Shown: one piece after another, positions 1 to 64,000 of the stretch
How positions within the stretch are numbered: position 1 is the first letter of the stretch
How the letters are laid out: each line of letters starts with the position of its first letter
Assembly (NCBI GenBank): GCA_945874455.1
Contig: CAMCHO010000003.1
Location: forward strand, 1-64,000
Source: Opitutus sp. GAS368
GTDB lineage: Bacteria > Verrucomicrobiota > Verrucomicrobiia > Opitutales > Opitutaceae
Reading direction: 5' to 3'
Length of the DNA stretch: 64,000 nucleotides
Made by a program: the position numbers and the translations under genes
The notes under the pieces: generated by a model
Seen by the model: the letters and a program-made list of their open reading frames with translations, nothing else
Database searches by the model: none
What the model was told of the DNA's origin: nothing

Positions 1-1
1 G

Positions 2-1339
2 TCATGATTTCGACGCTTTCTGCTGTTCGTATTTCTTCTGATATTTTTCGTAGAGCCGGAGGTGACGGTTCGACAGATCGATGCGCGCGCCGTCGATGTA
101 AGCCTGCTCCACCCGGGTCGGAATCTCCAGCGGATCACCGTCCGTCACAATCAGTGTGGCCCGCTTGCCGATCTCAATTGAACCGAGCTCGGCACCGACC
201 CCCAGAATCTGCGCCGCATAAAGCGTGATGGCTCTGAGCGCCTCCGCCGGTGGCAGGCCATAGGACGCGGCCTTGCCCGCCTCGTAGGGAAGATTGCGGT
301 CGGCCATCGTGCCCATCTCGGCACTCGCGCCGTTGTTCGCGATACAGAAACGCACGCCCGCGGCGTGGAGCTTCGCCGGATTAGTGAAGGGCGCATCAAA
401 CGGATCTTCGCGGCGCAACGGCAGCGCCGTCACCGGGCTGACGATCACCGCAATGTCGTTCGCCTTGAGCAGGTCGAGCACCCGCCACGCATCCAATCCT
501 CCGACGAGGGTGATCTTCAATTTCTCCGTTTTCGCCCACGCCACGGCCGATTCAATCTGCGTCATTTCGGTCGCATGCACAAAGACGGGCAGCTCCCCTT
601 TCAAAACGGGAATCATCGCTTCCCACCGCGAGTCGCTGTCGATCGGTTTGCCCGCGCCTTCTTTGGCTTTCAGATAAGCTCGCGCCGTCGCAAAGGCGTC
701 ACGGATTTTCCGCACGTTGTCATCGATCGTCTTTTGCTGTTCTGCTGCGGAACGAGGGAAACTCGGGTCGCGGTTAACCGTGAGCCTGGGCCAATAAACA
801 TGGAGAGCCGCCGCACTGCGCAACGTCAGATCTTCCCACGTCCAGCCGTCCATGCGAATCAAGGTCGAAGTCCCCGCAAGCAGACCCGTCGTCAGCGGCA
901 CACTCAACGCCGTGAGGATACCGTTCGAACGCGACACGGGGATGTGTTCGCTGTCCGCGTTCAGCGCCGGCTGCGCGCGCGCATTGGGATTGAGCAACCC
1001 CGTTTCCGCGAGGTCCACGCTGCCCCGCACCGAACCCAGTTCCGTCAGGCCCATCCCCGTGTAGGCTGAAATCAATCCAGGGTAGATGTGCTTGCCCGTC
1101 ACCTCCACGATCGTCGCGCCCGCGGGCACGACGAGCTTCACGCCGATGGCGGCAATCTTACCGTCCTGCAACAAGACGTCCGTCACCGGCAGATCCGCTC
1201 CGCTGACAGTATGCACCGTCGCTCCGCGCAATAGCAGCGACTTCGTCGAGCGAACCGCCGGCACATTGTCGGACGCCACCAAACTCGCCGAAACCACGAA
1301 GACAAGCGCGAGGAGCGCGGGAAGATTATTGGAGCGCAT
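2..1339 (-). CDS. Amidohydrolase-fold protein, probably without an intact metal site
   Basis: This is an imidazolonepropionase-like amidohydrolase-family protein of about 445 residues. The start at 1339 is preferred over one 54 bases upstream because it begins directly with a signal peptide (MRSNNLPALLALVFVVSAS), implying export. An N-terminal beta-sandwich part (DGKIAAIGVKLVVPAG) and the C-terminal LGSIEIGKRATLIVTDGDPLE segment are typical of the superfamily. The HxH pair that normally follows the YPGLI segment is missing (ISAYTG here), and the usual late aspartate region reads CIANNGAS. I therefore infer that this copy has lost metal-dependent catalysis and may act as a partner subunit. It overlaps the end of the upstream amidohydrolase gene by 14 bases, so the two are probably co-translated. 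The substrate is unknown; related pairs are often annotated as peptidase-like or prolidase-like. Confidence 0.8.
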   Translation of the reverse strand: MRSNNLPALLALVFVVSASLVASDNVPAVRSTKSLLLRGATVHTVSGADLPVTDVLLQDGKIAAIGVKLVVPAGATIVEVTGKHIYPGLISAYTGMGLTELGSVRGSVDLAETGLLNPNARAQPALNADSEHIPVSRSNGILTALSVPLTTGLLAGTSTLIRMDGWTWEDLTLRSAAALHVYWPRLTVNRDPSFPRSAAEQQKTIDDNVRKIRDAFATARAYLKAKEGAGKPIDSDSRWEAMIPVLKGELPVFVHATEMTQIESAVAWAKTEKLKITLVGGLDAWRVLDLLKANDIAVIVSPVTALPLRREDPFDAPFTNPAKLHAAGVRFCIANNGASAEMGTMADRNLPYEAGKAASYGLPPAEALRAITLYAAQILGVGAELGSIEIGKRATLIVTDGDPLEIPTRVEQAYIDGARIDLSNRHLRLYEKYQKKYEQQKASKS

Positions 1340-4300
1340 TCGTCGAGCAGTTGGTGGCGTTTTGGCCGTTGTGGTAAATGGAGCGGTATTCATGCGCGGC
1401 GCGCTCTTCCAGCAGCTGGATCACCCGCACCAGATCGGGAGTCGGCGCGGCGTCCGGCCGGCGCGCGCCGGCACCAGCGCCAGCTCCACCGCCGGCCAGC
1501 GCCTTCATCCGCTCAGCGAGTGCTTTTTGCCCGAGCGCTTCCCGCTCGGTCGTAGCCAACACCCGCATGGCCGCATCGTCTGCGAGTGAAAAATACCGGC
1601 GGCCATCCACCCACGTCTGCTCGGCCCGCGTGTAAGTCGACAGCGGACTCGCACTCCAGATGACAAAATCGGCGTCCTTCCCCACTTCGAGCGACCCCAC
1701 ACGATCATCAATCCGCAGCTGTTTGGCAGCGTTCAACGTCACAAATTTCAAGGCCTCGTCCTCGGGCACACCGCCGTATTTCACAGCCTTCGCGGCTTCG
1801 GTATTCATGCGGCGCGCGAGCTCCGCATCGTCGGAGTTGAACGACGTGACCACCCCGGCCGCGTGCATCATGGCTCCGTCGTAGGGGATCGCATCGACGA
1901 CCTCATATTTGTAGGCCCACCAGTCGCTGAAGCACGAACCGCCCGCACCCAGTTTGGCAATTTCATCGGCCACCTTGTAGCCCTCGAGAATGTGTTGAAA
2001 CGTCGCGACCGTGATTTTTTCCCGCTGCGCCAGCCGGATAAACATCAGCACTTCGTCCTGCCGGTAAGAGTGAATGTGGATCACCCGTTCGCCCTTCAGC
2101 ATTTCCACCGCAGCCTCGAGCCGCAAATTGCGACGCGGCGGCAGCGGCGACTTGCCGGCCTGCCAATCTGTCCATTCGCGTTCGTAGTCACGCGCCTGCG
2201 CAAACGTATCCACCATGACCTGCTCCACACCCATACGGGTCTGCGGGTAACGCGCCGGACCGGTGAGGGGTGCTTGAAAATTCGAGCGCTTCACGTTCTC
2301 ACCGAGCGCAAACTTCACTCCGGGTTTCGCCCCCGCGAACTTCAGATCCTCGGGCATTCCGCCCCACCGCAACTTAATCACCTGATTCTGTCCGCCCATA
2401 GGATTGGCCGATCCGTGCAGCACATTCGCCGTCGTGAGGCCGCCCGCCAATTGCCGGTAAATACTGATGTCCGTCGCGTCGAGCACATCGCCGACTCGCA
2501 CCTCTACGGTCACGGCGCTCGTGCCTTCGTTCACTCCCCGCGAAATCGCCGTGTGTGAATGACAATCGATGAGCCCGGCGGTCACGTGTTTGCCCGTGGC
2601 ATCGATGACGGTCGCTCCCGCTGGCGCGACGAGGCCTTGGCCCACGTTTTCAATTTTCCCCGACCGCACGAGTACGTCGCCACCCACGATCCGCCCCTGC
2701 GGCCCACTCGTCCACAGCGTCGCGTTCTTGATCAAGACCCAGGCTGGTTGCACCGGCAATCCCTTCAGTCCGTAGGCTCCGGCTGGATACGCATCGGTCG
2801 TCGCATAAAACTTCTCGGCGGGCTTGGTCTCGTCCGGCTTTTTAGCCGCGGATTTCTGGTCGTCGGTTTTTGGCGCCGTCGCACTTGCGGCCACCACCCG
2901 TGTCGCACTCCACCGCATCGTCGCCCCGTCCGGCAACAGGCCCGTCCCCGCCAGAGTGCCATCATTGAGAGCACCCGACAGCCGCACCGTTCCCTGCGCC
3001 TCCTTGCCTTGAAACACCTCCGCCGGTGCCAGCACGGTCACTTGGTTTCGCACCTGGGTGAGCGTGACATCTTTATCACCAAACCGCGCGCGCGGTCGCC
3101 CGCCACCGCCGGTCGTCGCACCGACGCGACTCTCAATTTTCAACTCACGCGGCGCGCCCGTCGGAGCGCCGGTCCACGTCAGGGTCCACGTGCCTCTCAC
3201 GTCCACCTTGCGCGCAGCCTCTAACTCGAAATGGTCTCCGTCCACCCACATGTCGGTAATTTCCGCGGCGCTGTCGGCCGCGAAAAGATCCCCGGTGGCA
3301 ATCACCACGTGTCCCAGTTTCCCCACGGTCAACGTGCCGACAATATCATCCACGCCCAACATGTTTGCTGGTGCGGTGGTCACTGCCGCCAACGCGTCGG
3401 CGGGCGCCAGACCCCGCTTCACGGCCAAGCGCACCGCTGACCAAAACTGAGTCTCAGGCTGCTTCAGACCGGAAGTCGTGAAAGCGATGGGCACTCCCCG
3501 CGCCGTGAGTTTCGCCGCATTCGCCGGTGCCTGTTCCCAATGCTGCAGGGTCGAGAGCAGCACATCCACGGCTTTCTCGGGCGTCTCGATTTCCGGCACG
3601 GTCGGAAAATTCAACGGCACGATCACGGGCGTCTTCGCCGCCGCCAGCGCTCCGACGACGCGGTACTCGGTGCCCCGCCCGCGCAAAATCAGCTTCAACT
3701 TAAATTCGTCGGCTATTTTCTGGGCGCGCAGGAGGTCCAGTTCATCCTGCGCCTCGATCACCACTGGCTCTGTTCCGTTCGCCGCCGCCGCCAGCGCCTC
3801 CAACGAGGCATTCGCCTCCGGCCGAGCGGTGCCCGACGATTTCAGGTTCACATAAGCTTCGTTGGCCGCTCGATGCCACTGGGCGTCGAGCAACGTCTGC
3901 CGAATCAACGCGATCGCTCCCATCAACGAGCCGGGATACCCGCTCTCGCGCCCCCCACCGAGCTCGAAAGCCACGTGCTGCGCGAGGTGTGACCTCAGGA
4001 GCACCGCTCCCGGCGCACGACCGCTCAAGCTCACCAGCGCACTCTCACCGCGAAACACGCCGCGACCAGGCACCACCGCCGCCGTCGCAAAACCGAGTTC
4101 CCTCAGCGGCGTCGCTCCTTTGTCGTCGGCCACGAGCACCTTCGCCCCATCGCGCTCCGGCGTCACCCGCGCATTCCATGATCGGGCCGCTGCGGCCGGC
4201 GCAAGCGTTTCGGTCGCTGCCGCCGCGCCCCGTGCACCGCGTCCCCCTCCTTCCCCATCCGCCGACGGCGCGGGCGCCTTGAGCGCCGCAGGCAAATGCA

Positions 4301-4655
4301 CTTCGGCGAGCGGCTCAAGCAACCCCGCATAGAGGGTCTTGCCCTCCGCCTTCCACAACCGCGCATCAGCCGGGATCTTCACGTCCGCCTCGGCGCCGAC
4401 AGCTGCAATGACGCCGTCGCGCAGCACGAGCGTTCCCCGCTCAATCACCACCCCAGGCGCCGGCACAATCCGCGCACCCGTGATCGCATGGACCCGCGGA
4501 CTTGCATCCCGCAGCCCCTCAACGGGCGTCGAGCCCACTTGCGCCCGCAACGTCGTCAACGTCGCGACTGCCAAGGTATTCCTCAGCACAAGGAGTGCCC
4601 GCAACTGACCGGCACGAAGTGAAACCAACCGCATCCAAACGGAATTGTGGGTCAT
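1326..4655 (-). CDS. Two-domain amidohydrolase (exported)
   Basis: This protein of about 1,100 residues carries two amidohydrolase-like halves. The N-terminal half (roughly residues 40-480) lacks the HxH metal motif after its LYAGLLEP segment. Next comes a linker with beta-rich sequence and a charged stretch rich in K, P and E. The C-terminal half (roughly residues 620-1050) has IDCHSHTA, later histidines in HIHSYRQDE and FQHILEG, and SFNSDDAE. These are the ligands expected of a working metal-dependent hydrolase. The start is uncertain: 4655 and 4634 both precede a hydrophobic stretch (RLVSLRAGQLRALLVL) that looks like a signal peptide, and 4634 fits it best. The gene overlaps the next amidohydrolase gene by 14 bases. 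I infer one active domain plus two inactive homologous domains across the pair. The substrate cannot be read from sequence. Confidence 0.8.
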   Translation of the reverse strand: MTHNSVWMRLVSLRAGQLRALLVLRNTLAVATLTTLRAQVGSTPVEGLRDASPRVHAITGARIVPAPGVVIERGTLVLRDGVIAAVGAEADVKIPADARLWKAEGKTLYAGLLEPLAEVHLPAALKAPAPSADGEGGGRGARGAAAATETLAPAAAARSWNARVTPERDGAKVLVADDKGATPLRELGFATAAVVPGRGVFRGESALVSLSGRAPGAVLLRSHLAQHVAFELGGGRESGYPGSLMGAIALIRQTLLDAQWHRAANEAYVNLKSSGTARPEANASLEALAAAANGTEPVVIEAQDELDLLRAQKIADEFKLKLILRGRGTEYRVVGALAAAKTPVIVPLNFPTVPEIETPEKAVDVLLSTLQHWEQAPANAAKLTARGVPIAFTTSGLKQPETQFWSAVRLAVKRGLAPADALAAVTTAPANMLGVDDIVGTLTVGKLGHVVIATGDLFAADSAAEITDMWVDGDHFELEAARKVDVRGTWTLTWTGAPTGAPRELKIESRVGATTGGGGRPRARFGDKDVTLTQVRNQVTVLAPAEVFQGKEAQGTVRLSGALNDGTLAGTGLLPDGATMRWSATRVVAASATAPKTDDQKSAAKKPDETKPAEKFYATTDAYPAGAYGLKGLPVQPAWVLIKNATLWTSGPQGRIVGGDVLVRSGKIENVGQGLVAPAGATVIDATGKHVTAGLIDCHSHTAISRGVNEGTSAVTVEVRVGDVLDATDISIYRQLAGGLTTANVLHGSANPMGGQNQVIKLRWGGMPEDLKFAGAKPGVKFALGENVKRSNFQAPLTGPARYPQTRMGVEQVMVDTFAQARDYEREWTDWQAGKSPLPPRRNLRLEAAVEMLKGERVIHIHSYRQDEVLMFIRLAQREKITVATFQHILEGYKVADEIAKLGAGGSCFSDWWAYKYEVVDAIPYDGAMMHAAGVVTSFNSDDAELARRMNTEAAKAVKYGGVPEDEALKFVTLNAAKQLRIDDRVGSLEVGKDADFVIWSASPLSTYTRAEQTWVDGRRYFSLADDAAMRVLATTEREALGQKALAERMKALAGGGAGAGAGARRPDAAPTPDLVRVIQLLEERAAHEYRSIYHNGQNATNCSTNALQ

Positions 4656-4904
4656 GAAAAAAGCCGCGCAGGGACGCGACTCCCGGAGGCAACGCGGCCC
4701 GTGCGAACCTAGCAATCCCATTTTGCCCACCGTGCTCTTCCACGCCGAAAACGACCGAAATATTTCCGTCACCTTTCAAAAATTACCGCGTCTCTCCCCA
4801 CCGCACGCTTTGCTTTTCCTGGCTACCACCGGAAAGATTCGCTGCGCGCCATTTTCCTCCCTCCAACTCTCCCGCGCTTTCCATTAAACTTCTCCCTTAA
4901 TCTC

Positions 4905-6455
4905 ATGGCTAAATCGAAAAGTTCCGGCGGCTTTATCTTTCTCACCCTGCTCATCGCCGGCGGCGGCTACGGTGCATGGTACTACTTCGGAACAAAATCT
5001 GACAAGGCCCCGGAGTTCCAGACCATCAAAGTCACCCGAGGCGATATCACCCAAACCGTGACTGCGACCGGCGACCTCCAACCCGTCGTCACCGTTGACA
5101 TCGGCGCCCAAGTTTCCGGTCAGATCAAAGAAGTTTTCGTCGACTTTAATTCCAAGGTAAAAGCCGGCGACATCCTCGCCCGCATCGACGAAGCGACTCC
5201 GACCCAACGCCTCAAACAGGCCGAAGCCGATCTCGAGTCCACCAAGGCCACCAATCGCCTCCTGCAACTCGGAGCCGAGCGCACCCGCGAACTCTCCGGC
5301 AAGAAACTCGTTTCGCAGTCGGAGCTCGACAACGCCGAGGCCCAACTCGCCCAGTCCAACGCCACGATGCTCACCCGCACCGCCGCCGTTGAAAATGCGA
5401 AGCTCGACCTCTCCCGCTGCACCATCGTCGCCCCGATCGACGGCATGGTCCTCGATCGCAAGACCGACAAGGGCCGCACCGTCAACGCGAGCATGAACGC
5501 TCCCGTGCTCTTCACCCTCGTAAACGACCTCACGAAGATGCAGATCAATGCCGCCGTCGCCGAGGCCGACATCGGCAGCATCGCCGAGGGCCAAGAGGTT
5601 AAATTCACCGTCGATGCCTTCCCCAACCGTACCTTCAACGGTAACGTCCGGATGGTGCGGAACGCCGCCAGCGTGAGCCAAAGCGTCGTTTCCTACGCCA
5701 CGATCATTGATGTCAGCAACGAAGACTCGAAGCTCAAGCCCGGCATGACCGCGAACGTTTCTATCATCGTTCAGCAACGCCCCAGCGTCCTCCGCATTGC
5801 CAACGGTGCTCTCCGCGTTCGCGTTCCGCAAGAAGTGCTCGCGGCCGCTCCCGCAGCCACTCCCGTCGCCGCCAAATCCGATGGCAAGGGTGCCGAAAAA
5901 ACGGGAAGCGCAGCGACGATGACCGACGATGAACGCATGACGGCCACGATGGCCATCATGCGTGAAATCGGCTTCGAGCGCGGCACCCCCGCCTCCGCCG
6001 AACAAATCGAAAAGGCCAAGAAACTCGCCAAAGACAAAGGCCTCGACCCCGACCTCATCGCCGCCCGCTTCGCCACGCCCGGCTCCCGCAAAGGCACCAA
6101 AGGCAGCGAGAGCGGTCGTGGTGGTAGCAGCGGAGCCGGTGGTGGCCGCCCCGTCGGCCCCGGCGGAGACCGCGGTTTCAACAGCACCGTGGTGACGCGT
6201 TCACTTTACAAATTCGTGGATCAAACCGCAGCGGATAAAGATAAGAAGGTCACGCAAGTCACCGCGAAGCTCGGAGTGTCGGATGGCTTCACGACCGAAG
6301 TCCTCGAGGGGCTCGCGGAAGGAGACACCATCATCACCGGCGTCATCATGCCGGGTGCCTCCCCGGCAGCCCCCGGCGCCGCTCCCGGCGGTGCTTCGAA
6401 CCCCTTCAGTGGGCGCAGCGGCAGCATGGGCAGCAGTTCGCGGGGCCCGCGCTGA
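4905..6455 (+). CDS. Efflux periplasmic adaptor subunit, MacA-like
   Basis: This is a 516-residue membrane fusion protein that would link an inner-membrane ABC transporter to an outer-membrane channel. One N-terminal transmembrane anchor lies at about residues 9-29. It is followed by the lipoyl-like half motif (VTVDIGAQVSGQIKEV), a coiled-coil hairpin at about 95-165, the second lipoyl half (CTIVAPIDGMVLDR) and a beta-barrel domain. Two oddities stand out: a charged helical insert at about 325-395 and a Gly/Ser/Arg-rich low-complexity stretch near 400-425, with another Gly/Ser-rich tail at the end. The MacB-like ATPase and permease genes follow 32 bases downstream in the same orientation, so this is the first gene of a three-gene operon. 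No TolC-like outer-membrane gene is seen nearby. Confidence 0.93.
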   Translation: MAKSKSSGGFIFLTLLIAGGGYGAWYYFGTKSDKAPEFQTIKVTRGDITQTVTATGDLQPVVTVDIGAQVSGQIKEVFVDFNSKVKAGDILARIDEATPTQRLKQAEADLESTKATNRLLQLGAERTRELSGKKLVSQSELDNAEAQLAQSNATMLTRTAAVENAKLDLSRCTIVAPIDGMVLDRKTDKGRTVNASMNAPVLFTLVNDLTKMQINAAVAEADIGSIAEGQEVKFTVDAFPNRTFNGNVRMVRNAASVSQSVVSYATIIDVSNEDSKLKPGMTANVSIIVQQRPSVLRIANGALRVRVPQEVLAAAPAATPVAAKSDGKGAEKTGSAATMTDDERMTATMAIMREIGFERGTPASAEQIEKAKKLAKDKGLDPDLIAARFATPGSRKGTKGSESGRGGSSGAGGGRPVGPGGDRGFNSTVVTRSLYKFVDQTAADKDKKVTQVTAKLGVSDGFTTEVLEGLAEGDTIITGVIMPGASPAAPGAAPGGASNPFSGRSGSMGSSSRGPR

Positions 6456-6487
6456 ACGCATCCGCCCCTCGATCGATTACTTTTACC

Positions 6488-7267
6488 ATGTCGTCTCCCG
6501 TCGTCCAAATTAAGGACATCCATAAGATCTATGAGTCTGGCGAGGTGCCGGTGCACGCCGTGCGTGGCGTGAGCCTCGACATCCATCGCGGCGAGTTCAT
6601 TGCCCTCATGGGCGCGAGCGGCTCCGGCAAATCCACGCTCATGAATATGCTCGGCTGCCTCGACCGGCAGACCAAGGGCACCTACCTCCTCGACGGCATC
6701 GATATCGACAAACTCGACCGCAACGAACTCGCCGATCTTCGCAACCAAAAGCTCGGTTTCGTCTTTCAGGGCTTCAACCTCCTCGCCCGCACGACCGCCC
6801 TCGAAAACGTCGAGCTTCCCATGCTCTATGGGCGCCACCGCAAAGCGTCCTCCGAGGAAATTCGCGAACGCGCCCTCCACTGCCTCGAAATCGTCGGCCT
6901 CGCCAACCGGGCCGACCACATGCCCAATCAGCTGTCCGGCGGTCAGCAACAGCGCGTCGCCATCGCCCGCGGCCTCGTTAATTCCCCACAGGTCCTCCTC
7001 GCCGACGAGCCCACCGGTAATCTCGATTCCAAAACCTCCGTGGAAGTCATGGGCGTTTTCCAGAAGCTCAACGATCAAGGCATCACCATCGTGATGGTCA
7101 CCCACGAGCTCGACGTCGCCCGCTACTGCAAACGAAATCTGATTTTGCGCGACGGCGTCGTCGTCCGCGACGCTCCGGTCGATGGCCGCTCCATCGCCGC
7201 CGAAGAAATGCTCCGCATCAAACAGGCCGAGACCGCCGCCAAGCTCACCACCGCCGCCCAACACTGA
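6488..7267 (+). CDS. MacB-like ABC transporter ATP-binding protein
   Basis: This 259-residue ATPase belongs to the MacB/LolD/FtsE group. It would power a mechanotransmission-type transporter at the inner membrane. Walker A is GASGSGKS at residues 42-49, the signature is LSGGQQQR, and Walker B is VLLADEP followed by TGNLDS, the characteristic wording of this group. A C-terminal extension beyond the H-loop (VTHELDVARYC) includes an Ala/Glu-rich tail. In E. coli MacB the ATPase and permease are one polypeptide; here they are split, with the permease starting 13 bases downstream. It is co-directional with the adaptor gene upstream. Confidence 0.95.
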   Translation: MSSPVVQIKDIHKIYESGEVPVHAVRGVSLDIHRGEFIALMGASGSGKSTLMNMLGCLDRQTKGTYLLDGIDIDKLDRNELADLRNQKLGFVFQGFNLLARTTALENVELPMLYGRHRKASSEEIRERALHCLEIVGLANRADHMPNQLSGGQQQRVAIARGLVNSPQVLLADEPTGNLDSKTSVEVMGVFQKLNDQGITIVMVTHELDVARYCKRNLILRDGVVVRDAPVDGRSIAAEEMLRIKQAETAAKLTTAAQH

Positions 7268-7280
7268 GGACATACCCTCC

Positions 7281-8489
7281 ATGAGATTTACCAGCACCCT
7301 CCTCGTCGCCCTTCGCGCCCTCCGCCGCAATACCATGCGCTCGATGCTCACCGCGCTGGGCATGATCATCGGCGTCGCCGCCGTCATTACGATGGTCAGC
7401 ATCGGCAACGGGGCCAAAGCCCAAGTCGAAGCCCAAGTCGCCGCGATGGGCCAAAATCTGATCACCGTCATGCCTGGCAGCTTCTCCAGCGGCGGCTCGC
7501 GGGGCGGCTACGGCAGCTCGACTTCCCTCACGCCGGAAGACGCCGACGCCATCCTCGCCGATGTCAAAAATATCGACGGCCTCAGCCCCGAGGTGCGCGC
7601 GCGAAAACAGATCCTCGCCAATGGTCTGAACTGGAGCACCAACATCAACGGCGTCGGTCCCGACTACCCCTATGTCCGCAACTGGCCCGTCGCATCCGGC
7701 TCCATGTTCACGGATCAGGAGGTCAAATCCCTCGCCAAGGTCTGCGTCATCGGAAAAACCGTCGTCGATCAAGTGTTCCCCAACGAAGACCCCATCGGCC
7801 AGACTTTGCGCATCGGCAATCTCCCCTTCCGCATCCTCGGCGTCTTGTCGCCGAAGGGCTTCAGCCTTTTCGGTTCCGATGAGGACGATGTCGTCTTGAT
7901 CCCCTACACCTCCCACATGCGGCGCGTTTCCCGTCAGACAAATATTAGCATGATCCGCATCCAGGCCGCCGAGCCCGAGAATATCGCCTCGGTCAAAATC
8001 GCCGTCGAAGATTTGCTCACTCAGCGCCGTCGCGGTCGCGAACCCGACTTCAACGTCCGCACCCAAGAAGAGCTGGCCAATGCCGCCAGCGCCAACGCCA
8101 AGACCATGACCGGCCTGCTCGCCGGCATCGCCGGCGTTTCCCTCATCGTCGGCGGTATCGGCATTATGAATATCATGCTCGTCTCGGTCACCGAACGCAC
8201 CCGTGAGATCGGCATCCGTCTCGCGATCGGCGCGCACGGCCGCGACGTCCTCACCCAATTCCTCATCGAAGCCATCCTCCTTAGCTCGCTGGGAGGATTG
8301 ATCGGAGTCGCTGTAGGAGTGGGAGGGTCTCAACTGCTCTCGCATTACAACGGGTGGCCCGTCCTCGTGCCCACGATGTGGATCGGCATCTCCGCCGCCG
8401 GCAGCGCGTTCGTCGGTATCATCTCCGGCTTCTACCCCGCCTACAAAGCCGCCCAGCTCGATCCGATCGACGCCCTCCGCTACGAGTAA
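7281..8489 (+). CDS. MacB-like ABC transporter permease (MacB_PCD plus FtsX)
   Basis: This 402-residue inner-membrane permease has the four-helix MacB topology. One N-terminal transmembrane helix (MLTALGMIIGVAAVITMVSI, about residues 20-39) is followed by a large periplasmic MacB_PCD domain and three C-terminal helices of the FtsX domain, with the family wording IAGVSLIVGGIGIMNIMLVS then TERTREIGIRLAIGA. The ATG at 7281 is chosen because GAGGA lies about 10 bases upstream and the protein then begins at the first helix. A longer open frame upstream only reads antiphase through the ATPase gene. A strong terminator follows 30 bases after the stop, which closes the operon. Confidence 0.94.
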   Translation: MRFTSTLLVALRALRRNTMRSMLTALGMIIGVAAVITMVSIGNGAKAQVEAQVAAMGQNLITVMPGSFSSGGSRGGYGSSTSLTPEDADAILADVKNIDGLSPEVRARKQILANGLNWSTNINGVGPDYPYVRNWPVASGSMFTDQEVKSLAKVCVIGKTVVDQVFPNEDPIGQTLRIGNLPFRILGVLSPKGFSLFGSDEDDVVLIPYTSHMRRVSRQTNISMIRIQAAEPENIASVKIAVEDLLTQRRRGREPDFNVRTQEELANAASANAKTMTGLLAGIAGVSLIVGGIGIMNIMLVSVTERTREIGIRLAIGAHGRDVLTQFLIEAILLSSLGGLIGVAVGVGGSQLLSHYNGWPVLVPTMWIGISAAGSAFVGIISGFYPAYKAAQLDPIDALRYE

Positions 8490-8518
8490 TCACCCCGCGT
8501 TCGTATCACTTTTCCCTC

Positions 8519-8548
8519 GGGGCGCAGTGTCCACTGCGCCCCTTTTTT
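8519..8548 (+). terminator. Rho-independent terminator after the MacAB-like operon
   Basis: A perfect 11-bp stem (GGGGCGCAGTG with CACTGCGCCCC) and a two-base loop are followed directly by six T residues. It lies 30 bases after the permease stop codon. Confidence 0.93.
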
Positions 8549-8600
8549 GCGCCCCCTCATTCTTGCTGCGCTACCCGTCCGTCACGTCATTTTCCCTCTC

Positions 8601-9890
8601 ATGTCCCCCGTCCGCCGTCTGCTTCTATTCTCCGCGTCTCTCCTTCTCCCCCTCTCTCCTTCTTCCGCTCAGTCCGCCGCTTCGTCCAGTCACACCAGCC
8701 TCCGTCGCACCGCCGAAGCCGCCTACCAACGCCAAGACTTCGCCGCCGCCCGAGACGCCTACGCCGCCGCCTTGGCGCTTCGCCCCGACTCACCGCGCTA
8801 CCTCCACCATCTCGCGGCCACGCAGGCCCTCACCGGCCGCAGCGACGATGCCCTCGCGACCCTGCAACGCCTCACCGCCCTCGGCGTAGCCCCCGCCGTC
8901 GAACGCGACCCCGCCTTCGCCTCCCTCCAAGGCTCCCGCGCTTTCAACGCCATCCGTACCGCCCTCGCCGCCAATCGCGAACCGCAGGGCTCAGCCGACC
9001 TCCTCGTCGAACTCCCAGGTCGTATCGGCATCATTGAGGGCATCGCGTTTCGCGACCGCACGGGCGACCTCTTCCTCGGCGATGTTCACCAGCGGTGCAT
9101 CTGGCGCCGCGATCGCGATGGCCGCGTCACCCGCTACAGTGCCGAAACCGAGGAACTCTTCGGCGTCTTCGGCCTCGCCCTCGATGAGACCCGCCAAACG
9201 CTCTGGGCCGCCACCTCCGCCGTCCCCGAAATGAGCGGCTTCACCCCCGAGCAAAAAGGCCGCGCCGCCCTCGCCGCCTTCAGCCTCCTCACCGGCGAAC
9301 TCCTCCGCGTGATCGACGTGCCCTCCGACGGCCGCGACCACGTGCTCGGCGACCTCATCGTCGCCCCCGACGGCACCATCTACGCCACCGACAGCACCGC
9401 GCCCATCATCTGGCGCTACCTCCCCGGTGGCGAAGAAATGGACAAACTTGTCGAGTATCCCGACTTCGTCTCCCTCCAAGGTCTGGTGCTGACCAACCGC
9501 ACGCTCATCGCCGCCGACTTCGCCAACGGCCTCTTCGCGATCGATCTGTCCGAATCCGCACCGGTCGTGCGCGCCTTCACGCCACCACCGAACGCGACGC
9601 TCGTCGGCCTTGATGGGCTCGCACCCGCTCCCGACGGACTCTTCGCCGTGCAAAATGGCGTGAGCCCCCAGCGCCTCATCCGCGTCGGGCTCTCCTCCGA
9701 CCTCACCGCCCTCACCTCCGTCACCGTTCTCGCCGCCGCTTTCCCTCACTTGGACGACCTTGCGCTCGTCACACTCGTCAACGGTCGCCCCACCTTCATC
9801 GCCAACGCCGGGTGGGAAAATTTCGACGCCGCCAAGTCCGCACACCCACCCGCGCACTCGGTCAGAATTTTTCAAGCCACCCCGCCTTAA
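8601..9890 (+). CDS. Exported protein with TPR-like N-terminus and SMP-30/gluconolactonase-like propeller
   Basis: This protein of about 429 residues begins at 8601 with a clear signal peptide (MSPVRRLLLFSASLLLPLS). Residues 30-110 form tetratricopeptide-like helices (AEAAYQRQDFAAARDAYAAA). The remaining roughly 300 residues look like a six-bladed propeller related to SMP-30 / strictosidine synthase proteins (GIAFRDRTGDLFLGDVHQR, DLIVAPDGTIYATDST, LEGL-type strands). The function is unknown; the propeller may bind a small ligand or a sugar lactone. It is followed after 74 bases by an ABC importer operon on the same strand, but the gap and lack of overlap leave co-transcription open. Confidence 0.8.
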   Translation: MSPVRRLLLFSASLLLPLSPSSAQSAASSSHTSLRRTAEAAYQRQDFAAARDAYAAALALRPDSPRYLHHLAATQALTGRSDDALATLQRLTALGVAPAVERDPAFASLQGSRAFNAIRTALAANREPQGSADLLVELPGRIGIIEGIAFRDRTGDLFLGDVHQRCIWRRDRDGRVTRYSAETEELFGVFGLALDETRQTLWAATSAVPEMSGFTPEQKGRAALAAFSLLTGELLRVIDVPSDGRDHVLGDLIVAPDGTIYATDSTAPIIWRYLPGGEEMDKLVEYPDFVSLQGLVLTNRTLIAADFANGLFAIDLSESAPVVRAFTPPPNATLVGLDGLAPAPDGLFAVQNGVSPQRLIRVGLSSDLTALTSVTVLAAAFPHLDDLALVTLVNGRPTFIANAGWENFDAAKSAHPPAHSVRIFQATPP

Positions 9891-9964
9891 GCCACCACTG
9901 CCAGTCTCCGACATATTGCCTCGGGCACTTGCCCCGCGCCGAACGTCACTCCACGTTGGCCCCC

Positions 9965-10741
9965 ATGTCAGCGCCGCTGCCACCCATCGTCGAATTCCGC
10001 GAAGCCACCAAACGTTTCGGCGAAGGCCCACTCGTGCTCGACCTCCTCAACCTCACCGTCCAACCCGGCGAATTCGTTTCCCTCCTCGGCCCCAGCGGTT
10101 GCGGCAAATCCACCCTCCTCCGCCTCATCGCCGGCCTCACTCCGCTCACCGCCGGGTCCCTCATCGTCGACCGTCGCTCACCTGACGCCGCCGCCGCCGA
10201 CCTCGCCTTCGTCTTCCAAGAGCCGACCCTCCTTCCGTGGCTCAGGGTCACAGCCAACATCGAGCTCCCGCTCGCTCTCCGCGGGATTGCTCCCGCCGAA
10301 CGGTCCGCCATCAGCCGCCGCGTCCTCGACTTGGTGCGCCTCTCCGAGAAAGCCAACGCCTACCCGCGCCAGCTTTCCGGTGGCCAAAAAATGCGCGTCT
10401 CCATCGCCCGCGCCCTCGCCCTCTCGCCAAAAATCCTCCTCCTCGACGAACCCTTCGGTGCCCTCGACGAAATGACGCGCGAACACCTCAACGAGGAGCT
10501 CCTCACAATTCGGGAACGCCACGCTTGGACCGCCTTCTTCGTCACCCACTCGGTCGCTGAAGCCGTGTTTCTCTCCAATCGTATCTTCATCTTCTCCGCC
10601 AACCCAGCTCACCTTCACACCGAGATTCCCGTCCCGTTCCCCTACCCTCGCACCGCAGCCACCCGCCTCTCCCGTCCCTACCACGATCTCGTCGCCGACG
10701 TCTCCCGCCTTCTGCGTTCCGTCGAACCCGACACCGTCTGA
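9965..10741 (+). CDS. ABC importer ATP-binding protein (nitrate/taurine/pyrimidine-type)
   Basis: This 258-residue ATPase is of the SsuB/TauB/ThiZ group. Walker A is GPSGCGKS at residues 42-49. The Q-loop region is FVFQEPTLLPWLRV, the signature LSGGQKMRVSIARAL and Walker B ILLLDEPFGALDEMT. All three wordings are typical of importers for sulfonates, nitrate or thiamine precursors. The ATG at 9965 gives the normal family length. It is followed six bases later by its permease and then by the NMT1/THI5-like binding protein, which makes a complete importer. No TPP riboswitch is recognisable in the 74 bases upstream. Confidence 0.93.
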   Translation: MSAPLPPIVEFREATKRFGEGPLVLDLLNLTVQPGEFVSLLGPSGCGKSTLLRLIAGLTPLTAGSLIVDRRSPDAAAADLAFVFQEPTLLPWLRVTANIELPLALRGIAPAERSAISRRVLDLVRLSEKANAYPRQLSGGQKMRVSIARALALSPKILLLDEPFGALDEMTREHLNEELLTIRERHAWTAFFVTHSVAEAVFLSNRIFIFSANPAHLHTEIPVPFPYPRTAATRLSRPYHDLVADVSRLLRSVEPDTV

Positions 10742-10747
10742 ACGCGC

Positions 10748-11539
10748 ATGTCCCGCCGGCTCCAAACCATTTTTCTTCCCGCCGCGACCGGTGCACTCGT
10801 CATTGCCGCGTGGTATGCCGTCCACGCGCTGCTCTCCGAGGATCTCCGCTTTCTCTTGCCGACGCCCACCGCCGTGGTCACCGCGTTTCGCACCCACGCT
10901 GATTCGCTCGCCCGCGCCGCCCTCAACACCACTCAAGGCGCGCTCCTCGGCTTCGCCTTAGCCGTCATCGTCAGCTCGTTCTTCGCGCTCGCCCTCTCGC
11001 TCTCGCGGTTGGTCCGCATCGGCCTTTATCCCTACCTGATGATCTTGCAGATGACGCCCGTGATCGTGTTTGCGCCGATCCTCGTCATCTGGGTCGGGGC
11101 CGGCCTCAAAAGCGTCACGATCATCACGTTTCTCATCTGTTTTTTCCCCCTCGTGGTGAACACCACACAGGGCCTCGTCTCCACCGATCGCCACCTCGTT
11201 GAGCTCTTCGCCATGTGGCGCACCAGTCGCCTCCAACAAGTCCTTTATCTTCGCGTGCCCGCTGCGTTGCCCTACTTTTTCACCGGCTTGCGCATCGCCG
11301 CCACCCTCGCACCCATCGGTGCCCTCGTCGGTGACTACACCGCCGGCAGTTCCGCCGGCGACGGCGGCGGTCTCGGCTTCCAAGCGATCATCTACTCCAG
11401 CCAAGCCAAATACGCCGCGCTCTTCGCGACCGCCGCCACCACGTGTATCCTCGGTTTCATTTTCACCGCCGGCGTCCTTTCACTCAGCTGGCTCGTTCTC
11501 CACCAGTGGCACGACTCCTACGAAAACACCGACAAATAA
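10748..11539 (+). CDS. ABC importer permease (SsuC/TauC/ThiX-type)
   Basis: This 263-residue inner-membrane permease has about six transmembrane helices. The BPD_transp_1 coupling segment is visible near residues 150-190 (FAMWRTSRLQQVLYLRVPAA), where the EAA-type loop meets the ATPase. The segment GALVGDYTAGSSAGDGGGLG is typical of the taurine/nitrate/thiamine-precursor permeases. It starts six bases after the ATPase stop and ends six bases before the binding-protein gene, so the three are translated from one message. Confidence 0.93.
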   Translation: MSRRLQTIFLPAATGALVIAAWYAVHALLSEDLRFLLPTPTAVVTAFRTHADSLARAALNTTQGALLGFALAVIVSSFFALALSLSRLVRIGLYPYLMILQMTPVIVFAPILVIWVGAGLKSVTIITFLICFFPLVVNTTQGLVSTDRHLVELFAMWRTSRLQQVLYLRVPAALPYFFTGLRIAATLAPIGALVGDYTAGSSAGDGGGLGFQAIIYSSQAKYAALFATAATTCILGFIFTAGVLSLSWLVLHQWHDSYENTDK

Positions 11540-11545
11540 TCTCCC

Positions 11546-12547
11546 ATGAAGCTCCGCTCACGCCGCCCGCTGCCCGCCATCATCCGTAGTCTGCTCCTCG
11601 CGCTCAGCGCTCAGTTCTTCGCGCTCAACTCCGCCGTCGCGGCCGCCGCCCCAGCAAAAATCTCCGTCCAACTCGATTGGGTCCCCGAGCCCGAACACGG
11701 CGGTCTCTACCAAGCCCTCGCTCGTGGTTTTTTCCGCGAAGAGGGCCTCGACGTCACCTTGCTGCCCGGCGGACCCGGCGCCCAAGTCATGCCCAGCGTC
11801 GCCACCGGTAAAGTGGACATCGCCCAAGCCGACTCCACCACCACCCTACTCCAACAAGCCGAGGGCCTCCCCTTCGTCCAATTTGTAGCCGTCTTCCAAG
11901 ACGATCCGTCCGGAATTCTCGTCCACGCCGATAGCCCCGTCCGCACCTTCGCCGACCTCAACGGCCAGACCATCATCGCTCGTCCCGGCTGGCCCTTTCT
12001 CAAATTCCTCGTGGAAAAATACCACCTGAAGGTTAACGAGGTTCCTCAGAACTTCTCCGTCGCCGCGTTCCTCGGTAACAAACAAGCACTCCAACAGGGC
12101 TACTTCATCGCCGAGCCCCACCACATCACGCAGGCCGGCGGCAAGCCCCCTCGCTTCCTCTCCACGTGGGACGCCGGCTTCCGCGCCTACGCTGTGCTCA
12201 TCACCAATAAAAAATTCGCCCGCGAGCGCCCCGCCGAACTCCGCGCGTTCACCCGCGCCTACCTCCGCGGTTGGCAAGACTACCTCGAGGGTGATCCGAC
12301 CCCCGCTCACACCGCGTTGAAAAAAGCCCACGCGCCGAACACCGACGCCTTCCTCGCCTTCTCACGCCAAGCCATCATCGCCGAAAAACTCGTCACCGGC
12401 CGCGACGCCCACGGCGGTCCGAAGAACATCGGTCGACTCGAGGCCGCGCGCTACGCCGAACAAATCGCCCAGCTCGAAGCCCTCGGCCTCCTCCCGAAAG
12501 GCAAGCTCACCCCCGCCACGGCCTTCACCAACGAATTTCTCCCTTAG
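11546..12547 (+). CDS. ABC importer substrate-binding protein, NMT1/THI5-like
   Basis: This 333-residue periplasmic binding protein has a signal peptide (about residues 1-33). The opening KISVQLDWVPEPEHGGLYQA and GFFREEGLDVTLLPGG is the ThiY/THI5-like signature, a family that binds thiamine pyrimidine precursors or similar small molecules. GKVDIAQADSTT and the RPGWPFLKFLVEKY region agree with the same fold. The specific substrate cannot be fixed, because sulfonate and nitrate binders share the fold. I lean towards a pyrimidine precursor from the DWVPxxxHGG wording. Last gene of the three-gene importer. Confidence 0.88.
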   Translation: MKLRSRRPLPAIIRSLLLALSAQFFALNSAVAAAAPAKISVQLDWVPEPEHGGLYQALARGFFREEGLDVTLLPGGPGAQVMPSVATGKVDIAQADSTTTLLQQAEGLPFVQFVAVFQDDPSGILVHADSPVRTFADLNGQTIIARPGWPFLKFLVEKYHLKVNEVPQNFSVAAFLGNKQALQQGYFIAEPHHITQAGGKPPRFLSTWDAGFRAYAVLITNKKFARERPAELRAFTRAYLRGWQDYLEGDPTPAHTALKKAHAPNTDAFLAFSRQAIIAEKLVTGRDAHGGPKNIGRLEAARYAEQIAQLEALGLLPKGKLTPATAFTNEFLP

Positions 12548-12659
12548 CCCGCCCTTCGTCTGCCCACTACTCGCTCCACCTCACCTCTGCCGTGTAGTCC
12601 GTAGGCGCGCTTCTTTTGACGGCGTCCTGCGCTCACACCGAAACGACCACTCGGAAAAG

Positions 12660-13420
12660 ACTCCGCGCATGCGCAACGCCTCTCGCTCTGCTGGTTAATC
12701 GGTGCGGGCCCGTCCGCTCTCAACGCACGCTCACTCTGCGCGACCGGCCTCGCCTGCCTTTTGCTCGTCTGGCTCTTTTTTCCCCTGATGCTCCTGTCCG
12801 CGCCGCGAAACTCCTCAGCGGCGACGTTTCGTGGTGCGACCTGACCGCGCTTACGTTTCACTCCGCAACGCCACCGCTCCCCACGCCGCTCGCCTCTTGG
12901 GCCCACGTGCTCCCCGTCTGGTTTCACCTCGCCGCCCGCGCCGGCATGTTTACTTGCGAGCTCCTCATTCCATTTTTCCTTTTCGCCCCCCGCACCTGCC
13001 GGCACCGCCCCGCGCTCCTCGCTTCACCCTTTGTCACGTAATACGTGACAAACGTTTCCTCCGAATTGCGGCCACGTGTCACGCCGCTCATCCCCCACCG
13101 CTAAGGCCTCTTCGCCGTCATGACCCATCCGCGCAGGGAACGTGTCTTCGAGGGCCGCGACCCTCGCCTCGGCTGGTAACCCTGGTTCGCTGCCCTCGGC
13201 CATCCCACGCATAACTCCGCGTTCCCCTCGGTCTGCGAACCTCCGCTGCGCGGCACACCCGCAGTCCTCGCCGTGGCCGAAAAAAATCCTTTCCCGCAAA
13301 AACCGCTCCGCCACCTCCGCGTCGTTCGTTACGAATAACCCTTCATCACCCCGGCACGCGCGCCGCCCCCGGCCAGATCCGGCGCCGCACGCCGCACGAT
13401 TTGTCCATCCAACCCGCGTC
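12660..13420 (+). pseudogene. Degraded lipase maturation factor family gene
   Basis: Several disconnected pieces read as a lipase maturation factor, a multi-pass membrane protein normally near 450-500 residues. One frame gives QRLSLCWLIGAG through VWLFFPLMLLS. After a one-base shift near 12799 the next frame gives KLLSGDVSWCDLTAL and PLPTPLASWAHVLPVWFH, the hallmark region of the family. Further on come PRLGW, a TAA at 13177, then PWFAALG, and later EKNPFPQKPLRHLRVVRYE followed by TAA at 13336. Roughly half of the expected protein is missing between these blocks, and a 23-bp palindrome sits in the gap. This is real decay and not just a sequencing slip, because there are stops, a shift and a large internal loss. 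The outer limits are approximate. Confidence 0.72.
13030..13052. repeat. Palindrome, copy 1 of 5 (TTGTCACGT family)
   Basis: Arms TTTGTCACGT and ACGTGACAAA flank the centre AAT. The same palindrome occurs at 49183-49205 and three times at 49658-49832. This copy lies inside the lipase maturation factor remnant and is followed by CGTTTCC, similar to the GTTTCC that follows the three array copies. Confidence 0.9.
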
Positions 13421-13515
13421 GCCCCAATAAAGCCGCCGACCGTTTCAACGTCCCCGTTCACTGCCCAAATTTTTTCCGCGCTATCCCGACTCTCCGTGCT
13501 CATACGCTTTCCGTC

Positions 13516-14781
13516 ATGCCGCAACCGACCGCTCTCGAACGTTTCCTGCCCCTCCTACGATCCGCCCTCACCGACGGCACTTTGACCAAGCTTACCCTCG
13601 GCAAACCCGCGCCCGCCCTCACCCGGGCCGATCCCACACTGCAAAATATCTTCGTTCGACCCGTCGCTCTCAAAGCGGGCCTGCAGCTCTCGTTCGTGTG
13701 GCGCCACGCCACCCGCGACGTCACGAAAAACCACGCTCCCGCCGAGGCTATCACCCTGATCGAGGCCGCTCTTGGCCGCGACTTCCTCGACGCCCACCTC
13801 TTCACCGCTACCCAAATCGCCCAATTGGAATTTAACTCCGACGGCAGCGCTCGCCTCCGCGTGAAGTCCACACCGCTTTCCGTCCCGTCCGCCCCGCCTC
13901 CGCCGGCGGCCCACAACGCCCCCAAACACCACCTCATCCCCGCTGAAGCCCCGTGGCTCGATTCTCTCGGCGTCACCAATAATCGGGGACAACCACGCGA
14001 GGGCATGGCCGATAAATTTCGCCAAATCCAGAAATTTTCGGAACTCCTCAGCCACCTCGTCGCCGAGGCCTTCCCTGACGCGCCACCTCCCCCTGCCGCC
14101 AGCGGCGACACTCACCTTTCACCTCCGGACGCTCCACTCTCAGCCCCCAACGTTCAACTCCGCGTCGTCGACGCGGGATCCGGCAAAGGCTACCTCACCT
14201 TCGCCGTCGCCGCCCTCCTCGGCGAACGCGCCCACGTCACCGGGATCGAGTCCCGCCCCGAGCTCGTCGCCCTGTGCAATCGTGTCGCCGCCCAACACGG
14301 CCTCGCCCACCGCCTCACCTTCCGCGCCGGGACCATTACCGACACGCCGCTCGCTGCCTGCGATCTGCTCATCGCCCTCCACGCCTGCGACACCGCGACC
14401 GACGATGCCCTCGCCCGCGGGCTCGCGGCCCACGCCCGCCTGCTCGTCGTTTCACCTTGCTGTCAAAAAGAGCTCCGCCCGCAACTCACCCCGCCACCCG
14501 TCCTCGCCGACGCGCTGCGGCACGGCATTTTCCAAGAGCGTCAGTCCGAGTTCGTCACCGACGCCCTCCGCGCCCAACTCCTCGAGTGGGCGGGTTACAA
14601 AACTAAGGTCTTTGAATTCATCGCCACGGAGCACACCGCGAAGAACCTCATGATATCCGCGATTCGCACCCGCCTGGCCGGCACGCCGGATGACGCCAAA
14701 GCCCAACGTCTGCGCGCCCTTGCCTCGTTTTACGGGATTCGCCAGCACGCCCTAGCCCATCACCTCACGTTCTCGCTTTAG
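13516..14781 (+). CDS. SAM-dependent methyltransferase (class I)
   Basis: This 421-residue protein has a Rossmann methyltransferase domain in its C-terminal half. Motif I is VVDAGSGKGYLTFAVA (about residues 216-231), followed by VTGIESRPELVALCN and an acidic/CDLLIALHACDTATDDA motif IV-like stretch. VVSPCCQKEL is typical of the METTL25/GSTCD-related methyltransferase_32 group. The N-terminal 130 residues form a poorly conserved domain, and an Ala/Pro-rich linker joins the two. The target (RNA, protein or small molecule) is unknown. It stands alone, with remnant DNA upstream and a convergent DUF1501 gene downstream. Confidence 0.88.
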   Translation: MPQPTALERFLPLLRSALTDGTLTKLTLGKPAPALTRADPTLQNIFVRPVALKAGLQLSFVWRHATRDVTKNHAPAEAITLIEAALGRDFLDAHLFTATQIAQLEFNSDGSARLRVKSTPLSVPSAPPPPAAHNAPKHHLIPAEAPWLDSLGVTNNRGQPREGMADKFRQIQKFSELLSHLVAEAFPDAPPPPAASGDTHLSPPDAPLSAPNVQLRVVDAGSGKGYLTFAVAALLGERAHVTGIESRPELVALCNRVAAQHGLAHRLTFRAGTITDTPLAACDLLIALHACDTATDDALARGLAAHARLLVVSPCCQKELRPQLTPPPVLADALRHGIFQERQSEFVTDALRAQLLEWAGYKTKVFEFIATEHTAKNLMISAIRTRLAGTPDDAKAQRLRALASFYGIRQHALAHHLTFSL

Positions 14782-14905
14782 GGCTCCGCGTATCCACCGA
14801 CCGCAGTTTGCAACCATCGCGGACTTTCGCTCCTCAAAGGCGTGCCGGCACCCCGCGGGTCGCTCCCCTCCCCCCAGCGTGTGCCACGCACTCCGGCGCT
14901 CCGGC

Positions 14906-16360
14906 TCACGCAAGCGCTTTTCGTATCACATTTCCGGCCACATCGGTGAGACGCTCGTTGCGGCCGTTGCGACGGAACGTCAGGCGTGTGTGGTCGAGAC
15001 CGAGCAAATGCAGAATGGTCGCGTGGATGTCGTGCACGTGCGCTTTTTCCGACTCGGCGCGCAAGCCCACGGCATCAGTGGAACCGATCACCTGCCCACC
15101 TTTCACGCCGCCTCCGGCGAGCCACATTGAAAAGCCGTGTGGGTTATGATCTCGACCGTTCGCGCCTTCGCTCATCGGCATGCGACCGAACTCGCCGCCC
15201 CAGATCACCAGCGTCGAATCGAGGAGGCCGCGTGATTTCAAATCTTTCAACAGACCGGCGACGGGCAGATCGCTCTGCGCACACAGTTTGGAGTGGTTTC
15301 CCTCCATGTCGGCGTGGCCGTCCCAGCCGTTGGTGTCGCCACAGTAGAGCTGCACAAAGCGCACACCGCGCTCGAGCATCCGGCGCGCCAGCAAACAGCG
15401 CTGGCCGAACTCCTCGGTGATTTTCTGGTCGAGGCCATAGAGTTTTTTCGTGGCCTCAGTTTCCCGCGAGATATCCACGACGTCGGGCGCGTGTTGCTGC
15501 ATGCGAAACGCCAACTCATAGGCCGCGATGCGGGCCGCGAGTTCTGAGTCCTCCTCGCCCGCCGCAAGATTTTCTCGGTTGAGCTGATTGATAAAATCCA
15601 CCGTCGCCGCCTGCTGCGCCCCGGAGATGCCGGCAGGCGTATTAAGATTGAGGATCGGCGACGCACCTCCCCGCAAAATCGTGCCTTGGTAGGCGGCGGG
15701 CATGTAGCCGTTGCCCCACGCCGGCGCGCCACCCTTCACCCAACCCGAGGGATCGGGCATGACGACGAAGGCGGGCATATTTTGGTTTTCCGTGCCGAGC
15801 CCATAGGTCGCCCAGGAGCCGAGACTCGGGCGACCCATAAGAATCGAACCAGTGTTCATCTGGTAGACGGATTCGGGATGCGTGACGCTGTCGCCGTGAC
15901 AACCACGCAACACGCACAGTTCGTCAGCGCACGAGGCGATGTGCGGCAAGAACTCGGAGATTTCGGTGCCGGATTGTCCCCGCGGCCGAAACTCCCGCAG
16001 CGGCGCGAGCAGCTTGTTTTTCGCAACAGCTCGGCGGGTCTTGAACGTGCCAAACGATTCCGGAATCGGCTGGCCCGCGAGCCGGATCAAATCGGGCTTC
16101 GGATCGAGCAGGTCCACATGGCTCGGACCACCCGACATGAAGAGGAAGATCACGCGTTGCGCTTTGGCGGCGAAATGCGGCAGTTTCGCCGCAAAGGGAT
16201 TGGCGAGGCGCGACGCCGGCGCGGCAAGCAGTCCTTCGCGGCCGAGCAGAGAGGTCAACGCCACCATGCCAAAGCCACCACCGGCATGACGCAAAAACGA
16301 ACGGCGCGACGTGGGGCGCGTCGCAAATCCTCCGGGGCCGCAGCAAGGTTCAGTCGACAT
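14906..16360 (-). CDS. DUF1501 family Tat-exported protein
   Basis: This 484-residue protein has a twin-arginine signal (SRRSFLRHAGGGFG, about residues 16-29). It shows the DUF1501 core: VIFLFMSGGPSHVDLLDPKP, GRPSLGSWATYGLG, and ending with LVIWGGEFGRMPMSE and GRDHNPHGFSMWLAGGGVKGG. The fold is related to alkaline phosphatase and sulfatase enzymes, but the physiological reaction is not established. The ATG at 16360 is preferred to a TTG six bases upstream. It overlaps the upstream DUF1549/DUF1553 gene by 11 bases, the standard pairing of these families in planctomycetes and verrucomicrobia. Confidence 0.93.
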   Translation of the reverse strand: MSTEPCCGPGGFATRPTSRRSFLRHAGGGFGMVALTSLLGREGLLAAPASRLANPFAAKLPHFAAKAQRVIFLFMSGGPSHVDLLDPKPDLIRLAGQPIPESFGTFKTRRAVAKNKLLAPLREFRPRGQSGTEISEFLPHIASCADELCVLRGCHGDSVTHPESVYQMNTGSILMGRPSLGSWATYGLGTENQNMPAFVVMPDPSGWVKGGAPAWGNGYMPAAYQGTILRGGASPILNLNTPAGISGAQQAATVDFINQLNRENLAAGEEDSELAARIAAYELAFRMQQHAPDVVDISRETEATKKLYGLDQKITEEFGQRCLLARRMLERGVRFVQLYCGDTNGWDGHADMEGNHSKLCAQSDLPVAGLLKDLKSRGLLDSTLVIWGGEFGRMPMSEGANGRDHNPHGFSMWLAGGGVKGGQVIGSTDAVGLRAESEKAHVHDIHATILHLLGLDHTRLTFRRNGRNERLTDVAGNVIRKALA

Positions 16361-18851
16361 AGACAAATGCGTTGAGGTTAAAGAGCCCGCGGCACAGCTC
16401 GCTGAGCGGTGAGCGGGCGAGAAATTCCACCGAGAGCCGTCGCTCCACCGCCGTGGGCGGGCGACCGATAATGAGGCGATAGGCCAACGTGACCCGCGCC
16501 TCGGGCGAGTCGGCGGCCTCCGTCAACCGCTCCGCTGTGCGCGCCGCCGCCGCCAAGACTTCCTCCGCGTTGAGCAAGGTCAGTGACTGCGGCGCCGTCG
16601 TGCTTCGCTCGCGCGCCGAGCAGCTCAGGTTGTTGTCAGGCGCATCGAACACTTCGAGAAAGGGAAACCGTAGGTTTCGCCGCGCGAAAATATAGAGGCT
16701 GCGCCGCGTATGATCGCGCGGGTCGGTGCTCGCGATCCAACCCTTGGCGCCCTCAAACAGCTCTTTAGGAATCGGCGGGAAAACTCCGGGACCGCCGACT
16801 TTCAGGTTCAGTTCACCGCTGATCGCGAGGAGACTGTCACGGATCACCTCGCCCTCAATCCGCAGCCGATTCATGCGCCCATAGAGCCGGTTCTCCGGAT
16901 CGTGGACCATCTCTGCCGCGGCGACCGTACTGGCCTGCTGATACGTCGCCGAGAGCAACATGAGCCGGTGCATGGCTTTCACACTCCAGCCCCGCGCAGT
17001 GAACTCCGCGGCTAGCCAGTCGAGCAGCGCCGGATGCGTGGGCTTTTGCCCATGCGTGCCAAAGTCACTCGGTGTTCCGACCAGCCCGCGCCCAAAATGA
17101 TGCTGCCATATCCGGTTCACCATTACCCGCGCCGTGAGCGGGTGCGCCTCGCTCGCCACCCAATGGGCGAGGGGCGCGCGCACGTTTTCCGCTGGCTCGC
17201 TCGCCGCGGCACCGACACCGGACAGCACCTGCGGAAACCCCGCCCGCACTTCGTCCCCGGGCTGATTGTAATCACCGCGGTGGAGCACGTGCGTCTTCGC
17301 CGGCGCCCCGTTTTGCAGCGCCAACGTAGCGGGGAGCGGTCGTGGCTTCGGAAACGGTTTCAACTCCGCGAGCAGCACCGCGTGCCGGTCGCGGTCCGGC
17401 TTTTTCATCGCAGCGCCGATTTCCTTCGCCGTGACCGCCACCAAATGGGCGGTTTCCAACACTTGGTTTTCCTGCTCGGTCGTGCGTTGCTCCTTCGCCA
17501 CTCGGTGCGCCGCTTGGGCTTCGGGCGAGAGCTTCGCGAGTTTTCGCTCGAGGAGCGTCTTTCGCGGCGGCTCTTCCAGCGCGAAAATCTGGGTCTGCAC
17601 CGCTTTGGTCTGCTCGCCATAGGCGGCCATGGCCATCTCGTGCGCGTGGCTCTCCGCCGCGGTGGGCACCGGCAGATCATGGCGGAATTTCGCCGCAGTG
17701 AAAAATGCCTGCAACCGGTAGTAGTCGCGCTGCGCGATCGGCTCGAACTTGTGGTCGTGACAGCGCGCGCAACCGACGGTGAGGCCGAGCAACGCCAGCG
17801 CGGTCGTGTCGGTCATGTCGTTCAACGTATTTCGCCGGCGCTGCACCTGATCGGCGGAATCGACCATGTCGGGACCGAGGAGGTTGAACGCCGTCGCGAT
17901 CTGCGCGTCAGGATCGCCAGGGAAAAGTTCATCGCCCGCTAACTGTTCACGGATGAAACGGTCGTAGGGCTTGTCCGCGTTGAAAGCCCGCACCACGTAG
18001 TCGCGGTAGCGCCACGCGTTGGGCCTCGCCGCATCGTGCTCGAACCCGTCGCTCTCCGCAAAGCGCGCCAGATCCAGCCAGTGCCGCCCCCACCGCTCGC
18101 CGTAGTGCGGCGAGGCCAGCAACCGGTCAACCAGCGTCTCGTAGGCACGCGGCGACGCGTCCCGCACAAACGCATCGATCTCTGCCAGCGTCGGCGGCAA
18201 CCCCACGAGATCGAGCGTCACGCGCCGGATCAGCACCTCACGGTTCGCTGGCACCGCAGGGCTGCTTCCCTTCGCCTCCAACCCGGCCAAGATAAACGTA
18301 TCGAGCGGCGATTTCGGCCACGCGGCCTGCTTCACCACGGGCAGCTTCGGTCGTACCACCGGTTGAAACGCCCAGTGTGCCCGATCCGCCTCGGTGAGCG
18401 CAAAGGCCGCTCTGGTCGGCGCGGCTCCCCCGGCCACGATTTCAGCTTGGCGCAGTTCGCGGGTGTAAATGGCCCCGTCGCGAATCCACGCGGCGATGAT
18501 CGCGATGTCCGCCTCCGGCAACTTGTCGTTCTTGTGCGGCATCCCGGGCTCTTCCTCGCGGGTGATCATCCGTTGGAACAAACTCAGCTCCGGGCGGCCG
18601 AGGACCACCGCCGCCCCACTCTCACCCCCGCGCAGCAACGCCGCGTGCGTCGTGAGATCGAACCCCGCTTTGGTTTTCTCACCGCCGTGACACGGCACAC
18701 AATGTTGCTCGAGCAGCGCCAGTGCCGTGGGCGGATGCGGGTTTCCGGATAGCACCTGCGCGGGCAGGGCCGTGCACAAGGCAACGCCCAGCGTAAATCC
18801 AAAACGGATACGCCATTGCCAACGACTCAGCCTGACGGGAAAGAAAGACAC
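16350..18851 (-). CDS. PSD1 and DUF1549/DUF1553 cytochrome-like exported protein
   Basis: This 833-residue protein starts with GTG and carries a signal peptide (about residues 10-32). A planctomycete cytochrome C domain follows, with one heme motif CVPCHGG near residue 52 and GMPHKNDKLPEADI further on. DUF1549 covers about 170-380 (WPKSPLDTFILAGLEAKG, HYGERWGRHWLDLARFAESDG, GCARCHDHKFEPI), where a second CxxCH-type motif occurs. DUF1553 is C-terminal (ARVMVNRIWQHHFGRGLVGTPSDFG, LYIFARRNLRFPFLEVFD). A periplasmic redox or polysaccharide-related role is commonly proposed but unproven. It is translationally coupled to the DUF1501 gene. Confidence 0.93.
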   Translation of the reverse strand: MSFFPVRLSRWQWRIRFGFTLGVALCTALPAQVLSGNPHPPTALALLEQHCVPCHGGEKTKAGFDLTTHAALLRGGESGAAVVLGRPELSLFQRMITREEEPGMPHKNDKLPEADIAIIAAWIRDGAIYTRELRQAEIVAGGAAPTRAAFALTEADRAHWAFQPVVRPKLPVVKQAAWPKSPLDTFILAGLEAKGSSPAVPANREVLIRRVTLDLVGLPPTLAEIDAFVRDASPRAYETLVDRLLASPHYGERWGRHWLDLARFAESDGFEHDAARPNAWRYRDYVVRAFNADKPYDRFIREQLAGDELFPGDPDAQIATAFNLLGPDMVDSADQVQRRRNTLNDMTDTTALALLGLTVGCARCHDHKFEPIAQRDYYRLQAFFTAAKFRHDLPVPTAAESHAHEMAMAAYGEQTKAVQTQIFALEEPPRKTLLERKLAKLSPEAQAAHRVAKEQRTTEQENQVLETAHLVAVTAKEIGAAMKKPDRDRHAVLLAELKPFPKPRPLPATLALQNGAPAKTHVLHRGDYNQPGDEVRAGFPQVLSGVGAAASEPAENVRAPLAHWVASEAHPLTARVMVNRIWQHHFGRGLVGTPSDFGTHGQKPTHPALLDWLAAEFTARGWSVKAMHRLMLLSATYQQASTVAAAEMVHDPENRLYGRMNRLRIEGEVIRDSLLAISGELNLKVGGPGVFPPIPKELFEGAKGWIASTDPRDHTRRSLYIFARRNLRFPFLEVFDAPDNNLSCSARERSTTAPQSLTLLNAEEVLAAAARTAERLTEAADSPEARVTLAYRLIIGRPPTAVERRLSVEFLARSPLSELCRGLFNLNAFVYVD

Positions 18852-19205
18852 TGGGATAAGGGGATCGGCAGGCTCACCGACTGAGTAACGCGAATCAACC
18901 CTTGGTTACACCGCCCCAAAACGGCGCGGTCGTGGTGTCCACCACCGGTCGCCCGCGGGAACCGCCACTCATCTCCGCTGCCGGATTCGTTGGCCTAGAC
19001 ATTCAGGCGACCGCCACGCTTCGAGCGCGGTGAGCAATCCCGTGAGCAATCCGGTGAGCAAAATCGAAGGGTGACGCGCGTTGACCGGCGAGACGGCGCG
19101 CCGTTTCGCGCCGAAGAGTAGACGCTCAGCTCTCTACTGTATTAATCCGCCTTTCGCGTAGTTGCTTTGGCTCAGACGCACTGCTGTCTTGGCGCCACTA
19201 CACTT
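18852..19205. other. Divergent intergenic region with a 12-bp triplet repeat
   Basis: No gene is seen between the divergently transcribed DUF1549/DUF1553 and permease genes. At 19030-19065 there are three imperfect tandem copies of GTGAGCAATCC. The region should hold both promoters, but no convincing -35/-10 pair could be picked. Confidence 0.6.
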
Positions 19206-20132
19206 GTGAAACGTGGTCTTTCCCGCACCGCCGCCATCCTCGCCGCCATCGTCCTCGGTGCGTTGCTCCCTCAGGCGCATACCGCCGCGTGGCTCATTCG
19301 TTGGCTCGTGATCGGGATGCTGTTCGTCGTCTTTCTGCAGACACGCTTCTCGCGCGAATCGCTGCATCGCAGTCACGTTTTCCTCCTCGCCGCCAATCTC
19401 GCGATCGCCGCCGCCGCGTGGGGCGTCGGCTTTCTCGTCGGCGGACGCGACGTCGCCCTCGCCGCATTTTTCTGCGGCATTACGCCGACCGCCACCGCCG
19501 CGCCGGTCATCACGAGTTTCCTCGGGGGCCGCGTCTCCTACGTCGTCGCCGCGTTTCTCCTATCGAACGTCGTCATCGCCGCGCTTTTTCCCGTGCTGTT
19601 GCCGTTCGTGCTCGGCCATCCCACGCCCGACGCCTTCGCGCAGGTCACCCGCAGCGTCGGCCTGCTCGTCTTCGCCCCGCTCGTCCTCACCTGGCTCATC
19701 CGTCGCCTGCACCCCGCCGCCGCCCGATGGCCCCAAAATCTCGGCAACCTCACATTCTCCGCGTGGGTCACCGCCATCTTCCTGATCACCGCCAACGCCT
19801 CGGAATTCCTCCATCACCAAACCCAGCTCTCGTCCACCGTCCTCGTCGAGGTCGCCGCCGTTTCACTGCTCATCTGCGTCGTCAACTTCGCCGTCGGTCG
19901 CCTGATCGGCGGCCGCGAGTTCCCCCGCGAGGCAAGCCAAGCTCTCGGCCAAAAAAACACCACGTTCACCATCTACCTCGCGATGACCTACGCCAATCCG
20001 CTCATCGCCCTCGGCCCCACGTGTTACGTCCTTTGGCACAACCTCTGGAACTCCTGGCAACTCCACCGCCATCAAAACCGCGCAACCACCCGCTTGACGC
20101 CACCGGCAGAGCGCGAATCCCTTCCCCGATGA
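19206..20132 (+). CDS. Bile acid:sodium symporter / auxin-efflux-fold membrane permease
   Basis: This 308-residue membrane protein has about nine or ten hydrophobic helices. The segment FFCGITPTATAAPVITSFLGG (split here as ITPTATAAPVITSF) is the conserved crossover of the bile-acid symporter fold. A matching segment appears late as LGQKNTTFTIYLAMTYANP. The substrate may be an organic anion and is unknown. The GTG at 19206 is preferred because the protein then begins with a positively charged end and a helix; a TTG at 19167 in frame would add 13 unlikely residues. The stop codon overlaps the start of the next gene (ATGA), so the two are coupled. Confidence 0.8.
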   Translation: MKRGLSRTAAILAAIVLGALLPQAHTAAWLIRWLVIGMLFVVFLQTRFSRESLHRSHVFLLAANLAIAAAAWGVGFLVGGRDVALAAFFCGITPTATAAPVITSFLGGRVSYVVAAFLLSNVVIAALFPVLLPFVLGHPTPDAFAQVTRSVGLLVFAPLVLTWLIRRLHPAAARWPQNLGNLTFSAWVTAIFLITANASEFLHHQTQLSSTVLVEVAAVSLLICVVNFAVGRLIGGREFPREASQALGQKNTTFTIYLAMTYANPLIALGPTCYVLWHNLWNSWQLHRHQNRATTRLTPPAERESLPR

Positions 20133-22003
20133 CTGCCTCGCCCGTTCCCGAATCGGTATCCGCACCGCGTCTCGCCGCCAGCCGCCGTCTCCTCGCCGCG
20201 TGCCTCGTCGTCATCTTCGTCGCCAGCTGGCTCGCCTCGCTGGTGCAAACCTCCTTCGGCCACGTGCGCGTCACTGAAATCCGGTTACCGACCCAAAACG
20301 GCCAGTGGATCGTCGCCGATCTCTTCCGTCCGCTCACCGCCACCGCCGAGACGCCCGCGCCTCTCGTCGTCGTCGTGCCCGGTTTCCAACGCGCCAAGGA
20401 AACTCAGGCCAACATCTCCCTCGAGCTCGCCCGCCGCGGCATGGTCGTCATCGCCATCGATCCCTATTCGCAGGGTTCATCGAGCTCCTCCACAAACCCT
20501 CGCTCCGCCACCAACGAGGGCTACGGCATGTTCGCCGTCGTCAACTACGCCGCCGAAACGGACAACCTCAACTACATCGACAAGACCCGCATCGGCGTCA
20601 CCGGCCACTCCGCCGGGGGCAATGCCGCGATTCAGGCCGCCTCGTATTTTGGGGCCGAATCCCTGAAGTCCAAAACGCCGAGCAAGGTCCACTCCGTCTT
20701 CGTTTCCGGTTACGTCCTCACGTTCACCGAAAAAATCCTCCGCCCCGTCCGCTCCAATGTCGGTATCAGTTACGCTTTCCACGACGAGGGCGCCTATCGC
20801 AACGAACTCAAAAACGGCGATATGCGCCGCGCCCCGGAGGCCCTGCGGGTCGTCAACTCCGGTCTGGGCTCCGCCGCCAGGATCGACGCGGTTGAGCTCG
20901 GACGCTACTACGGCGACGCCTCCGCGCGCACGCTTCGGGTCGTACACAACCCGCCCGTTCTGCATCCGTTTCAACCTTACAGCCCCGCCGACGTCGCCGA
21001 TCAGATCGCCTATTTCCAAAATGTCTTCGGCCTCGGAAAATCGGTGCCGCCCGCCGACCAAGTCTGGCCCTGGAAAGAGATTTTCTCCCTCGCCGCCCTG
21101 GTCGCCGCCTTCGTCTCGCTCGTCCCGTTAGCGCACCTGCTCCTTGCGCACGTTTCGTTTTTCCACGGCCTGATTCACCCCGTCTCGCCCGCGCCTGCCG
21201 CGCCCTCGGGCCGCGGTCGGATCATCTTCTGGACGTTCTTCCTGACCGGCGCGCTCATCGCCTGCTTCAGCTACATTCCGTTCTGCGAGCTTTCCCAAAA
21301 ACTCTTCACCGAGGCATCCGGCCGCGAGCAGACGTGGTTTTTTCCGCAACGCATGAACAACGCCGTTGTCCTCTGGGCGTTCTGCAACGGCCTCATCGGC
21401 TTCACCCTCTTCTACCTCGGCTACCGTCTCCACGGCCGCGCCTCCGGAGCCTCGCCCGCCGCTTGGGGCGTCGCGACCACGCCGCGCGAACTCTTCCGCA
21501 CCGCCGTGCTCGCCGCCGTGTTGTGGTCCGCGTTTTTCCTGACGCTCTTCGTCGTCTACGCCGTCTTCCACGTCGACTACCGGTTCCTCTTCCTGGGCGC
21601 GCGTGTATTTCAACCGGCCCTACTGATCCTCGTCCCGATGTATGCGCCATTCTTCTTCGTTTTTTTCCTTTCGAATTCTCTCCGCGTAAACGCCGGCATG
21701 CGCTTCGCCAACCAACCCGAATGGCGCAGCCTCCTCCTCGCCGGCCTCGGCAATTCCCTCGGCCTCATCTTCATCCTCGCCGCCCAATACCTTACTTTCG
21801 CCCTGACCGGCACCGTGCGTTGGACCGACAGCTGGCTCTACGTGAACCTCCTGTTCGCCCTCGTCCCGATGATGTTTGTTCTCCCGTATTTCAACCGCGC
21901 CTTCTTCCGTCTCACCGGCCGCATTTACCTCGGCCCGCTGACGACGTGCCTCGTCTTCATTATGATTCTGCTCTCCAACACCGTATGCTACCTGCCGCTG
22001 TAA
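20129..22003 (+). CDS. Alpha/beta hydrolase fused to a multi-helix membrane domain
   Basis: This 624-residue protein starts at 20129 inside the ATGA overlap with the permease gene. One transmembrane anchor (about residues 22-40) precedes an alpha/beta hydrolase domain at about 55-310, with APLVVVVPGF, RRGMVVIAIDPYSQG and the nucleophile elbow GHSAGGNAA (serine near residue 165). From about residue 320 onwards come eight or so transmembrane helices with no recognised motif. The reading frame is open well upstream through the permease gene, but that part is antiphase and not real. I infer a membrane esterase or peptidase working with the permease; neither the substrate nor the membrane domain's role is known. 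Confidence 0.82.
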   Translation: MTASPVPESVSAPRLAASRRLLAACLVVIFVASWLASLVQTSFGHVRVTEIRLPTQNGQWIVADLFRPLTATAETPAPLVVVVPGFQRAKETQANISLELARRGMVVIAIDPYSQGSSSSSTNPRSATNEGYGMFAVVNYAAETDNLNYIDKTRIGVTGHSAGGNAAIQAASYFGAESLKSKTPSKVHSVFVSGYVLTFTEKILRPVRSNVGISYAFHDEGAYRNELKNGDMRRAPEALRVVNSGLGSAARIDAVELGRYYGDASARTLRVVHNPPVLHPFQPYSPADVADQIAYFQNVFGLGKSVPPADQVWPWKEIFSLAALVAAFVSLVPLAHLLLAHVSFFHGLIHPVSPAPAAPSGRGRIIFWTFFLTGALIACFSYIPFCELSQKLFTEASGREQTWFFPQRMNNAVVLWAFCNGLIGFTLFYLGYRLHGRASGASPAAWGVATTPRELFRTAVLAAVLWSAFFLTLFVVYAVFHVDYRFLFLGARVFQPALLILVPMYAPFFFVFFLSNSLRVNAGMRFANQPEWRSLLLAGLGNSLGLIFILAAQYLTFALTGTVRWTDSWLYVNLLFALVPMMFVLPYFNRAFFRLTGRIYLGPLTTCLVFIMILLSNTVCYLPL

Positions 22004-22305
22004 TGTCCGGCCACCGGTAAAATCCGCCAAGCGCTTGCCCTCCCCCCCTCGCGCCCGCTTCTCTCCGCCGGTTGCCTATGCCGCCCGCCTCGTCCATCCC
22101 CTACGTCTCGGCGATCGTTGCGGCCACGACGCCCTCATCGCGTTCTTCGCCTTCCGCGCTGCGCGGCGGCGGGCGCGGGTTCACCACCCACCTTCAACGC
22201 GCCGACGCCACCGTGATCGCCGAAATCCTTCAAACCCTCGTCCCCCTCGCCCGCGCCCGCCCCGGCAACACGAAGGGGATGTTCGTGCGGTAATCCGCCC
22301 TTCCG
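22004..22305. other. Intergenic region without a recognised gene
   Basis: About 300 bases of GC-rich, C-biased DNA. A short open frame ending at 22293 (IAEILQTLVPLARARPG near its end) could be a gene fragment but matches nothing I recognise. Confidence 0.5.
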
Positions 22306-22617
22306 ATGCTCCTACTCCGGGATCACCAAGGGCGTGAAGTTCGGCTCACCGACGAACGCCTCGCTCATATCCACGAGCACGCGGAAATGGCGGGTCTCGA
22401 TGCCGCGCTGGTGGAGACGCTACGCAGTCCCCAGTTCGTCATCGAGTCTTTGTCCGACCACGCGACGGCGTTGCATTACCGATACTATGTCGGCACACGG
22501 GTGGGTGACAAATGGCTCTGCGTCGTCGTCAAGTATGATGCACTCGACGCCTTCGTTTTAACCGCGTACCTTACCGATAAACTCAAGAAAGGAATCCAAC
22601 TATGGCCCAAACCGTAA
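22306..22617 (+). CDS. PBECR-type (EndoU/colicin/RelE-like) nuclease, probable toxin
   Basis: This 103-residue protein resembles the phage- and plasmid-borne nuclease families of the Barnase-EndoU-ColicinE5/D-RelE fold. It has RLTDERLAHIHEHAEM near residues 13-28, LRSPQFVIESL, LHYRYYVGTRVGDKWLCVVV, and the ending DAFVLTAYLTDKLKKG. The conserved His pair and the VVK/AYLTD strand agree with the family. Its end overlaps the DUF2283 gene by 16 bases. Such pairs behave like toxin-antitoxin operons, so I infer an RNase toxin and a small partner. The role is not proven by sequence alone. Confidence 0.82.
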   Translation: MLLLRDHQGREVRLTDERLAHIHEHAEMAGLDAALVETLRSPQFVIESLSDHATALHYRYYVGTRVGDKWLCVVVKYDALDAFVLTAYLTDKLKKGIQLWPKP

Positions 22618-22814
22618 AAGTCTGGTTCGACAAAGAAGGTGATTTTCTCGAAGTCCGCTTCTCAGAAAAACCCGGCTTCATGCGTGAAACCGACCACGAT
22701 GCCGTAATGGAGCGCGTGAACGACCAGGGCGAAGTGCTCGGCTTTACCGTCATGGCAGTGAGTAAACTCGACAAGGATCACCCGTTGGTTGCGCAGCTCG
22801 CGCAGGCTGGCTGA
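22602..22814 (+). CDS. DUF2283 protein, probable antitoxin partner
   Basis: This 70-residue protein matches DUF2283 (KVWFDKEGDFLEVRF near residues 5-19, and GEVLGFTVMAVSKL). A good ribosome site (AAAGGAA) lies about 9 bases before the ATG, inside the end of the nuclease gene. The 16-base overlap and the family context suggest it neutralises the upstream nuclease, although DUF2283 function is inferred from neighbourhoods. Confidence 0.85.
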   Translation: MAQTVKVWFDKEGDFLEVRFSEKPGFMRETDHDAVMERVNDQGEVLGFTVMAVSKLDKDHPLVAQLAQAG

Positions 22815-22881
22815 GCCCGCAGTGGCGGTTGCACCCCTTTGGACTGCGGCAGCCAGTCCATCACTTCGCCGACCTCGTTCG

Positions 22882-23339
22882 ATGAACGCAGAACTTATTT
22901 TCCCACCCGCCGCTAACGCTCAGCCTTTATCTGCCCCCATAGAAACCCGCAGCGCACTCTTCCAGAAAAAGGAAATCCGCAAAACCCTCCACGCCGACGA
23001 TTGGTGGTTCGTCATCGTCGACGTCGTGGCCGCCCTCACCGACTCGGCCAACCCGGGCGAGTATCTCAAAAAATGCGTCTGCGCGACGCCTCTCTCTCAG
23101 AAGCGCTGATAGGGGAGGGCAATTGCCCCCCCTTTTTTCGCTGGAGTTCACGACCGCCGCCGGCCCGCAGATACTCACGTGTTGGCACACCGAGGGTATC
23201 TTCCGCCTGATCCAGTCGATCCCCAGCCCCAAGGCCAAGCCGTTCAAACAGCTGGCTCCCCAAAGTGGGTTATGAACGCGTTAGGGAAATCGAAGACCCC
23301 GAATCCACTGATCGCCTGTCCCGCGACACCACCACCTGA
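22882..23339 (+). pseudogene. Bro-N family protein gene broken by three frameshifts
   Basis: Four consecutive segments in shifting frames rebuild a Bro-N protein. The first runs from ATG at 22882 (FQKKEIRKTLHADDWWFVI, then DVVAALTDSANPGEYLKK). A missing base in the A-run at 23068-23073 shifts to MRLRDASLSEAL. A change in the C/T runs at 23126-23138 shifts to LEFTTAAGPQILTCWHTEG and IFRLIQSIPSPKAKPFKQ. An extra C near 23252 shifts to KVGYERVREIEDPE. Bro-N proteins are DNA-binding and typical of phages and mobile regions. Two of the breaks lie in homopolymers, so sequencing error is possible, but three in 450 bases favours decay. Confidence 0.8.
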
Positions 23340-23375
23340 CCACCCCAGAAATCCACCCGTCGTCCACCAAACCCC

Positions 23376-23912
23376 ATGGGCCTGACCCTCCACCCCCGCA
23401 TGCCCGCCCCCGCCGGCCTCTCCGCCCGCCGCGCCGCCGCGCTCGTCCGCCGTCTCCACGCCATTGCCAGCGAATTCGTCGCCGTCGGCTGCATCACCGA
23501 GGCACACCCCATCAGCTCAGAGCGCATCGAGCTCGCGCGCTGGGCGAATGCTTGGCGCAGCTTGCCCCACCCCGACCAACCCGACACCAGCTTCGGCGTG
23601 CAAATCACTCCCGATGCCGGCTGGATTTTTCCCGTCGATCTCGGCGACGATAGCGAACTGCTCCGGCGCGGCCTCTGTCGCTACCCTGCCATTGTGCCCC
23701 AGGGCACCGGCGCGATCGCCACCCGCCTCGGCCTGCGCTGGCAATTTTCCGCGTCCTGTAAAACGCACTACGCCAGCCTGCACGGCTGGAAACACTTTGC
23801 CCGCTGCCACACCGCCGCCGGCGGAAAAATCCGGCTGAAGGATCTCAGGAAGCAGCGCGACCATCCGCATCAATTCTGGCGTAAGTTCACGCGCGGACTC
23901 GCAGGAGACTGA
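23376..23912 (+). CDS. Hypothetical protein (178 aa)
   Basis: No family is recognised. The protein is soluble, with no signal peptide or membrane helix. The middle reads SFGVQITPDAGWIFPVDLGD and the end is basic and aromatic (LHGWKHFARCHTAAGGKIR, HPHQFWRKFTRG). Codon use and the conserved look of the centre suggest a real gene. It sits in the small island between the Bro-N remnant and an inverted-repeat element, so a mobile or accessory origin is plausible. A DNA- or RNA-binding role would fit the basic tail but is a guess. Confidence 0.55.
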   Translation: MGLTLHPRMPAPAGLSARRAAALVRRLHAIASEFVAVGCITEAHPISSERIELARWANAWRSLPHPDQPDTSFGVQITPDAGWIFPVDLGDDSELLRRGLCRYPAIVPQGTGAIATRLGLRWQFSASCKTHYASLHGWKHFARCHTAAGGKIRLKDLRKQRDHPHQFWRKFTRGLAGD

Positions 23913-23951
23913 GCGAAGCGAATCGCCGCCGACAGCATCGCCTGATTTTTA

Positions 23952-24118
23952 GGTAGGAAGATTTTTTTGGTAGGAAAATTTCGCGGGAAGTCTCCCGCAC
24001 GCTCTCTAGTTTTCTGGTCGATTTTCATCACCGGGGGCCGTGCTCCGGAATAGCGAGCGCGTGCAGGAAGAGCCAGTGAGCAGCGCTCGGTTTCTGCGGT
24101 TCAAAAAATTTTCCTACC
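23952..24118. repeat. Inverted-repeat element with internal hairpins
   Basis: A 13-bp perfect inverted repeat (GGTAGGAAAATTT at 23969-23981 and its complement at 24106-24118) encloses about 125 bases. A near-copy of the left arm (GGTAGGAAGATTT) lies 17 bases further left. Inside are a tight hairpin (GCGGGA with TCCCGC, 23983-23998), a CCGG-bounded stem and GAGCGC paired with GCGCTC. No coding frame fits. It may be a miniature mobile element or a structured RNA. Confidence 0.65.
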
Positions 24119-24218
24119 CTTGTTCCGAGTGCTGCTTGGAAATCACGCGAGCCGATCCTCCCGCCACCCACGCGCGCCTGCGCTTGCGCCCTACCCCCGC
24201 CCCCGCCTGACTCCCGCG

Positions 24219-25391
24219 ATGGATTCTGCCGCGCTCCGCGACCTCCTCATCTCCTGGGCCAATATCAGCTCGGGCTCCGACAACTTTCCCGGCCTCGAGC
24301 GCATGCGCCTCGCGCTCGCCACCGCGTTCGCCACGCTCCCCGGTGCGACCGTGGAACACCTCCCGCTCGCCGGCACGCCCGCCCAAGCCGTCCGTATCCG
24401 CGTCCGCCCTACTGCTCCCGTGCAGCTCCTCTTCTCCGGTCACTACGACACGGTTTACGAGGCGAGCCATCCCTTTCAAACGTGCACGCTCCTCGACGCC
24501 GATACCCTGCGCGGCCCGGGCGTCGCCGACATGAAGGGTGGCCTCGTCGTCATCCTCGCCGCTCTGCATGCGTTCGAAAAATCGGTAGCCCCCGACGCGA
24601 CCGCCCGCCTCGGCTACGAAGTCCTGCTCACGCCCGACGAAGAAATCGGATCCTTCGGCAGTGGCGCGCTCTTCGCCGCCGCCGGTGCCTCGCGCAAATT
24701 TGCCCTCGCCCTCGTCTACGAGCCCGCCCGCCCCAACGGCGACCTCGTCCACTCGCGCAAAGGCACCGGCAACTTCGTCGCCACCTGCCACGGCCGCGCC
24801 GCCCACGCCGCCAGCCCCACGCGCGCCGGCCGCAACGCCATCGCCGCCCTCGCCGAATTTCTCGTCGCCGCCCACCGCGTCCCCGACGAACTCCCCGGCG
24901 TCATGCTCAATATCGGCAACATCCGCGGCGGCGGCCCCGCCACCAACGTCGTCCCCGATTTCGCCGAAGCCCAACTCGATCTGCGCGTCACCCGCATGGC
25001 CGACCGCGATCCCTTCCTCGCACGGCTGCACGCACTCGCTGCCCCCATTAACGCCCGCGACGGATTCCGTCTCGAAATCACCGGCGCCTTCAACCGTCCG
25101 CCCAAAGAAAGCGGGGCCGTCGAAGATGCCGCCCTCAGCGCGTATCAACGCGCCGCCCTCGAACTCGGTCTCGCGCCCTTTAAGTCCGTCCACACCGGCG
25201 GTGCCAGCGACGGCAACAACCTCGCCGCCGCCGGCCTCCCCAATCTCGACGCCCTCGGCCCTATCGGCGATCGCCTCCACAGCGCCGATGAATTTGTCCG
25301 TATCGGCAGCATCCTCGACCGGGCCCGCCTCACAGCCCGCGTCATGGCCAAGCTCGGCACCGGCGAAGTCGTCCTCCCTCCCCTCCCCTGA
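24219..25391 (+). CDS. M20 family metallopeptidase
   Basis: This protein of about 390 residues belongs to the M20 (ArgE/DapE/carboxypeptidase G2) family of di-zinc exopeptidases. Visible active-site elements are SGHYDTV (about residue 71), GVADMKGG, TPDEEIGS and the terminal HTGGASDGNN. The dimerisation domain sits between about 180 and 290 (GRAAHAASPTRAGRNAI). The ATG at 24219 gives the usual family start; no signal peptide is seen, so it is cytosolic. The substrate cannot be fixed, and an amino-acid amide or peptide hydrolase is most likely. The class-A-like serine hydrolase gene follows 27 bases later. Confidence 0.92.
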   Translation: MDSAALRDLLISWANISSGSDNFPGLERMRLALATAFATLPGATVEHLPLAGTPAQAVRIRVRPTAPVQLLFSGHYDTVYEASHPFQTCTLLDADTLRGPGVADMKGGLVVILAALHAFEKSVAPDATARLGYEVLLTPDEEIGSFGSGALFAAAGASRKFALALVYEPARPNGDLVHSRKGTGNFVATCHGRAAHAASPTRAGRNAIAALAEFLVAAHRVPDELPGVMLNIGNIRGGGPATNVVPDFAEAQLDLRVTRMADRDPFLARLHALAAPINARDGFRLEITGAFNRPPKESGAVEDAALSAYQRAALELGLAPFKSVHTGGASDGNNLAAAGLPNLDALGPIGDRLHSADEFVRIGSILDRARLTARVMAKLGTGEVVLPPLP

Positions 25392-25418
25392 TCGTTCTCG
25401 TTCTCGTTCTCACACCCG

Positions 25419-26390
25419 ATGACGCGCCCCGTTCCCCTCGCCCGCCTCGCCGCGCTCGCCCTTGTCGCTTTCTTCTCCACCGTGTCGTCCCTCCACGCCC
25501 ACTCTCCCGCGCTCCAGCCGCTCGTCGACCGCGCCGCCCAAAACGCACTCGAAAAATACGCGCCACAAAAACTCCTCCCCACTCAGCTCGCGATCACCCT
25601 CGTCGACCTCTCCTCCTTCCCTTCTCCCCCGTCTTCCGCCTCTTCCAAGTCTTCCGCCGACTCCGCTCCCCGCGCCAGCTACCGCGGCGATGTCCAGATT
25701 TACCCCGCCAGCGTCATCAAACTTTTCTACCTCGCCGCCGCCCACCGCTGGATGGAAGACGGCAAACTCAACGACACGCCCGAGCTGCGTCGCGCGATGA
25801 AAGACATGATCGTCGACTCCTCCAACGACGCCACCCACTACGTCATCGACGTAATCACCGGCACGCAGAGCGGCCCCGAACTCCCCGATGCCGACATCAA
25901 GACATGGTTCGACCGCCGCAACGCCGTCACGCACTACTTCGCCTCCCTCGGCTACACCGGCGTCTTCGCTCACAAAAAACCTTGGAGCGACGGTCCCTAC
26001 GGCCGCGAGTCGCAGGCCATCCGCCTCTTCGAGCCCAAACGCAACCTGCTCACCACCGACGCGACCGCGCGTCTCTTCACCGCGATCGCCACCGGCCAAT
26101 GCATCACCGCCGCGCGTAGTGCTGAAATGATGACGCTCCTCGCCCGCGACCTCGCGACGAAAGATCCCGATCCCGACAACCAAGCCACATTCACCGGCCC
26201 CGTCCTCCCCGCCGGCGCGAAGCTCTGGTCGAAAGCCGGCTGGACGAGCCAGACCCGCCACGACGCCGCCTACATCGAACTCCCCCACGGCCCCAAATTC
26301 CTCCTCGTCGTTTTCACGACCGATCACGCCCACGAGCGCACGATCATCCATACCGTCGCCAAGGTCCTCGTCGACGCGTTCGCCAAATAG
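25419..26390 (+). CDS. Class A beta-lactamase-like serine hydrolase
   Basis: This 323-residue exported protein has a signal peptide (about residues 1-27). The serine hydrolase signature SxxK appears as SVIKLFYL near residue 98, an SDN-like triad as SSNDATHYV, and the KTG-like box as KAGWTSQ. The third box has Ala instead of Thr, and the usual omega-loop glutamate is not obvious. Many such verrucomicrobial proteins are annotated as class A beta-lactamase-related without proven resistance, so it may be a DD-peptidase or esterase. It is co-directional with the M20 gene. Confidence 0.8.
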   Translation: MTRPVPLARLAALALVAFFSTVSSLHAHSPALQPLVDRAAQNALEKYAPQKLLPTQLAITLVDLSSFPSPPSSASSKSSADSAPRASYRGDVQIYPASVIKLFYLAAAHRWMEDGKLNDTPELRRAMKDMIVDSSNDATHYVIDVITGTQSGPELPDADIKTWFDRRNAVTHYFASLGYTGVFAHKKPWSDGPYGRESQAIRLFEPKRNLLTTDATARLFTAIATGQCITAARSAEMMTLLARDLATKDPDPDNQATFTGPVLPAGAKLWSKAGWTSQTRHDAAYIELPHGPKFLLVVFTTDHAHERTIIHTVAKVLVDAFAK

Positions 26391-26440
26391 GGCCTCCTCG
26401 CAGGCGATTTTCCCTAGCCGCGCTCCCTGCGGCGCGCCGG

Positions 26441-27161
26441 TTAGGCTGTCCGCCCCGCCGCCCACGTCCGCACCACCGCTGGCAACTCCCGCAGCATTTC
26501 GATTTGAAAAAAATCCGCGCCGGCCTCCGGAGTTTTTTCTACCTGCTCCGCCGCCCACGTCAGGTGATACGGCACATGCACCCCCGCCCCACCCAGCGCT
26601 AACACCGGCACAATATCTGACTTCAGCGAGTTACCGACCATCAAAAACCGGCGCGCCTCGATCCCCCGCCGACGCCAGATCGCCTCATAGGTGCCTTCGT
26701 CTTTCTCGGACACAATCTCGACGTGCCGGAAATGCGCTGCGAGGCCGGAGCCCGCTAGTTTGCGCTCCTGATGGTGCAAATCGCCTTTCGTGATCACGAG
26801 TAACCGATACGCCCCCGCGAGTTCCGCCAGCGTCTCCGCCACGCCGTCCAGCAATTCCACCGGCTGCGCCAACATCTCCTGCCCCAGCACAATCAGCTGG
26901 CGGATTTCCTCCGCGCTGATTTTTCCCTGCGTTAACTCCACCGCCGTCTCGATCGCCGAAAGCGTGAATCCCTTCGCCCCGTAGCCGTAGAGCGGCAGGT
27001 TGCGCAGCTCCGTCGCGAAAGAGCGTGCGATTCACCGTCGCCGCATCGTGATAGTGCCCCAGCAACGCTCGGTAACGCTCATGGACGCGCTCGAAATAAA
27101 CTTCATTGTGCCAGAGCGTGTCGTCGGCATCGAAGCCTATGGTCAGGTCGCAAAGAGACAT
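26441..27161 (-). pseudogene. HAD superfamily hydrolase gene with one frameshift
   Basis: The first segment, from ATG at 27161, holds the HAD nucleophile motif (LTIGFDADDTLWHNEVYFE) and continues to HDAATVNRTLF. A shift of one base near 27014-27018 then moves to another frame that continues as ATELRNLPLYGYGAKGFTL and ends with RLLVITKGDLHHQE, VEIVSEKDEGTYEAI and FLMVGNSLKSDIVP. Together these give a full-length HAD phosphatase of the YjjG-like group (about 235 residues). All catalytic motifs are kept, so the break is either recent or a sequencing error. Confidence 0.82.
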
Positions 27162-27341
27162 AGCGGGTTGAGTCCGCGCGACGAAGTCGGCACCGCTGCG
27201 AATGTCAATCGCGCCAGCCGGCACGCCGCACCTGCCCCCCGAGTCCAGCCGCCGGCCGGCTCGGTTGCGCCTTCTCGCCTGCCGTCTTGACGCGCGCCCA
27301 ACGGCCCGTTCCCTATCCAAGAGACTCAACCCTCACTTATT

Positions 27342-28064
27342 ATGTTCGAAGCCAATCCCACCATCCGGCGCCTGTCCAATGAGAGCATCACGGGCGACAC
27401 CCTCACGTTTAACGGCGTGATTCATCGCACCGGCGCGCTCCTCCTCGCGACCGGTATCACGTTCGCGCTCACGTGGCGCGGCCTCGAGAGTGGCGAGTTG
27501 CCCGTCGGCGCCGGCCTCGTTGGCACCATCGTCGGCCTCGTGCTCGCGCTCGTCATCATCTTCACGCGTGCCACCAATCCGCTGCTCATCGGAAGTTACG
27601 CCGTCGCCCAAGGTCTCGCGCTCGGCACCATCAGTTATTTAGCCAACCAGAAATTCCCCGGGATCGCCTTCCAAGCCGTCACGGGCACCGGAGCCTGTTT
27701 CTCGATCGTCCTCTGGCTCTACTCTATGAAAGTCCTGCGCGCGACGCCGGTCTTCGTGAAGGTCATCACCGCTGCCATGCTCGGTATTATGGCTCTCTAC
27801 CTCGTCGATCTCGTCGCCGGCCTCTTCGGCACCGAACTCGGCCTGATCCGCGGCTCTTCCGCGATGGCCATCGGCATCAGCGCCGTAATCGTCGTCGTCG
27901 CCTCCCTCTGTTTCGTGATCGATTTTGCCGCCATCGAAGAATCCATCGAACAGGGTGCCGATGCCAAACAGGGCTGGCACTTCGCCTTCAGCCTCTTGAT
28001 GGGTCTGGTCTGGCTCTACCTCTCGATCCTCCGCCTCCTCACCAATCTGCGCGGCCGCGACTAA
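27342..28064 (+). CDS. Bax inhibitor-1/YccA family membrane protein
   Basis: This 240-residue protein has seven predicted transmembrane helices after a short N-terminal region (TIRRLSNESITGDTLTFNGV). It belongs to the Bax inhibitor-1/YccA family, inner-membrane proteins linked to calcium leak or FtsH interaction in other organisms. The acidic end of helix 6 (FVIDFAAIEESIEQGA) is a typical family feature. It is monocistronic, ending in a terminator. Confidence 0.92.
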   Translation: MFEANPTIRRLSNESITGDTLTFNGVIHRTGALLLATGITFALTWRGLESGELPVGAGLVGTIVGLVLALVIIFTRATNPLLIGSYAVAQGLALGTISYLANQKFPGIAFQAVTGTGACFSIVLWLYSMKVLRATPVFVKVITAAMLGIMALYLVDLVAGLFGTELGLIRGSSAMAIGISAVIVVVASLCFVIDFAAIEESIEQGADAKQGWHFAFSLLMGLVWLYLSILRLLTNLRGRD

Positions 28065-28092
28065 GCCGTCACCGCCCGCTGTCTCTTTCCAG

Positions 28093-28119
28093 GCCGCGCC
28101 TCACCGCGCGGCTTTTTTT
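28093..28119 (+). terminator. Rho-independent terminator after the Bax inhibitor-1 gene
   Basis: Stem GCCGCG with CGCGGC around CCTCACCG, followed by seven T residues, about 30 bases after the stop codon. Confidence 0.88.
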
Positions 28120-28178
28120 GCGCCCAAAAAAGGCAGGTTGCCCGCCCGCTGGCCTGGACGGCCTCCACCACCGGCCCA

Positions 28179-29732
28179 CTACCTCCCCGCCCCTTCACTC
28201 CGCCCCGCCAACCCCGCCAGCCACACCGCGACTTCGTCCAACTCGGCCGACACAGTGCTCCCGGGCTGCACCGTCACCCGATTCGCCATGAGACTGAACG
28301 CCAAACGCTCCCCCGCCGCCGTCGTCACGTAACCAGAAAGTGAATTCGCGTAACGCAGCGAACCCGTCTTCGCCAGCACGTTCCCTTCCGCCACCGTACC
28401 CTTCAACCGCCGCCGCAGCGTCCCGTCCACGCCCGCGATCGGCAACGAATCCCCGAAGGCTCTCGCCTCCCGGTGCGTGGACATCAATTGCAACAGCGCC
28501 ACCGTCGCGTTCGCCGTCGTCAGATTATTGCGCGAAAGCCCCGAGCCTTCCTCGAAGCGGACCTCGCTCACCGGCAACCCGTGCGCTTTCAAGAACTCAC
28601 CGAGCACCAGCACGCCGCTCTCCTCCGTCGTGCGCCGCTCCGGCGTATCCACCGCCCGCCGGACTTCGCCGACGTGGCCAAAAATCAGATCCGTCTCCAA
28701 GTTCTGTGACGGTTTCATGAACGCCGCGACCAACTCCCGCATCGGCGGCGACACGATCTCTCCCACCTGAAAACTCTTCGCACCCACCGGCGACGGGTCT
28801 GGCCAACGCACACTCCGCGCGCCGCCTTCGACGACGATGCCGCGCTTCGCCAACGCTGCCCGCAAGGCCGCCGCAAACCAGTTCGCCGGCCGCGGTACCG
28901 GCAAACTCACCACCTCGTCCTGTTCGCCCGCCGGCAGCTCGCCGAAAACGTGCACCACGTTTTCCCCGAGGACACGCGTGGCCTCGATCGCGCGTTTCCC
29001 GCCCTTGGCCACCGTCGTTACCCGGTTGTCGATCACCAGTCCGGTCTGCGGCTGCAGGAGCGTAAACGAACAGCGATCGCCCACCTGCGCACCAGGGCTC
29101 AATCGCAACTCCGCATAATTGTCCTCCAGCGTAATCGCGGAAATCTCTGCGCCGTAGGATTCATTCAAATCATTCGCCGTCCAACCCGCCCCTTGCGGCA
29201 CCCCGCGCCACCAAGTCGCGTCCGCCACAATGTCGCCCGTCACCCGCCGCACCCCCGCCTTTTCCAGCACCGCCACAAAGGGCTCGAACGTGCTCCAGAA
29301 ATCCTTGCCCTCGGCCCCAGCCGCACCGCGCGTTTTCCAACTCGGATCGCCACGACCACTCACGATCACATCGCCCTGCACCACGCCCGCTCGATCTGGT
29401 TTCGTCGCCGCAAAAATGGGCGTCACGATGCGATAGCCCCCGCCGAGCACGTCCAGCGCGAGCGCTCCTGTATAGAGTTTCGTGTTCGACGCCGGGCTCA
29501 TCAGTCGGTCGGCGTGGTGTTCAAACAGCGTCCGCCCCGAATCGAGCGAGACAATCTTCACGCCCCAAAGCCCGCCACTAAATCGCGCTTCCGTGACATG
29601 CGCCTCCAACCGCGCCCGGAGTTCTCCCACCGTCTGCACTGCCGGTTTCGGCTGCGCCTCACTGCGCGCGGCACCGAGCGCGACCAGGACCATCACGCTA
29701 AACAGGCGAAACCATGGAGGGGTTGGGGTCAT
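28179..29732 (-). CDS. D-alanyl-D-alanine carboxypeptidase/endopeptidase (PBP4/DacB-like)
   Basis: This 517-residue exported penicillin-binding protein acts on peptidoglycan peptides in the periplasm. The start at 29732 gives a signal peptide (about residues 1-27); an in-frame start 72 bases earlier adds a non-signal sequence. The active-site boxes are SPASNTKLYTGA (SxxK), GSGLSRNNLTTANA (SxN) and LAKTGSLRYANSLSGYV (KTG), all intact. Between the first two is the large insert characteristic of PBP4. It is convergent with the Bax inhibitor-1 gene and divergent from the Dabb gene. Confidence 0.93.
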   Translation of the reverse strand: MTPTPPWFRLFSVMVLVALGAARSEAQPKPAVQTVGELRARLEAHVTEARFSGGLWGVKIVSLDSGRTLFEHHADRLMSPASNTKLYTGALALDVLGGGYRIVTPIFAATKPDRAGVVQGDVIVSGRGDPSWKTRGAAGAEGKDFWSTFEPFVAVLEKAGVRRVTGDIVADATWWRGVPQGAGWTANDLNESYGAEISAITLEDNYAELRLSPGAQVGDRCSFTLLQPQTGLVIDNRVTTVAKGGKRAIEATRVLGENVVHVFGELPAGEQDEVVSLPVPRPANWFAAALRAALAKRGIVVEGGARSVRWPDPSPVGAKSFQVGEIVSPPMRELVAAFMKPSQNLETDLIFGHVGEVRRAVDTPERRTTEESGVLVLGEFLKAHGLPVSEVRFEEGSGLSRNNLTTANATVALLQLMSTHREARAFGDSLPIAGVDGTLRRRLKGTVAEGNVLAKTGSLRYANSLSGYVTTAAGERLAFSLMANRVTVQPGSTVSAELDEVAVWLAGLAGRSEGAGR

Positions 29733-29881
29733 CACAAGAAAAGATTGGGCGCGACCGTGACCACCCCTTCCCTCCAGCGCAATCGATTCTCCTGTCCGAA
29801 CCATTGGACATTTTGGACAACGTGCCTTTAGTCATGACCGAACCGCCGGACCTCCGGCACAATCCTCCCTACCGTCACCCT

Positions 29882-30253
29882 ATGAAAAAACTCGTCCTCT
29901 CCCTCGCCACTGCTGGGCTGCTCGCGTTCGCCGCCGCGCCCCTCACCGCCGCCGACACGGCTCCAAAATCCGTGATCCACGTGGTCACCGTCTCCTTCAA
30001 GGCCGACGCCAAGCCCGAGCAGATCAAGGCCGCTCTCGACGGCGTCAAAGCCCTCCCAGCTGCCTACAAGGGCATCACGCGCGTCTGGACCCGCGCCATT
30101 AAAGTTCAGGGCGGAAAGACCCACGCCATCGTGATGGAATTTGCCGATGAAGCCGCCCTCAAGGCCTACACCGACAGTCCCGCCCAAAAAGACTGGTACA
30201 AGCTCTACATTCCCGTCCGCGATTCGAGCACCACGTTCGATATCACGAACTAA
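29882..30253 (+). CDS. Dabb (stress responsive alpha/beta barrel) domain protein, exported
   Basis: This 123-residue protein has a signal peptide (MKKLVLSLATAGLLAFAAAP). The Dabb domain begins with IHVVTVSFKADAKPEQIKAA and ends near DWYKLYIPVRDSSTTFDIT. Dabb proteins are small ferredoxin-like-fold dimers of unclear function. The usual start is at 29882; open sequence further upstream is antiphase junk. A strong terminator follows 30 bases after the stop, so it is transcribed alone. Confidence 0.9.
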   Translation: MKKLVLSLATAGLLAFAAAPLTAADTAPKSVIHVVTVSFKADAKPEQIKAALDGVKALPAAYKGITRVWTRAIKVQGGKTHAIVMEFADEAALKAYTDSPAQKDWYKLYIPVRDSSTTFDITN

Positions 30254-30282
30254 TCCCTTCGCTCCCGTTTTTTCTCTTCACC

Positions 30283-30308
30283 GGGCGGCCCCTTCGGCCG
30301 CCCTTTTT
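30283..30308 (+). terminator. Rho-independent terminator after the Dabb gene
   Basis: Perfect 8-bp stem GGGCGGCC with GGCCGCCC, 5-base loop, followed by five T residues. Confidence 0.92.
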
Positions 30309-30365
30309 GTGTCCACCGCTGAGCCAGCGCCGGCCGCACGCTCGCGCTCACCGCCCCGCCCTCAC

Positions 30366-31214
30366 TCAAAGAATATAGCGCACTCCGCGTTGCGTCCAAC
30401 CGCCAAACCCCACGATGTCCTGCGTCTCGTAGTTATCCGCGTAGTGGTAGAGATACATCTTCTCCTTCCACTTCATCGGGAGTGCCTTCAAGTCGGACAG
30501 CGGCGTGTGCACCGCTCCCGAGAAAAACTGCACGTCGTGAAAAATCACTTCCGCCCGGTCCGCGTAGAGGTCGAGCAAATCCCGGTCGAACCGCGTATCA
30601 CCCGAGACCAAGACCCGCCCGTCGATCATCAAACCGACGCACAGTAAACTCGACTGCCAGTCGGTCGCCGTTTCCGGCACGTGTTTCGTACGAAACATCT
30701 CCAGCCGGATACCTTCGAAATCAATCGTCCAAATTTCCCGTGGTTGTTGCATTTTCCAAGTCGGCCGCACCACGTCGCAGTAGTCGGTAAACGCCAAGAG
30801 CTGCCCCTGATCGGCCCCTTCATTCCACCCCAATCCACCCCGCAACGAGCGGTCCCAAAGGATTTCTTGGTACTGCTCGGTAATGATACACTTCGGCTTG
30901 GGCCCGCCGTTCTTCACGCTGCCATAGCGCCACGCGAGGAACATTTCCTCCATGCCGCCAATATGGTCGGCGTGCGAGTGCGTGGGCAGGATATTCCCAA
31001 TATCCATCGGCGCCAAACGCGCCGTCTGAGACAGCGCAAGCGGGCCCAATGTCCCCAAGTCGACCAACAAATGAGCATCGCCCTTGATGATGAGAAAATT
31101 ACTCTGCCCGCTCTTCTTCGAGGCCGCACTGCCGACACCAATCCAAAACAGCTCCAGCTCCCCGCCGTTTTTCAACGCGAGCTTCTGATCAGCGGGCAAA
31201 GTTTGAATTCTCAT
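30366..31214 (-). CDS. MBL-fold metallo-hydrolase
   Basis: This protein of about 282 residues has the metallo-beta-lactamase signature. NILPTHSHADHIGG holds the HxHxDH zinc ligands near residue 80; further ligands appear in KHVPETATD, LVSGDTRFD and YLYHYADN. A good ribosome site (GAGGA about 5 bases before the ATG) supports the start at 31214. No signal peptide is seen. The RNase Z/lactonase-like layout is general to the family and the substrate is unknown. It is divergent from the sodium:solute symporter gene, across about 240 bases. Confidence 0.9.
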   Translation of the reverse strand: MRIQTLPADQKLALKNGGELELFWIGVGSAASKKSGQSNFLIIKGDAHLLVDLGTLGPLALSQTARLAPMDIGNILPTHSHADHIGGMEEMFLAWRYGSVKNGGPKPKCIITEQYQEILWDRSLRGGLGWNEGADQGQLLAFTDYCDVVRPTWKMQQPREIWTIDFEGIRLEMFRTKHVPETATDWQSSLLCVGLMIDGRVLVSGDTRFDRDLLDLYADRAEVIFHDVQFFSGAVHTPLSDLKALPMKWKEKMYLYHYADNYETQDIVGFGGWTQRGVRYIL

Positions 31215-31371
31215 AATATCCTCAACCACTCTACTCGAGCCCGAAAACGCGTCGACACCTGATTGAAAAGTTCCCTCGCCCCGCAACCCCGCCTCCTCCC
31301 ACCGAAATCCCCTCGCCACCACGCCGACTCCTTCCCCGGGTAATCCCACTCCCCGCACGCTTGGCCCTTAG

Positions 31372-31412
31372 TCATTCCTCATTCCTCATTAGTCATTAGT
31401 CATTAGTCTCCC
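31372..31412. repeat. Short tandem repeat tract (TCATTAG-like)
   Basis: The tract reads as repeated 7-8-bp units of TCATTCC and TCATTAG, followed by a CTCC-rich stretch. It lies upstream of the sodium:solute symporter gene and could vary in length between strains. Confidence 0.6.
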
Positions 31413-31456
31413 TCCCTCCCTCCCCCTCTTCCTCAACTCCACTCCCTCAACCTCGC

Positions 31457-33022
31457 ATGAACAGCTACTTTAATTTCGCCGACTGGCTCGTCATCCTCGC
31501 CTACCTCGCCGGTATCATTGGCCTCGGCATCTGGTTTGGGAAAGACCAGCGCAACACCCGCGACTACTTCCTCGGCAGCCGCAACATCCCGTGGTGGGGC
31601 ATCGGCGTCTCCATCGTCGCCGCCGAGACGAGCGCACTCACCATCATCGGCGTCCCCGCCATCGCCTACGGCTCCAACATCATGTTCATCCAGATGATCG
31701 TCGGCTACGTGATCGCTCGCGTCATCTTGGCCGTCGTCATGGTCCCACACTACCTGAAGGGCGAAATTTATTCTCCCTATCAGCTCCTCGAACAAAACCT
31801 CGGCGTCGCCCCCCGGCGTCTCGCCGCCGCATTTTTTCTCTTCCTCGAAACTATGGCCGCCGGCGTCCGCGTCTACGTCGCTTGCATTCCCATCCGTCTC
31901 CTCCTCGGCGAATCCGTTTGCAGCCTCGGCGGTCTCGTCGACCCGATCCTCGGTGCCATTATCCTCTTCGTCGGCCTGTCATTGCTCTACACCTACATCG
32001 GCGGCGTCAAAGCCGTCATTTGGACTGACGCCGTGCAGTTCGGCCTCTTCCTCCTCGGTGGTGTCTTCGCTCTCCTCTATATTCCGAGCCTCATCGATGG
32101 CGGTTGGTCTTCCGCGCTGAAGATCGCCGGCGAGGCCGGCAAACTCGCCTGGCTCAACACCCACTTCACGTTCTCCGCGCCCTTCAACATCTGGATGGGC
32201 GTCATCGGCGGCACCGTAATGGTCCTCTCCACCCACGGCGCCGAACAACTCATCGTCCAGCGCGTCCTCGCCTGCCGCGACGTCGCCGATGGCCGCAAGG
32301 CCCTCGCCCTCAGTGCCGTCCTCATCTTCCCCCTCTTCCTCATTTTTCTCCTCGTGGGCGTGCTGCTCTGGGTTTTCTACACCGGCACCGGCCACCCGTT
32401 TCAAATCCCGCTCCCCGAGGCGCGCCCCGGCATCAAGTCCAACGATTTTATTTTCCCCATCTTCATGATGACCGAGGTGCCGCACATCTTAAAAGGCTTC
32501 CTCATCGTCGCGATTCTCTCCGCCGCGATGTCCTCGATCAGCTCCGCGATCACCTCCCTCGCCTCTGTCTCCACCATGGATTTCGTGAAACAAATCGTGA
32601 AGGGCCGCGACGAGGATTACTTCCTCAAGTTCAGCAAATATTCGACCGTCTTCTGGGCCGCCGTGCTCGTCGGCACCGCGTGGCTCACCCGCGAAGTCAC
32701 CTTCGTCCTCAACGCCGCCTTCTCCCTCCGCGGCCTCACCGCCGGCGCCCTCCTCGGTTCACTCATCATCGCCCTTTTCTGGAAACGCCTCGGTGCCCGC
32801 GCCACGATGGTCGGCATGACCGCCTCCCTCGTCGTCATGAATATTATCTATTGGCCCGCCAACATTCCCGCCCTGAAACCCTGGTGGACCGCCACCTTCG
32901 GCGCCGAAGTTTTTTGGCCGTGGTTCACCCTCATCGGCACCCTCGTCACCCTCGGCGTCGCGTGGGCGGTGCGGTCGGTCTGGCCGGAATCCGCTCCCCG
33001 CCCGCCGATCACCCCAGGCTAG
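31457..33022 (+). CDS. Sodium:solute symporter (SSS family)
   Basis: This 521-residue inner-membrane transporter has about 13 helices. DYFLGSRNIPWWGIGVSIVA is the family-typical start of helix 2, and ERTETSALTIIG-like wording (AAETSALTIIGVPAIAYGSN) and VQRVLACRDVADGRKAL are conserved. Members carry sugars, amino acids or organic acids with sodium; the SGLT-type substrate cannot be fixed. It precedes the DUF1592/DUF1552/ankyrin trio by about 130 bases. Confidence 0.93.
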   Translation: MNSYFNFADWLVILAYLAGIIGLGIWFGKDQRNTRDYFLGSRNIPWWGIGVSIVAAETSALTIIGVPAIAYGSNIMFIQMIVGYVIARVILAVVMVPHYLKGEIYSPYQLLEQNLGVAPRRLAAAFFLFLETMAAGVRVYVACIPIRLLLGESVCSLGGLVDPILGAIILFVGLSLLYTYIGGVKAVIWTDAVQFGLFLLGGVFALLYIPSLIDGGWSSALKIAGEAGKLAWLNTHFTFSAPFNIWMGVIGGTVMVLSTHGAEQLIVQRVLACRDVADGRKALALSAVLIFPLFLIFLLVGVLLWVFYTGTGHPFQIPLPEARPGIKSNDFIFPIFMMTEVPHILKGFLIVAILSAAMSSISSAITSLASVSTMDFVKQIVKGRDEDYFLKFSKYSTVFWAAVLVGTAWLTREVTFVLNAAFSLRGLTAGALLGSLIIALFWKRLGARATMVGMTASLVVMNIIYWPANIPALKPWWTATFGAEVFWPWFTLIGTLVTLGVAWAVRSVWPESAPRPPITPG

Positions 33023-33151
33023 TCAACCCGCTCCTGCGCAGTGCCGCAGAAACCCACCTTGACGTTTGCGCTCCGACCCGACCCGGTCTCTTTTGCTCTC
33101 TCCGGCGTCTCGCCACCACCACACTGATCGACCGCCCCCATCGCTCACCTC

Positions 33152-35686
33152 ATGCCCCGCCCCTTGCTCCCATCATCCCGCCTCCGCTCGCTCGCACCCG
33201 CGCTGCTCGCAGCAACCGCTCTCTTTGGAATCGGTTTCCCCTCCGCCGTCTTGGCCGCAGCCGCACCCTCCAAAAAGACGCCCCAGCCCACCACTCAGAT
33301 TGATTCCGCCTCGTCACTCCTCAGCGCCTACTGCGTCGACTGCCACGACTCCACGACGAAAAAGGGCAACCTCTCCCTCGAAGGCCTCGACGCTAAGAAT
33401 CCCGCTCACCTCGCCCGCGATCCCGCGCTCTGGGAAAAAGTCATCCGCAAGCTCGACCACCGCCAGATGCCTCCCGTCGGCGAAGATCGCCCAGCCGCGC
33501 CCGCCTACGTCACCGCCGTCTCCGAACTCCAAGCCGCCCTCGACCGCCTCGCCGCCGCCGCGCCCAACCCCGGCCGCACCGACACCTTCCGCCGCCTCAA
33601 CCGCACGGAATACCAAAACGCCATCCGCGATCTCCTCGGCGTTTCCATCGACGCCACCGCGCTGCTCCCCAACGACGAGCCCAGCCACGGTTTCGACAAC
33701 GTCGCCGTCGGCAACCTCTCGCCCACGCTGCTCGACCGCTACGTTTCCGCTGCCCAAAAAATCGCCCGTCTCGCCGTCGGCACACCCAGCAAATCCCCCG
33801 GTGGCGACACCTTTCGCGTCCGCCCCGACGTCACGCAGGAGGGGCACGTCGAGGGTCTACCGCTCGGCACCCGCGGTGGCATCTCAATCCCGTATCTGTT
33901 TCCCCGCGACGGCGATTATCAGGTCCAAGTCCGCCTCCAGCGCGACCGCAACGAGCAAGTCGAGGGCCTCAAACGCCCGCACGATATCGAGCTCCTCGTC
34001 GACCGCGATCGCATCGCCCTCGCCACGGTCAAGCCGCCCGGCGCCGACAAAAATGCCGAGGCCGTCGATCAACACCTCTCCTTCCGTTTCCCCGTCAAAG
34101 CCGGCCAACACACGCTCGCCGTGACTTTCCCTAAGGATCCTTCTCCCGTCCTCGAGAACGAGCGCGCCCCGCTCACCTCGCAGTTCAATATGCACCGCCA
34201 CCCGCGCACCGCGCCGGGCGTATTCCAAGTCACCATCACCGGCCCCTTCGACGCCAAGGGCGCCGGCGATACCCCGAGCCGCCGCCTCATCTTCGGCTCC
34301 CTCTCCCCCTCTCCCCCTCTCTCCCTCTCTCCTTCTTCCGCCGTCACCCCCTCCGCCTCCGCCACCTCGGAAGATTCCCGCGCGCGCCAAATCCTCGCCG
34401 GCATCCTCCGCCGCGCCTACCGCCGCCCCATCACCGACGAAGATCTTCGCAAACCCCTCCAGTTCTTCCGCGAGGGCCGCGACGAATTTCTCGCCGCTTC
34501 CTCACCTGTATCCTCAAAGTCCCCACTGCAAACCGCCGACTCACTCGCGTCCGCGAGCTTCGAAGCCGGCATCGAAAACGCCCTCAGCGCCATTCTCGTC
34601 AGCCCGCAATTCCTCTTCCGCATCGAGGCCGATCCCGCGGGCCTCGCTCCCGGCACCGCCTACCGCGTCAGCGACGTCGAACTCGCCTCACGCCTCTCGT
34701 TTTTCCTCTGGGGCAGCATCCCCGACGAGGCCCTCCTCGACGCCGCCGAGCGCGGTGAACTGCGCCAACCTGCGAACCTCGACGCCCACGTCCGCCGCAT
34801 GTTGGCCGACGATCGCGCAAAAAATCTCGTCAATAATTTCGCCGCGCAATGGCTTCATCTCCGCGGCCTCGCCGCCGTCACGCCCGATGCGCGCCGCTTC
34901 ATCGACTTCGATGAAAACCTCCGTCAGTCGATGCGCCGCGAGACCGAAGTGTTCTTCGAACACATCATTCGCGCCGATCGCCCGATCACCGAGCTCCTGA
35001 GCGCCGACTACACCTTCCTCGATGAACGTCTCGCCAAACACTACGGTGTGCCGCACGTCTTCGGCAGCCAGTTCCGCCGCGTCTCCTTCGCCGACGATCC
35101 GCAGCGCCAGCGCGGCGGCCTCCTCCGTCACGGGAGCATCCTCACCGTCACGTCCTACGCGACCCGCACATCGCCCGTGATTCGCGGGCACTGGATTCTC
35201 GCCAACCTCGCCGGCGAACCGCCCCCGCCTCCTCCCCCGAACGTCCCTTCCCTCGACGACAACATCGTCTCCGCCTCGCTCCCCATCCGCCAGCGCCTCA
35301 CCAAACACCGCGAAAATCCCGCCTGCGCCAGTTGTCACGATGTGATGGACCCCGTCGGCTTCGCGCTCGAAAACTTCGACGCCGTCGGCCGTTGGCGCAC
35401 CGAGGAAGACCACCAAAAAGTCGACGCCAGCGGCGGCCTCGCCGACGGCAGTAAATTTAATGGCGTCGCCGGCCTCGAACGGGCTCTCCTCCTCCGCCCC
35501 GAACTCTTTGCCAGCACCTTCGCCGAAAAACTCCTCACCTTCGCCCTCGGCCGCGGCACCACCCCCACCGACGCCCCCGCCCTCCGCGCCGTCGTGCGCC
35601 GCGCCCATTCCGACCACTACCGCTTCTCGTCCGTCGTTCTCGGCATCGTCAACAGCTTCCCGTTCCAAATGCGCCAAACCCCATGA
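33152..35686 (+). CDS. DUF1592 family cytochrome-like exported protein (DUF1587/1592/1588/1585)
   Basis: This 844-residue protein has a signal peptide (about residues 1-36). A cytochrome-like domain follows, with CVDCHDSTTKKGNLSLEG near residue 62. Then come DUF1587 (RRLNRTEYQNAIRDLLGV), a carbohydrate-binding-like beta domain, DUF1595/DUF1592 (LASRLSFFLWGSIPDEALL, VNNFAAQWLHLRGLAA), DUF1588 (RGGLLRHGSILTVTSYATRT, CASCHDVMDPVGFALENFDA) and DUF1585 at the end (FAEKLLTFALGRG). A low-complexity Ser/Pro stretch lies near residue 385. It forms a recurrent trio with the following DUF1552 and ankyrin genes. The function is unknown; a periplasmic redox or oxidative role is the usual suggestion. Confidence 0.94.
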   Translation: MPRPLLPSSRLRSLAPALLAATALFGIGFPSAVLAAAAPSKKTPQPTTQIDSASSLLSAYCVDCHDSTTKKGNLSLEGLDAKNPAHLARDPALWEKVIRKLDHRQMPPVGEDRPAAPAYVTAVSELQAALDRLAAAAPNPGRTDTFRRLNRTEYQNAIRDLLGVSIDATALLPNDEPSHGFDNVAVGNLSPTLLDRYVSAAQKIARLAVGTPSKSPGGDTFRVRPDVTQEGHVEGLPLGTRGGISIPYLFPRDGDYQVQVRLQRDRNEQVEGLKRPHDIELLVDRDRIALATVKPPGADKNAEAVDQHLSFRFPVKAGQHTLAVTFPKDPSPVLENERAPLTSQFNMHRHPRTAPGVFQVTITGPFDAKGAGDTPSRRLIFGSLSPSPPLSLSPSSAVTPSASATSEDSRARQILAGILRRAYRRPITDEDLRKPLQFFREGRDEFLAASSPVSSKSPLQTADSLASASFEAGIENALSAILVSPQFLFRIEADPAGLAPGTAYRVSDVELASRLSFFLWGSIPDEALLDAAERGELRQPANLDAHVRRMLADDRAKNLVNNFAAQWLHLRGLAAVTPDARRFIDFDENLRQSMRRETEVFFEHIIRADRPITELLSADYTFLDERLAKHYGVPHVFGSQFRRVSFADDPQRQRGGLLRHGSILTVTSYATRTSPVIRGHWILANLAGEPPPPPPPNVPSLDDNIVSASLPIRQRLTKHRENPACASCHDVMDPVGFALENFDAVGRWRTEEDHQKVDASGGLADGSKFNGVAGLERALLLRPELFASTFAEKLLTFALGRGTTPTDAPALRAVVRRAHSDHYRFSSVVLGIVNSFPFQMRQTP

Positions 35687-35872
35687 CGCCGCCCTTCAAA
35701 ACCTTCCTTTATGCTCGGCCATCTTTCTCTTTCCTCTTTCTCTTAATCTTTCTTCTCTTCCTCCAAACTCCTGACGAAAGAGAACGATCGCCCCTTCCCA
35801 CGCCCCTTTTTTCCTAGTCTCCCCCCGCCCCCTTTCACGTTCACGTTCACTCTCACTTTCCCCCCTCCCCCC

Positions 35873-37231
35873 ATGAGCTCCTTCCTCACCCGCCAGTCCC
35901 TCCCCCGTCGCACCTTCCTCCGTGGTATGGGCGCCTCGCTCTCGCTCCCTCTCCTCGACGCGATGATCCCCGCCGCCACCGCTGCGACCCTCACCGCCGC
36001 CAAACCCACCCGCCGGCTCGGCTACGTCTTCATGCCCATGGGCTGCGACCAATCGCGTTGGACCCCCACCGCCACCGACGGCACGCTCTCCACCCTGTCG
36101 CCGATCCTCGAATCCCTCGCGCCCCACCGCGACCAGCTCACCGTTCTCACGAACATGGAGCTGCGTAACGCCTACCCCGGCTCGCACGCCACCTCCAACT
36201 CCTCCTTCCTCAGCGCCGCCAAAGCCAAGCACACCGAGAGCAACGACTACCACCTCGCCACCACCGCCGACCAACTCGCCGCCCAACAAATCGGCCAGAC
36301 CACCCAGCTCCCCTCGCTCGAACTCGCGATGGACATGCTCCAAACCACCGGCCAGTGCGACAACGGCTACGCCTGCGTTTACCAAAATAATCTCTCCTGG
36401 TCCTCGCCCACCACGCCCCTCCCCTACGAAGCCCACCCGCGTGTCGTCTTCGAACGCCTCTTCGGCGAGGGCGGCAGCGTCGCCGAACGCCGCGCCGCCC
36501 TCCGCAAACGCGCCAGCCTCCTCGACTGGGTGACCGAAGATATCGCCAGCCTCAAACGCCGCCTCGGCCCCGCCGACCAAGCCAAAGTCAGCGAATACCT
36601 CGACACCGTCCGCGAGGTCGAACGCCGTATCCAAAAAGCCGAGTCCGACGTCGCGAAGAACAATCTCCCCGCCGACCTCGACCGCCCCCTCGGCGTCCCC
36701 GCCACCTACACCGATCACGCGAAGCTCATGCTCGACCTCCAAGTGCTCGCCTTCCAAGGAGACATTACGCGCGTCATCACTTTCCAACTCGCCCGCGAGA
36801 CCAGCAACCGCACCTACTCCGCCGAGACCGGCGTCGCCGATCCGCATCACCCGCTGTCCCACCACGGCAATGACCCGGAAAAAATCGCCCGCATGGCGAA
36901 GATCAACGCCTTCCACGTCTCGCTCTTCGCCTACTATTTGGAGCGCCTGAAAGCCACGCCCGACGGCGAAGGCACGCTCCTCGATCACACGATGCTCCTC
37001 TACGGCTCCGGCATCGGCAACCCCAACATCCACGACCACACGAACCTCCCCACGATTGTCGCCGGCGGCCGCGCGTTCGGGATCAAGGGCAACCGCCACC
37101 TCACCTACCAAGAGCCCGTCCCCCTCGCAAATCTCCATCTCACCCTCCTCGATAAAGCCGGCGTCAACATCGACACCTTCGCTGACAGCACCGGCAAAGT
37201 AACCGACCTCTTCCGCCCGCTGACGGTGTGA
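35873..37231 (+). CDS. DUF1552 family Tat-exported protein
   Basis: This 452-residue protein has a twin-arginine signal (LPRRTFLRGMGASLSLPLLD). The DUF1552 core contains RRLGYVFMPMGCDQSRWTP, PSLELAMDMLQTTGQCDNG and LLYGSGIGNPNIHDHTNLP. It is structurally related to DUF1501 but has its own partner, the DUF1592 protein upstream. The 186-base gap before it is a C/T-rich stretch without a gene. The catalytic role is unknown. Confidence 0.93.
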   Translation: MSSFLTRQSLPRRTFLRGMGASLSLPLLDAMIPAATAATLTAAKPTRRLGYVFMPMGCDQSRWTPTATDGTLSTLSPILESLAPHRDQLTVLTNMELRNAYPGSHATSNSSFLSAAKAKHTESNDYHLATTADQLAAQQIGQTTQLPSLELAMDMLQTTGQCDNGYACVYQNNLSWSSPTTPLPYEAHPRVVFERLFGEGGSVAERRAALRKRASLLDWVTEDIASLKRRLGPADQAKVSEYLDTVREVERRIQKAESDVAKNNLPADLDRPLGVPATYTDHAKLMLDLQVLAFQGDITRVITFQLARETSNRTYSAETGVADPHHPLSHHGNDPEKIARMAKINAFHVSLFAYYLERLKATPDGEGTLLDHTMLLYGSGIGNPNIHDHTNLPTIVAGGRAFGIKGNRHLTYQEPVPLANLHLTLLDKAGVNIDTFADSTGKVTDLFRPLTV

Positions 37232-37401
37232 GGCTCCCGATCGGCTCCACGCGATCGTGATGCTTTTGTCTCACGTAGTGCTATGAATCGCCGAGACACT
37301 GAGGCAGCCATTGCAAACCCACCCCGGCCTTCCAGCCGCCGTCACTCGGACTACCGGCGTGCGCGTCTGACCGACTCAACTCGCAGTGAAAAAATTCCGT
37401 C

Positions 37402-38934
37402 ATGAACCACCAATATAACGAACCCCAGAAAGCGAGCCCACCCCACCCTTTCTCAGTCAATGCGTGCCTCCGGAGTTCACTCCTGCTCGCGATCGGCTTT
37501 ACCTTCCACGCCCACGCTGCGGCCCCCCTCGCCGACGCCGTCGAACAACGCGACGCCACCGCGGTCCGCACTTTGCTCGCCGACTCCGCCATCGACGCCC
37601 CGCAACCCGACGGCACCACCGCCCTCCACTGGGCCGCGCGTCACGACGACCTCCCCACCGCCAAATCCCTCCTCGCCTCCCGCGCCAATCCCAACGCCCA
37701 AAACCGCTACGGCGTCACCCCGCTCTCCCTCGCCTGCACCAACGGCTCCGCCCCTCTCGTCACACTGCTCCTCGACGCCGGCGCCGATGCCAACTTCGCC
37801 CTCCGCGGCGGCGAGACGCCCCTCATGACCGCCGCGCGCACCGGCCGCCTCGCCGCCGTCCAAGCCCTCCTCGCCCGCGGCGCCCGCGTCGACGACAAAC
37901 TCCCCACCGGCGGCCAAACCGCTCTCATGTGGGCCGCCCACGAAGGCCACGCTGCCGTCGTCGCCGCACTCATCGCCGCCCAAGCCGATTTCCGCAAACC
38001 CGTCGACACCGGTTTCACTCCTCTCCTCTTCGCCGCCCGCCGGGGCCACGCCGCCGTCATTCGTTCGCTGCTCACAGCGGGCGTCGACATCAACGAGCCC
38101 ACCGCTCCCGCGAAAAAGGTCACCAACAAACAACCCCGCCCCGGCACCACCGCCCTCATCATCGCCATCGAAAACGGTCATTTCGAACTGGCAGCCCAAC
38201 TCCTCGATCTCGGCGCCAATCCCAACGACCTTCGCTCCGGCTTCGCGCCCCTCCACGTCCTCACCTGGGTCCGCAAACCCGACAGCGGCGAAGACGACGG
38301 CCAGCCTGTCCCCGACGGCTCCGGCCTCTATACAAGCGAAGACCTCATCCGTCATCTCGTCGCCAAGGGCGCCGACATTAACCTCCGCCTCACCGGCGGC
38401 CCCTCCGGTGGCGGTCGCATCAATCGCAAAGGCGCCACGCCATTCCTTCTGGCCGCAGACACCGCCGACACTCCCTACCTCAAACTCCTCCTCTCCCTCG
38501 GCGCCGATCCCACGCTCACCAACGTCGATGGCATCACCCCCCTCATGGCCGCCGCCGGCCTCGGCACGCGCGCCGTCGAGGAAGAAGCCGGCACCGAAGA
38601 CGAAGCCGTCGCAGCGGTCACCTACCTGCTGAGTCTCGGAGCCGACCTCAACACCGTCTCGGCTATGGGCGATACCGCGATGCACGGGGCCGCCTTCGCA
38701 AATTTCCCGAAGGTCATCAAGCTCCTCGACGCCAAGGGCGCGAAGCTCGACGTCTGGAACACGAAAAACAAAAAAAACTGGACCCCGCTGCTGATCGCCG
38801 AAGGCCACCGCTACGGAAATTTCAAACCCGGGTTCTCCACCATCGCCGCCTTCCACGAAGTCCTCCGCGCCCACGGCCTTACCCCGCCGCCGCCCACTCC
38901 CGCTGCTCCCGTCAAAGGCTACGAAGCCCTTTGA
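37402..38934 (+). CDS. Exported ankyrin repeat protein
   Basis: This 510-residue protein has an N-terminal signal (LRSSLLLAIGFTFHAHAA) and roughly ten ankyrin repeats, for example GTTALHWAARHDDLPTAKSL, YGVTPLSLACTNGSAPLV and GGETPLMTAARTGRLAAV. Longer linkers break the array near residues 235-245 and 300-330. It is the third member of the DUF1592/DUF1552/ankyrin trio and probably provides a periplasmic protein-binding scaffold for the other two. Confidence 0.9.
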   Translation: MNHQYNEPQKASPPHPFSVNACLRSSLLLAIGFTFHAHAAAPLADAVEQRDATAVRTLLADSAIDAPQPDGTTALHWAARHDDLPTAKSLLASRANPNAQNRYGVTPLSLACTNGSAPLVTLLLDAGADANFALRGGETPLMTAARTGRLAAVQALLARGARVDDKLPTGGQTALMWAAHEGHAAVVAALIAAQADFRKPVDTGFTPLLFAARRGHAAVIRSLLTAGVDINEPTAPAKKVTNKQPRPGTTALIIAIENGHFELAAQLLDLGANPNDLRSGFAPLHVLTWVRKPDSGEDDGQPVPDGSGLYTSEDLIRHLVAKGADINLRLTGGPSGGGRINRKGATPFLLAADTADTPYLKLLLSLGADPTLTNVDGITPLMAAAGLGTRAVEEEAGTEDEAVAAVTYLLSLGADLNTVSAMGDTAMHGAAFANFPKVIKLLDAKGAKLDVWNTKNKKNWTPLLIAEGHRYGNFKPGFSTIAAFHEVLRAHGLTPPPPTPAAPVKGYEAL

Positions 38935-39293
38935 TCCGCCGGACCGGCGGTATCCCTGCCGCCGCGTCCGCGTTCCTCAGCCGCGCTCCGGCGTCACGCC
39001 CATCACGATAGACCACTTCGCCTGCAACTTGACCGCCAGAGGGAGGTGCAGCGCCCCCCGCCGTTATGACGGACATGCCCGCGACCGGCGGAGCCAACGT
39101 CGATTGGCCCACCGCCCACGCAGCCAATTCCCCGAATCTCCAGTCCAGTTCGGCGACGATATCACTACGCATGCCCGTCAGGATGCTCCACCAGCTAAAG
39201 CCCCGTGCCAACCAGCGCGGGTCCCCTCACAAGCCCGCCTCAAGGAGATCCTCGCAAACGCGTTGAGTGGTTCACTCACCTGCGGCCCCGCCC
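38935..39293. other. Intergenic region without a recognised gene
   Basis: About 360 bases between convergent genes. Short open frames exist on both strands, but none has a ribosome site, a known motif or convincing codon use. Confidence 0.55.
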
Positions 39294-39953
39294 TCACCCC
39301 ACCCGCGCAAACGCCACAATCTCGTTTTGCTCGCGGTGGTTCGTCCAAAACTTCGCGCCGTCCCACGCCAACGCCCGCGCTTGAAACGGAATGAGCGCCA
39401 CGTCCTCGCACTTCGGCTCACCCGATCCCGCGGACTTCACGTCGACCCGCGTAAGCCAATACTCGTTCGTCTCCTCCGCATCCGTCGTCACGAGGTAGAG
39501 CACACCGTCGACAAACACCTGCCCGCAAATCCCGTGCGGCACGCCGATCACGCGCTCCACTTTTCCGTCCGCGCCCAGCGCAATCACTTTTTTTGGATAC
39601 CATTGGCTCACGTGCAGGCGTTGCCCGTCGTAGCTGAGTTGTGACCCGGTGTCGTCCGGACAGGGCCAAGCCCATGTCGCGTCGAAGCCCATTCCCGGCA
39701 CCAAGCGCCTCACGACGCGGTTGTCCGCGGCCCCCTCGCTGCACAACACGCGCAGCTCGTTGCCCACGGCCGCCAACCCATACGGCGTCCCCGGAGCCGC
39801 GAACTCCACCTCCACCGCCCACGTCGCCGGATCGATCCCGTAAATCCGCTTCGTCTCGCGCGAGCCCATCCAGAGCGTCGCTCCATCCCACGCGAGCGAC
39901 TGCGGTTTCGGTGCCGGCGAAGCGAGGCGCTGCAACTCGTGAATGGCTTTCAT
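39294..39953 (-). CDS. Beta-propeller-like protein (SMP-30/glutamine cyclotransferase type)
   Basis: This 219-residue protein shows repeating four-strand blades (LAWDGATLWMGSRETKRIYG, LSYDGQRLHVSQWYPKKVIA, LAWDGAKFWTNHREQNEIVA). The W-D-G repeats resemble glutamine cyclotransferase-like or SMP-30-like propellers. No signal peptide is seen, so it is probably cytosolic. The start at 39953 is preferred to one 54 bases upstream because it fits the first blade. The function is unknown. It is divergent from the TonB receptor gene across about 140 bases. Confidence 0.75.
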   Translation of the reverse strand: MKAIHELQRLASPAPKPQSLAWDGATLWMGSRETKRIYGIDPATWAVEVEFAAPGTPYGLAAVGNELRVLCSEGAADNRVVRRLVPGMGFDATWAWPCPDDTGSQLSYDGQRLHVSQWYPKKVIALGADGKVERVIGVPHGICGQVFVDGVLYLVTTDAEETNEYWLTRVDVKSAGSGEPKCEDVALIPFQARALAWDGAKFWTNHREQNEIVAFARVG

Positions 39954-40091
39954 AGTGTGACCAGCATCAATGCGGCCCCGACCTTGGAAAGCCACAAACA
40001 CCCCCACTCCCTTGAAAATTCACCGCGCTGTAACCTTTCGGCTCATTTGGAGCGTGACCTCCACGCCCTCCGTCCCACGGTCCCCGCTCCC

Positions 40092-43000
40092 ATGAAGTCC
40101 TCGCTCTGCTCCGTCTTCGCGATCGCCTGCCTGCTGACGCCCAGCGTCCGCTTCACGTCGCTCGCGCTCCCCTTCGTCGCCGTTTCCGCCGTGGCGCAAT
40201 CAGCCGCCACCGGTATCATCGAGGGCCGCGTCACCCACCTCCGGACCGGCGATCCCGTCGAACGCGCCCGCGTCACGGTCGAAAGCACGACGCTCGAGAC
40301 CTTCACCGACTCCAGCGGCCTGTTTCGCCTCACTCAGGTTCCGACCGGCGCGGCCCGCGTCCGGGTGTTCTTCACGGGCCAAGCTCAACAGACCGCTCTC
40401 GTCACCGTCGCCCCGCGTGAGATTGCGCGGCGCGATTTCAGTCTCTCCTCCAGCCCGCTCCCGCCCGCGCCCGCCCCAGACGGTTCGATCGTGAAACTGG
40501 ACCAGTTCGTCGTCTCCAGCTCGAAGGAGATGGACGCCGCAGCCATCGCCATCAACGAGCAACGCTTCGCCTCATCCATCAAGAGCGTCGTCTCCGCCGA
40601 TGAGTTCGGCAGCGTGCTCGAAAGCAATCCTGGCGATTTTCTGAAATATATTCCCGGCATCACAATCGATTTCATCGGCGGCGCCGCGCGCTCAATCTCG
40701 ATTGGCGGCGTTCCCCCCGAATACGTGCCCATCACCGTCGGCGGCTTCGATGTCTCCAGCGTCGCCGGCGGCGGCACTGCGCGCAGCGTGGATTTTCACA
40801 CCCTCTCGATGAACAACATCTCGCGCCTCGAGGTCTTGCACTCGCCGACACCCGAATCACCAGGCTCCGCACTCGCCGGCTCGGTGAACATGATTCCCCG
40901 CAGCGCCTTCGACCGCTCCCGACCCGTTTTCAATTACAGCGTGTTCCTAATGATGCGCGACAACGACCGCCACCTCTTCAGCAAGACCCCCGGCCCACGC
41001 TGGATTAACACCCGCAAGGTTCACCCCGGCTTCGATTTCTCTTACCTCAAACCCGTCAACGATCGCTTCGGCTTCACGCTCAGCGGGGGTATGACCAAAC
41101 AATACACCGAGGAAGCCCGCACCGCCAACACATGGCGCGGCGCCGGTGCCGCCACCAACGGCCTCACCGCTACCACCGCGGCCACGCAGTATCCCGACAC
41201 GACCCCCGACAAACCCTACCTCACTGACTACGTCGTCGAAGACGGCGGCAAACACACCGAACGCACCTCCGCCGCCGCGACCGTCGACTACAAACTCTCC
41301 CGCAACGACCGCCTCTCCTTCTCCACCGAACTCACATTCTTCGCGTCGCCACTCAACCAGCGCACGCTCTCCTTTTTTGTGAACCGCGTCGCCCCCGGCG
41401 ATTTCACGACGACATCCACCCGCGGTCAGGTCGGCCGCGGCGAGATCCGCAACGCCTCCGCCTCGCGAAATCACCAACGCACGAAATACATGCCGACCCT
41501 CACCTATCGCCACGAGGGCCCCATCTGGAAAGCAGAGAGCGGACTCGGCTACTCCAACGAGCGACTCCATTTCCGCAGCACCGATAAGGGTTTTCTTAAC
41601 AACGTCACCTCCACCCGCCAAAACGTAACCGTAAACTTCGACGAGATTTTTTATCTCCGCCCCGGCCTCATCACCGTCACCGACGGCACGACCGGCGCTC
41701 CCGTCGATCCGTACAACCTCAGCAACTACGTCCTCTCCACTGCCAACGCCACCTACCGCCGCACCACCGACGTCAAGCGCAGTGCCTACGCCAATCTCCG
41801 CCGCGACTTCGATCTCGCCGGCACCCCGCTCGTCCTCAAAGCCGGCCTCGATATGCGCCAATCGATGCGCGACGATTTCCAGAGCACTCCGCCCTACACG
41901 TTCGTCGGCGCTGATGGCCGCGCCAGCACGAGCCCCACCGCCGCCGGGAGCGACGACCGCGCGAGCGTCGTCCTCGACGACGTCTTCTCCCTGCGCACCG
42001 CCCCCTACGGTTTCCCGCAAATTCAATACGTCAGCACCGAAAAAGCGTTCGCACTTTACCAAGCCAACCCCGCTTTTTTCACCCTTGATCCCAACAGTCT
42101 CTATCGATCCGAGGTCACCAGTTCGAAACGGGCCGAAGAACTCGTCTCCTCCGCCTACGTCCGCGGCGATGTCGCGCTCTTCAATCGCCGTCTGAAACTT
42201 GTCAGCGGCCTCCGGGCCGAGCAAACCAACGTCGATGCCGAGGGCCCGCTCAACGATCCCACGCGCAACTACCAGCGCAACGCTGCCGGCCAGGTCATCC
42301 GCAACGCCAACGGCACGCCCGTCCTGATTTTCCCCACCACCAACGCCCTCGCCGTCTCGCAGCTCACTTTTCTCGCCCGCGCCGGCCAGGCCGAAAAAGA
42401 ATACCTCCGTCTCTTCCCCAGTCTCAACGCGAGCTTCAACCTCCGCGAAAATCTCATCGCTCGCGCCGCCTATTACACCTCCGTCGGCCGCCCAAATTTT
42501 AACCAATACTCCGGCGGCGTCACCCTCCCCGATCCCGACGCCGCTCCCTCCAATACCAACCGCATCACCGTCAACAACGCCGCCATCAAGGCGTGGAGCG
42601 CGCAGACCGTAAAGGTGCGCCTCGAATATTATTTCGAGGGCGTGGGCCAGCTCTCGGTCGGCGCGTTTCAGCGCGAATTCGAAAATTTCTTCGGCGCCTC
42701 CGTCTTCCCCGCCACCCCGGAATTCCTGTCCTTCTACGGGCTCGATGCCGCGACCTACGGCCGCTTCGACGTCTCCACCCAGACCAACGTGCCCGGCACC
42801 GTCCGCATGAGCGGCCTCGAGTTCGACTACAAACAAGCACTCACTTTTTTACCACCGTGGGCGCGTGGCCTGCAGGTCTTCGCCAACGCCAGCGCCCTCC
42901 GCGCCACCGGCGACGACTCCGCTGACTTCGCCGGCTTCGTCCCCCGAACCTACAACTGGGGCCTCAGCCTCACCCGCGCGAAATTCAATCTTCGCGCCAA

Positions 43001-43274
43001 CTGGAACTACCGCGGCCTCAACCGCCAAGCCCCGCTCACCGGACGCAGTATCCAAGCCGGCACGTACACGTGGGGGGCCAAACAACTCTTCCTCGATCTC
43101 CAGGGTGAGCTTCTCCTCCGCCGGGGCTTCGCGCTCTTCGTCAATTTCCGCAACGTCGGCGATGCCACCAACGACACCGGCATCTACGGCCCGGGCACGC
43201 CCGAGCACGCCCAGTTCCGCCAGCGCACCACCTACGGCTCACTCTGGTCCTGCGGCATCAAGGGCTCATTCTGA
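40092..43274 (+). CDS. TonB-dependent receptor with carboxypeptidase-like regulatory domain
   Basis: This 1,060-residue outer-membrane receptor starts at 40092 with a signal peptide (about residues 1-35). An N-terminal CarboxypepD_reg-like domain covers about 38-115 (GIIEGRVTHLRTGDPVERAR). A TonB-box-like stretch (KLDQFVVSSSKEM) leads into the plug (DFLKYIPGITIDFIGGAARS), and the large barrel ends with the expected terminal Phe (SLWSCGIKGSF). The layout matches SusC-like verrucomicrobial receptors, but no SusD gene is nearby. The adjacent convergent gene is NamZ-like, which raises an amino-sugar or muropeptide link only as a guess. Confidence 0.94.
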   Translation: MKSSLCSVFAIACLLTPSVRFTSLALPFVAVSAVAQSAATGIIEGRVTHLRTGDPVERARVTVESTTLETFTDSSGLFRLTQVPTGAARVRVFFTGQAQQTALVTVAPREIARRDFSLSSSPLPPAPAPDGSIVKLDQFVVSSSKEMDAAAIAINEQRFASSIKSVVSADEFGSVLESNPGDFLKYIPGITIDFIGGAARSISIGGVPPEYVPITVGGFDVSSVAGGGTARSVDFHTLSMNNISRLEVLHSPTPESPGSALAGSVNMIPRSAFDRSRPVFNYSVFLMMRDNDRHLFSKTPGPRWINTRKVHPGFDFSYLKPVNDRFGFTLSGGMTKQYTEEARTANTWRGAGAATNGLTATTAATQYPDTTPDKPYLTDYVVEDGGKHTERTSAAATVDYKLSRNDRLSFSTELTFFASPLNQRTLSFFVNRVAPGDFTTTSTRGQVGRGEIRNASASRNHQRTKYMPTLTYRHEGPIWKAESGLGYSNERLHFRSTDKGFLNNVTSTRQNVTVNFDEIFYLRPGLITVTDGTTGAPVDPYNLSNYVLSTANATYRRTTDVKRSAYANLRRDFDLAGTPLVLKAGLDMRQSMRDDFQSTPPYTFVGADGRASTSPTAAGSDDRASVVLDDVFSLRTAPYGFPQIQYVSTEKAFALYQANPAFFTLDPNSLYRSEVTSSKRAEELVSSAYVRGDVALFNRRLKLVSGLRAEQTNVDAEGPLNDPTRNYQRNAAGQVIRNANGTPVLIFPTTNALAVSQLTFLARAGQAEKEYLRLFPSLNASFNLRENLIARAAYYTSVGRPNFNQYSGGVTLPDPDAAPSNTNRITVNNAAIKAWSAQTVKVRLEYYFEGVGQLSVGAFQREFENFFGASVFPATPEFLSFYGLDAATYGRFDVSTQTNVPGTVRMSGLEFDYKQALTFLPPWARGLQVFANASALRATGDDSADFAGFVPRTYNWGLSLTRAKFNLRANWNYRGLNRQAPLTGRSIQAGTYTWGAKQLFLDLQGELLLRRGFALFVNFRNVGDATNDTGIYGPGTPEHAQFRQRTTYGSLWSCGIKGSF

Positions 43275-43326
43275 GTTCGGCCCTCACGGGCGCATCTCCC
43301 GATTGCCGGTGGACCTGCGTCTGTCT

Positions 43327-43369
43327 GCAAAGAAAGAGGGAGTGACTTCAGTCGCTCCGCTTTCCTTGC
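43327..43369. terminator. Long imperfect hairpin between convergent genes, likely bidirectional terminator
   Basis: Outer arms GCAAAGAAAG and CTTTCCTTGC (one mismatch) enclose GGAGTGAC and GTCGCTCC around a TTCA loop. A run of eight T residues follows about 25 bases downstream on the plus strand. Confidence 0.6.
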
Positions 43370-43428
43370 ATGGACGGCAGTCCCTACCCATTTTTTTTGG
43401 AACCGACAACCTGGGTTGCGTCCAGCCC

Positions 43429-44643
43429 TCACCGATACAGCAAAAACTCCGCCCGCAACCGCGCAAACTCCGCCAGCCCCGTCTCCCACCGCGTCGCGAT
43501 CACCGCGTAGCCTTCCCCCCGCTCAAACGCCTCCCGCACCGTCGACGTACCCATGACTTTGTCGAAGTAGTCCGCGTGCAACGCGAGCTTCGCACCGTAA
43601 ATCCGCCGCACGACCTCCAATATCGCGAGCACCACCGTCACCGCTCGAAATTTTTCGCGGTCCGTCACGTGCAGCTGACATCCGCCGCAGCGTTCTCCAG
43701 CCCACTTCGAAAACGTGGGCGTGAACCAAGTCTCTCGAAACGTCGCGCCCGCCAGCCGCAACGCATTCAGCTCGCGCGTCAGCACGTATCCGTCGATCCA
43801 CGGCGCCCCGAAAAACTCAAACGGCCTCGTCGTGCCGCGTCCCTCCGATAGATTCGTACCTTCGAGCAAAACCTGCCCCGGATAAACCGTCGCCGTATCC
43901 GGTGTCGGCATATTCGGCGACGGCACAACCCACGCCAGCCCCGTCGTGTCATACCAATCACTCCGCCGCCAATCGTCCATCGCCACCACGGTGAGCGCTA
44001 CTGGTTTTTCTAAAAATCTCGCATTGAACAACCGCGCCAGTTCGCCCGCCGTCATCCCGTGCCGCAACGGCACCGGATAAAGCCCGATAAATGAACTGTG
44101 CGCCGGATACTCCAAAATCGGCCCCTCCATCACCACTCCGCCAATCGGATTCGGCCGGTCCAACACGACAAACGGAATCCCCGCTTCCGCCGCCGCCCGC
44201 ATCGCATACGCCATCGTCGCGACATACGTGTAGACGCGCGTGCCGACGTCCTGCAGGTCAAACACGAGCACATCCACGCCACGCAGCATCGTCGATTCGA
44301 CGGTCTTCCCCGTGTGCTGCGTGTCGAACGCCCGCATCATCGCGTCGATGTTTTCGAGCGGCTGCGTCGGCAGCTTAAGCGCCTGCCCGTAGAGTGAAAA
44401 TACGGGTAATCCCAAGTGCGCATCCTGATAAAAATCCACAAACTCCCCCGCCTGTGCATTGCCCCGCACCCCGTGCTCCGGCCCGTACAGTGCGACGAGC
44501 TTCACGTCCGGATGCGCGCGAAATCGTTCGATGATGCTCACCAGCGCACCGTCGACTCCAGTGGGATTTGTGATGAGCCCCACGTGTTTTCCGCGCAAGA
44601 GCCCGATCTGCTTTTCGAAGAGGACGTCGACGCCGAGTTTCAT
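43429..44643 (-). CDS. DUF1343 exo-beta-N-acetylmuramidase (NamZ-like)
   Basis: This protein of about 404 residues matches DUF1343. The founding member, B. subtilis NamZ, releases N-acetylmuramic acid from peptidoglycan fragments. Family wording is present: KHVGLITNPTGVDGALVS, LVALYGPEHGVRGNAQAGEF, DVLVFDLQDVGTRVYTYVAT and NLSEGRGTTRPFEFFGAPWI. The ATG at 44643 is chosen because an AGGA site lies just before it and the protein starts normally there. The frame stays open another 440 bases through a 48-bp repeat array, but that extension is judged non-coding. No clear signal peptide is present. Confidence 0.92.
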   Translation of the reverse strand: MKLGVDVLFEKQIGLLRGKHVGLITNPTGVDGALVSIIERFRAHPDVKLVALYGPEHGVRGNAQAGEFVDFYQDAHLGLPVFSLYGQALKLPTQPLENIDAMMRAFDTQHTGKTVESTMLRGVDVLVFDLQDVGTRVYTYVATMAYAMRAAAEAGIPFVVLDRPNPIGGVVMEGPILEYPAHSSFIGLYPVPLRHGMTAGELARLFNARFLEKPVALTVVAMDDWRRSDWYDTTGLAWVVPSPNMPTPDTATVYPGQVLLEGTNLSEGRGTTRPFEFFGAPWIDGYVLTRELNALRLAGATFRETWFTPTFSKWAGERCGGCQLHVTDREKFRAVTVVLAILEVVRRIYGAKLALHADYFDKVMGTSTVREAFERGEGYAVIATRWETGLAEFARLRAEFLLYR

Positions 44644-44692
44644 GGTAAAATCCTCACAGGACTCCCCCCCGAGGTAAATCCTTTGCTCAGAC

Positions 44693-44982
44693 TCATCCAA
44701 TGTAGCGGCGAGCGCCAGCAAGCCGAGGCCAGCACCCCTCTCATCCGATGTAGCGGCGAGCGCCAGCAAGCCGAAACCAACGCCCGTCTCGTCCGATGTA
44801 GCGGCGAGCGCCAGCAAGCCGAAACCATCACCCATCTCGTCCGATGTAGCGGCGAGCGCCAGCGAGCCGAAACCAACGCCCGTCTCGTCCGATGTAGCGG
44901 CGAGCGCCAGCAAGCCGAAACCAGCGCCCCTCTCGTCCGATGTAGCGGCGAGCGCCAGCGAGCCGAAACCAGCACCCGTCTC
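44693..44982. repeat. Tandem repeat array, six copies of 48 bp
   Basis: Contiguous units begin with TGTAGCGGCGAGCGCCAGC at 44701, 44749, 44797, 44845, 44893 and 44941, a constant 48-bp period. Units differ only at a few positions (CAAGCC/CGAGCC, and the ACCAACGCCCGTCTC segment). The array lies between the divergent NamZ-like and Gfo/Idh genes. Because 48 is a multiple of three and no stop occurs, several frames remain open across it on both strands. Confidence 0.95.
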
Positions 44983-45086
44983 CGCCGCGATGACCGCACT
45001 GCCCTCCGCACCCCAGCACCGTGCAACGAAACCACCCACGCGGAGCCGTGCCCAGCGTCCGGATACATGACGAGCCCGCCTCACGC

Positions 45087-45146
45087 CTTAGCACCTCACT
45101 CCTTGGCACCTCACAGCTTGCCGCCTCACAGCTTGCCGCCACCCCG
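45087..45146. repeat. Tandem repeat, four imperfect 15-bp units
   Basis: Units read CTTAGCACCTCACTC, CTTGGCACCTCACAG, CTTGCCGCCTCACAG and a partial CTTGCCGCCACCCC. It lies just before the Gfo/Idh start codon, in the same divergent region as the 48-bp array. Confidence 0.8.
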
Positions 45147-45167
45147 CAGGCGGCATTGTCTCAGCTC

Positions 45168-46241
45168 ATGACATCACTCACTCCCGCGCCCGCGCGCACC
45201 ACCATCCGCTGGGGCATCCTCGGTTGCGGCGATGTCACCGAAGTGAAGAGCGGCCCCGGTTTCCAAAAAGCCCGCGACTCCCAGCTCGTCGCCGTCATGC
45301 GCCGCAACGGTGCCCTCGCCGCTGACTACGCCCGACGCCACGGCGTCCCTCGCTCCTACGACGACGCCCGCGCGCTCGTGAACGACCCCACCGTCGATGC
45401 CGTCTACGTCGCCACTCCGCCTGGTGCCCATCTCGAAGGTGCCCTGCTCGCCGCGGCTGCCGGCAAACCGTGCTACGTCGAAAAACCCATGGCCCGCCAC
45501 ACGGCCGAGTGCGCGGCCATGATCGCCGCCTTCGCCGCCGCGCACCAAAAACTCTTCGTCGCCTACTACCGCCGCGCCATGCCGCGCTTCGAAAAAGTCC
45601 GCGCCCTCCTCGAGGGTCGCGCCATCGGCCAGCTCACAGGCGTCAACTACCGCTACGCCACGCCCATTCCCGCCAACGCTGATCCCGCACACCACGCGTG
45701 GCGCGTCTCCGCTGCCAACGCCGGTGGCGGACTGTTTCTCGATCTCGGCTCGCACCTCCTCGACTTCCTCGACCACTGCCTCGGTCCCTTGCAAGACGTT
45801 CACGGTCGCGCCGCCCGCCTCGCCACCGCCGCAGATGTCGAAGACACCGTAGCGATGACGTTCCGCACCGCCACCGGCGCACTCGGCTCCGCGTCGTGGA
45901 ATTTCTCCACCACGGCAAAAGAAGACACCCTGGAATTTTTCGGCACCGCGGGTCGCCTCGCCTTCAACATCTTCAACGCCGGGCCCATTTACCTCGAAAC
46001 CGCCGCCGGCAGCGAGCAGTTCGCCATCCCCAATCCCGATCACGTCGCGCAGCCGCTGATCCAGCTCATCGTCGACGATCTCCTTGGCCGCGGCACCTGT
46101 CCGAGCACCGGCGAGTCCGCCCGCCGCACCAGCGCCGTGATGGACCACGTCCTCGAAGGCTACTACGGCGGTCGCACCGATGCGTTTTGGCTGCGTCCCG
46201 CGACGTGGCCCGGACGTAGCTCCACTCATGCCCAACAGTAA
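45168..46241 (+). CDS. Gfo/Idh/MocA family oxidoreductase
   Basis: This 357-residue NAD(P)-dependent sugar or cyclitol dehydrogenase-like enzyme has its Rossmann motif at WGILGCGDV near residue 16. The conserved EKP box is CYVEKPMARHTAEC, and the substrate domain starts near residue 130. The final substrate cannot be fixed; members act on sugars, inositols or sugar amines. The end overlaps the TspO gene by 14 bases. Confidence 0.92.
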   Translation: MTSLTPAPARTTIRWGILGCGDVTEVKSGPGFQKARDSQLVAVMRRNGALAADYARRHGVPRSYDDARALVNDPTVDAVYVATPPGAHLEGALLAAAAGKPCYVEKPMARHTAECAAMIAAFAAAHQKLFVAYYRRAMPRFEKVRALLEGRAIGQLTGVNYRYATPIPANADPAHHAWRVSAANAGGGLFLDLGSHLLDFLDHCLGPLQDVHGRAARLATAADVEDTVAMTFRTATGALGSASWNFSTTAKEDTLEFFGTAGRLAFNIFNAGPIYLETAAGSEQFAIPNPDHVAQPLIQLIVDDLLGRGTCPSTGESARRTSAVMDHVLEGYYGGRTDAFWLRPATWPGRSSTHAQQ

Positions 46242-46707
46242 ACTCGGCGCACTCGTCGCCTTCATCGCCGTCAGCTTCCTAGCCGCTGCCCTCGGCAGCG
46301 CCGCCACGACCAGCGCCATCACCACCTGGTATCCGACGATTATTAAACCGTCGTGGAATCCGCCCAACGGGGTCTTCGCTCCCGTTTGGACCACGCTCTA
46401 CTTACTCATGTCCATCGCTGCGTGGCGCGCATGGCGCGCGGCCGCCACCCCCACTGAGGCTACGAAAACACTCTGGCTTTACGGCGCCCAGCTCATTCTC
46501 AACGCCCTCTGGTCCGTCCTTTTTTTCACCCTCCACCGCCCCGACCTCGCGCTGATTGAAATCATTTTATTCCTCGCCTTGCTCATCACGCTCCAGGTGC
46601 GCTTCGCCCGCACTGATCGCCTCGCTGCCCTCCTCTGGTCGCCCTACCTCGCGTGGGTCAGCTTCGCGACCTTTCTCAACGGCACGATCTGGTGGCTCAA
46701 TCGCTAG
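46228..46707 (+). CDS. TspO/MBR family membrane protein
   Basis: This 159-residue protein has five transmembrane helices and the TspO hallmarks: KPSWNPPNGVFAPVWTTLY near residue 39, NALWSVLFFTL and PYLAWVSFATFLNGTIWWLN. TspO proteins bind tetrapyrroles and act in stress or porphyrin handling. The ATG at 46228 overlaps the end of the Gfo/Idh gene, so the two are co-translated although no functional link is known. Confidence 0.93.
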   Translation: MPNSKLGALVAFIAVSFLAAALGSAATTSAITTWYPTIIKPSWNPPNGVFAPVWTTLYLLMSIAAWRAWRAAATPTEATKTLWLYGAQLILNALWSVLFFTLHRPDLALIEIILFLALLITLQVRFARTDRLAALLWSPYLAWVSFATFLNGTIWWLNR

Positions 46708-46801
46708 TCGCGAACATTCATCACTCAGTAAAGCCAAGGCCTGAGTCCCCAAGGACACCACGCCCAGAAGCAGAGATCCTGGATCACCCCTTCGCCTTCC
46801 C

Positions 46802-47575
46802 ATGAGCAAACTCCTCGGCAAACGCGCCCTCGTCACCGCCGGTGCCCAAGGCATCGGGCTCGCCATCAGCTCGCACCTACTCCGCGCCGGTTGCGATGTC
46901 TTCGTGCACTACCGCAGCAGCGCCGACGGTGCGCGCAATCTCGCCGCCGAGGCCACTCAGCTCGGCCGCCGCTTCGCCAGCGCCAGCGCCGATCTCACTA
47001 CGACCGAGGCGAGCAACGCCCTCGTCACCCAAGCCGTCACCTTCCTCGGCGGCCTCGACGTGCTCATCAACAACGCGGGCTCTCTCATCGGTCGCCGCAC
47101 CCTCCTGGAGGCCGATGACAGATTCTGGTCCGACGTGATCTCTCTCAACGTCGGCAGTGTGCGCCGCGTCACCCGCGCTGCTGCCCCTCATCTCATCGCC
47201 GCGGCGCAGACCGGCGGCGGTGCCAGCATCGTTAACCTTTCCTCACTCGCCGGTCGCAAAGGCGGTCACAGCGGCTCCCTCGCCTACTCCACCGCGAAGG
47301 GCGCCGTGCTGACCTTCACCCGCTCCCTCGCCAGCGAACTCGGACCGCACGGTGTGCGCGTCAACGCGCTCGCCCCCGGCCTCATTCTCGGTACCAGCTT
47401 TCACACGACACACACCACCGCCGAATCAGTCCGCGCAACCGTCGCCGGCATCCCACTCGGCCGCGGCGGCAGCGCTGATGACGTGGCCCGCGCCGCGGTG
47501 TTCCTCGCCGGCGAATTCGACGGCTTCATCACGGGCGCAACGCTCGACATCAACGGCGGCGTCTACGGTAGCTAA
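46802..47575 (+). CDS. SDR family oxidoreductase
   Basis: This 257-residue classical short-chain dehydrogenase has its cofactor motif as VTAGAQGIGLA (Ala in place of the first Gly) near residues 12-22. LINNAGS, the catalytic serine in IVNLSSLAGRKGG and YSTAKG (YxxxK) follow, and it ends with the typical GGVYGS tail. The substrate is unknown; position 290 bases from a RhaI-type isomerase gene makes a deoxysugar dehydrogenase possible but unproven. It follows TspO by 94 bases. Confidence 0.92.
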   Translation: MSKLLGKRALVTAGAQGIGLAISSHLLRAGCDVFVHYRSSADGARNLAAEATQLGRRFASASADLTTTEASNALVTQAVTFLGGLDVLINNAGSLIGRRTLLEADDRFWSDVISLNVGSVRRVTRAAAPHLIAAAQTGGGASIVNLSSLAGRKGGHSGSLAYSTAKGAVLTFTRSLASELGPHGVRVNALAPGLILGTSFHTTHTTAESVRATVAGIPLGRGGSADDVARAAVFLAGEFDGFITGATLDINGGVYGS

Positions 47576-47609
47576 ACGTCGCCCACCAGCCGCGCGCTTG
47601 TCGGGTTCA

Positions 47610-47631
47610 CCGGGGCCTCGTCCGGCCCCGG
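47610..47631. terminator. GC-rich hairpin after the SDR gene
   Basis: Perfect 8-bp arms CCGGGGCC and GGCCCCGG with a six-base loop, about 35 bases after the SDR stop. No T-run follows, so it is a possible terminator only. Confidence 0.45.
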
Positions 47632-47743
47632 CGAGGCCCTCGCCTCCCCCGGTTCATTTCGTCATGAGCAGCGTCATTCCTTTGTACATATACGTCGCCG
47701 GCGTCACCTCACCCGACTTGCGGGCGCCGTCAAGTAGTCGGCG

Positions 47744-47820
47744 GTAGGAGCCCGCTTGCGGGCGATGGAAGACGGCTACGACTCCGGTCTCGCTCAATCG
47801 CCCGCCAGCGGGCTCCTACC
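47744..47820. repeat. Paired REP-like hairpins (REP pair 1)
   Basis: Left arm GGTAGGAGCCCGCTTGC then GGGCGAT; the right end of the element is its complement with one mismatch, so the whole 77 bp can fold back on itself, and each half also forms its own small hairpin. It lies between the SDR and RhaI-type genes, which are convergent. Confidence 0.85.
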
Positions 47821-47865
47821 TTCTGAACCGATACGCTCGAGCGACGCCCATTGAGCCGCGCTACC

Positions 47866-49065
47866 TCAGGCGAAGCTACCACCCTGGGTGAGGCCGAGCT
47901 CGTGGCGACGCCGCTTGCGGTCGGCAGCAGCAGCGCGCACGTAGCCGCTGCGGCGGTGCTCGGCGAGCGGGTCGGCCGGGAGCTGGTTCGCCTGGCGCCA
48001 CGCGGCGAGCGCCGGCGCCACGTCGGTGAAGAACGCGTGCTTCAAAATCAACTCAGCATCGACGACGTTGTTGCTCGCTTGGGCGCGGCGGAGAGCGTCG
48101 TGATCAACGAGGGCAGCCTTCGCGTAGAGTTCCTGCGCCATCACGACCGTCTGGATGGTCGCCTCGATCTTGGGTTTCTCGTTGTGACATTGGTCGATCA
48201 TGTAGGCGATCTTCGGCATCCGACCGCGATCAGCAGCGAAGAAGTGGATCTCGTGAAAAATCCGGAAAACCTGATACGGATCGATCGAGCCGAGAGTCAG
48301 ATCGTCGTCGGCGTAACGGCGGTCGTTAAAGTGGAAGCCGCCCAGCATGTCTTCGTCCAGGAGCCAGGCCACGATCTGCTCGATGTTCTGGGCGTTGTAG
48401 TGGTGGCCGGTGTCGACGAGGACTTTCGCGCGTGGGCCGGCCTTCTTCGCCAGCAGCAGCGCCATGCCCCAGTCCGCGATATCGGTGGCGTAAAAAGCGG
48501 GTTCGAAGGGTTTGTATTCCACGAGCATCGTCTGCTTCGGCCCCAACTCGGCGTGCAGTGCGCGCAGGGATTCTTCAAAAGATTGTTTCCGCGCACGGAT
48601 GCTGCCTTGGCCCGGATAGTTCGTACCGTCAGCAAACCACAGCGAGAGACAATCGCTGCCGACCGCTTTCCCGATGGCCACGGAGTCGACGCAATGCTGG
48701 AGCGCGGCAGCGCGAACGATCGGGTCGTTGTTACCGAAAGAACCCCATTTGTAGCACTGATCCTGGAAGAGATTGGGATTGATGGCCCCGATCTTCACGC
48801 CGTGTTTGCGCGCGAGGCGGGCAACCGCTTTCGGGTCCTCACCAAGCTTGAAGTCCCACAACACGTGAACGGCCACCGTCGGGCAACAACCGGTGAGCGC
48901 ATGGACGTGGCCCGCGTCGGCGAGCTTGTCGTTCATATCGATGGCGGCGGCGTCCTGGAAAAATTTTCCAAAGCGCGTGCCCGTGTCGGCAAAGCCCCAC
49001 GAGGGCGTTTCGATGAGGAAGGTTTCAAGAGCGGCGCGGGCGCGGCGGAGTTGAGCAGGAGTCAT
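47866..49065 (-). CDS. L-rhamnose isomerase-type sugar isomerase (RhaI family)
   Basis: This 399-residue TIM-barrel protein resembles the Pseudomonas stutzeri-type L-rhamnose isomerase. The metal and substrate elements are TMLVEYKPFEPAFYATD, VLVDTGHHYNAQNIEQIVA, and GGFHFNDRRYADDDLTLGSI followed by DPYQVFRIFHEI. It would interconvert L-rhamnose and L-rhamnulose, although relatives act on other deoxy sugars or allose. No kinase or aldolase gene is nearby. It is co-directional with the Ldh-family and TonB receptor genes upstream, from which it is separated by an opposite-strand HTH gene and palindromes. Confidence 0.86.
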   Translation of the reverse strand: MTPAQLRRARAALETFLIETPSWGFADTGTRFGKFFQDAAAIDMNDKLADAGHVHALTGCCPTVAVHVLWDFKLGEDPKAVARLARKHGVKIGAINPNLFQDQCYKWGSFGNNDPIVRAAALQHCVDSVAIGKAVGSDCLSLWFADGTNYPGQGSIRARKQSFEESLRALHAELGPKQTMLVEYKPFEPAFYATDIADWGMALLLAKKAGPRAKVLVDTGHHYNAQNIEQIVAWLLDEDMLGGFHFNDRRYADDDLTLGSIDPYQVFRIFHEIHFFAADRGRMPKIAYMIDQCHNEKPKIEATIQTVVMAQELYAKAALVDHDALRRAQASNNVVDAELILKHAFFTDVAPALAAWRQANQLPADPLAEHRRSGYVRAAAADRKRRRHELGLTQGGSFA

Positions 49066-49182
49066 GGTCGGGAGGTGAACGATAAGGAGGTGTGCGTGAT
49101 CACGAGGTGTGCGTGGAGAGGAGCAGATTGTCAGGCGTGAAACAGAACTGACCGTTCGGCCTCGACTAAAACGCCCTCACCG

Positions 49183-49205
49183 TTTGTCACGTATTACGTG
49201 ACAAA
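49183..49205. repeat. Palindrome, copy 2 of 5, at the HTH gene start
   Basis: Arms TTTGTCACGT and ACGTGACAAA around ATT. The last base is the A of the first possible ATG of the HTH gene. The position fits an autoregulatory operator, or a start context created by a repeat. Confidence 0.9.
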
Positions 49206-49621
49206 TGGCCTTGGCTGCGCGACCTGTCGATTCCATGGTTCGTCGCATGAGCATCTTGCTCCCGCCACCCCAGCTACCCGCGCCACTCGCAATTCCCCTC
49301 GAACTCGCCCTCTCCCTCGCGGAGGCTGCGGTGGCATCGATCAGACAGAGCATCAAACGGACGGCACGCGAACGCCGTCCACGGCGCGGGCTCACGATCA
49401 AACCAGGGGCCGCCACGCCCCTGTGGAACGAACTCGCCGCCGCCGTTCGCGTCCAGCTTGGCCGCCGCGGCGAAAAAACTAAACTAGCCCGCGTGCTCGG
49501 CTTGCCCCGACAGCGCGTGCACGAGTTTCTCCGCGAGCGCAACGCCCTGCCCGACGCCGAACGCACGCTGTTGTTGCTCGTCTGGCTGCAAGCGCGCCGT
49601 GAGGGCCGCGACTTGGCCTAA
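49205..49621 (+). CDS. Small protein with C-terminal helix-turn-helix
   Basis: This protein is 138 residues from the first ATG; starts at 49235 or 49247 are also possible, and no strong ribosome site decides between them. Residues 85-128 look like a lambda-repressor/Xre-type HTH: RRGEKTKLARVLGLPRQRVH, then EFLRERNALPDAERT. The N-terminal half is helical and basic (ASIRQSIKRTARERRPRRG). It is transcribed opposite to its neighbours, is preceded immediately by one palindrome and followed by an array of three more. I infer a DNA-binding protein whose sites are these palindromes. It is not a recognised named family. Confidence 0.72.
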   Translation: MALAARPVDSMVRRMSILLPPPQLPAPLAIPLELALSLAEAAVASIRQSIKRTARERRPRRGLTIKPGAATPLWNELAAAVRVQLGRRGEKTKLARVLGLPRQRVHEFLRERNALPDAERTLLLLVWLQARREGRDLA

Positions 49622-49657
49622 GACCAGCGGAACGAAAATCACAATCGCACCGCGCAT

Positions 49658-49837
49658 TTGTCACGGAATACGTGACAAGTTTCCAAGGGCGTGCGTCACG
49701 CCTCCAAGGCGACGACGGCTTGGTCGCACGAAGTTTGTCACGTAATACGTGACAAGTTTCCAGGGGCGTGCGTCACGCCTCCAAGGCGACGACGGCTTGG
49801 TCGCACGAAACTTGTCACGTAATACGTGACAAGTTTC
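49658..49837. repeat. Palindrome array, copies 3-5, 77-bp period
   Basis: Three TTGTCACGT-type palindromes start at 49658, 49735 and 49812, exactly 77 bp apart. The first has one changed base (CACGG in place of CACGT). The 56-bp spacers are near-identical and themselves contain inverted repeats (GGCGTG/CACGCC and CCAAG/CTTGG). The last copy extends to a perfect 31-bp palindrome at 49807-49837 with arms GAAACTTGTCACGT and ACGTGACAAGTTTC. Confidence 0.93.
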
Positions 49838-49890
49838 CGTCGGGGGGGGGCTGCGGTCGCGTTTCGCGCGGAAACACACGGGGCATCGCG

Positions 49891-50952
49891 TTAGGTCGCG
49901 TTTGCGCGTGATGGAGCGGGCACTCCGAATTTCGCAGACCAGGGAGTGAGCGCGTCGATGATGCAGGGATAGAGTTCGACGCCGTGGGCGAGCTGCTCAG
50001 CGCGGCGGCGCAGTCCATTTTCTCCGGGGAGGCGGACGCGCTCGACGCCGGGCCGCGGCGGCGTGGCACGGCAAGCGGCCGCGAGGTGCTCAGTTTGTCG
50101 GCGGAACTCCTCTTCTCCGCCGAAGAGCGCGGGCGAGAGCACTTGGAGAAACACACTCGCACCCCAACCTTCCTTGGGATCGGCGCGGCCGTGACCGGCG
50201 AGCGCGCCCGTCAGCGTTTCAACGAGGAGCGCAAATGCATAACCCTTGTGCCCGTGATCCACGCCGCCCATCGGGAGCAGCGCGCCAGGCGGAGTCGCGG
50301 AGAGCACGGCTGGATCGTTGGTCGGTTCGCCGCTGGCATCGAGCGCCCACGGACCAGGATATTTTTTATTTTCGGAGCGGAGGCGGTTGGTCAGTGCGTT
50401 CGTGGTGATCGACACCGAGACGTCCAGCATCACGGGATCTCCCGCCGTGGGCCACGCGGCAGCGATGGGATTCGGCGTGTAGATACCCACGCGTCCGCCG
50501 TGGGGCGCGACACTGGCGACGGCGGGATCGGAACACGACAGGAGCGCCATCAAGCCTTGGTCGGTGACGCGTTGGAGGTAAGCGGAAAGGCAAGCAATGT
50601 GATGACTGCGGCGGATGACGACGGTGCAGGTGCCGTTAATTTTGGCGCGAGCGATGGCGAGATCGAGGGCCCGCACGACGAGCCAAGGCCCGGGAAGGCG
50701 CTGGCCGTCCCACGTAATCGCAGCGGGCCAATCGGCGATGACGCGGGGCTCGCCGGTCTTTGTCATCGCGCCTTTTTCGAGCTCGGCGAGGTAAGGCGCG
50801 AGGAGGGCGAGGCCGTGCGTGGTGTGGCCGAGGAGGTCGCCCTCGGTGAGAATCTCGGCGACGACGGTCGCTTTGTCGGCGGCGAGTCCAGCGCGAGTGA
50901 GGAGCGCGGTGGCGTAGGCGATGAGTGCGGGGGCTGAGTGGCGCGCGGGCAT
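49891..50952 (-). CDS. Ldh family oxidoreductase (malate/L-lactate dehydrogenase type 2)
   Basis: This 353-residue NAD(P)-dependent dehydrogenase of the LDH2/MDH2 (YlbC/DlgD/ComC) family would reduce or oxidise a 2-keto or 2-hydroxy acid. Family features are EGDLLGHTTHGLALLAPYL, CTVVIRRSHHIACLSAYL, YTPNPIAAAWPTAGDP and LPMGGVDHGHKGYAFALLVE. The start at 50952 follows the family and drops an implausible 42-residue extension. It is co-directional with the upstream TonB receptor and the downstream RhaI-type gene, which suggests deoxysugar catabolism. Confidence 0.9.
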   Translation of the reverse strand: MPARHSAPALIAYATALLTRAGLAADKATVVAEILTEGDLLGHTTHGLALLAPYLAELEKGAMTKTGEPRVIADWPAAITWDGQRLPGPWLVVRALDLAIARAKINGTCTVVIRRSHHIACLSAYLQRVTDQGLMALLSCSDPAVASVAPHGGRVGIYTPNPIAAAWPTAGDPVMLDVSVSITTNALTNRLRSENKKYPGPWALDASGEPTNDPAVLSATPPGALLPMGGVDHGHKGYAFALLVETLTGALAGHGRADPKEGWGASVFLQVLSPALFGGEEEFRRQTEHLAAACRATPPRPGVERVRLPGENGLRRRAEQLAHGVELYPCIIDALTPWSAKFGVPAPSRANAT

Positions 50953-51136
50953 GGGCCGGAGCAAAGGACAGAAGAGAAAAACTCTCCAGCCTTTCGGAGA
51001 GCGAGTGAGCAAGAGTCGGCGAATCGTCGCGACGGCGGCACCGCGGCCGCGCGGATAGAAACGGCCGGAATTTGCCATCTCGACCCCGGGTGTATCTCGA
51101 CCCCGGGCTCGGCGGGCTGGGCAATCCCCCTGAAGC

Positions 51137-51225
51137 TCCCGGAGGGATCGCTACGCCGCCACGCTCCTCGCGATGACCAATATAAATGCATTACCCCGCG
51201 TTCAACCAAGGCGGCGCGCCTTGGT
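51137..51225. repeat. REP-like element and GC hairpin downstream of the TonB receptor
   Basis: On the minus strand 51137-51178 contains GTCATCGCGAGGAGCGTGG followed by CGATCCCTCC, wording like a repeat widespread in bacterial genomes (GTCATTGCGAGGAGCG). At 51205-51225 a perfect 9-bp stem (ACCAAGGCG with CGCCTTGGT) lies 28 bases after the receptor stop and may end its transcript. Two direct copies of ATCTCGACCCCGGG lie nearby at 51078-51110. Confidence 0.6.
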
Positions 51226-51252
51226 CCAGTTCCCGCGCTGACGACGGCCTGC

Positions 51253-54200
51253 TCAGAGGTCGAACGTCGTAGTGAAGATGAACTGGCGGGGATCGATGAT
51301 GCGATACGAGTAGAACTTGCCGTCGGGATTGATCGCGACGCCTTGCAGATGCCCGCTCTCAGTGGCGTTGCGGATGTTCAACTGGAAGCGGGTCCTGATT
51401 TTGTTGCTGAAGAATCGCGCATTGTAACCGAGGTTGAGATCCACGTTGCCCACCGGCTGATCGTAAAAGGGCTTGAGGCGGTCGAGCTTGCGCACCACGC
51501 CGTCAGCGTCCGGCGCACCGGCGAGATAACCGATGGCACCGCGACTCGACCAACCGTAAGAACCGCCGATCGACGCGTTCTTTAACCAAGGGTGATCGCC
51601 GGCTAGGCCAGTGAGGCCCGCGAGTTGAAAGTTGGTGATCGCGCGGAAACGATACTCTCTCGTCTGCGGCTTCTTCTTGCCCTGCGAGGTGATCGCAAGG
51701 TTCAGCGGCGTCTGGACGTTGGTATTAAAGTAATTCACTGGCTGGCCGTTGCTGCCTGTCGGCGTGGTCCACCACAGATCGCCTGCGCCCACCAGTTGTG
51801 AACCGTCGGGCAGACGATCCGTCGGCACGCGCACCGTCGTCCAGAAAGGCAGGCGCTCGTTGATGAACTCCTGCATGAAGAGCGAGATGTTGGAGTCGAC
51901 GGCTTCCTGCTGGTTGCCCGTGACCTTGAGGGTCAGGTAGCGCGTGGGGTTGAACTGGAGCTCCAACTCCCAGCCGCGGGAAGCCGCGTCGCTGGCGTCG
52001 GCGATGCTCTTACCGGAGGCGCTGTTGATGTAGTCAGTGGTGTAACCGATCTGCTTCGCGGCGACCTCCTGCGCCTGCGCCAGAGTGCGGGTCGGGTTGA
52101 TCTGCTGCGCCCAACTGGTGGCGAGATCGAAGAGGCCGAAGGTCAGGTTTTGACCCGAGTTATCGAAATCCATGGCGAGGGCGCGCGTCGCGATGACGCC
52201 GGTGCCGGCACGCGTGTTGACTTGCAGAGTCTCCTGATGGGTGACGCGGACGGCGAACGTGTTGTCGAACATGGCCAGACTGAAACCATATTCCTTCGAG
52301 GTACCGGTGGGGTTCGGCAGTTCCTGCAGGTAAAGATTGTAAGCGGTGTCGGCCGGCTGGAAGGAGTCTGATTGGTTGTAGTGAAAATTAAAGCCGCGAA
52401 ACGTCTGCGCCAAGAAACGGGTGACGCCGGCGCTCTCGTTGGACGCACGATTGATGAAGTCCAAGCCACGGAATGGTTTCACGACGACGCCCTGGGTCTT
52501 CGTATCGCCGAACCGCCAGCGTTTATTGAGGCCGAAATTGGAGAGGTTGGCCTCGTCGAGGAACCCGGCGTTGAGTGGCGTGCCTAAGCTGTCCTGAGTG
52601 TTTACGCGATCCCTGCGCTGGCCGAAGGTCGTCACGACCTGATCGTTCAGGAAGTAGCTCTGCAGGCTGCCGCCGGTGGTGCGGATTTTTTTCTTCTGCT
52701 GGCCGAGGGCGAAGTAAACCTCCTGGATGGTGACAGGTTCATTGAGGTTGTAGGCGGTGGAGGTGGCACCGACGTAGGAAGCTTTGAATGCGCCGTTATA
52801 GGTGAGCGGACCGGAGTTCGCGTATTCGACCCCGCCACCCTTGGTGTTGCCCATGTAGTAGAGGGGATACATGAGGGCGCCGTTGTTGTTGGCGAGGCTC
52901 GTGGTCGGGGTGAGGTTCGCGAGGCCGGGCTGATAATTCACATTGTCCGTCACCGTGTCGTGATAGCGGAGGTTGCTCGGCGCGGCGATGCGCAGGCTGT
53001 ATTCACCATAGCCGTTCGCCCGGTGGAGACCGAGCCATTTGAGCAGGCTCTTCTCCTGGCGCAGGTCGAGCTGGTAGGCGAGCTGGGCGCGGTAGCTGTC
53101 GTTGAAGACTGGTTTCTTGAAGACCTGCGGATTGACGCCGCCGATAAAGGGCCGGAGGAAGTAGGGATTGGCGCGGCCGTCGGGGAGGCGTTCGTTGACG
53201 TCGATGTTCACCGTGGTGCCGACGCCGTCGAGCTGGCCGATGAACTGACGGCGGTAATCGTTTTGATCTTCGCGGCGCCACGCGGCGTTCAAGTCGAGGC
53301 GTTGGCGCTGGGTGCTAAAAATGCTTTGGTCCAGACTGACGTTGGCGATCGTGGCGTGCTGTATCTGGTAACCGGATGCGGCCAGATTGATTTCGGTCCA
53401 GTCGTAGAACGCCTTGTTGGTGGAACCGGACACGCGGTAGAGCGGGCCGGCGGCGACTTCTCCGCTCGGCGAAAGCATGCGCTGCGTCGCCGTGAGCCCG
53501 AGCGCCGGATTGAGCGGATTCGCTGCCTTCGTGATCAGCTCGATTTTACCGTTATCGATAAATGTCAGAATGCGGGTATTCCCAAAGCCGTCGGCGAGAC
53601 CGAGCTGGGCGAGGGTTGCGGCATTCGGGGCGACGAATTTCTGGCCGTTGAGCGTCGCCGTGAACGTGAGCGGATCCCACGTGGGGCTGCCGCGTGATTT
53701 CCAAAGGGAAACGGTGTCGCGAGGAGCGACGGAGTTGGCCCGCTGGGCAAACTGGTTGAAGGCCTCAAACGAGGCGTTGATCGTCGTCTTTGAGAATGGC
53801 TTGAAGGTGATCGCGTATTGCTGGCGGTTGGTGCGGTCCACCGAGGGCTTCCGCACGTAACCGGTTTCGTTGTAGACCCCCGAAAAACGGAAGGCCAATT
53901 TATTGCGGATGAGCGGACGATTGATGTCCACACTGGCGCGGTAGCCGCCGTAGCTGTCGAAGCGGGTCTGCAAACTGGTCGTCTCGCGGTTCACATTGCC
54001 GCGACTCGTGACGAGATTAACCGCGCCGCCGGCATCGCCGAGACCGGCGAGGCTGGAATTCGAACCACGGGAAATTTCCACGGCATCGATATTGTAGGTA
54101 TCGATCGGGATCGTGCTGCTGGAGGTGAAGCCGTTGGACACGATGTTAGCGGAGCTGAGACCGCGCATGCGATTGGCGCCGGTGGGATTGCCAGCGACAT

Positions 54201-54711
54201 TATCCCAGACGCCTTCGCCGCGACCGTCGTTGGTCAGGTCCGTAAACTGCGCGGTGCCCTCGGTGCCGACCTCGTAGAGAAAGATGTCGTTAATATCGAG
54301 GGCGGCGGTGTCCATCAGTTGCTGCTTGGTCACGACCGAGATGGAGCCAGCGAGATCCTCGAGCGGGGAATTGAGGCGGGTGCCCGAGAGGGTGTTGGCG
54401 GCGGCGTAGCCCTTATCGCTGCCAGCGGAGACTTCGAATGGGGAAAGGGCGACGACTTCACCCGAGGCTGAGGACGTGCCGGACGCGGCCGCGACGGCGG
54501 CGGAGGTCTTGGCTTCGTCGGCGCGCTGAGCGGCGAGTTCGTCGGCGTCGAGCTTACCATTCTTATTCTTATCGTATTTCGCGAGCGCCTTGGCCTCAGC
54601 CGAGGCCGATGCGGGCAGCGTTTGGGCTTGGGTAGACCCGAGCGCGAGCAGAGCCGACGCGAGCGGGAGGAAACGGCGCGAAGCGCGGGAACGGGCGGTG
54701 TTACGATACAT
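51253..54711 (-). CDS. TonB-dependent receptor with N-terminal EF-hand-like segment
   Basis: This 1,152-residue outer-membrane receptor has a signal peptide (about residues 1-29). A short EF-hand-like loop follows at about 45-60 (YDKNKNGKLDADELAAQ), with the D-x-N-x-N-G-x-L spacing. The TonB-box region is VVALSPFEVSAGSDKGYAA, the plug includes DTAALDINDIFLYEVGTEG and IEISRGSNSS-like wording (DAVEISRGSNSSLAGLGDAG), and the long barrel ends in FIFTTTFDL. It lacks the CarboxypepD domain of the other receptor in the window. Downstream Ldh and RhaI-type genes suggest uptake of a sugar or a glycan fragment. Confidence 0.94.
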   Translation of the reverse strand: MYRNTARSRASRRFLPLASALLALGSTQAQTLPASASAEAKALAKYDKNKNGKLDADELAAQRADEAKTSAAVAAASGTSSASGEVVALSPFEVSAGSDKGYAAANTLSGTRLNSPLEDLAGSISVVTKQQLMDTAALDINDIFLYEVGTEGTAQFTDLTNDGRGEGVWDNVAGNPTGANRMRGLSSANIVSNGFTSSSTIPIDTYNIDAVEISRGSNSSLAGLGDAGGAVNLVTSRGNVNRETTSLQTRFDSYGGYRASVDINRPLIRNKLAFRFSGVYNETGYVRKPSVDRTNRQQYAITFKPFSKTTINASFEAFNQFAQRANSVAPRDTVSLWKSRGSPTWDPLTFTATLNGQKFVAPNAATLAQLGLADGFGNTRILTFIDNGKIELITKAANPLNPALGLTATQRMLSPSGEVAAGPLYRVSGSTNKAFYDWTEINLAASGYQIQHATIANVSLDQSIFSTQRQRLDLNAAWRREDQNDYRRQFIGQLDGVGTTVNIDVNERLPDGRANPYFLRPFIGGVNPQVFKKPVFNDSYRAQLAYQLDLRQEKSLLKWLGLHRANGYGEYSLRIAAPSNLRYHDTVTDNVNYQPGLANLTPTTSLANNNGALMYPLYYMGNTKGGGVEYANSGPLTYNGAFKASYVGATSTAYNLNEPVTIQEVYFALGQQKKKIRTTGGSLQSYFLNDQVVTTFGQRRDRVNTQDSLGTPLNAGFLDEANLSNFGLNKRWRFGDTKTQGVVVKPFRGLDFINRASNESAGVTRFLAQTFRGFNFHYNQSDSFQPADTAYNLYLQELPNPTGTSKEYGFSLAMFDNTFAVRVTHQETLQVNTRAGTGVIATRALAMDFDNSGQNLTFGLFDLATSWAQQINPTRTLAQAQEVAAKQIGYTTDYINSASGKSIADASDAASRGWELELQFNPTRYLTLKVTGNQQEAVDSNISLFMQEFINERLPFWTTVRVPTDRLPDGSQLVGAGDLWWTTPTGSNGQPVNYFNTNVQTPLNLAITSQGKKKPQTREYRFRAITNFQLAGLTGLAGDHPWLKNASIGGSYGWSSRGAIGYLAGAPDADGVVRKLDRLKPFYDQPVGNVDLNLGYNARFFSNKIRTRFQLNIRNATESGHLQGVAINPDGKFYSYRIIDPRQFIFTTTFDL

Positions 54712-55337
54712 GGGAAAAGGTCGGGGTGAAGAAGGTAGCTTGCGTGCGGCAGTCCGTGGGGTAGCGCAGCATCAAGCTGTGGATTTACAAACGCTTCCGC
54801 ACCCGCCGCGAAGAAGCAACGGCAGGTTAGTTCTGACAGTCCGTCATTGGACGGGATGGCTCAGCGCAGAGCTGCTCAGGCGAGTGGGATGTTTGCGCGG
54901 GTCCGAGCGACGCCGAGACGAAGGCGGAGCACCACCTTCTAGCAAACAATCGCGGCGCGGAGCCGGCCATCGCGCAGGAGAACGTGGCCGAGATTGGCGG
55001 GGCGTCCGCAGCCGATGGCACCAGCCGGAGGACGGCGCGGAACTGTTCCCGATATCGGAACTGTTCGCGCCGCCGGTCACCAGCGCTCGGCAGGCGTCAG
55101 AAATAGCGTAAGCCGGAGGTGCGCGCTCCGAGCCAAGAGGGCGACGGCCTAATACCGTCGGAGGCCCCGCGCGCGCTGGCGAAGCTGCGCCCGACGGACA
55201 CGCGCTCGTCGAGGAAGGCGAGGACGAGACCCGCGGGAAGGGCCAGCGCCGCGCAGAGGCGCGCGGGGCGGATTCACTACGGGCGGGGGTGCCATGGGTG
55301 ACGCGCGTGGGCGGGGCGCTGACGGAGACGAAATCAC
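54712..55337. other. Intergenic region without a recognised gene
   Basis: About 630 bases between lnt and the TonB receptor gene, both on the minus strand. Open frames exist only as GC-rich, Arg/Ser/Pro-rich translations without motifs. The receptor promoter should lie here, but no clear box was found. Confidence 0.55.
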
Positions 55338-56993
55338 TCAGTCTGCTTTTCTCGCCGCCAGCGGGCGCATCGCCAGCGCGCCGGCTCCCAGCAGAACCGC
55401 GCCGACGCAGGCAAGCACGAACCAATCACCGTATTGGACATAGACACTCGCCCGACCGATCCAGCGTTTGTCGCGCGTGACCGTCACGGTGCGGGTGCCG
55501 CGGAAATAAATGCTGCCCGCGTCGTTCGTGACCACGGAGCGCACGCCGCCAAATTCGTCGATCCACCCGCTCCAGCCGCCGTTGCCGCAGCGCACTACGG
55601 GGCGACGCGTCTCGACCGCGCGAAGCACCGCGTGCGCAGCGTGTTGGTAGGCTGCCCCACCCTCACCATACCAAGCGCTATTCGTCAGCACCGCGAGCAC
55701 CTCGGCGCCGGAGCGCACGCTGCCACGCGCGAGCTGGGGAAAAATATCCTCGTAGCAAATAAGCGGGCCGAACACGGCCGGATTTTCCTTCAACGGCATC
55801 ACCAAGGGCGCCGCCTCCAGGCCGCGCTCAAAATCGCCGCCGATCGGCACAAACTTCGAGAGCCAACCAAAGATCGGCCGCAGCGGCACAAATTCTCCGA
55901 AGGGCACCAGCTGGCGCTTCGCGTAAAACTCCTTCTGCACACCACCAGCGGGAGTGACGAGCAGCGCGCCGTTGAACCAGCGCTCGTTCGCCGCACCGGG
56001 ATTTTCAATCACGACCGAGCCCAACAGCAACGGCGTGTGGGCGCGCGCGGCGAGCGAGTCCGCAAAAGCCTGCGCGCTCGCATCACCGCGCACGGCAAAC
56101 GGCGTGCTCGCTTCGGGCCACAGGATGAGATCGGGGCGGGTTTCGCCGGCCTTGAGCGTAGTGCTCTCCAGAATATCGAGGATACCCTGCGCTTTGGCCT
56201 GATCCCATTTCACCTCCTGCGGGATGTAGGGCTGCACAAAAGAAATGCGCCCCAACGGCACGCTGTAGCGCTGGCGGTTAAACATTTCCTGCACCTGCAC
56301 GCTCACGCAGAGCATCAGCAGAAATAGTCCAAACATGAACTCAGGTCGACGGAGATTCCAGCCGGTTTGACGTTCGATGAAGAGACTGTGCGCCATGGCC
56401 GCGAAGCCGAGGTTCATCGCGACGAGCACGAACGACACCCCGTAGCCGCCCGTAAACGCCGCGATCTGCAAAATACTCGCGCGCTCCCATTGGCTCGCAG
56501 AGAGCGGCAGCCACGGAAACCCGCCGAGCAGCCACGTGCGCGACCACTCGATCAGCACCCACGTGCCGGCGAGTCCGACCAGCCCGACCAAGCGCGTGAG
56601 CGTTGGCCGACCCACCATGCGCGGCATCGTCCACCATGCCGCCAAATACCACGTGCCGATCCACGCTCCGACAAAAGGCCCCAGTAACAGCAGCCCACCC
56701 CACGTCACGTGATGGAGCCACCCGAGAATAATCGTCCACGCAACCGCCTGCGCAGCGAACATCGTCCACGCGAAAAGCTTCAACCGCGGCTTCGTGTAGG
56801 CCCAGAAAACACCCGGAATGAGCATCGCGTAAGCGAACTCCGGCGTGTGAAACGGCGGAAACGATACGACCGCCAGCACCACCGTGAGCACGGCCACGGA
56901 CACCGCACTCACGTAGTCGGCGTGACGTTGGAAGAACGACGGATTGGAGTCGTAGGGATCGGGCGACGAAGAGACTAAAACGGGTGCGGTCAC
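55338..56993 (-). CDS. lnt: Apolipoprotein N-acyltransferase
   Basis: This 551-residue inner-membrane enzyme adds the third acyl chain to lipoproteins. It starts with GTG at 56993. About six N-terminal transmembrane helices (LVGLAGTWVLIEWSRTWLLG and neighbours) are followed by a periplasmic nitrilase-like domain. The catalytic Glu lies in LILWPEASTPF, the Lys in FYAKRQLVPFGEFVP and the Cys in FGPLICYEDIFPQ. One more helix is C-terminal. All three catalytic residues are present. It follows secA on the same strand, separated by a REP-like pair. Confidence 0.94.
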   Translation of the reverse strand: MTAPVLVSSSPDPYDSNPSFFQRHADYVSAVSVAVLTVVLAVVSFPPFHTPEFAYAMLIPGVFWAYTKPRLKLFAWTMFAAQAVAWTIILGWLHHVTWGGLLLLGPFVGAWIGTWYLAAWWTMPRMVGRPTLTRLVGLVGLAGTWVLIEWSRTWLLGGFPWLPLSASQWERASILQIAAFTGGYGVSFVLVAMNLGFAAMAHSLFIERQTGWNLRRPEFMFGLFLLMLCVSVQVQEMFNRQRYSVPLGRISFVQPYIPQEVKWDQAKAQGILDILESTTLKAGETRPDLILWPEASTPFAVRGDASAQAFADSLAARAHTPLLLGSVVIENPGAANERWFNGALLVTPAGGVQKEFYAKRQLVPFGEFVPLRPIFGWLSKFVPIGGDFERGLEAAPLVMPLKENPAVFGPLICYEDIFPQLARGSVRSGAEVLAVLTNSAWYGEGGAAYQHAAHAVLRAVETRRPVVRCGNGGWSGWIDEFGGVRSVVTNDAGSIYFRGTRTVTVTRDKRWIGRASVYVQYGDWFVLACVGAVLLGAGALAMRPLAARKAD

Positions 56994-56998
56994 GAAGA

Positions 56999-57086
56999 GA
57001 GGAGCCTGCTGGCAAGCGATGGTTTAGCGGTTCGAAACCACCATGAAATGCGCAAATCCTGAGTCTCCCGCAAGCAGGCTCCTAGG
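56999..57086. repeat. Paired REP-like hairpins (REP pair 2)
   Basis: AGGAGCCTGCTGGCAAGCGAT on the left (split as AGGAGCCTGCTGGC and AAGCGAT) pairs with GCAAGCAGGCTCCTAGG on the right. It belongs to the same family as the pairs at 47744 and 63650 and lies between secA and lnt. Confidence 0.78.
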
Positions 57087-57120
57087 TCGGGCAACGCTTC
57101 CCGGAAGCCGGTGGGGGCCC

Positions 57121-60100
57121 TCACGCCCCGTGACAGGCCTTGTATTTCTTGCCGCTGCCGCAGGGGCACGGTTCGTTGCGGCCGACCTTCGGCGTTTCGC
57201 GGCGGATCGTGACTTTCGGCAGCACAATTTCCGGCTCAGGCGTCGAGGCAGGCACCTCGGCCGGGCCGCTGCTCGTCACCATCGTGCTCGTCTCGAAGCG
57301 CGGTGCCGCCGACGCAGCAGGTGCATCGTTGGGCCCAACCGCGCGGGCCGTGCGGCTCAACAAGGAGAGCATGTGCTCGAAGGACTCGAGGTTCGACGCA
57401 CTGCGGAACAGGCCAGTGCAGATTTGCAGCCGCACATTCGTCATCAGCTCCTCGAAATATTTGTAGGCTTCACCTTTGTATTCCACCAGCGGGTCCTTCT
57501 GGCCGTAGCTGCGCAGACCGATGCTCTTGCGGAGATCCTCCATCTCGGTGAGGTGCTCCTGCCAATGGTGGTCGATCGCATTGATGACCACATACCGCTC
57601 CAGTGAGCCGAGCGCCTCGGGAATCTCAACCGACTCCTTCACCGCGTAGGCCTGCTTGATCCGCTCGAGCAGTTTCGCCGTGATGGGCTCGGGTTTGTCG
57701 CCTTTGACGTCGTCCAACGAAACTCCAATCGGGAAATGTGAATTCAGCCACACGACGAGGCTCTCCAGCGCGGTCTGCGTGGCACCAAACTTCTCGCGGA
57801 AGCCGGCGGTTTCGAGCCGGTTCATCAACTCTTCTTCGATCTGCTCGAAGATGATGTCCTTCGGGCGGTCGGAGTGGATCGCCCCGTTGCGAATGCCATA
57901 GATCACCTCGCGCTGCTGGTTGAGCACGTCGTCGTATTGGAGCAGGCGTTTGCGCTGCGTGTAATTCTGCTGCTCGACTTTTTTCTGCGCACTCTCGATC
58001 GAGCGGTTAAGCCAAGGATGCTCCAGCTCCTCGCCCTCCTGCATGGAGCCTTCCATGAGTTTTGACGCCAGATTTCCCTGCAAGAACAGGCGCATCAGAT
58101 CGTCTTCGAGCGAGAGGTAAAACTTGGTGAGACCGGGGTCGCCCTGCCGTGAGCAACGGCCGCGAAGCTGACGATCAATCCGGCGGGATTCGTGGCGCTC
58201 GGTGCCGATAACGTAGAGGCCGCCGAGTTCGCGGACGCCCTCGCCGAGCTTGATGTCGGTGCCGCGCCCCGCCATGTTGGTGGCGATGGTGACGCCGCCA
58301 CGCTGGCCGGCACGCGAGATGATCTCGGCCTCCTGCTGGTGATACTTGGCGTTGAGGACGGTGTGGATCACGCCCGTGCGCTTGAGCATGCGGGAGAGAA
58401 ACTCGGAGGACTCGACTGTGACCGTGCCGACGAGCACGGGCTGACCGCGCTTGTGCGCTTCCTCGATTTCCTTGACGACGGCCGTGTATTTATCGCGGCG
58501 GGTTTTGAAGATACAGTCGTTGCGATCGATGCGGATGCCGGGACGGTTCGTCGGCACCACTTGCACGCCGAGGCGGTAGATATCCTTGAACTCCATCGCC
58601 TCGGTTTCAGCGGTGCCGGTCATGCCGGCGAGTTTTTCGTAGAGGCGGAAATAGTTTTGGATCGTGATTGTGGCATAGGTCCGCGTCTCGCGTTCGATCG
58701 TAACATTTTCTTTGGCCTCGACCGCTTGATGCAGTCCGTCCGACCAGCGGCGACCGGGCATGACGCGGCCCGTGTTTTCATCGACGATCATGACCTTGCC
58801 CTCTTGGACGACGTATTCGACGTCGCGTTCGTAGAGCGAATAGGCGCGCAGGAGTTGCGAGATGGCGTGGATGTCCTCCGAAATGGCGGCGTAGCGATTC
58901 TGCGCGGCGAGTTTCTTCTCTTCGCGCGCTTCAGGCGCGATGGCGGCGGCTTTCTCGATGTCGCTGAACTCGGTCGCGAGATCGGGCAACATGAACGCAT
59001 CCGGGTTGTCGGGACGCAGCTTCGTGCGACCGAGCTGCGTGAGGTCAGCCTGGTGCTGGCGCTCGTCGATGACGTAGAGGAGCTCTTCCTTCAGCTTGTA
59101 GAGCTCGTCTTTGTTGAGGTCGGAATTGAGATCGGTCTCGGTCTTGTCGAGGAGCTTCCGCCACGCGCCATTTTCCATCAGGCGGAGGAGTTGTTTGTTC
59201 TTCGGGTGACCCATTTTCACCTGCAACATCTTCTGAGCGGCGAGCGCTTTGTCGTCGTCAGTGGGACCGGTGTGGCCGAGCACGGCCTTGGCCGCAGCGC
59301 GCTCCGTCGCGGACGCGCCGGCGTTCTTCAGAAGCGTTTCGGCCGCCGCGCGCTGATCGCCGGTAGGGGCGGGCCTCTCAAGCAGTTCCTTCGCCTCGGT
59401 AATGATCTTGATGCAAAGGCGCGTCTGATCGTTGACGAGCTGATCGACCGGCGGAAGCAGGCGTGTAAACGGCTGCTCACGCTCGATGGGCGCGGGTCCA
59501 GAAATGATCAGCGGCGTGCGGGCCTCATCGACGAGGATCGAGTCGATTTCATCGACGATGCAGAACCAGTAATCACGCTGCACCTGGTCTTCCTTGCGCG
59601 TCGCCATGCCGTTGTCGCGGAGGTAGTCGAAGCCGAACTCGCTCGCGGTGCCGTAAGTAATGTCGCGGCAATACATATCCCGCCTGAGATCCGGCGCCAT
59701 TTGTTGCTGGATACAGCCCACGGTCACTCCGAGAAAATTGTAGACGTGGCCCATCCACTCGGAGTCGCGGCGGGCGAGGTAGTCGTTGACGGTGACGAGC
59801 TGGGTATTCTGGCCGGTCAGGGAATTGAGGTAAAGGGGCAGCGTGGAGACGAGGGTCTTGCCCTCGCCGGTCGCCATTTCGGCGATCATGCCTTCGTGAA
59901 TCGCCATACCGCCGATCAACTGGACGTCGAAATGAACCATGTCCCAGGACAGCTCGTGTTCGCAGACGAGAACCTTCCGCCCGCAAAGCCGGCGGGCGGC
60001 ACTCTTCACCGCCGCGAAGGCCTCCGGGAGAACGTGCTCCAAGGCGGCGCGCTTATCAGTGGCCGCGGCGATCCGCACCCGGAATTCCTCCGTCTTCGCG

Positions 60101-60231
60101 CGCAGTTGCTCGTCAGTCAGCGCCTGATAGGACACCTCAATTTCATTGATGCGCGCGACGATGGGGCGGCACTTCTCAAGGAATTTTTTATAGTGCCGTC
60201 CGGAAAAGCGTTTAAGGAGAAACGAGAGCAT
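57121..60231 (-). CDS. secA: Preprotein translocase ATPase SecA
   Basis: This 1,036-residue protein is the motor that drives preproteins through SecYEG. Walker A is ATGEGKTLV near residue 104, with [14 protein letters not shown] and [20 protein letters not shown] following. The second nucleotide domain holds [12 protein letters not shown] and [15 protein letters not shown]. The C-terminal zinc-binding motif [17 protein letters not shown] is intact. The preprotein cross-linking region between ISGPAPIE and [10 protein letters not shown] is about 230 residues, roughly double that of E. coli SecA, which accounts for the extra length. Single copy in the window. Confidence 0.97.
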
Positions 60232-60458
60232 GAATACTCAGCAACGTAGGCCGCGAAGGAGGCTTGGCAAATGCAGAATGGGGTCGGCAGGGGGACAAGT
60301 GAGCAGGAGCGCTGTCCGGTCTTCGACCGTCGCATCCCCAGGACAGAATTTCCGAGGGCTGGGAGGTGGGACGACCGATATTAGCGCCCTCCGCCAATTT
60401 CTGTAGACGACGTTTGCGCAGCGCCTCCGCTGCGAAATCTCGTGTGAGTAGGCTCTGT

Positions 60459-61388
60459 TCACACTCGCGTTTTGAAATACGCGATCGTGCGACCGAGGCC
60501 TTCTTCGAGCGAAACCTTGGGCTCCCAGCCACCGAGCACTTTCTGCGCGAGCGTGATGTCCGGACGGCGTTGTTTCGGATCGTCGGCGGGAAGCGGCTGG
60601 TGGACGATTTTAGATTTTCCACCGACGAGCTTCAGCGTCAGCTCGGCGAGCTCCCGCATCGTAAACTCACCGGGGTTTCCACAATTCATCGGCCCCACCG
60701 TCTCCGTCTGCGCCATGAAGCGCACGAAGCCTTCGATCAAATCGTCCACATAACAGAACGACCGCGTCTGCGAGCCGTCGCCGTAGATCGTGATATCCTG
60801 ACCGCGGAGCGCCTGCACGATGAAGTTCGAGACGACGCGGCCGTCCGCTTCGTGCATGCGCGGGCCATAGGTGTTGAAAATACGAATGACGCGGATATCG
60901 ACTTTGTTCTCGCGGTGGTAGTCGAAGAAGAGCGTCTCGGCACAGCGTTTTCCTTCGTCGTAGCAGGATCGTTTCCCGATCGGATTAACGTGCCCCCAAT
61001 AACTCTCCGGCTGCGGGTGAATCTGCGGGTCGCCGTAAACTTCGCTCGTACTCGCCTGAAACACGCGCGCCTTCGTGCGCTTGGCGAGGCCGAGACAGTT
61101 GATGGCACCCATCACCGACGTCTTGATGGTTTTGATCGGGTTATATTGGTAATGCGGCGGTGATGCGGGGCAGGCGAGGTTGTAGATCTGGTCGACCTCA
61201 TACTTGAACGGATCGATCACGTCATGGCGCACGAACTCGAAGTTCGCGTGCCCCATGAGATGAGCGATATTGAGCTTTCGGCCCGTGAAGAGATTGTCGA
61301 GCGCGACGACTTCGTGCCCATCCTTGAGCAGGCGTTCGCAGAGATGGGAACCGAGAAAGCCGGCGCCGCCGGTGACGAGAATACGCAT
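60459..61388 (-). CDS. UDP-glucuronate decarboxylase (UDP-xylose synthase)-like
   Basis: This 309-residue extended SDR enzyme would convert UDP-glucuronate to UDP-xylose. The NAD motif GGAGFLGSH lies at residues 7-15. Family wording includes [55 protein letters not shown] and the catalytic YxxxK in [30 protein letters not shown] also fits UXS. It lacks a membrane segment and so is soluble. The 227 bases to secA contain nothing recognised. Confidence 0.93.
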
Positions 61389-61870
61389 GGGAACAAATAA
61401 AAGTGACCCTCAAAGTGAGCGGAAAAGGGAGCGGCTGGCGAGTATCAGATTTGGCGTTCGTGGGTTTGGAATGCGGCGATAAGACGACGGTCCGCCAACC
61501 GCGGCGCAGCGATCACGCAGTGAAACGGTCCTTCCCCCGGAGCCCACCATCACCGCCGCCCCCGACTGCGGCGACCTCCGCGCCGCCTTCACCTGCGATC
61601 ACTGCCCCGACTGCGAACACGAATGCCTCACCATAGGTTCCTAAAAGTAGCGCGGCCTGTGAGCCCCTTACCACCAACGCTACCCACGCATCGAGGGGGG
61701 CGTTCCCCGCCGACACCACCTGCAACGAGTGCAAAGCGCAACGTCTACCCCCTTTGGGTTGGCCCAGAGGTCACGGTGTTTGGCTGCGTGAGCGCGCGTC
61801 TAAACTCGGTGCGCTGCTCTGTGAAAAAGAATTTCTTTAGGATTCTTTAGGAGAGTGTGATTGATGCGGG
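61389..61870. other. Intergenic region without a recognised gene
   Basis: About 480 bases between a minus-strand porin gene and a minus-strand UXS gene. One plus-strand frame near 61547-61641 reads as a Cys-rich peptide but has no start codon. No repeat or terminator stands out. Confidence 0.5.
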
Positions 61871-63244
61871 TTAGAAGCGCAGGAGGGTTTCGAGTTGGAA
61901 GCGTTTGGCGCCGGTGTCGGCGGGGTTGCCGGGCGGGCGGTGGGCGAGGTCGTTGAGGAAAAGGTTGGCAGAGAAGAGGAGGTAGTCGCGGGGCGAGTAG
62001 CTGGTGCGGAAGACGTGGCTGCGGGTGTTGGAGCCGTTGCCGGGGCCGCCGGCGAGGGAGGCGGGGTCGGTGTTCCAACCGGGCGGGACGGTGCGGTAGT
62101 AGGCAGCGTAGTCGCCCTCGAGCAGTTCTTCGAACCAGGCGTCGGCCTCGACGCGGACGTAGCGGTAGCCGAATTCCCATTGGCCGGCCGGGCCGGAGCG
62201 GCCGAGGGTGAGGGCGGCGGTCCAGGCGTCGCGTTGGGTGGAGGCGCCAGGGTTGTGGAGGAATTCGGCGCCGACGGTGACGGGAAATTTTCCGGGGTAG
62301 CCAGGGGCGTGGGCGAGGAGGTGGGTGACGGAGCCCTCGGCGAAAAACGGGCGGTAGCCGTGGACGAGCACGCCGGCGGCGGTGCGGGTGTTGCCGCGTG
62401 CATTGTTCGCGATGTTCGCCGCGGTGAGCGCGGCGGGGTGGGTGAGGGCGAGGTGGGCAAGGCCGAGGGTCGTGGACCAGGTGGGTTGCCATTGGGCGAG
62501 CCAACGCGCGCGGGCGGCGAGGAGGAGCGGGTCGCGGGAGGAGGAAGCGATGTCGTCGAGGATGTATTGGCCAGCGGCGAGGGTCAGGCGGTGGTCGGGG
62601 GCGGGCGCGAAGGAAACGTCCTCGGTGGCACCCTCGGGCTGGTAGTCGTTGTCGAAGAGAATCCGTGACGGGGTGAAGAACGGGTTGGCGGCTTTACCGA
62701 TGGTGAGGGCGGCGGTGGTGTCGGGGCCGAGGGAAGGCGTCCAGCGGAGGAAGAGCTGGTCGATGTAGGCGGGTTTGCGGGAGGCGTTGTCGCCGGCGGT
62801 GAATTGGGCGGCGAGCGGGGAGCCGCCGAAGGTGGAATTCAGGTCGCCGGCGGTGAAGCGGACGCCGCCCTCGAAGGTGTCGGCGAGGGAGGCGACGAAG
62901 CCGGCATGAAGTTGGAGGAGGAGTTGGTCGCGGGTGGCGGCTTCGGGGGCGGTGTAGGCGATGCTGGAGAAACGGGTGCGGAGGGCGCCGGTGAAGCGGA
63001 CTGCGGTTGCGGCAGCGGCAACGGGGGTGGCGGTGGGGGTGGCGGTGGTCGCTGGCGGGCGGGCGAGTTCGCGGCGGAGGGCGGCGTTTTCCTGTTCGAC
63101 GGTGGCGAGGCGGGCTTCGAGGGCGCGGAGGCGTTCGTCGACGGACGGCGATTCAACGGCGGTCGCGCGGAGGGCGAGTGCGGCGACGCAGACCAACAGC
63201 GGGGCGAGGGCGGCAAGAGGGCGGCGGCGCGGGCGGAGGATCAT
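61871..63244 (-). CDS. Putative porin (outer-membrane beta-barrel with N-terminal coiled coil)
   Basis: This 457-residue protein has a basic signal peptide (about residues 1-31). A short coiled coil (ERLRALEARLATVEQENAAL, about 36-55) and an Ala/Thr/Pro linker follow, then a beta-barrel from about residue 78 (VRFTGALRTRFSSIAY, GGVRFTAGDLNSTFGG). It ends in Phe, as expected for an outer-membrane barrel. The layout resembles the putative porin families of Bacteroidetes and Verrucomicrobia. The start at 63244 drops a 15-residue extension that would displace the signal. Confidence 0.85.
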   Translation of the reverse strand: MILRPRRRPLAALAPLLVCVAALALRATAVESPSVDERLRALEARLATVEQENAALRRELARPPATTATPTATPVAAAATAVRFTGALRTRFSSIAYTAPEAATRDQLLLQLHAGFVASLADTFEGGVRFTAGDLNSTFGGSPLAAQFTAGDNASRKPAYIDQLFLRWTPSLGPDTTAALTIGKAANPFFTPSRILFDNDYQPEGATEDVSFAPAPDHRLTLAAGQYILDDIASSSRDPLLLAARARWLAQWQPTWSTTLGLAHLALTHPAALTAANIANNARGNTRTAAGVLVHGYRPFFAEGSVTHLLAHAPGYPGKFPVTVGAEFLHNPGASTQRDAWTAALTLGRSGPAGQWEFGYRYVRVEADAWFEELLEGDYAAYYRTVPPGWNTDPASLAGGPGNGSNTRSHVFRTSYSPRDYLLFSANLFLNDLAHRPPGNPADTGAKRFQLETLLRF

Positions 63245-63649
63245 AGGTGAGCGACCGCGAGTGGGACGCGGCGCACGCGGTGGGGGCAAGCGGGAAACGG
63301 CGGGGTTTTAGCAGGCGATGGCGCGGAGGAAATGGCCAACGGGGGTAGAGCAGGGACAGAGAACGGGGTCACACTGTGCACTTGCTGGCGAGTGGAGGCG
63401 CAGGCGCGGAGGCGGCGTGGCAAGAGCACTAAGATTGGAATTCGCGGGGAGAGCGACGCTGCGATCAGCCGGGGCGATAGGTTCCACGTAGGGCGATGCC
63501 CTGGACCAACGTAACGTCCGGCGAAGAGATCAATCGATGCGTGATCCTCGCGCGTAGCGGGGTCCGGCCGATCTTTTTTCATCGGCCCGAAAAACGTCGC
63601 GGCTCATTCCAAGGCCGTTTCTAGACGAGCTTAACCAGCTTGGATGGGG
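63245..63649. other. Intergenic region without a recognised gene
   Basis: About 400 bases upstream of the porin gene with no supported gene. The porin promoter should lie near the left end. Confidence 0.5.
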
Positions 63650-63704
63650 AGGACTGCTTGCAGGCGATTTCAAATGATGAATCTACCGCAAGCAGACTCC
63701 TAAG
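63650..63704. repeat. Paired REP-like hairpins (REP pair 3)
   Basis: GGACTGCTTGCAGGCGATT and, after a short spacer, CCGCAAGCAGACTCCTAAG are near-complementary and match the REP pairs at 47744 and 56999 in wording and spacing. Confidence 0.75.
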
Positions 63705-64000
63705 AAAAACCGTTATTCGACTCCCTCGGAAAGCTCATGGGAATCAGTAGGTAAAAAACGCAAAACCCCCTGCCAGATCTGATACCCTGAAAATCCAGTT
63801 TACTATCAGCCCCCACCCCAAAATCGGATTTTGGCCGTGACGGAAAGAAACAGGGCCAACCTTTTACCCCAAAGCTTAACAAATGTAGTTTCTTAGGAGG
63901 TTGCTCAGGAACGTTGTACCAATGCCGTTTCTTAGCTGGCAATCGGATCGCCTATCAGTGATTCCCAATTAGTAACGCTCAGCTCACGCTCCCTTTCCCT
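63705..64000. other. AT-richer end of the window without a recognised gene
   Basis: Base composition is visibly less GC-rich than the rest. A minus-strand open frame (63700-63942, 80 codons) overlaps the REP pair and has no supporting motif, so it is not called as a gene. Confidence 0.5.

Follow-up and report, generated by a model that had tools for sequence, protein, structure and literature searches.

A repeated inverted arm pair in Opitutus is very probably the core of a decayed IS630-related MITE

The first 64,000 nucleotides of contig CAMCHO010000003.1 of Opitutus sp. GAS368 (the window) include an inverted repeat at 23952-24118. Is this a mobile element, a structured RNA or a part of something larger? 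A sequence-only reading had described a bounded element with perfect 13-bp arms, internal stems and a second, near-identical left arm, and had offered a miniature mobile element or a structured RNA as its nature. A repeat search of the window found arms at 23952-23967/24103-24118 (16 nt, 94%) and at 23969-23981/24106-24118 (13 nt, 100%), together with a near-copy of the left arm at 17-bp spacing (23946/23963). The arms are assembled from 17-bp units, GGTAGGAARATTTTRTT; the left arm contains GGTAGGAARATTT twice at this spacing, the right arm contains it once. Perfect 13-bp inverted repeats no more than 200 bp apart occur at three places in the window, this being one of them, with 12 matches in total, of which this place contributes a single one, compared with a mean of 0.47 and a maximum of 2 in 30 Markov-shuffled windows. 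The sequence GGTAGGAAAATTT occurs six times at up to two mismatches, where 0.6 occurrences are expected. The arms in the window exceed chance. When 23946-24124 was folded as single-stranded DNA, the fold was better than that of all 200 shuffled sequences (z = -3.6). Repeat search and DNA folding thus confirm the perfect arms, the near-copy and the internal stems.

The identity of the feature emerges from its relatives in the genus, in which convergent arm pairs show a spacing peak at 184-185 bp. Four paralogs from one genome (L060, L066, L067 and L091) share ~95% identity over ~382 bp, well beyond the arms. Their outer flanks are unrelated, and the similarity stops at terminal inverted repeats, TATCAATCCTTGCATAAGTTCGTGCAC and GTGCATGAACTTACGCAAGGATTGATA. 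In relatives the core is nested in a MITE of ~420 bp with terminal repeats of ~25 bp (TATCAATCCTTGCATAAGTTCGTGC) and TA at both ends; the terminus adjoining the TA is TATCAATC. The layout is constant in many copies: terminal inverted repeat, ~160 bp, 30-bp arm, 124 bp, 30-bp arm, ~75 bp and terminal inverted repeat. Intact copies, of which there are many in the genus, measure 407-423 bp, and most have TA at both ends. The family is therefore what is expected of MITEs, being multi-copy and short, with terminal inverted repeats and no room for a transposase. Among divergent copies, identity is 0.90-0.91 in the arms, 0.76 in the inner core and 0.83-0.89 in the termini. This MITE is a new family of the known IS630-related kind, the nested arms being the difference. 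The 13-bp arms lie inside the element and do not mark its ends; the coordinates 23952-24118 hold for the arms, the element itself starting at ~23868.

We consider it very probable that the feature in the window is the core of a decayed MITE of this kind, ~420 bp long with terminal inverted repeats of ~25 bp, inserted at TA and most likely moved in trans by an IS630-family transposase. The parts that can be recognised are listed in Table 1.

Table 1. Parts of the decayed MITE copy in the window.
Feature	Position	Strand	Basis
Left terminal inverted repeat, decayed	23868..23892	+	CATCAATTCTGGCGTAAGTTCACGC vs TATCAATCYTTGCRTAAGTTCRTGC, 4/25 mismatches; HMM model positions 2-39
Left subterminal part, shortened	23893..23951	+	HMM alignment jumps from model position 39 to 110 at 23906
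Left arm	23952..23981	+	17-bp-spaced units 23952-23964 and 23969-23981
Inner core of MITE	23982..24105	+	best window match of inner-core HMM 23999-24082, 9 bits; alignment
Right arm, one unit only	24106..24118	-	two units in orthologs L063 and L068, 184 vs 167 bp
Right subterminal remnant, end approximate	24119..24160	+	HMM matches of L063/L068 reach model position 381/422

An HMM of the MITE matches the window at 23906-24119 with an E-value of 9.7e-23 and, weakly, at 23869-23906; the stretch between the terminus and the part adjoining the left arm is short by about 70 model positions. The next best place for the left terminus in the 64 kb, on both strands, has 9 mismatches. To the right of the core there is no match to the terminus, and the right terminal repeat is absent from the window copy. 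With one terminal repeat of the two, this copy is, as judged from its sequence, a truncated relic of the MITE family and not an intact member. The score of the HMM built from the inner core alone is weak in itself, the match lying at the expected place and in the expected orientation. Because of this low score, much of the strong score of the whole model in the window is attributed to the arms, and arms are present outside MITEs as well. Models of the subterminal parts fit the window terminus slightly better as a right end (11.3 vs 4.5 bits), whereas forward is the orientation favoured by the core; the precise rearrangement of the window copy is ambiguous.

Orthologs in sister species (L063, G003:C189, and L068, G002:C96) have the core at the same locus, with the same flanks and upstream of the same M20 peptidase gene. 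Their right arm retains both 17-bp units, and the shorter core of the window is their form minus exactly one right-arm unit. The perfect 13-bp arms are therefore the remainder after the loss of this unit, a loss for which slippage or recombination involving the tandem pair of units may be responsible. Decay has cost the window copy, besides the ~70 model positions, one unit and its right end, and it would no longer be able to move. No clean empty site was found for this copy; L183 (G005) has other DNA there.

A search with the MITE terminus identified a 1126-bp insertion sequence (L223, G003:C293) whose ends, TATCAATCGTTGCAT..., match those of the MITE. Its 304-aa open reading frame is an IS630 transposase (NF033545, E-value 6e-61; DDE_3, E-value 3e-31). 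Of the seven genus genomes searched, one (G003) yielded the transposase; in the host it was not found. The copy at L091 is a chimera of MITE and IS630 element, in which the left part is MITE and the right end is identical to the right end of the insertion sequence at 126 of 130 positions. It interrupts a TonB-dependent-receptor-like gene, which was named from its sequence and not by family search. The flanks of L091 with a single TA are in frame and ungapped at the join when compared with three uninterrupted homologs, one of which lies in the window at 39939-43274; this evidence of an empty site concerns one copy and compares homologous genes, not alleles. The junction fits insertion at TA by an IS630-type transposase, with duplication of the TA. 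An occupied and an empty site, which the sequence-only reading had suggested looking for, are thus found in relatives at the L091 gene. A transposase of the IS630 type would have moved these MITEs, and the chimera, as indirect support, suggests that an IS630-family (Tc1/mariner-like) transposase most likely cut and pasted the MITE in trans. The proposed miniature mobile element holds good as to kind, given the multi-copy MITE, the IS630 partner and the empty site; its boundaries do not, and what survives in the window is a truncated remnant.

The same reading had placed the feature at the end of an island of phage-like and toxin-like remnants at 22.0-24.1 kb. The island is half borne out. At 22306-22814 lies an open reading frame for a PBECR2-like nuclease, with a score of 24.7 bits against a Pfam cut-off of 27.1, which overlaps a DUF2283 open reading frame; the two look like a toxin-antitoxin-type pair. 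Compared with its counterparts in G002, G003 and G005, the gene at 23376-23912 lacks its 3' portion. This deletion fuses it to a small open reading frame remnant that runs into the MITE terminus, so that the reading frame ends inside the left terminus; the gene adjoins the element as a result of the loss. No search showed that 22.9-23.1 kb derives from a phage.

How widely the arm occurs was assessed by pattern and BLAST searches, all genus genomes being draft assemblies. The host genome, of 5.07 Mb in 333 contigs, has 17 occurrences of the 30-bp left-arm pattern at up to three mismatches and none of the reversed control. In a sample of 38 genomes the arm pattern is present in seven of the nine genus members, including the host, and in none of the 29 others. 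Among 289 genomes drawn from the phylum the exact form of the arm is confined to the host. An exact-match scan of named genomes located it in Opitutaceae MAGs, in some groundwater and lake Verrucomicrobia MAGs and in two Stieleria genomes. The exact pattern is absent from the viral contigs searched, which gives no link to phage. The core is multi-copy and has counterparts in relatives; the single copy with nothing in relatives that would have refuted the sequence-only reading was not what the searches showed.

The arms are also found apart from the MITE. Other repeats in the genus contain tail-to-tail arms at 79 bp and ~158 bp. The two Stieleria genomes, which belong to the Planctomycetota, contain 89 and 66 matches to the arm pattern (control 0), counts to which tandem arrays add several matches each. 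Of 24 inverted pairs read in Stieleria, 17 span 87-88 bp. The arms are conserved independently of each other and are present outside the MITE; the internal arms are for this reason most likely either targets of a DNA-binding protein or the termini of a nested, older element, as far as sequence comparison can tell. We tentatively suggest, at somewhat less than even confidence, that the 30-bp arm GGTAGGAARATTTTnnnGGTAGGAARATTT is an undescribed dispersed DNA module of Verrucomicrobiota and Planctomycetota, occurring in inverted pairs at a few fixed spacings (79 bp for tail-to-tail pairs and, for head-to-head pairs, ~87 bp in Stieleria and 184 bp in the MITE), in tandem arrays and in at least two repeat families, and that a DNA-binding protein may recognise it, perhaps a transposase belonging to another element. 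The arm sequence was not found as text in the literature, where sequences mostly sit in figures and supplements. A role as a DNA-uptake sequence seems unlikely, there being too few arm sites per genome in the genus.

Several further arrangements of the arms were observed. A second repeat family of the genus has tail-to-tail arms around ~98 bp, 158-160 bp in total (G000:C237, C300, C72 and C79; G003:C60; G005:C29; G008:C109), some members having an extra inserted module. In Stieleria (L138, L143, L158, L176 and L259-L298) the same unit, of 16/17 bp, makes up tandem arrays of 4-7 units or more. The same loci include dozens of dispersed inverted pairs, mostly of 87-88 bp, with conserved arms and a variable middle, and several inverted pairs are common to two species, as judged by their flanks. 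A gene for a 264-aa GxxExxY (PDDEXK_3) protein with a C-terminal extension lies between arm pairs at G002:C421, G002:C249, G007:C638, G000:C101 and L133; at G002:C421, G007:C638 and L133 there is a 79-80-bp tail-to-tail pair on each side of it. An autonomous element consisting of this gene between arms was considered and rejected. The arrangement occurs in a single type of neighbourhood, by DUF1553/DUF1501-like genes, in several genomes. The gene is regarded as a bystander because other GxxExxY matches have no arms nearby.

Could the 167/184-bp piece itself be mobile, an older MITE whose terminal repeats are the GGTAGG arms and which became nested in the IS630-type MITE? The arms are the best-conserved internal parts of the MITE and occur without it, the Stieleria pairs resemble terminal repeats around a variable middle, and the doubling of the unit in each arm would be in keeping with a transposase that has tandem sites. 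On the other hand, no target duplication lies beside the arms in the Stieleria flanks read, no transposase gene was found between arms, and the tail-to-tail pairs at 79 and ~158 bp are unexplained unless elements stand in rows. We regard this nested origin as unlikely, though worth keeping in mind. A structured RNA or regulatory hairpin, such as a terminator or processing site, is very improbable. The DNA fold described above would suit it, as would the inner-core helix, in which two-sided changes number 33 cells compared with 12.6 in shuffles (0 of 500), although the alignment that yielded the helix, made of related copies, is also the one scored. As RNA, however, 23868-24160 folds unremarkably (z = -1.48), no Rfam family matches at its gathering threshold and terminator-like sites are at chance level. 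Nor is the pairing of arms within elements above that between elements (0.87 vs 0.89 shuffled in Stieleria, 0.892 vs 0.888 in the genus). A tRNA search found none. The structured RNA of the sequence-only reading is therefore rejected as the main explanation, a verdict that does not extend to the inner helix.

The presence of GTAG in the arm unit raised a further possibility, namely that a tyrosine (Y1) transposase moved the feature as a REP/BIME-like dimer. GTAG REPs, with head-to-head and tail-to-tail dimers, have been described in PVC bacteria, and Opitutus terrae has them in abundance (PMC3733652); the host genome has four Y1_Tnp genes. A single arm, however, has no hairpin of its own, and by inspection no REP-like stem is visible in GGTAGGAARATTTTRTT. 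Arm units lie within ~1.5 kb of none of the four Y1_Tnp loci of the host and none of the 11 of Stieleria, and across all 34 Y1_Tnp loci there are only isolated arm matches with two mismatches. The true GTAG-plus-hairpin elements of the window also differ in sequence from the arms. We consider this origin very improbable. The elements in question, at 47743-47820, are two facing GTAG-headed hairpins, GGTAGGAGCCCGCTTGCGGGC and GGTAGGAGCCCGCTGGCGGGC, like a GTAG REP pair. At 49655-49838 the window contains a tandem repeat of ~79 bp, in slightly more than two copies, around the palindrome TTTGTCACGTAATACGTGACAAGTTTCC.

The decayed IS630-related MITE, the preferred reading, can be compared by description with known small repeats. 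RUP of Streptococcus pneumoniae, for which mobilisation by IS630-Spn1 at TA has been proposed, is likewise non-autonomous, multi-copy and mostly intergenic, with IS630-like terminal repeats and TA as target (PMC2229807). RUP is 107 bp long, has terminal repeats of 9 bp and is not reported to contain a further motif, whereas the MITE described here has ~420 bp, repeats of ~25 bp and two internal arms of tandem units (PMC2229807). The Correia/NEMIS repeats of Neisseria are also small, terminate in TA, contain an internal motif and come in several sizes; they differ in length and terminal repeats, and their internal motif is an IHF site in place of the 17-bp units (PMC2229807). The GTAG REPs of the RAYT system resemble the arms in their GTAG-containing unit, in head-to-head and tail-to-tail pairing and in their presence in PVC bacteria, but the arms lack both the hairpin form and the linkage to Y1 transposase genes, and the ends of the MITE are IS630-like (PMC3733652). 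Nothing relevant on MITEs in Verrucomicrobia was found in the limited literature searched.

The analysis adds a MITE family for which there is a matching IS630 partner, along with a natural empty site and a MITE/IS chimera; no example of such a pairing was found for this bacterial group in a limited literature search. It also illustrates that the apparent ends of an element, in this case the arms, can prove to be internal. The nested arm module, common to a distant phylum at fixed spacings, poses a testable puzzle, namely which protein reads the arms.
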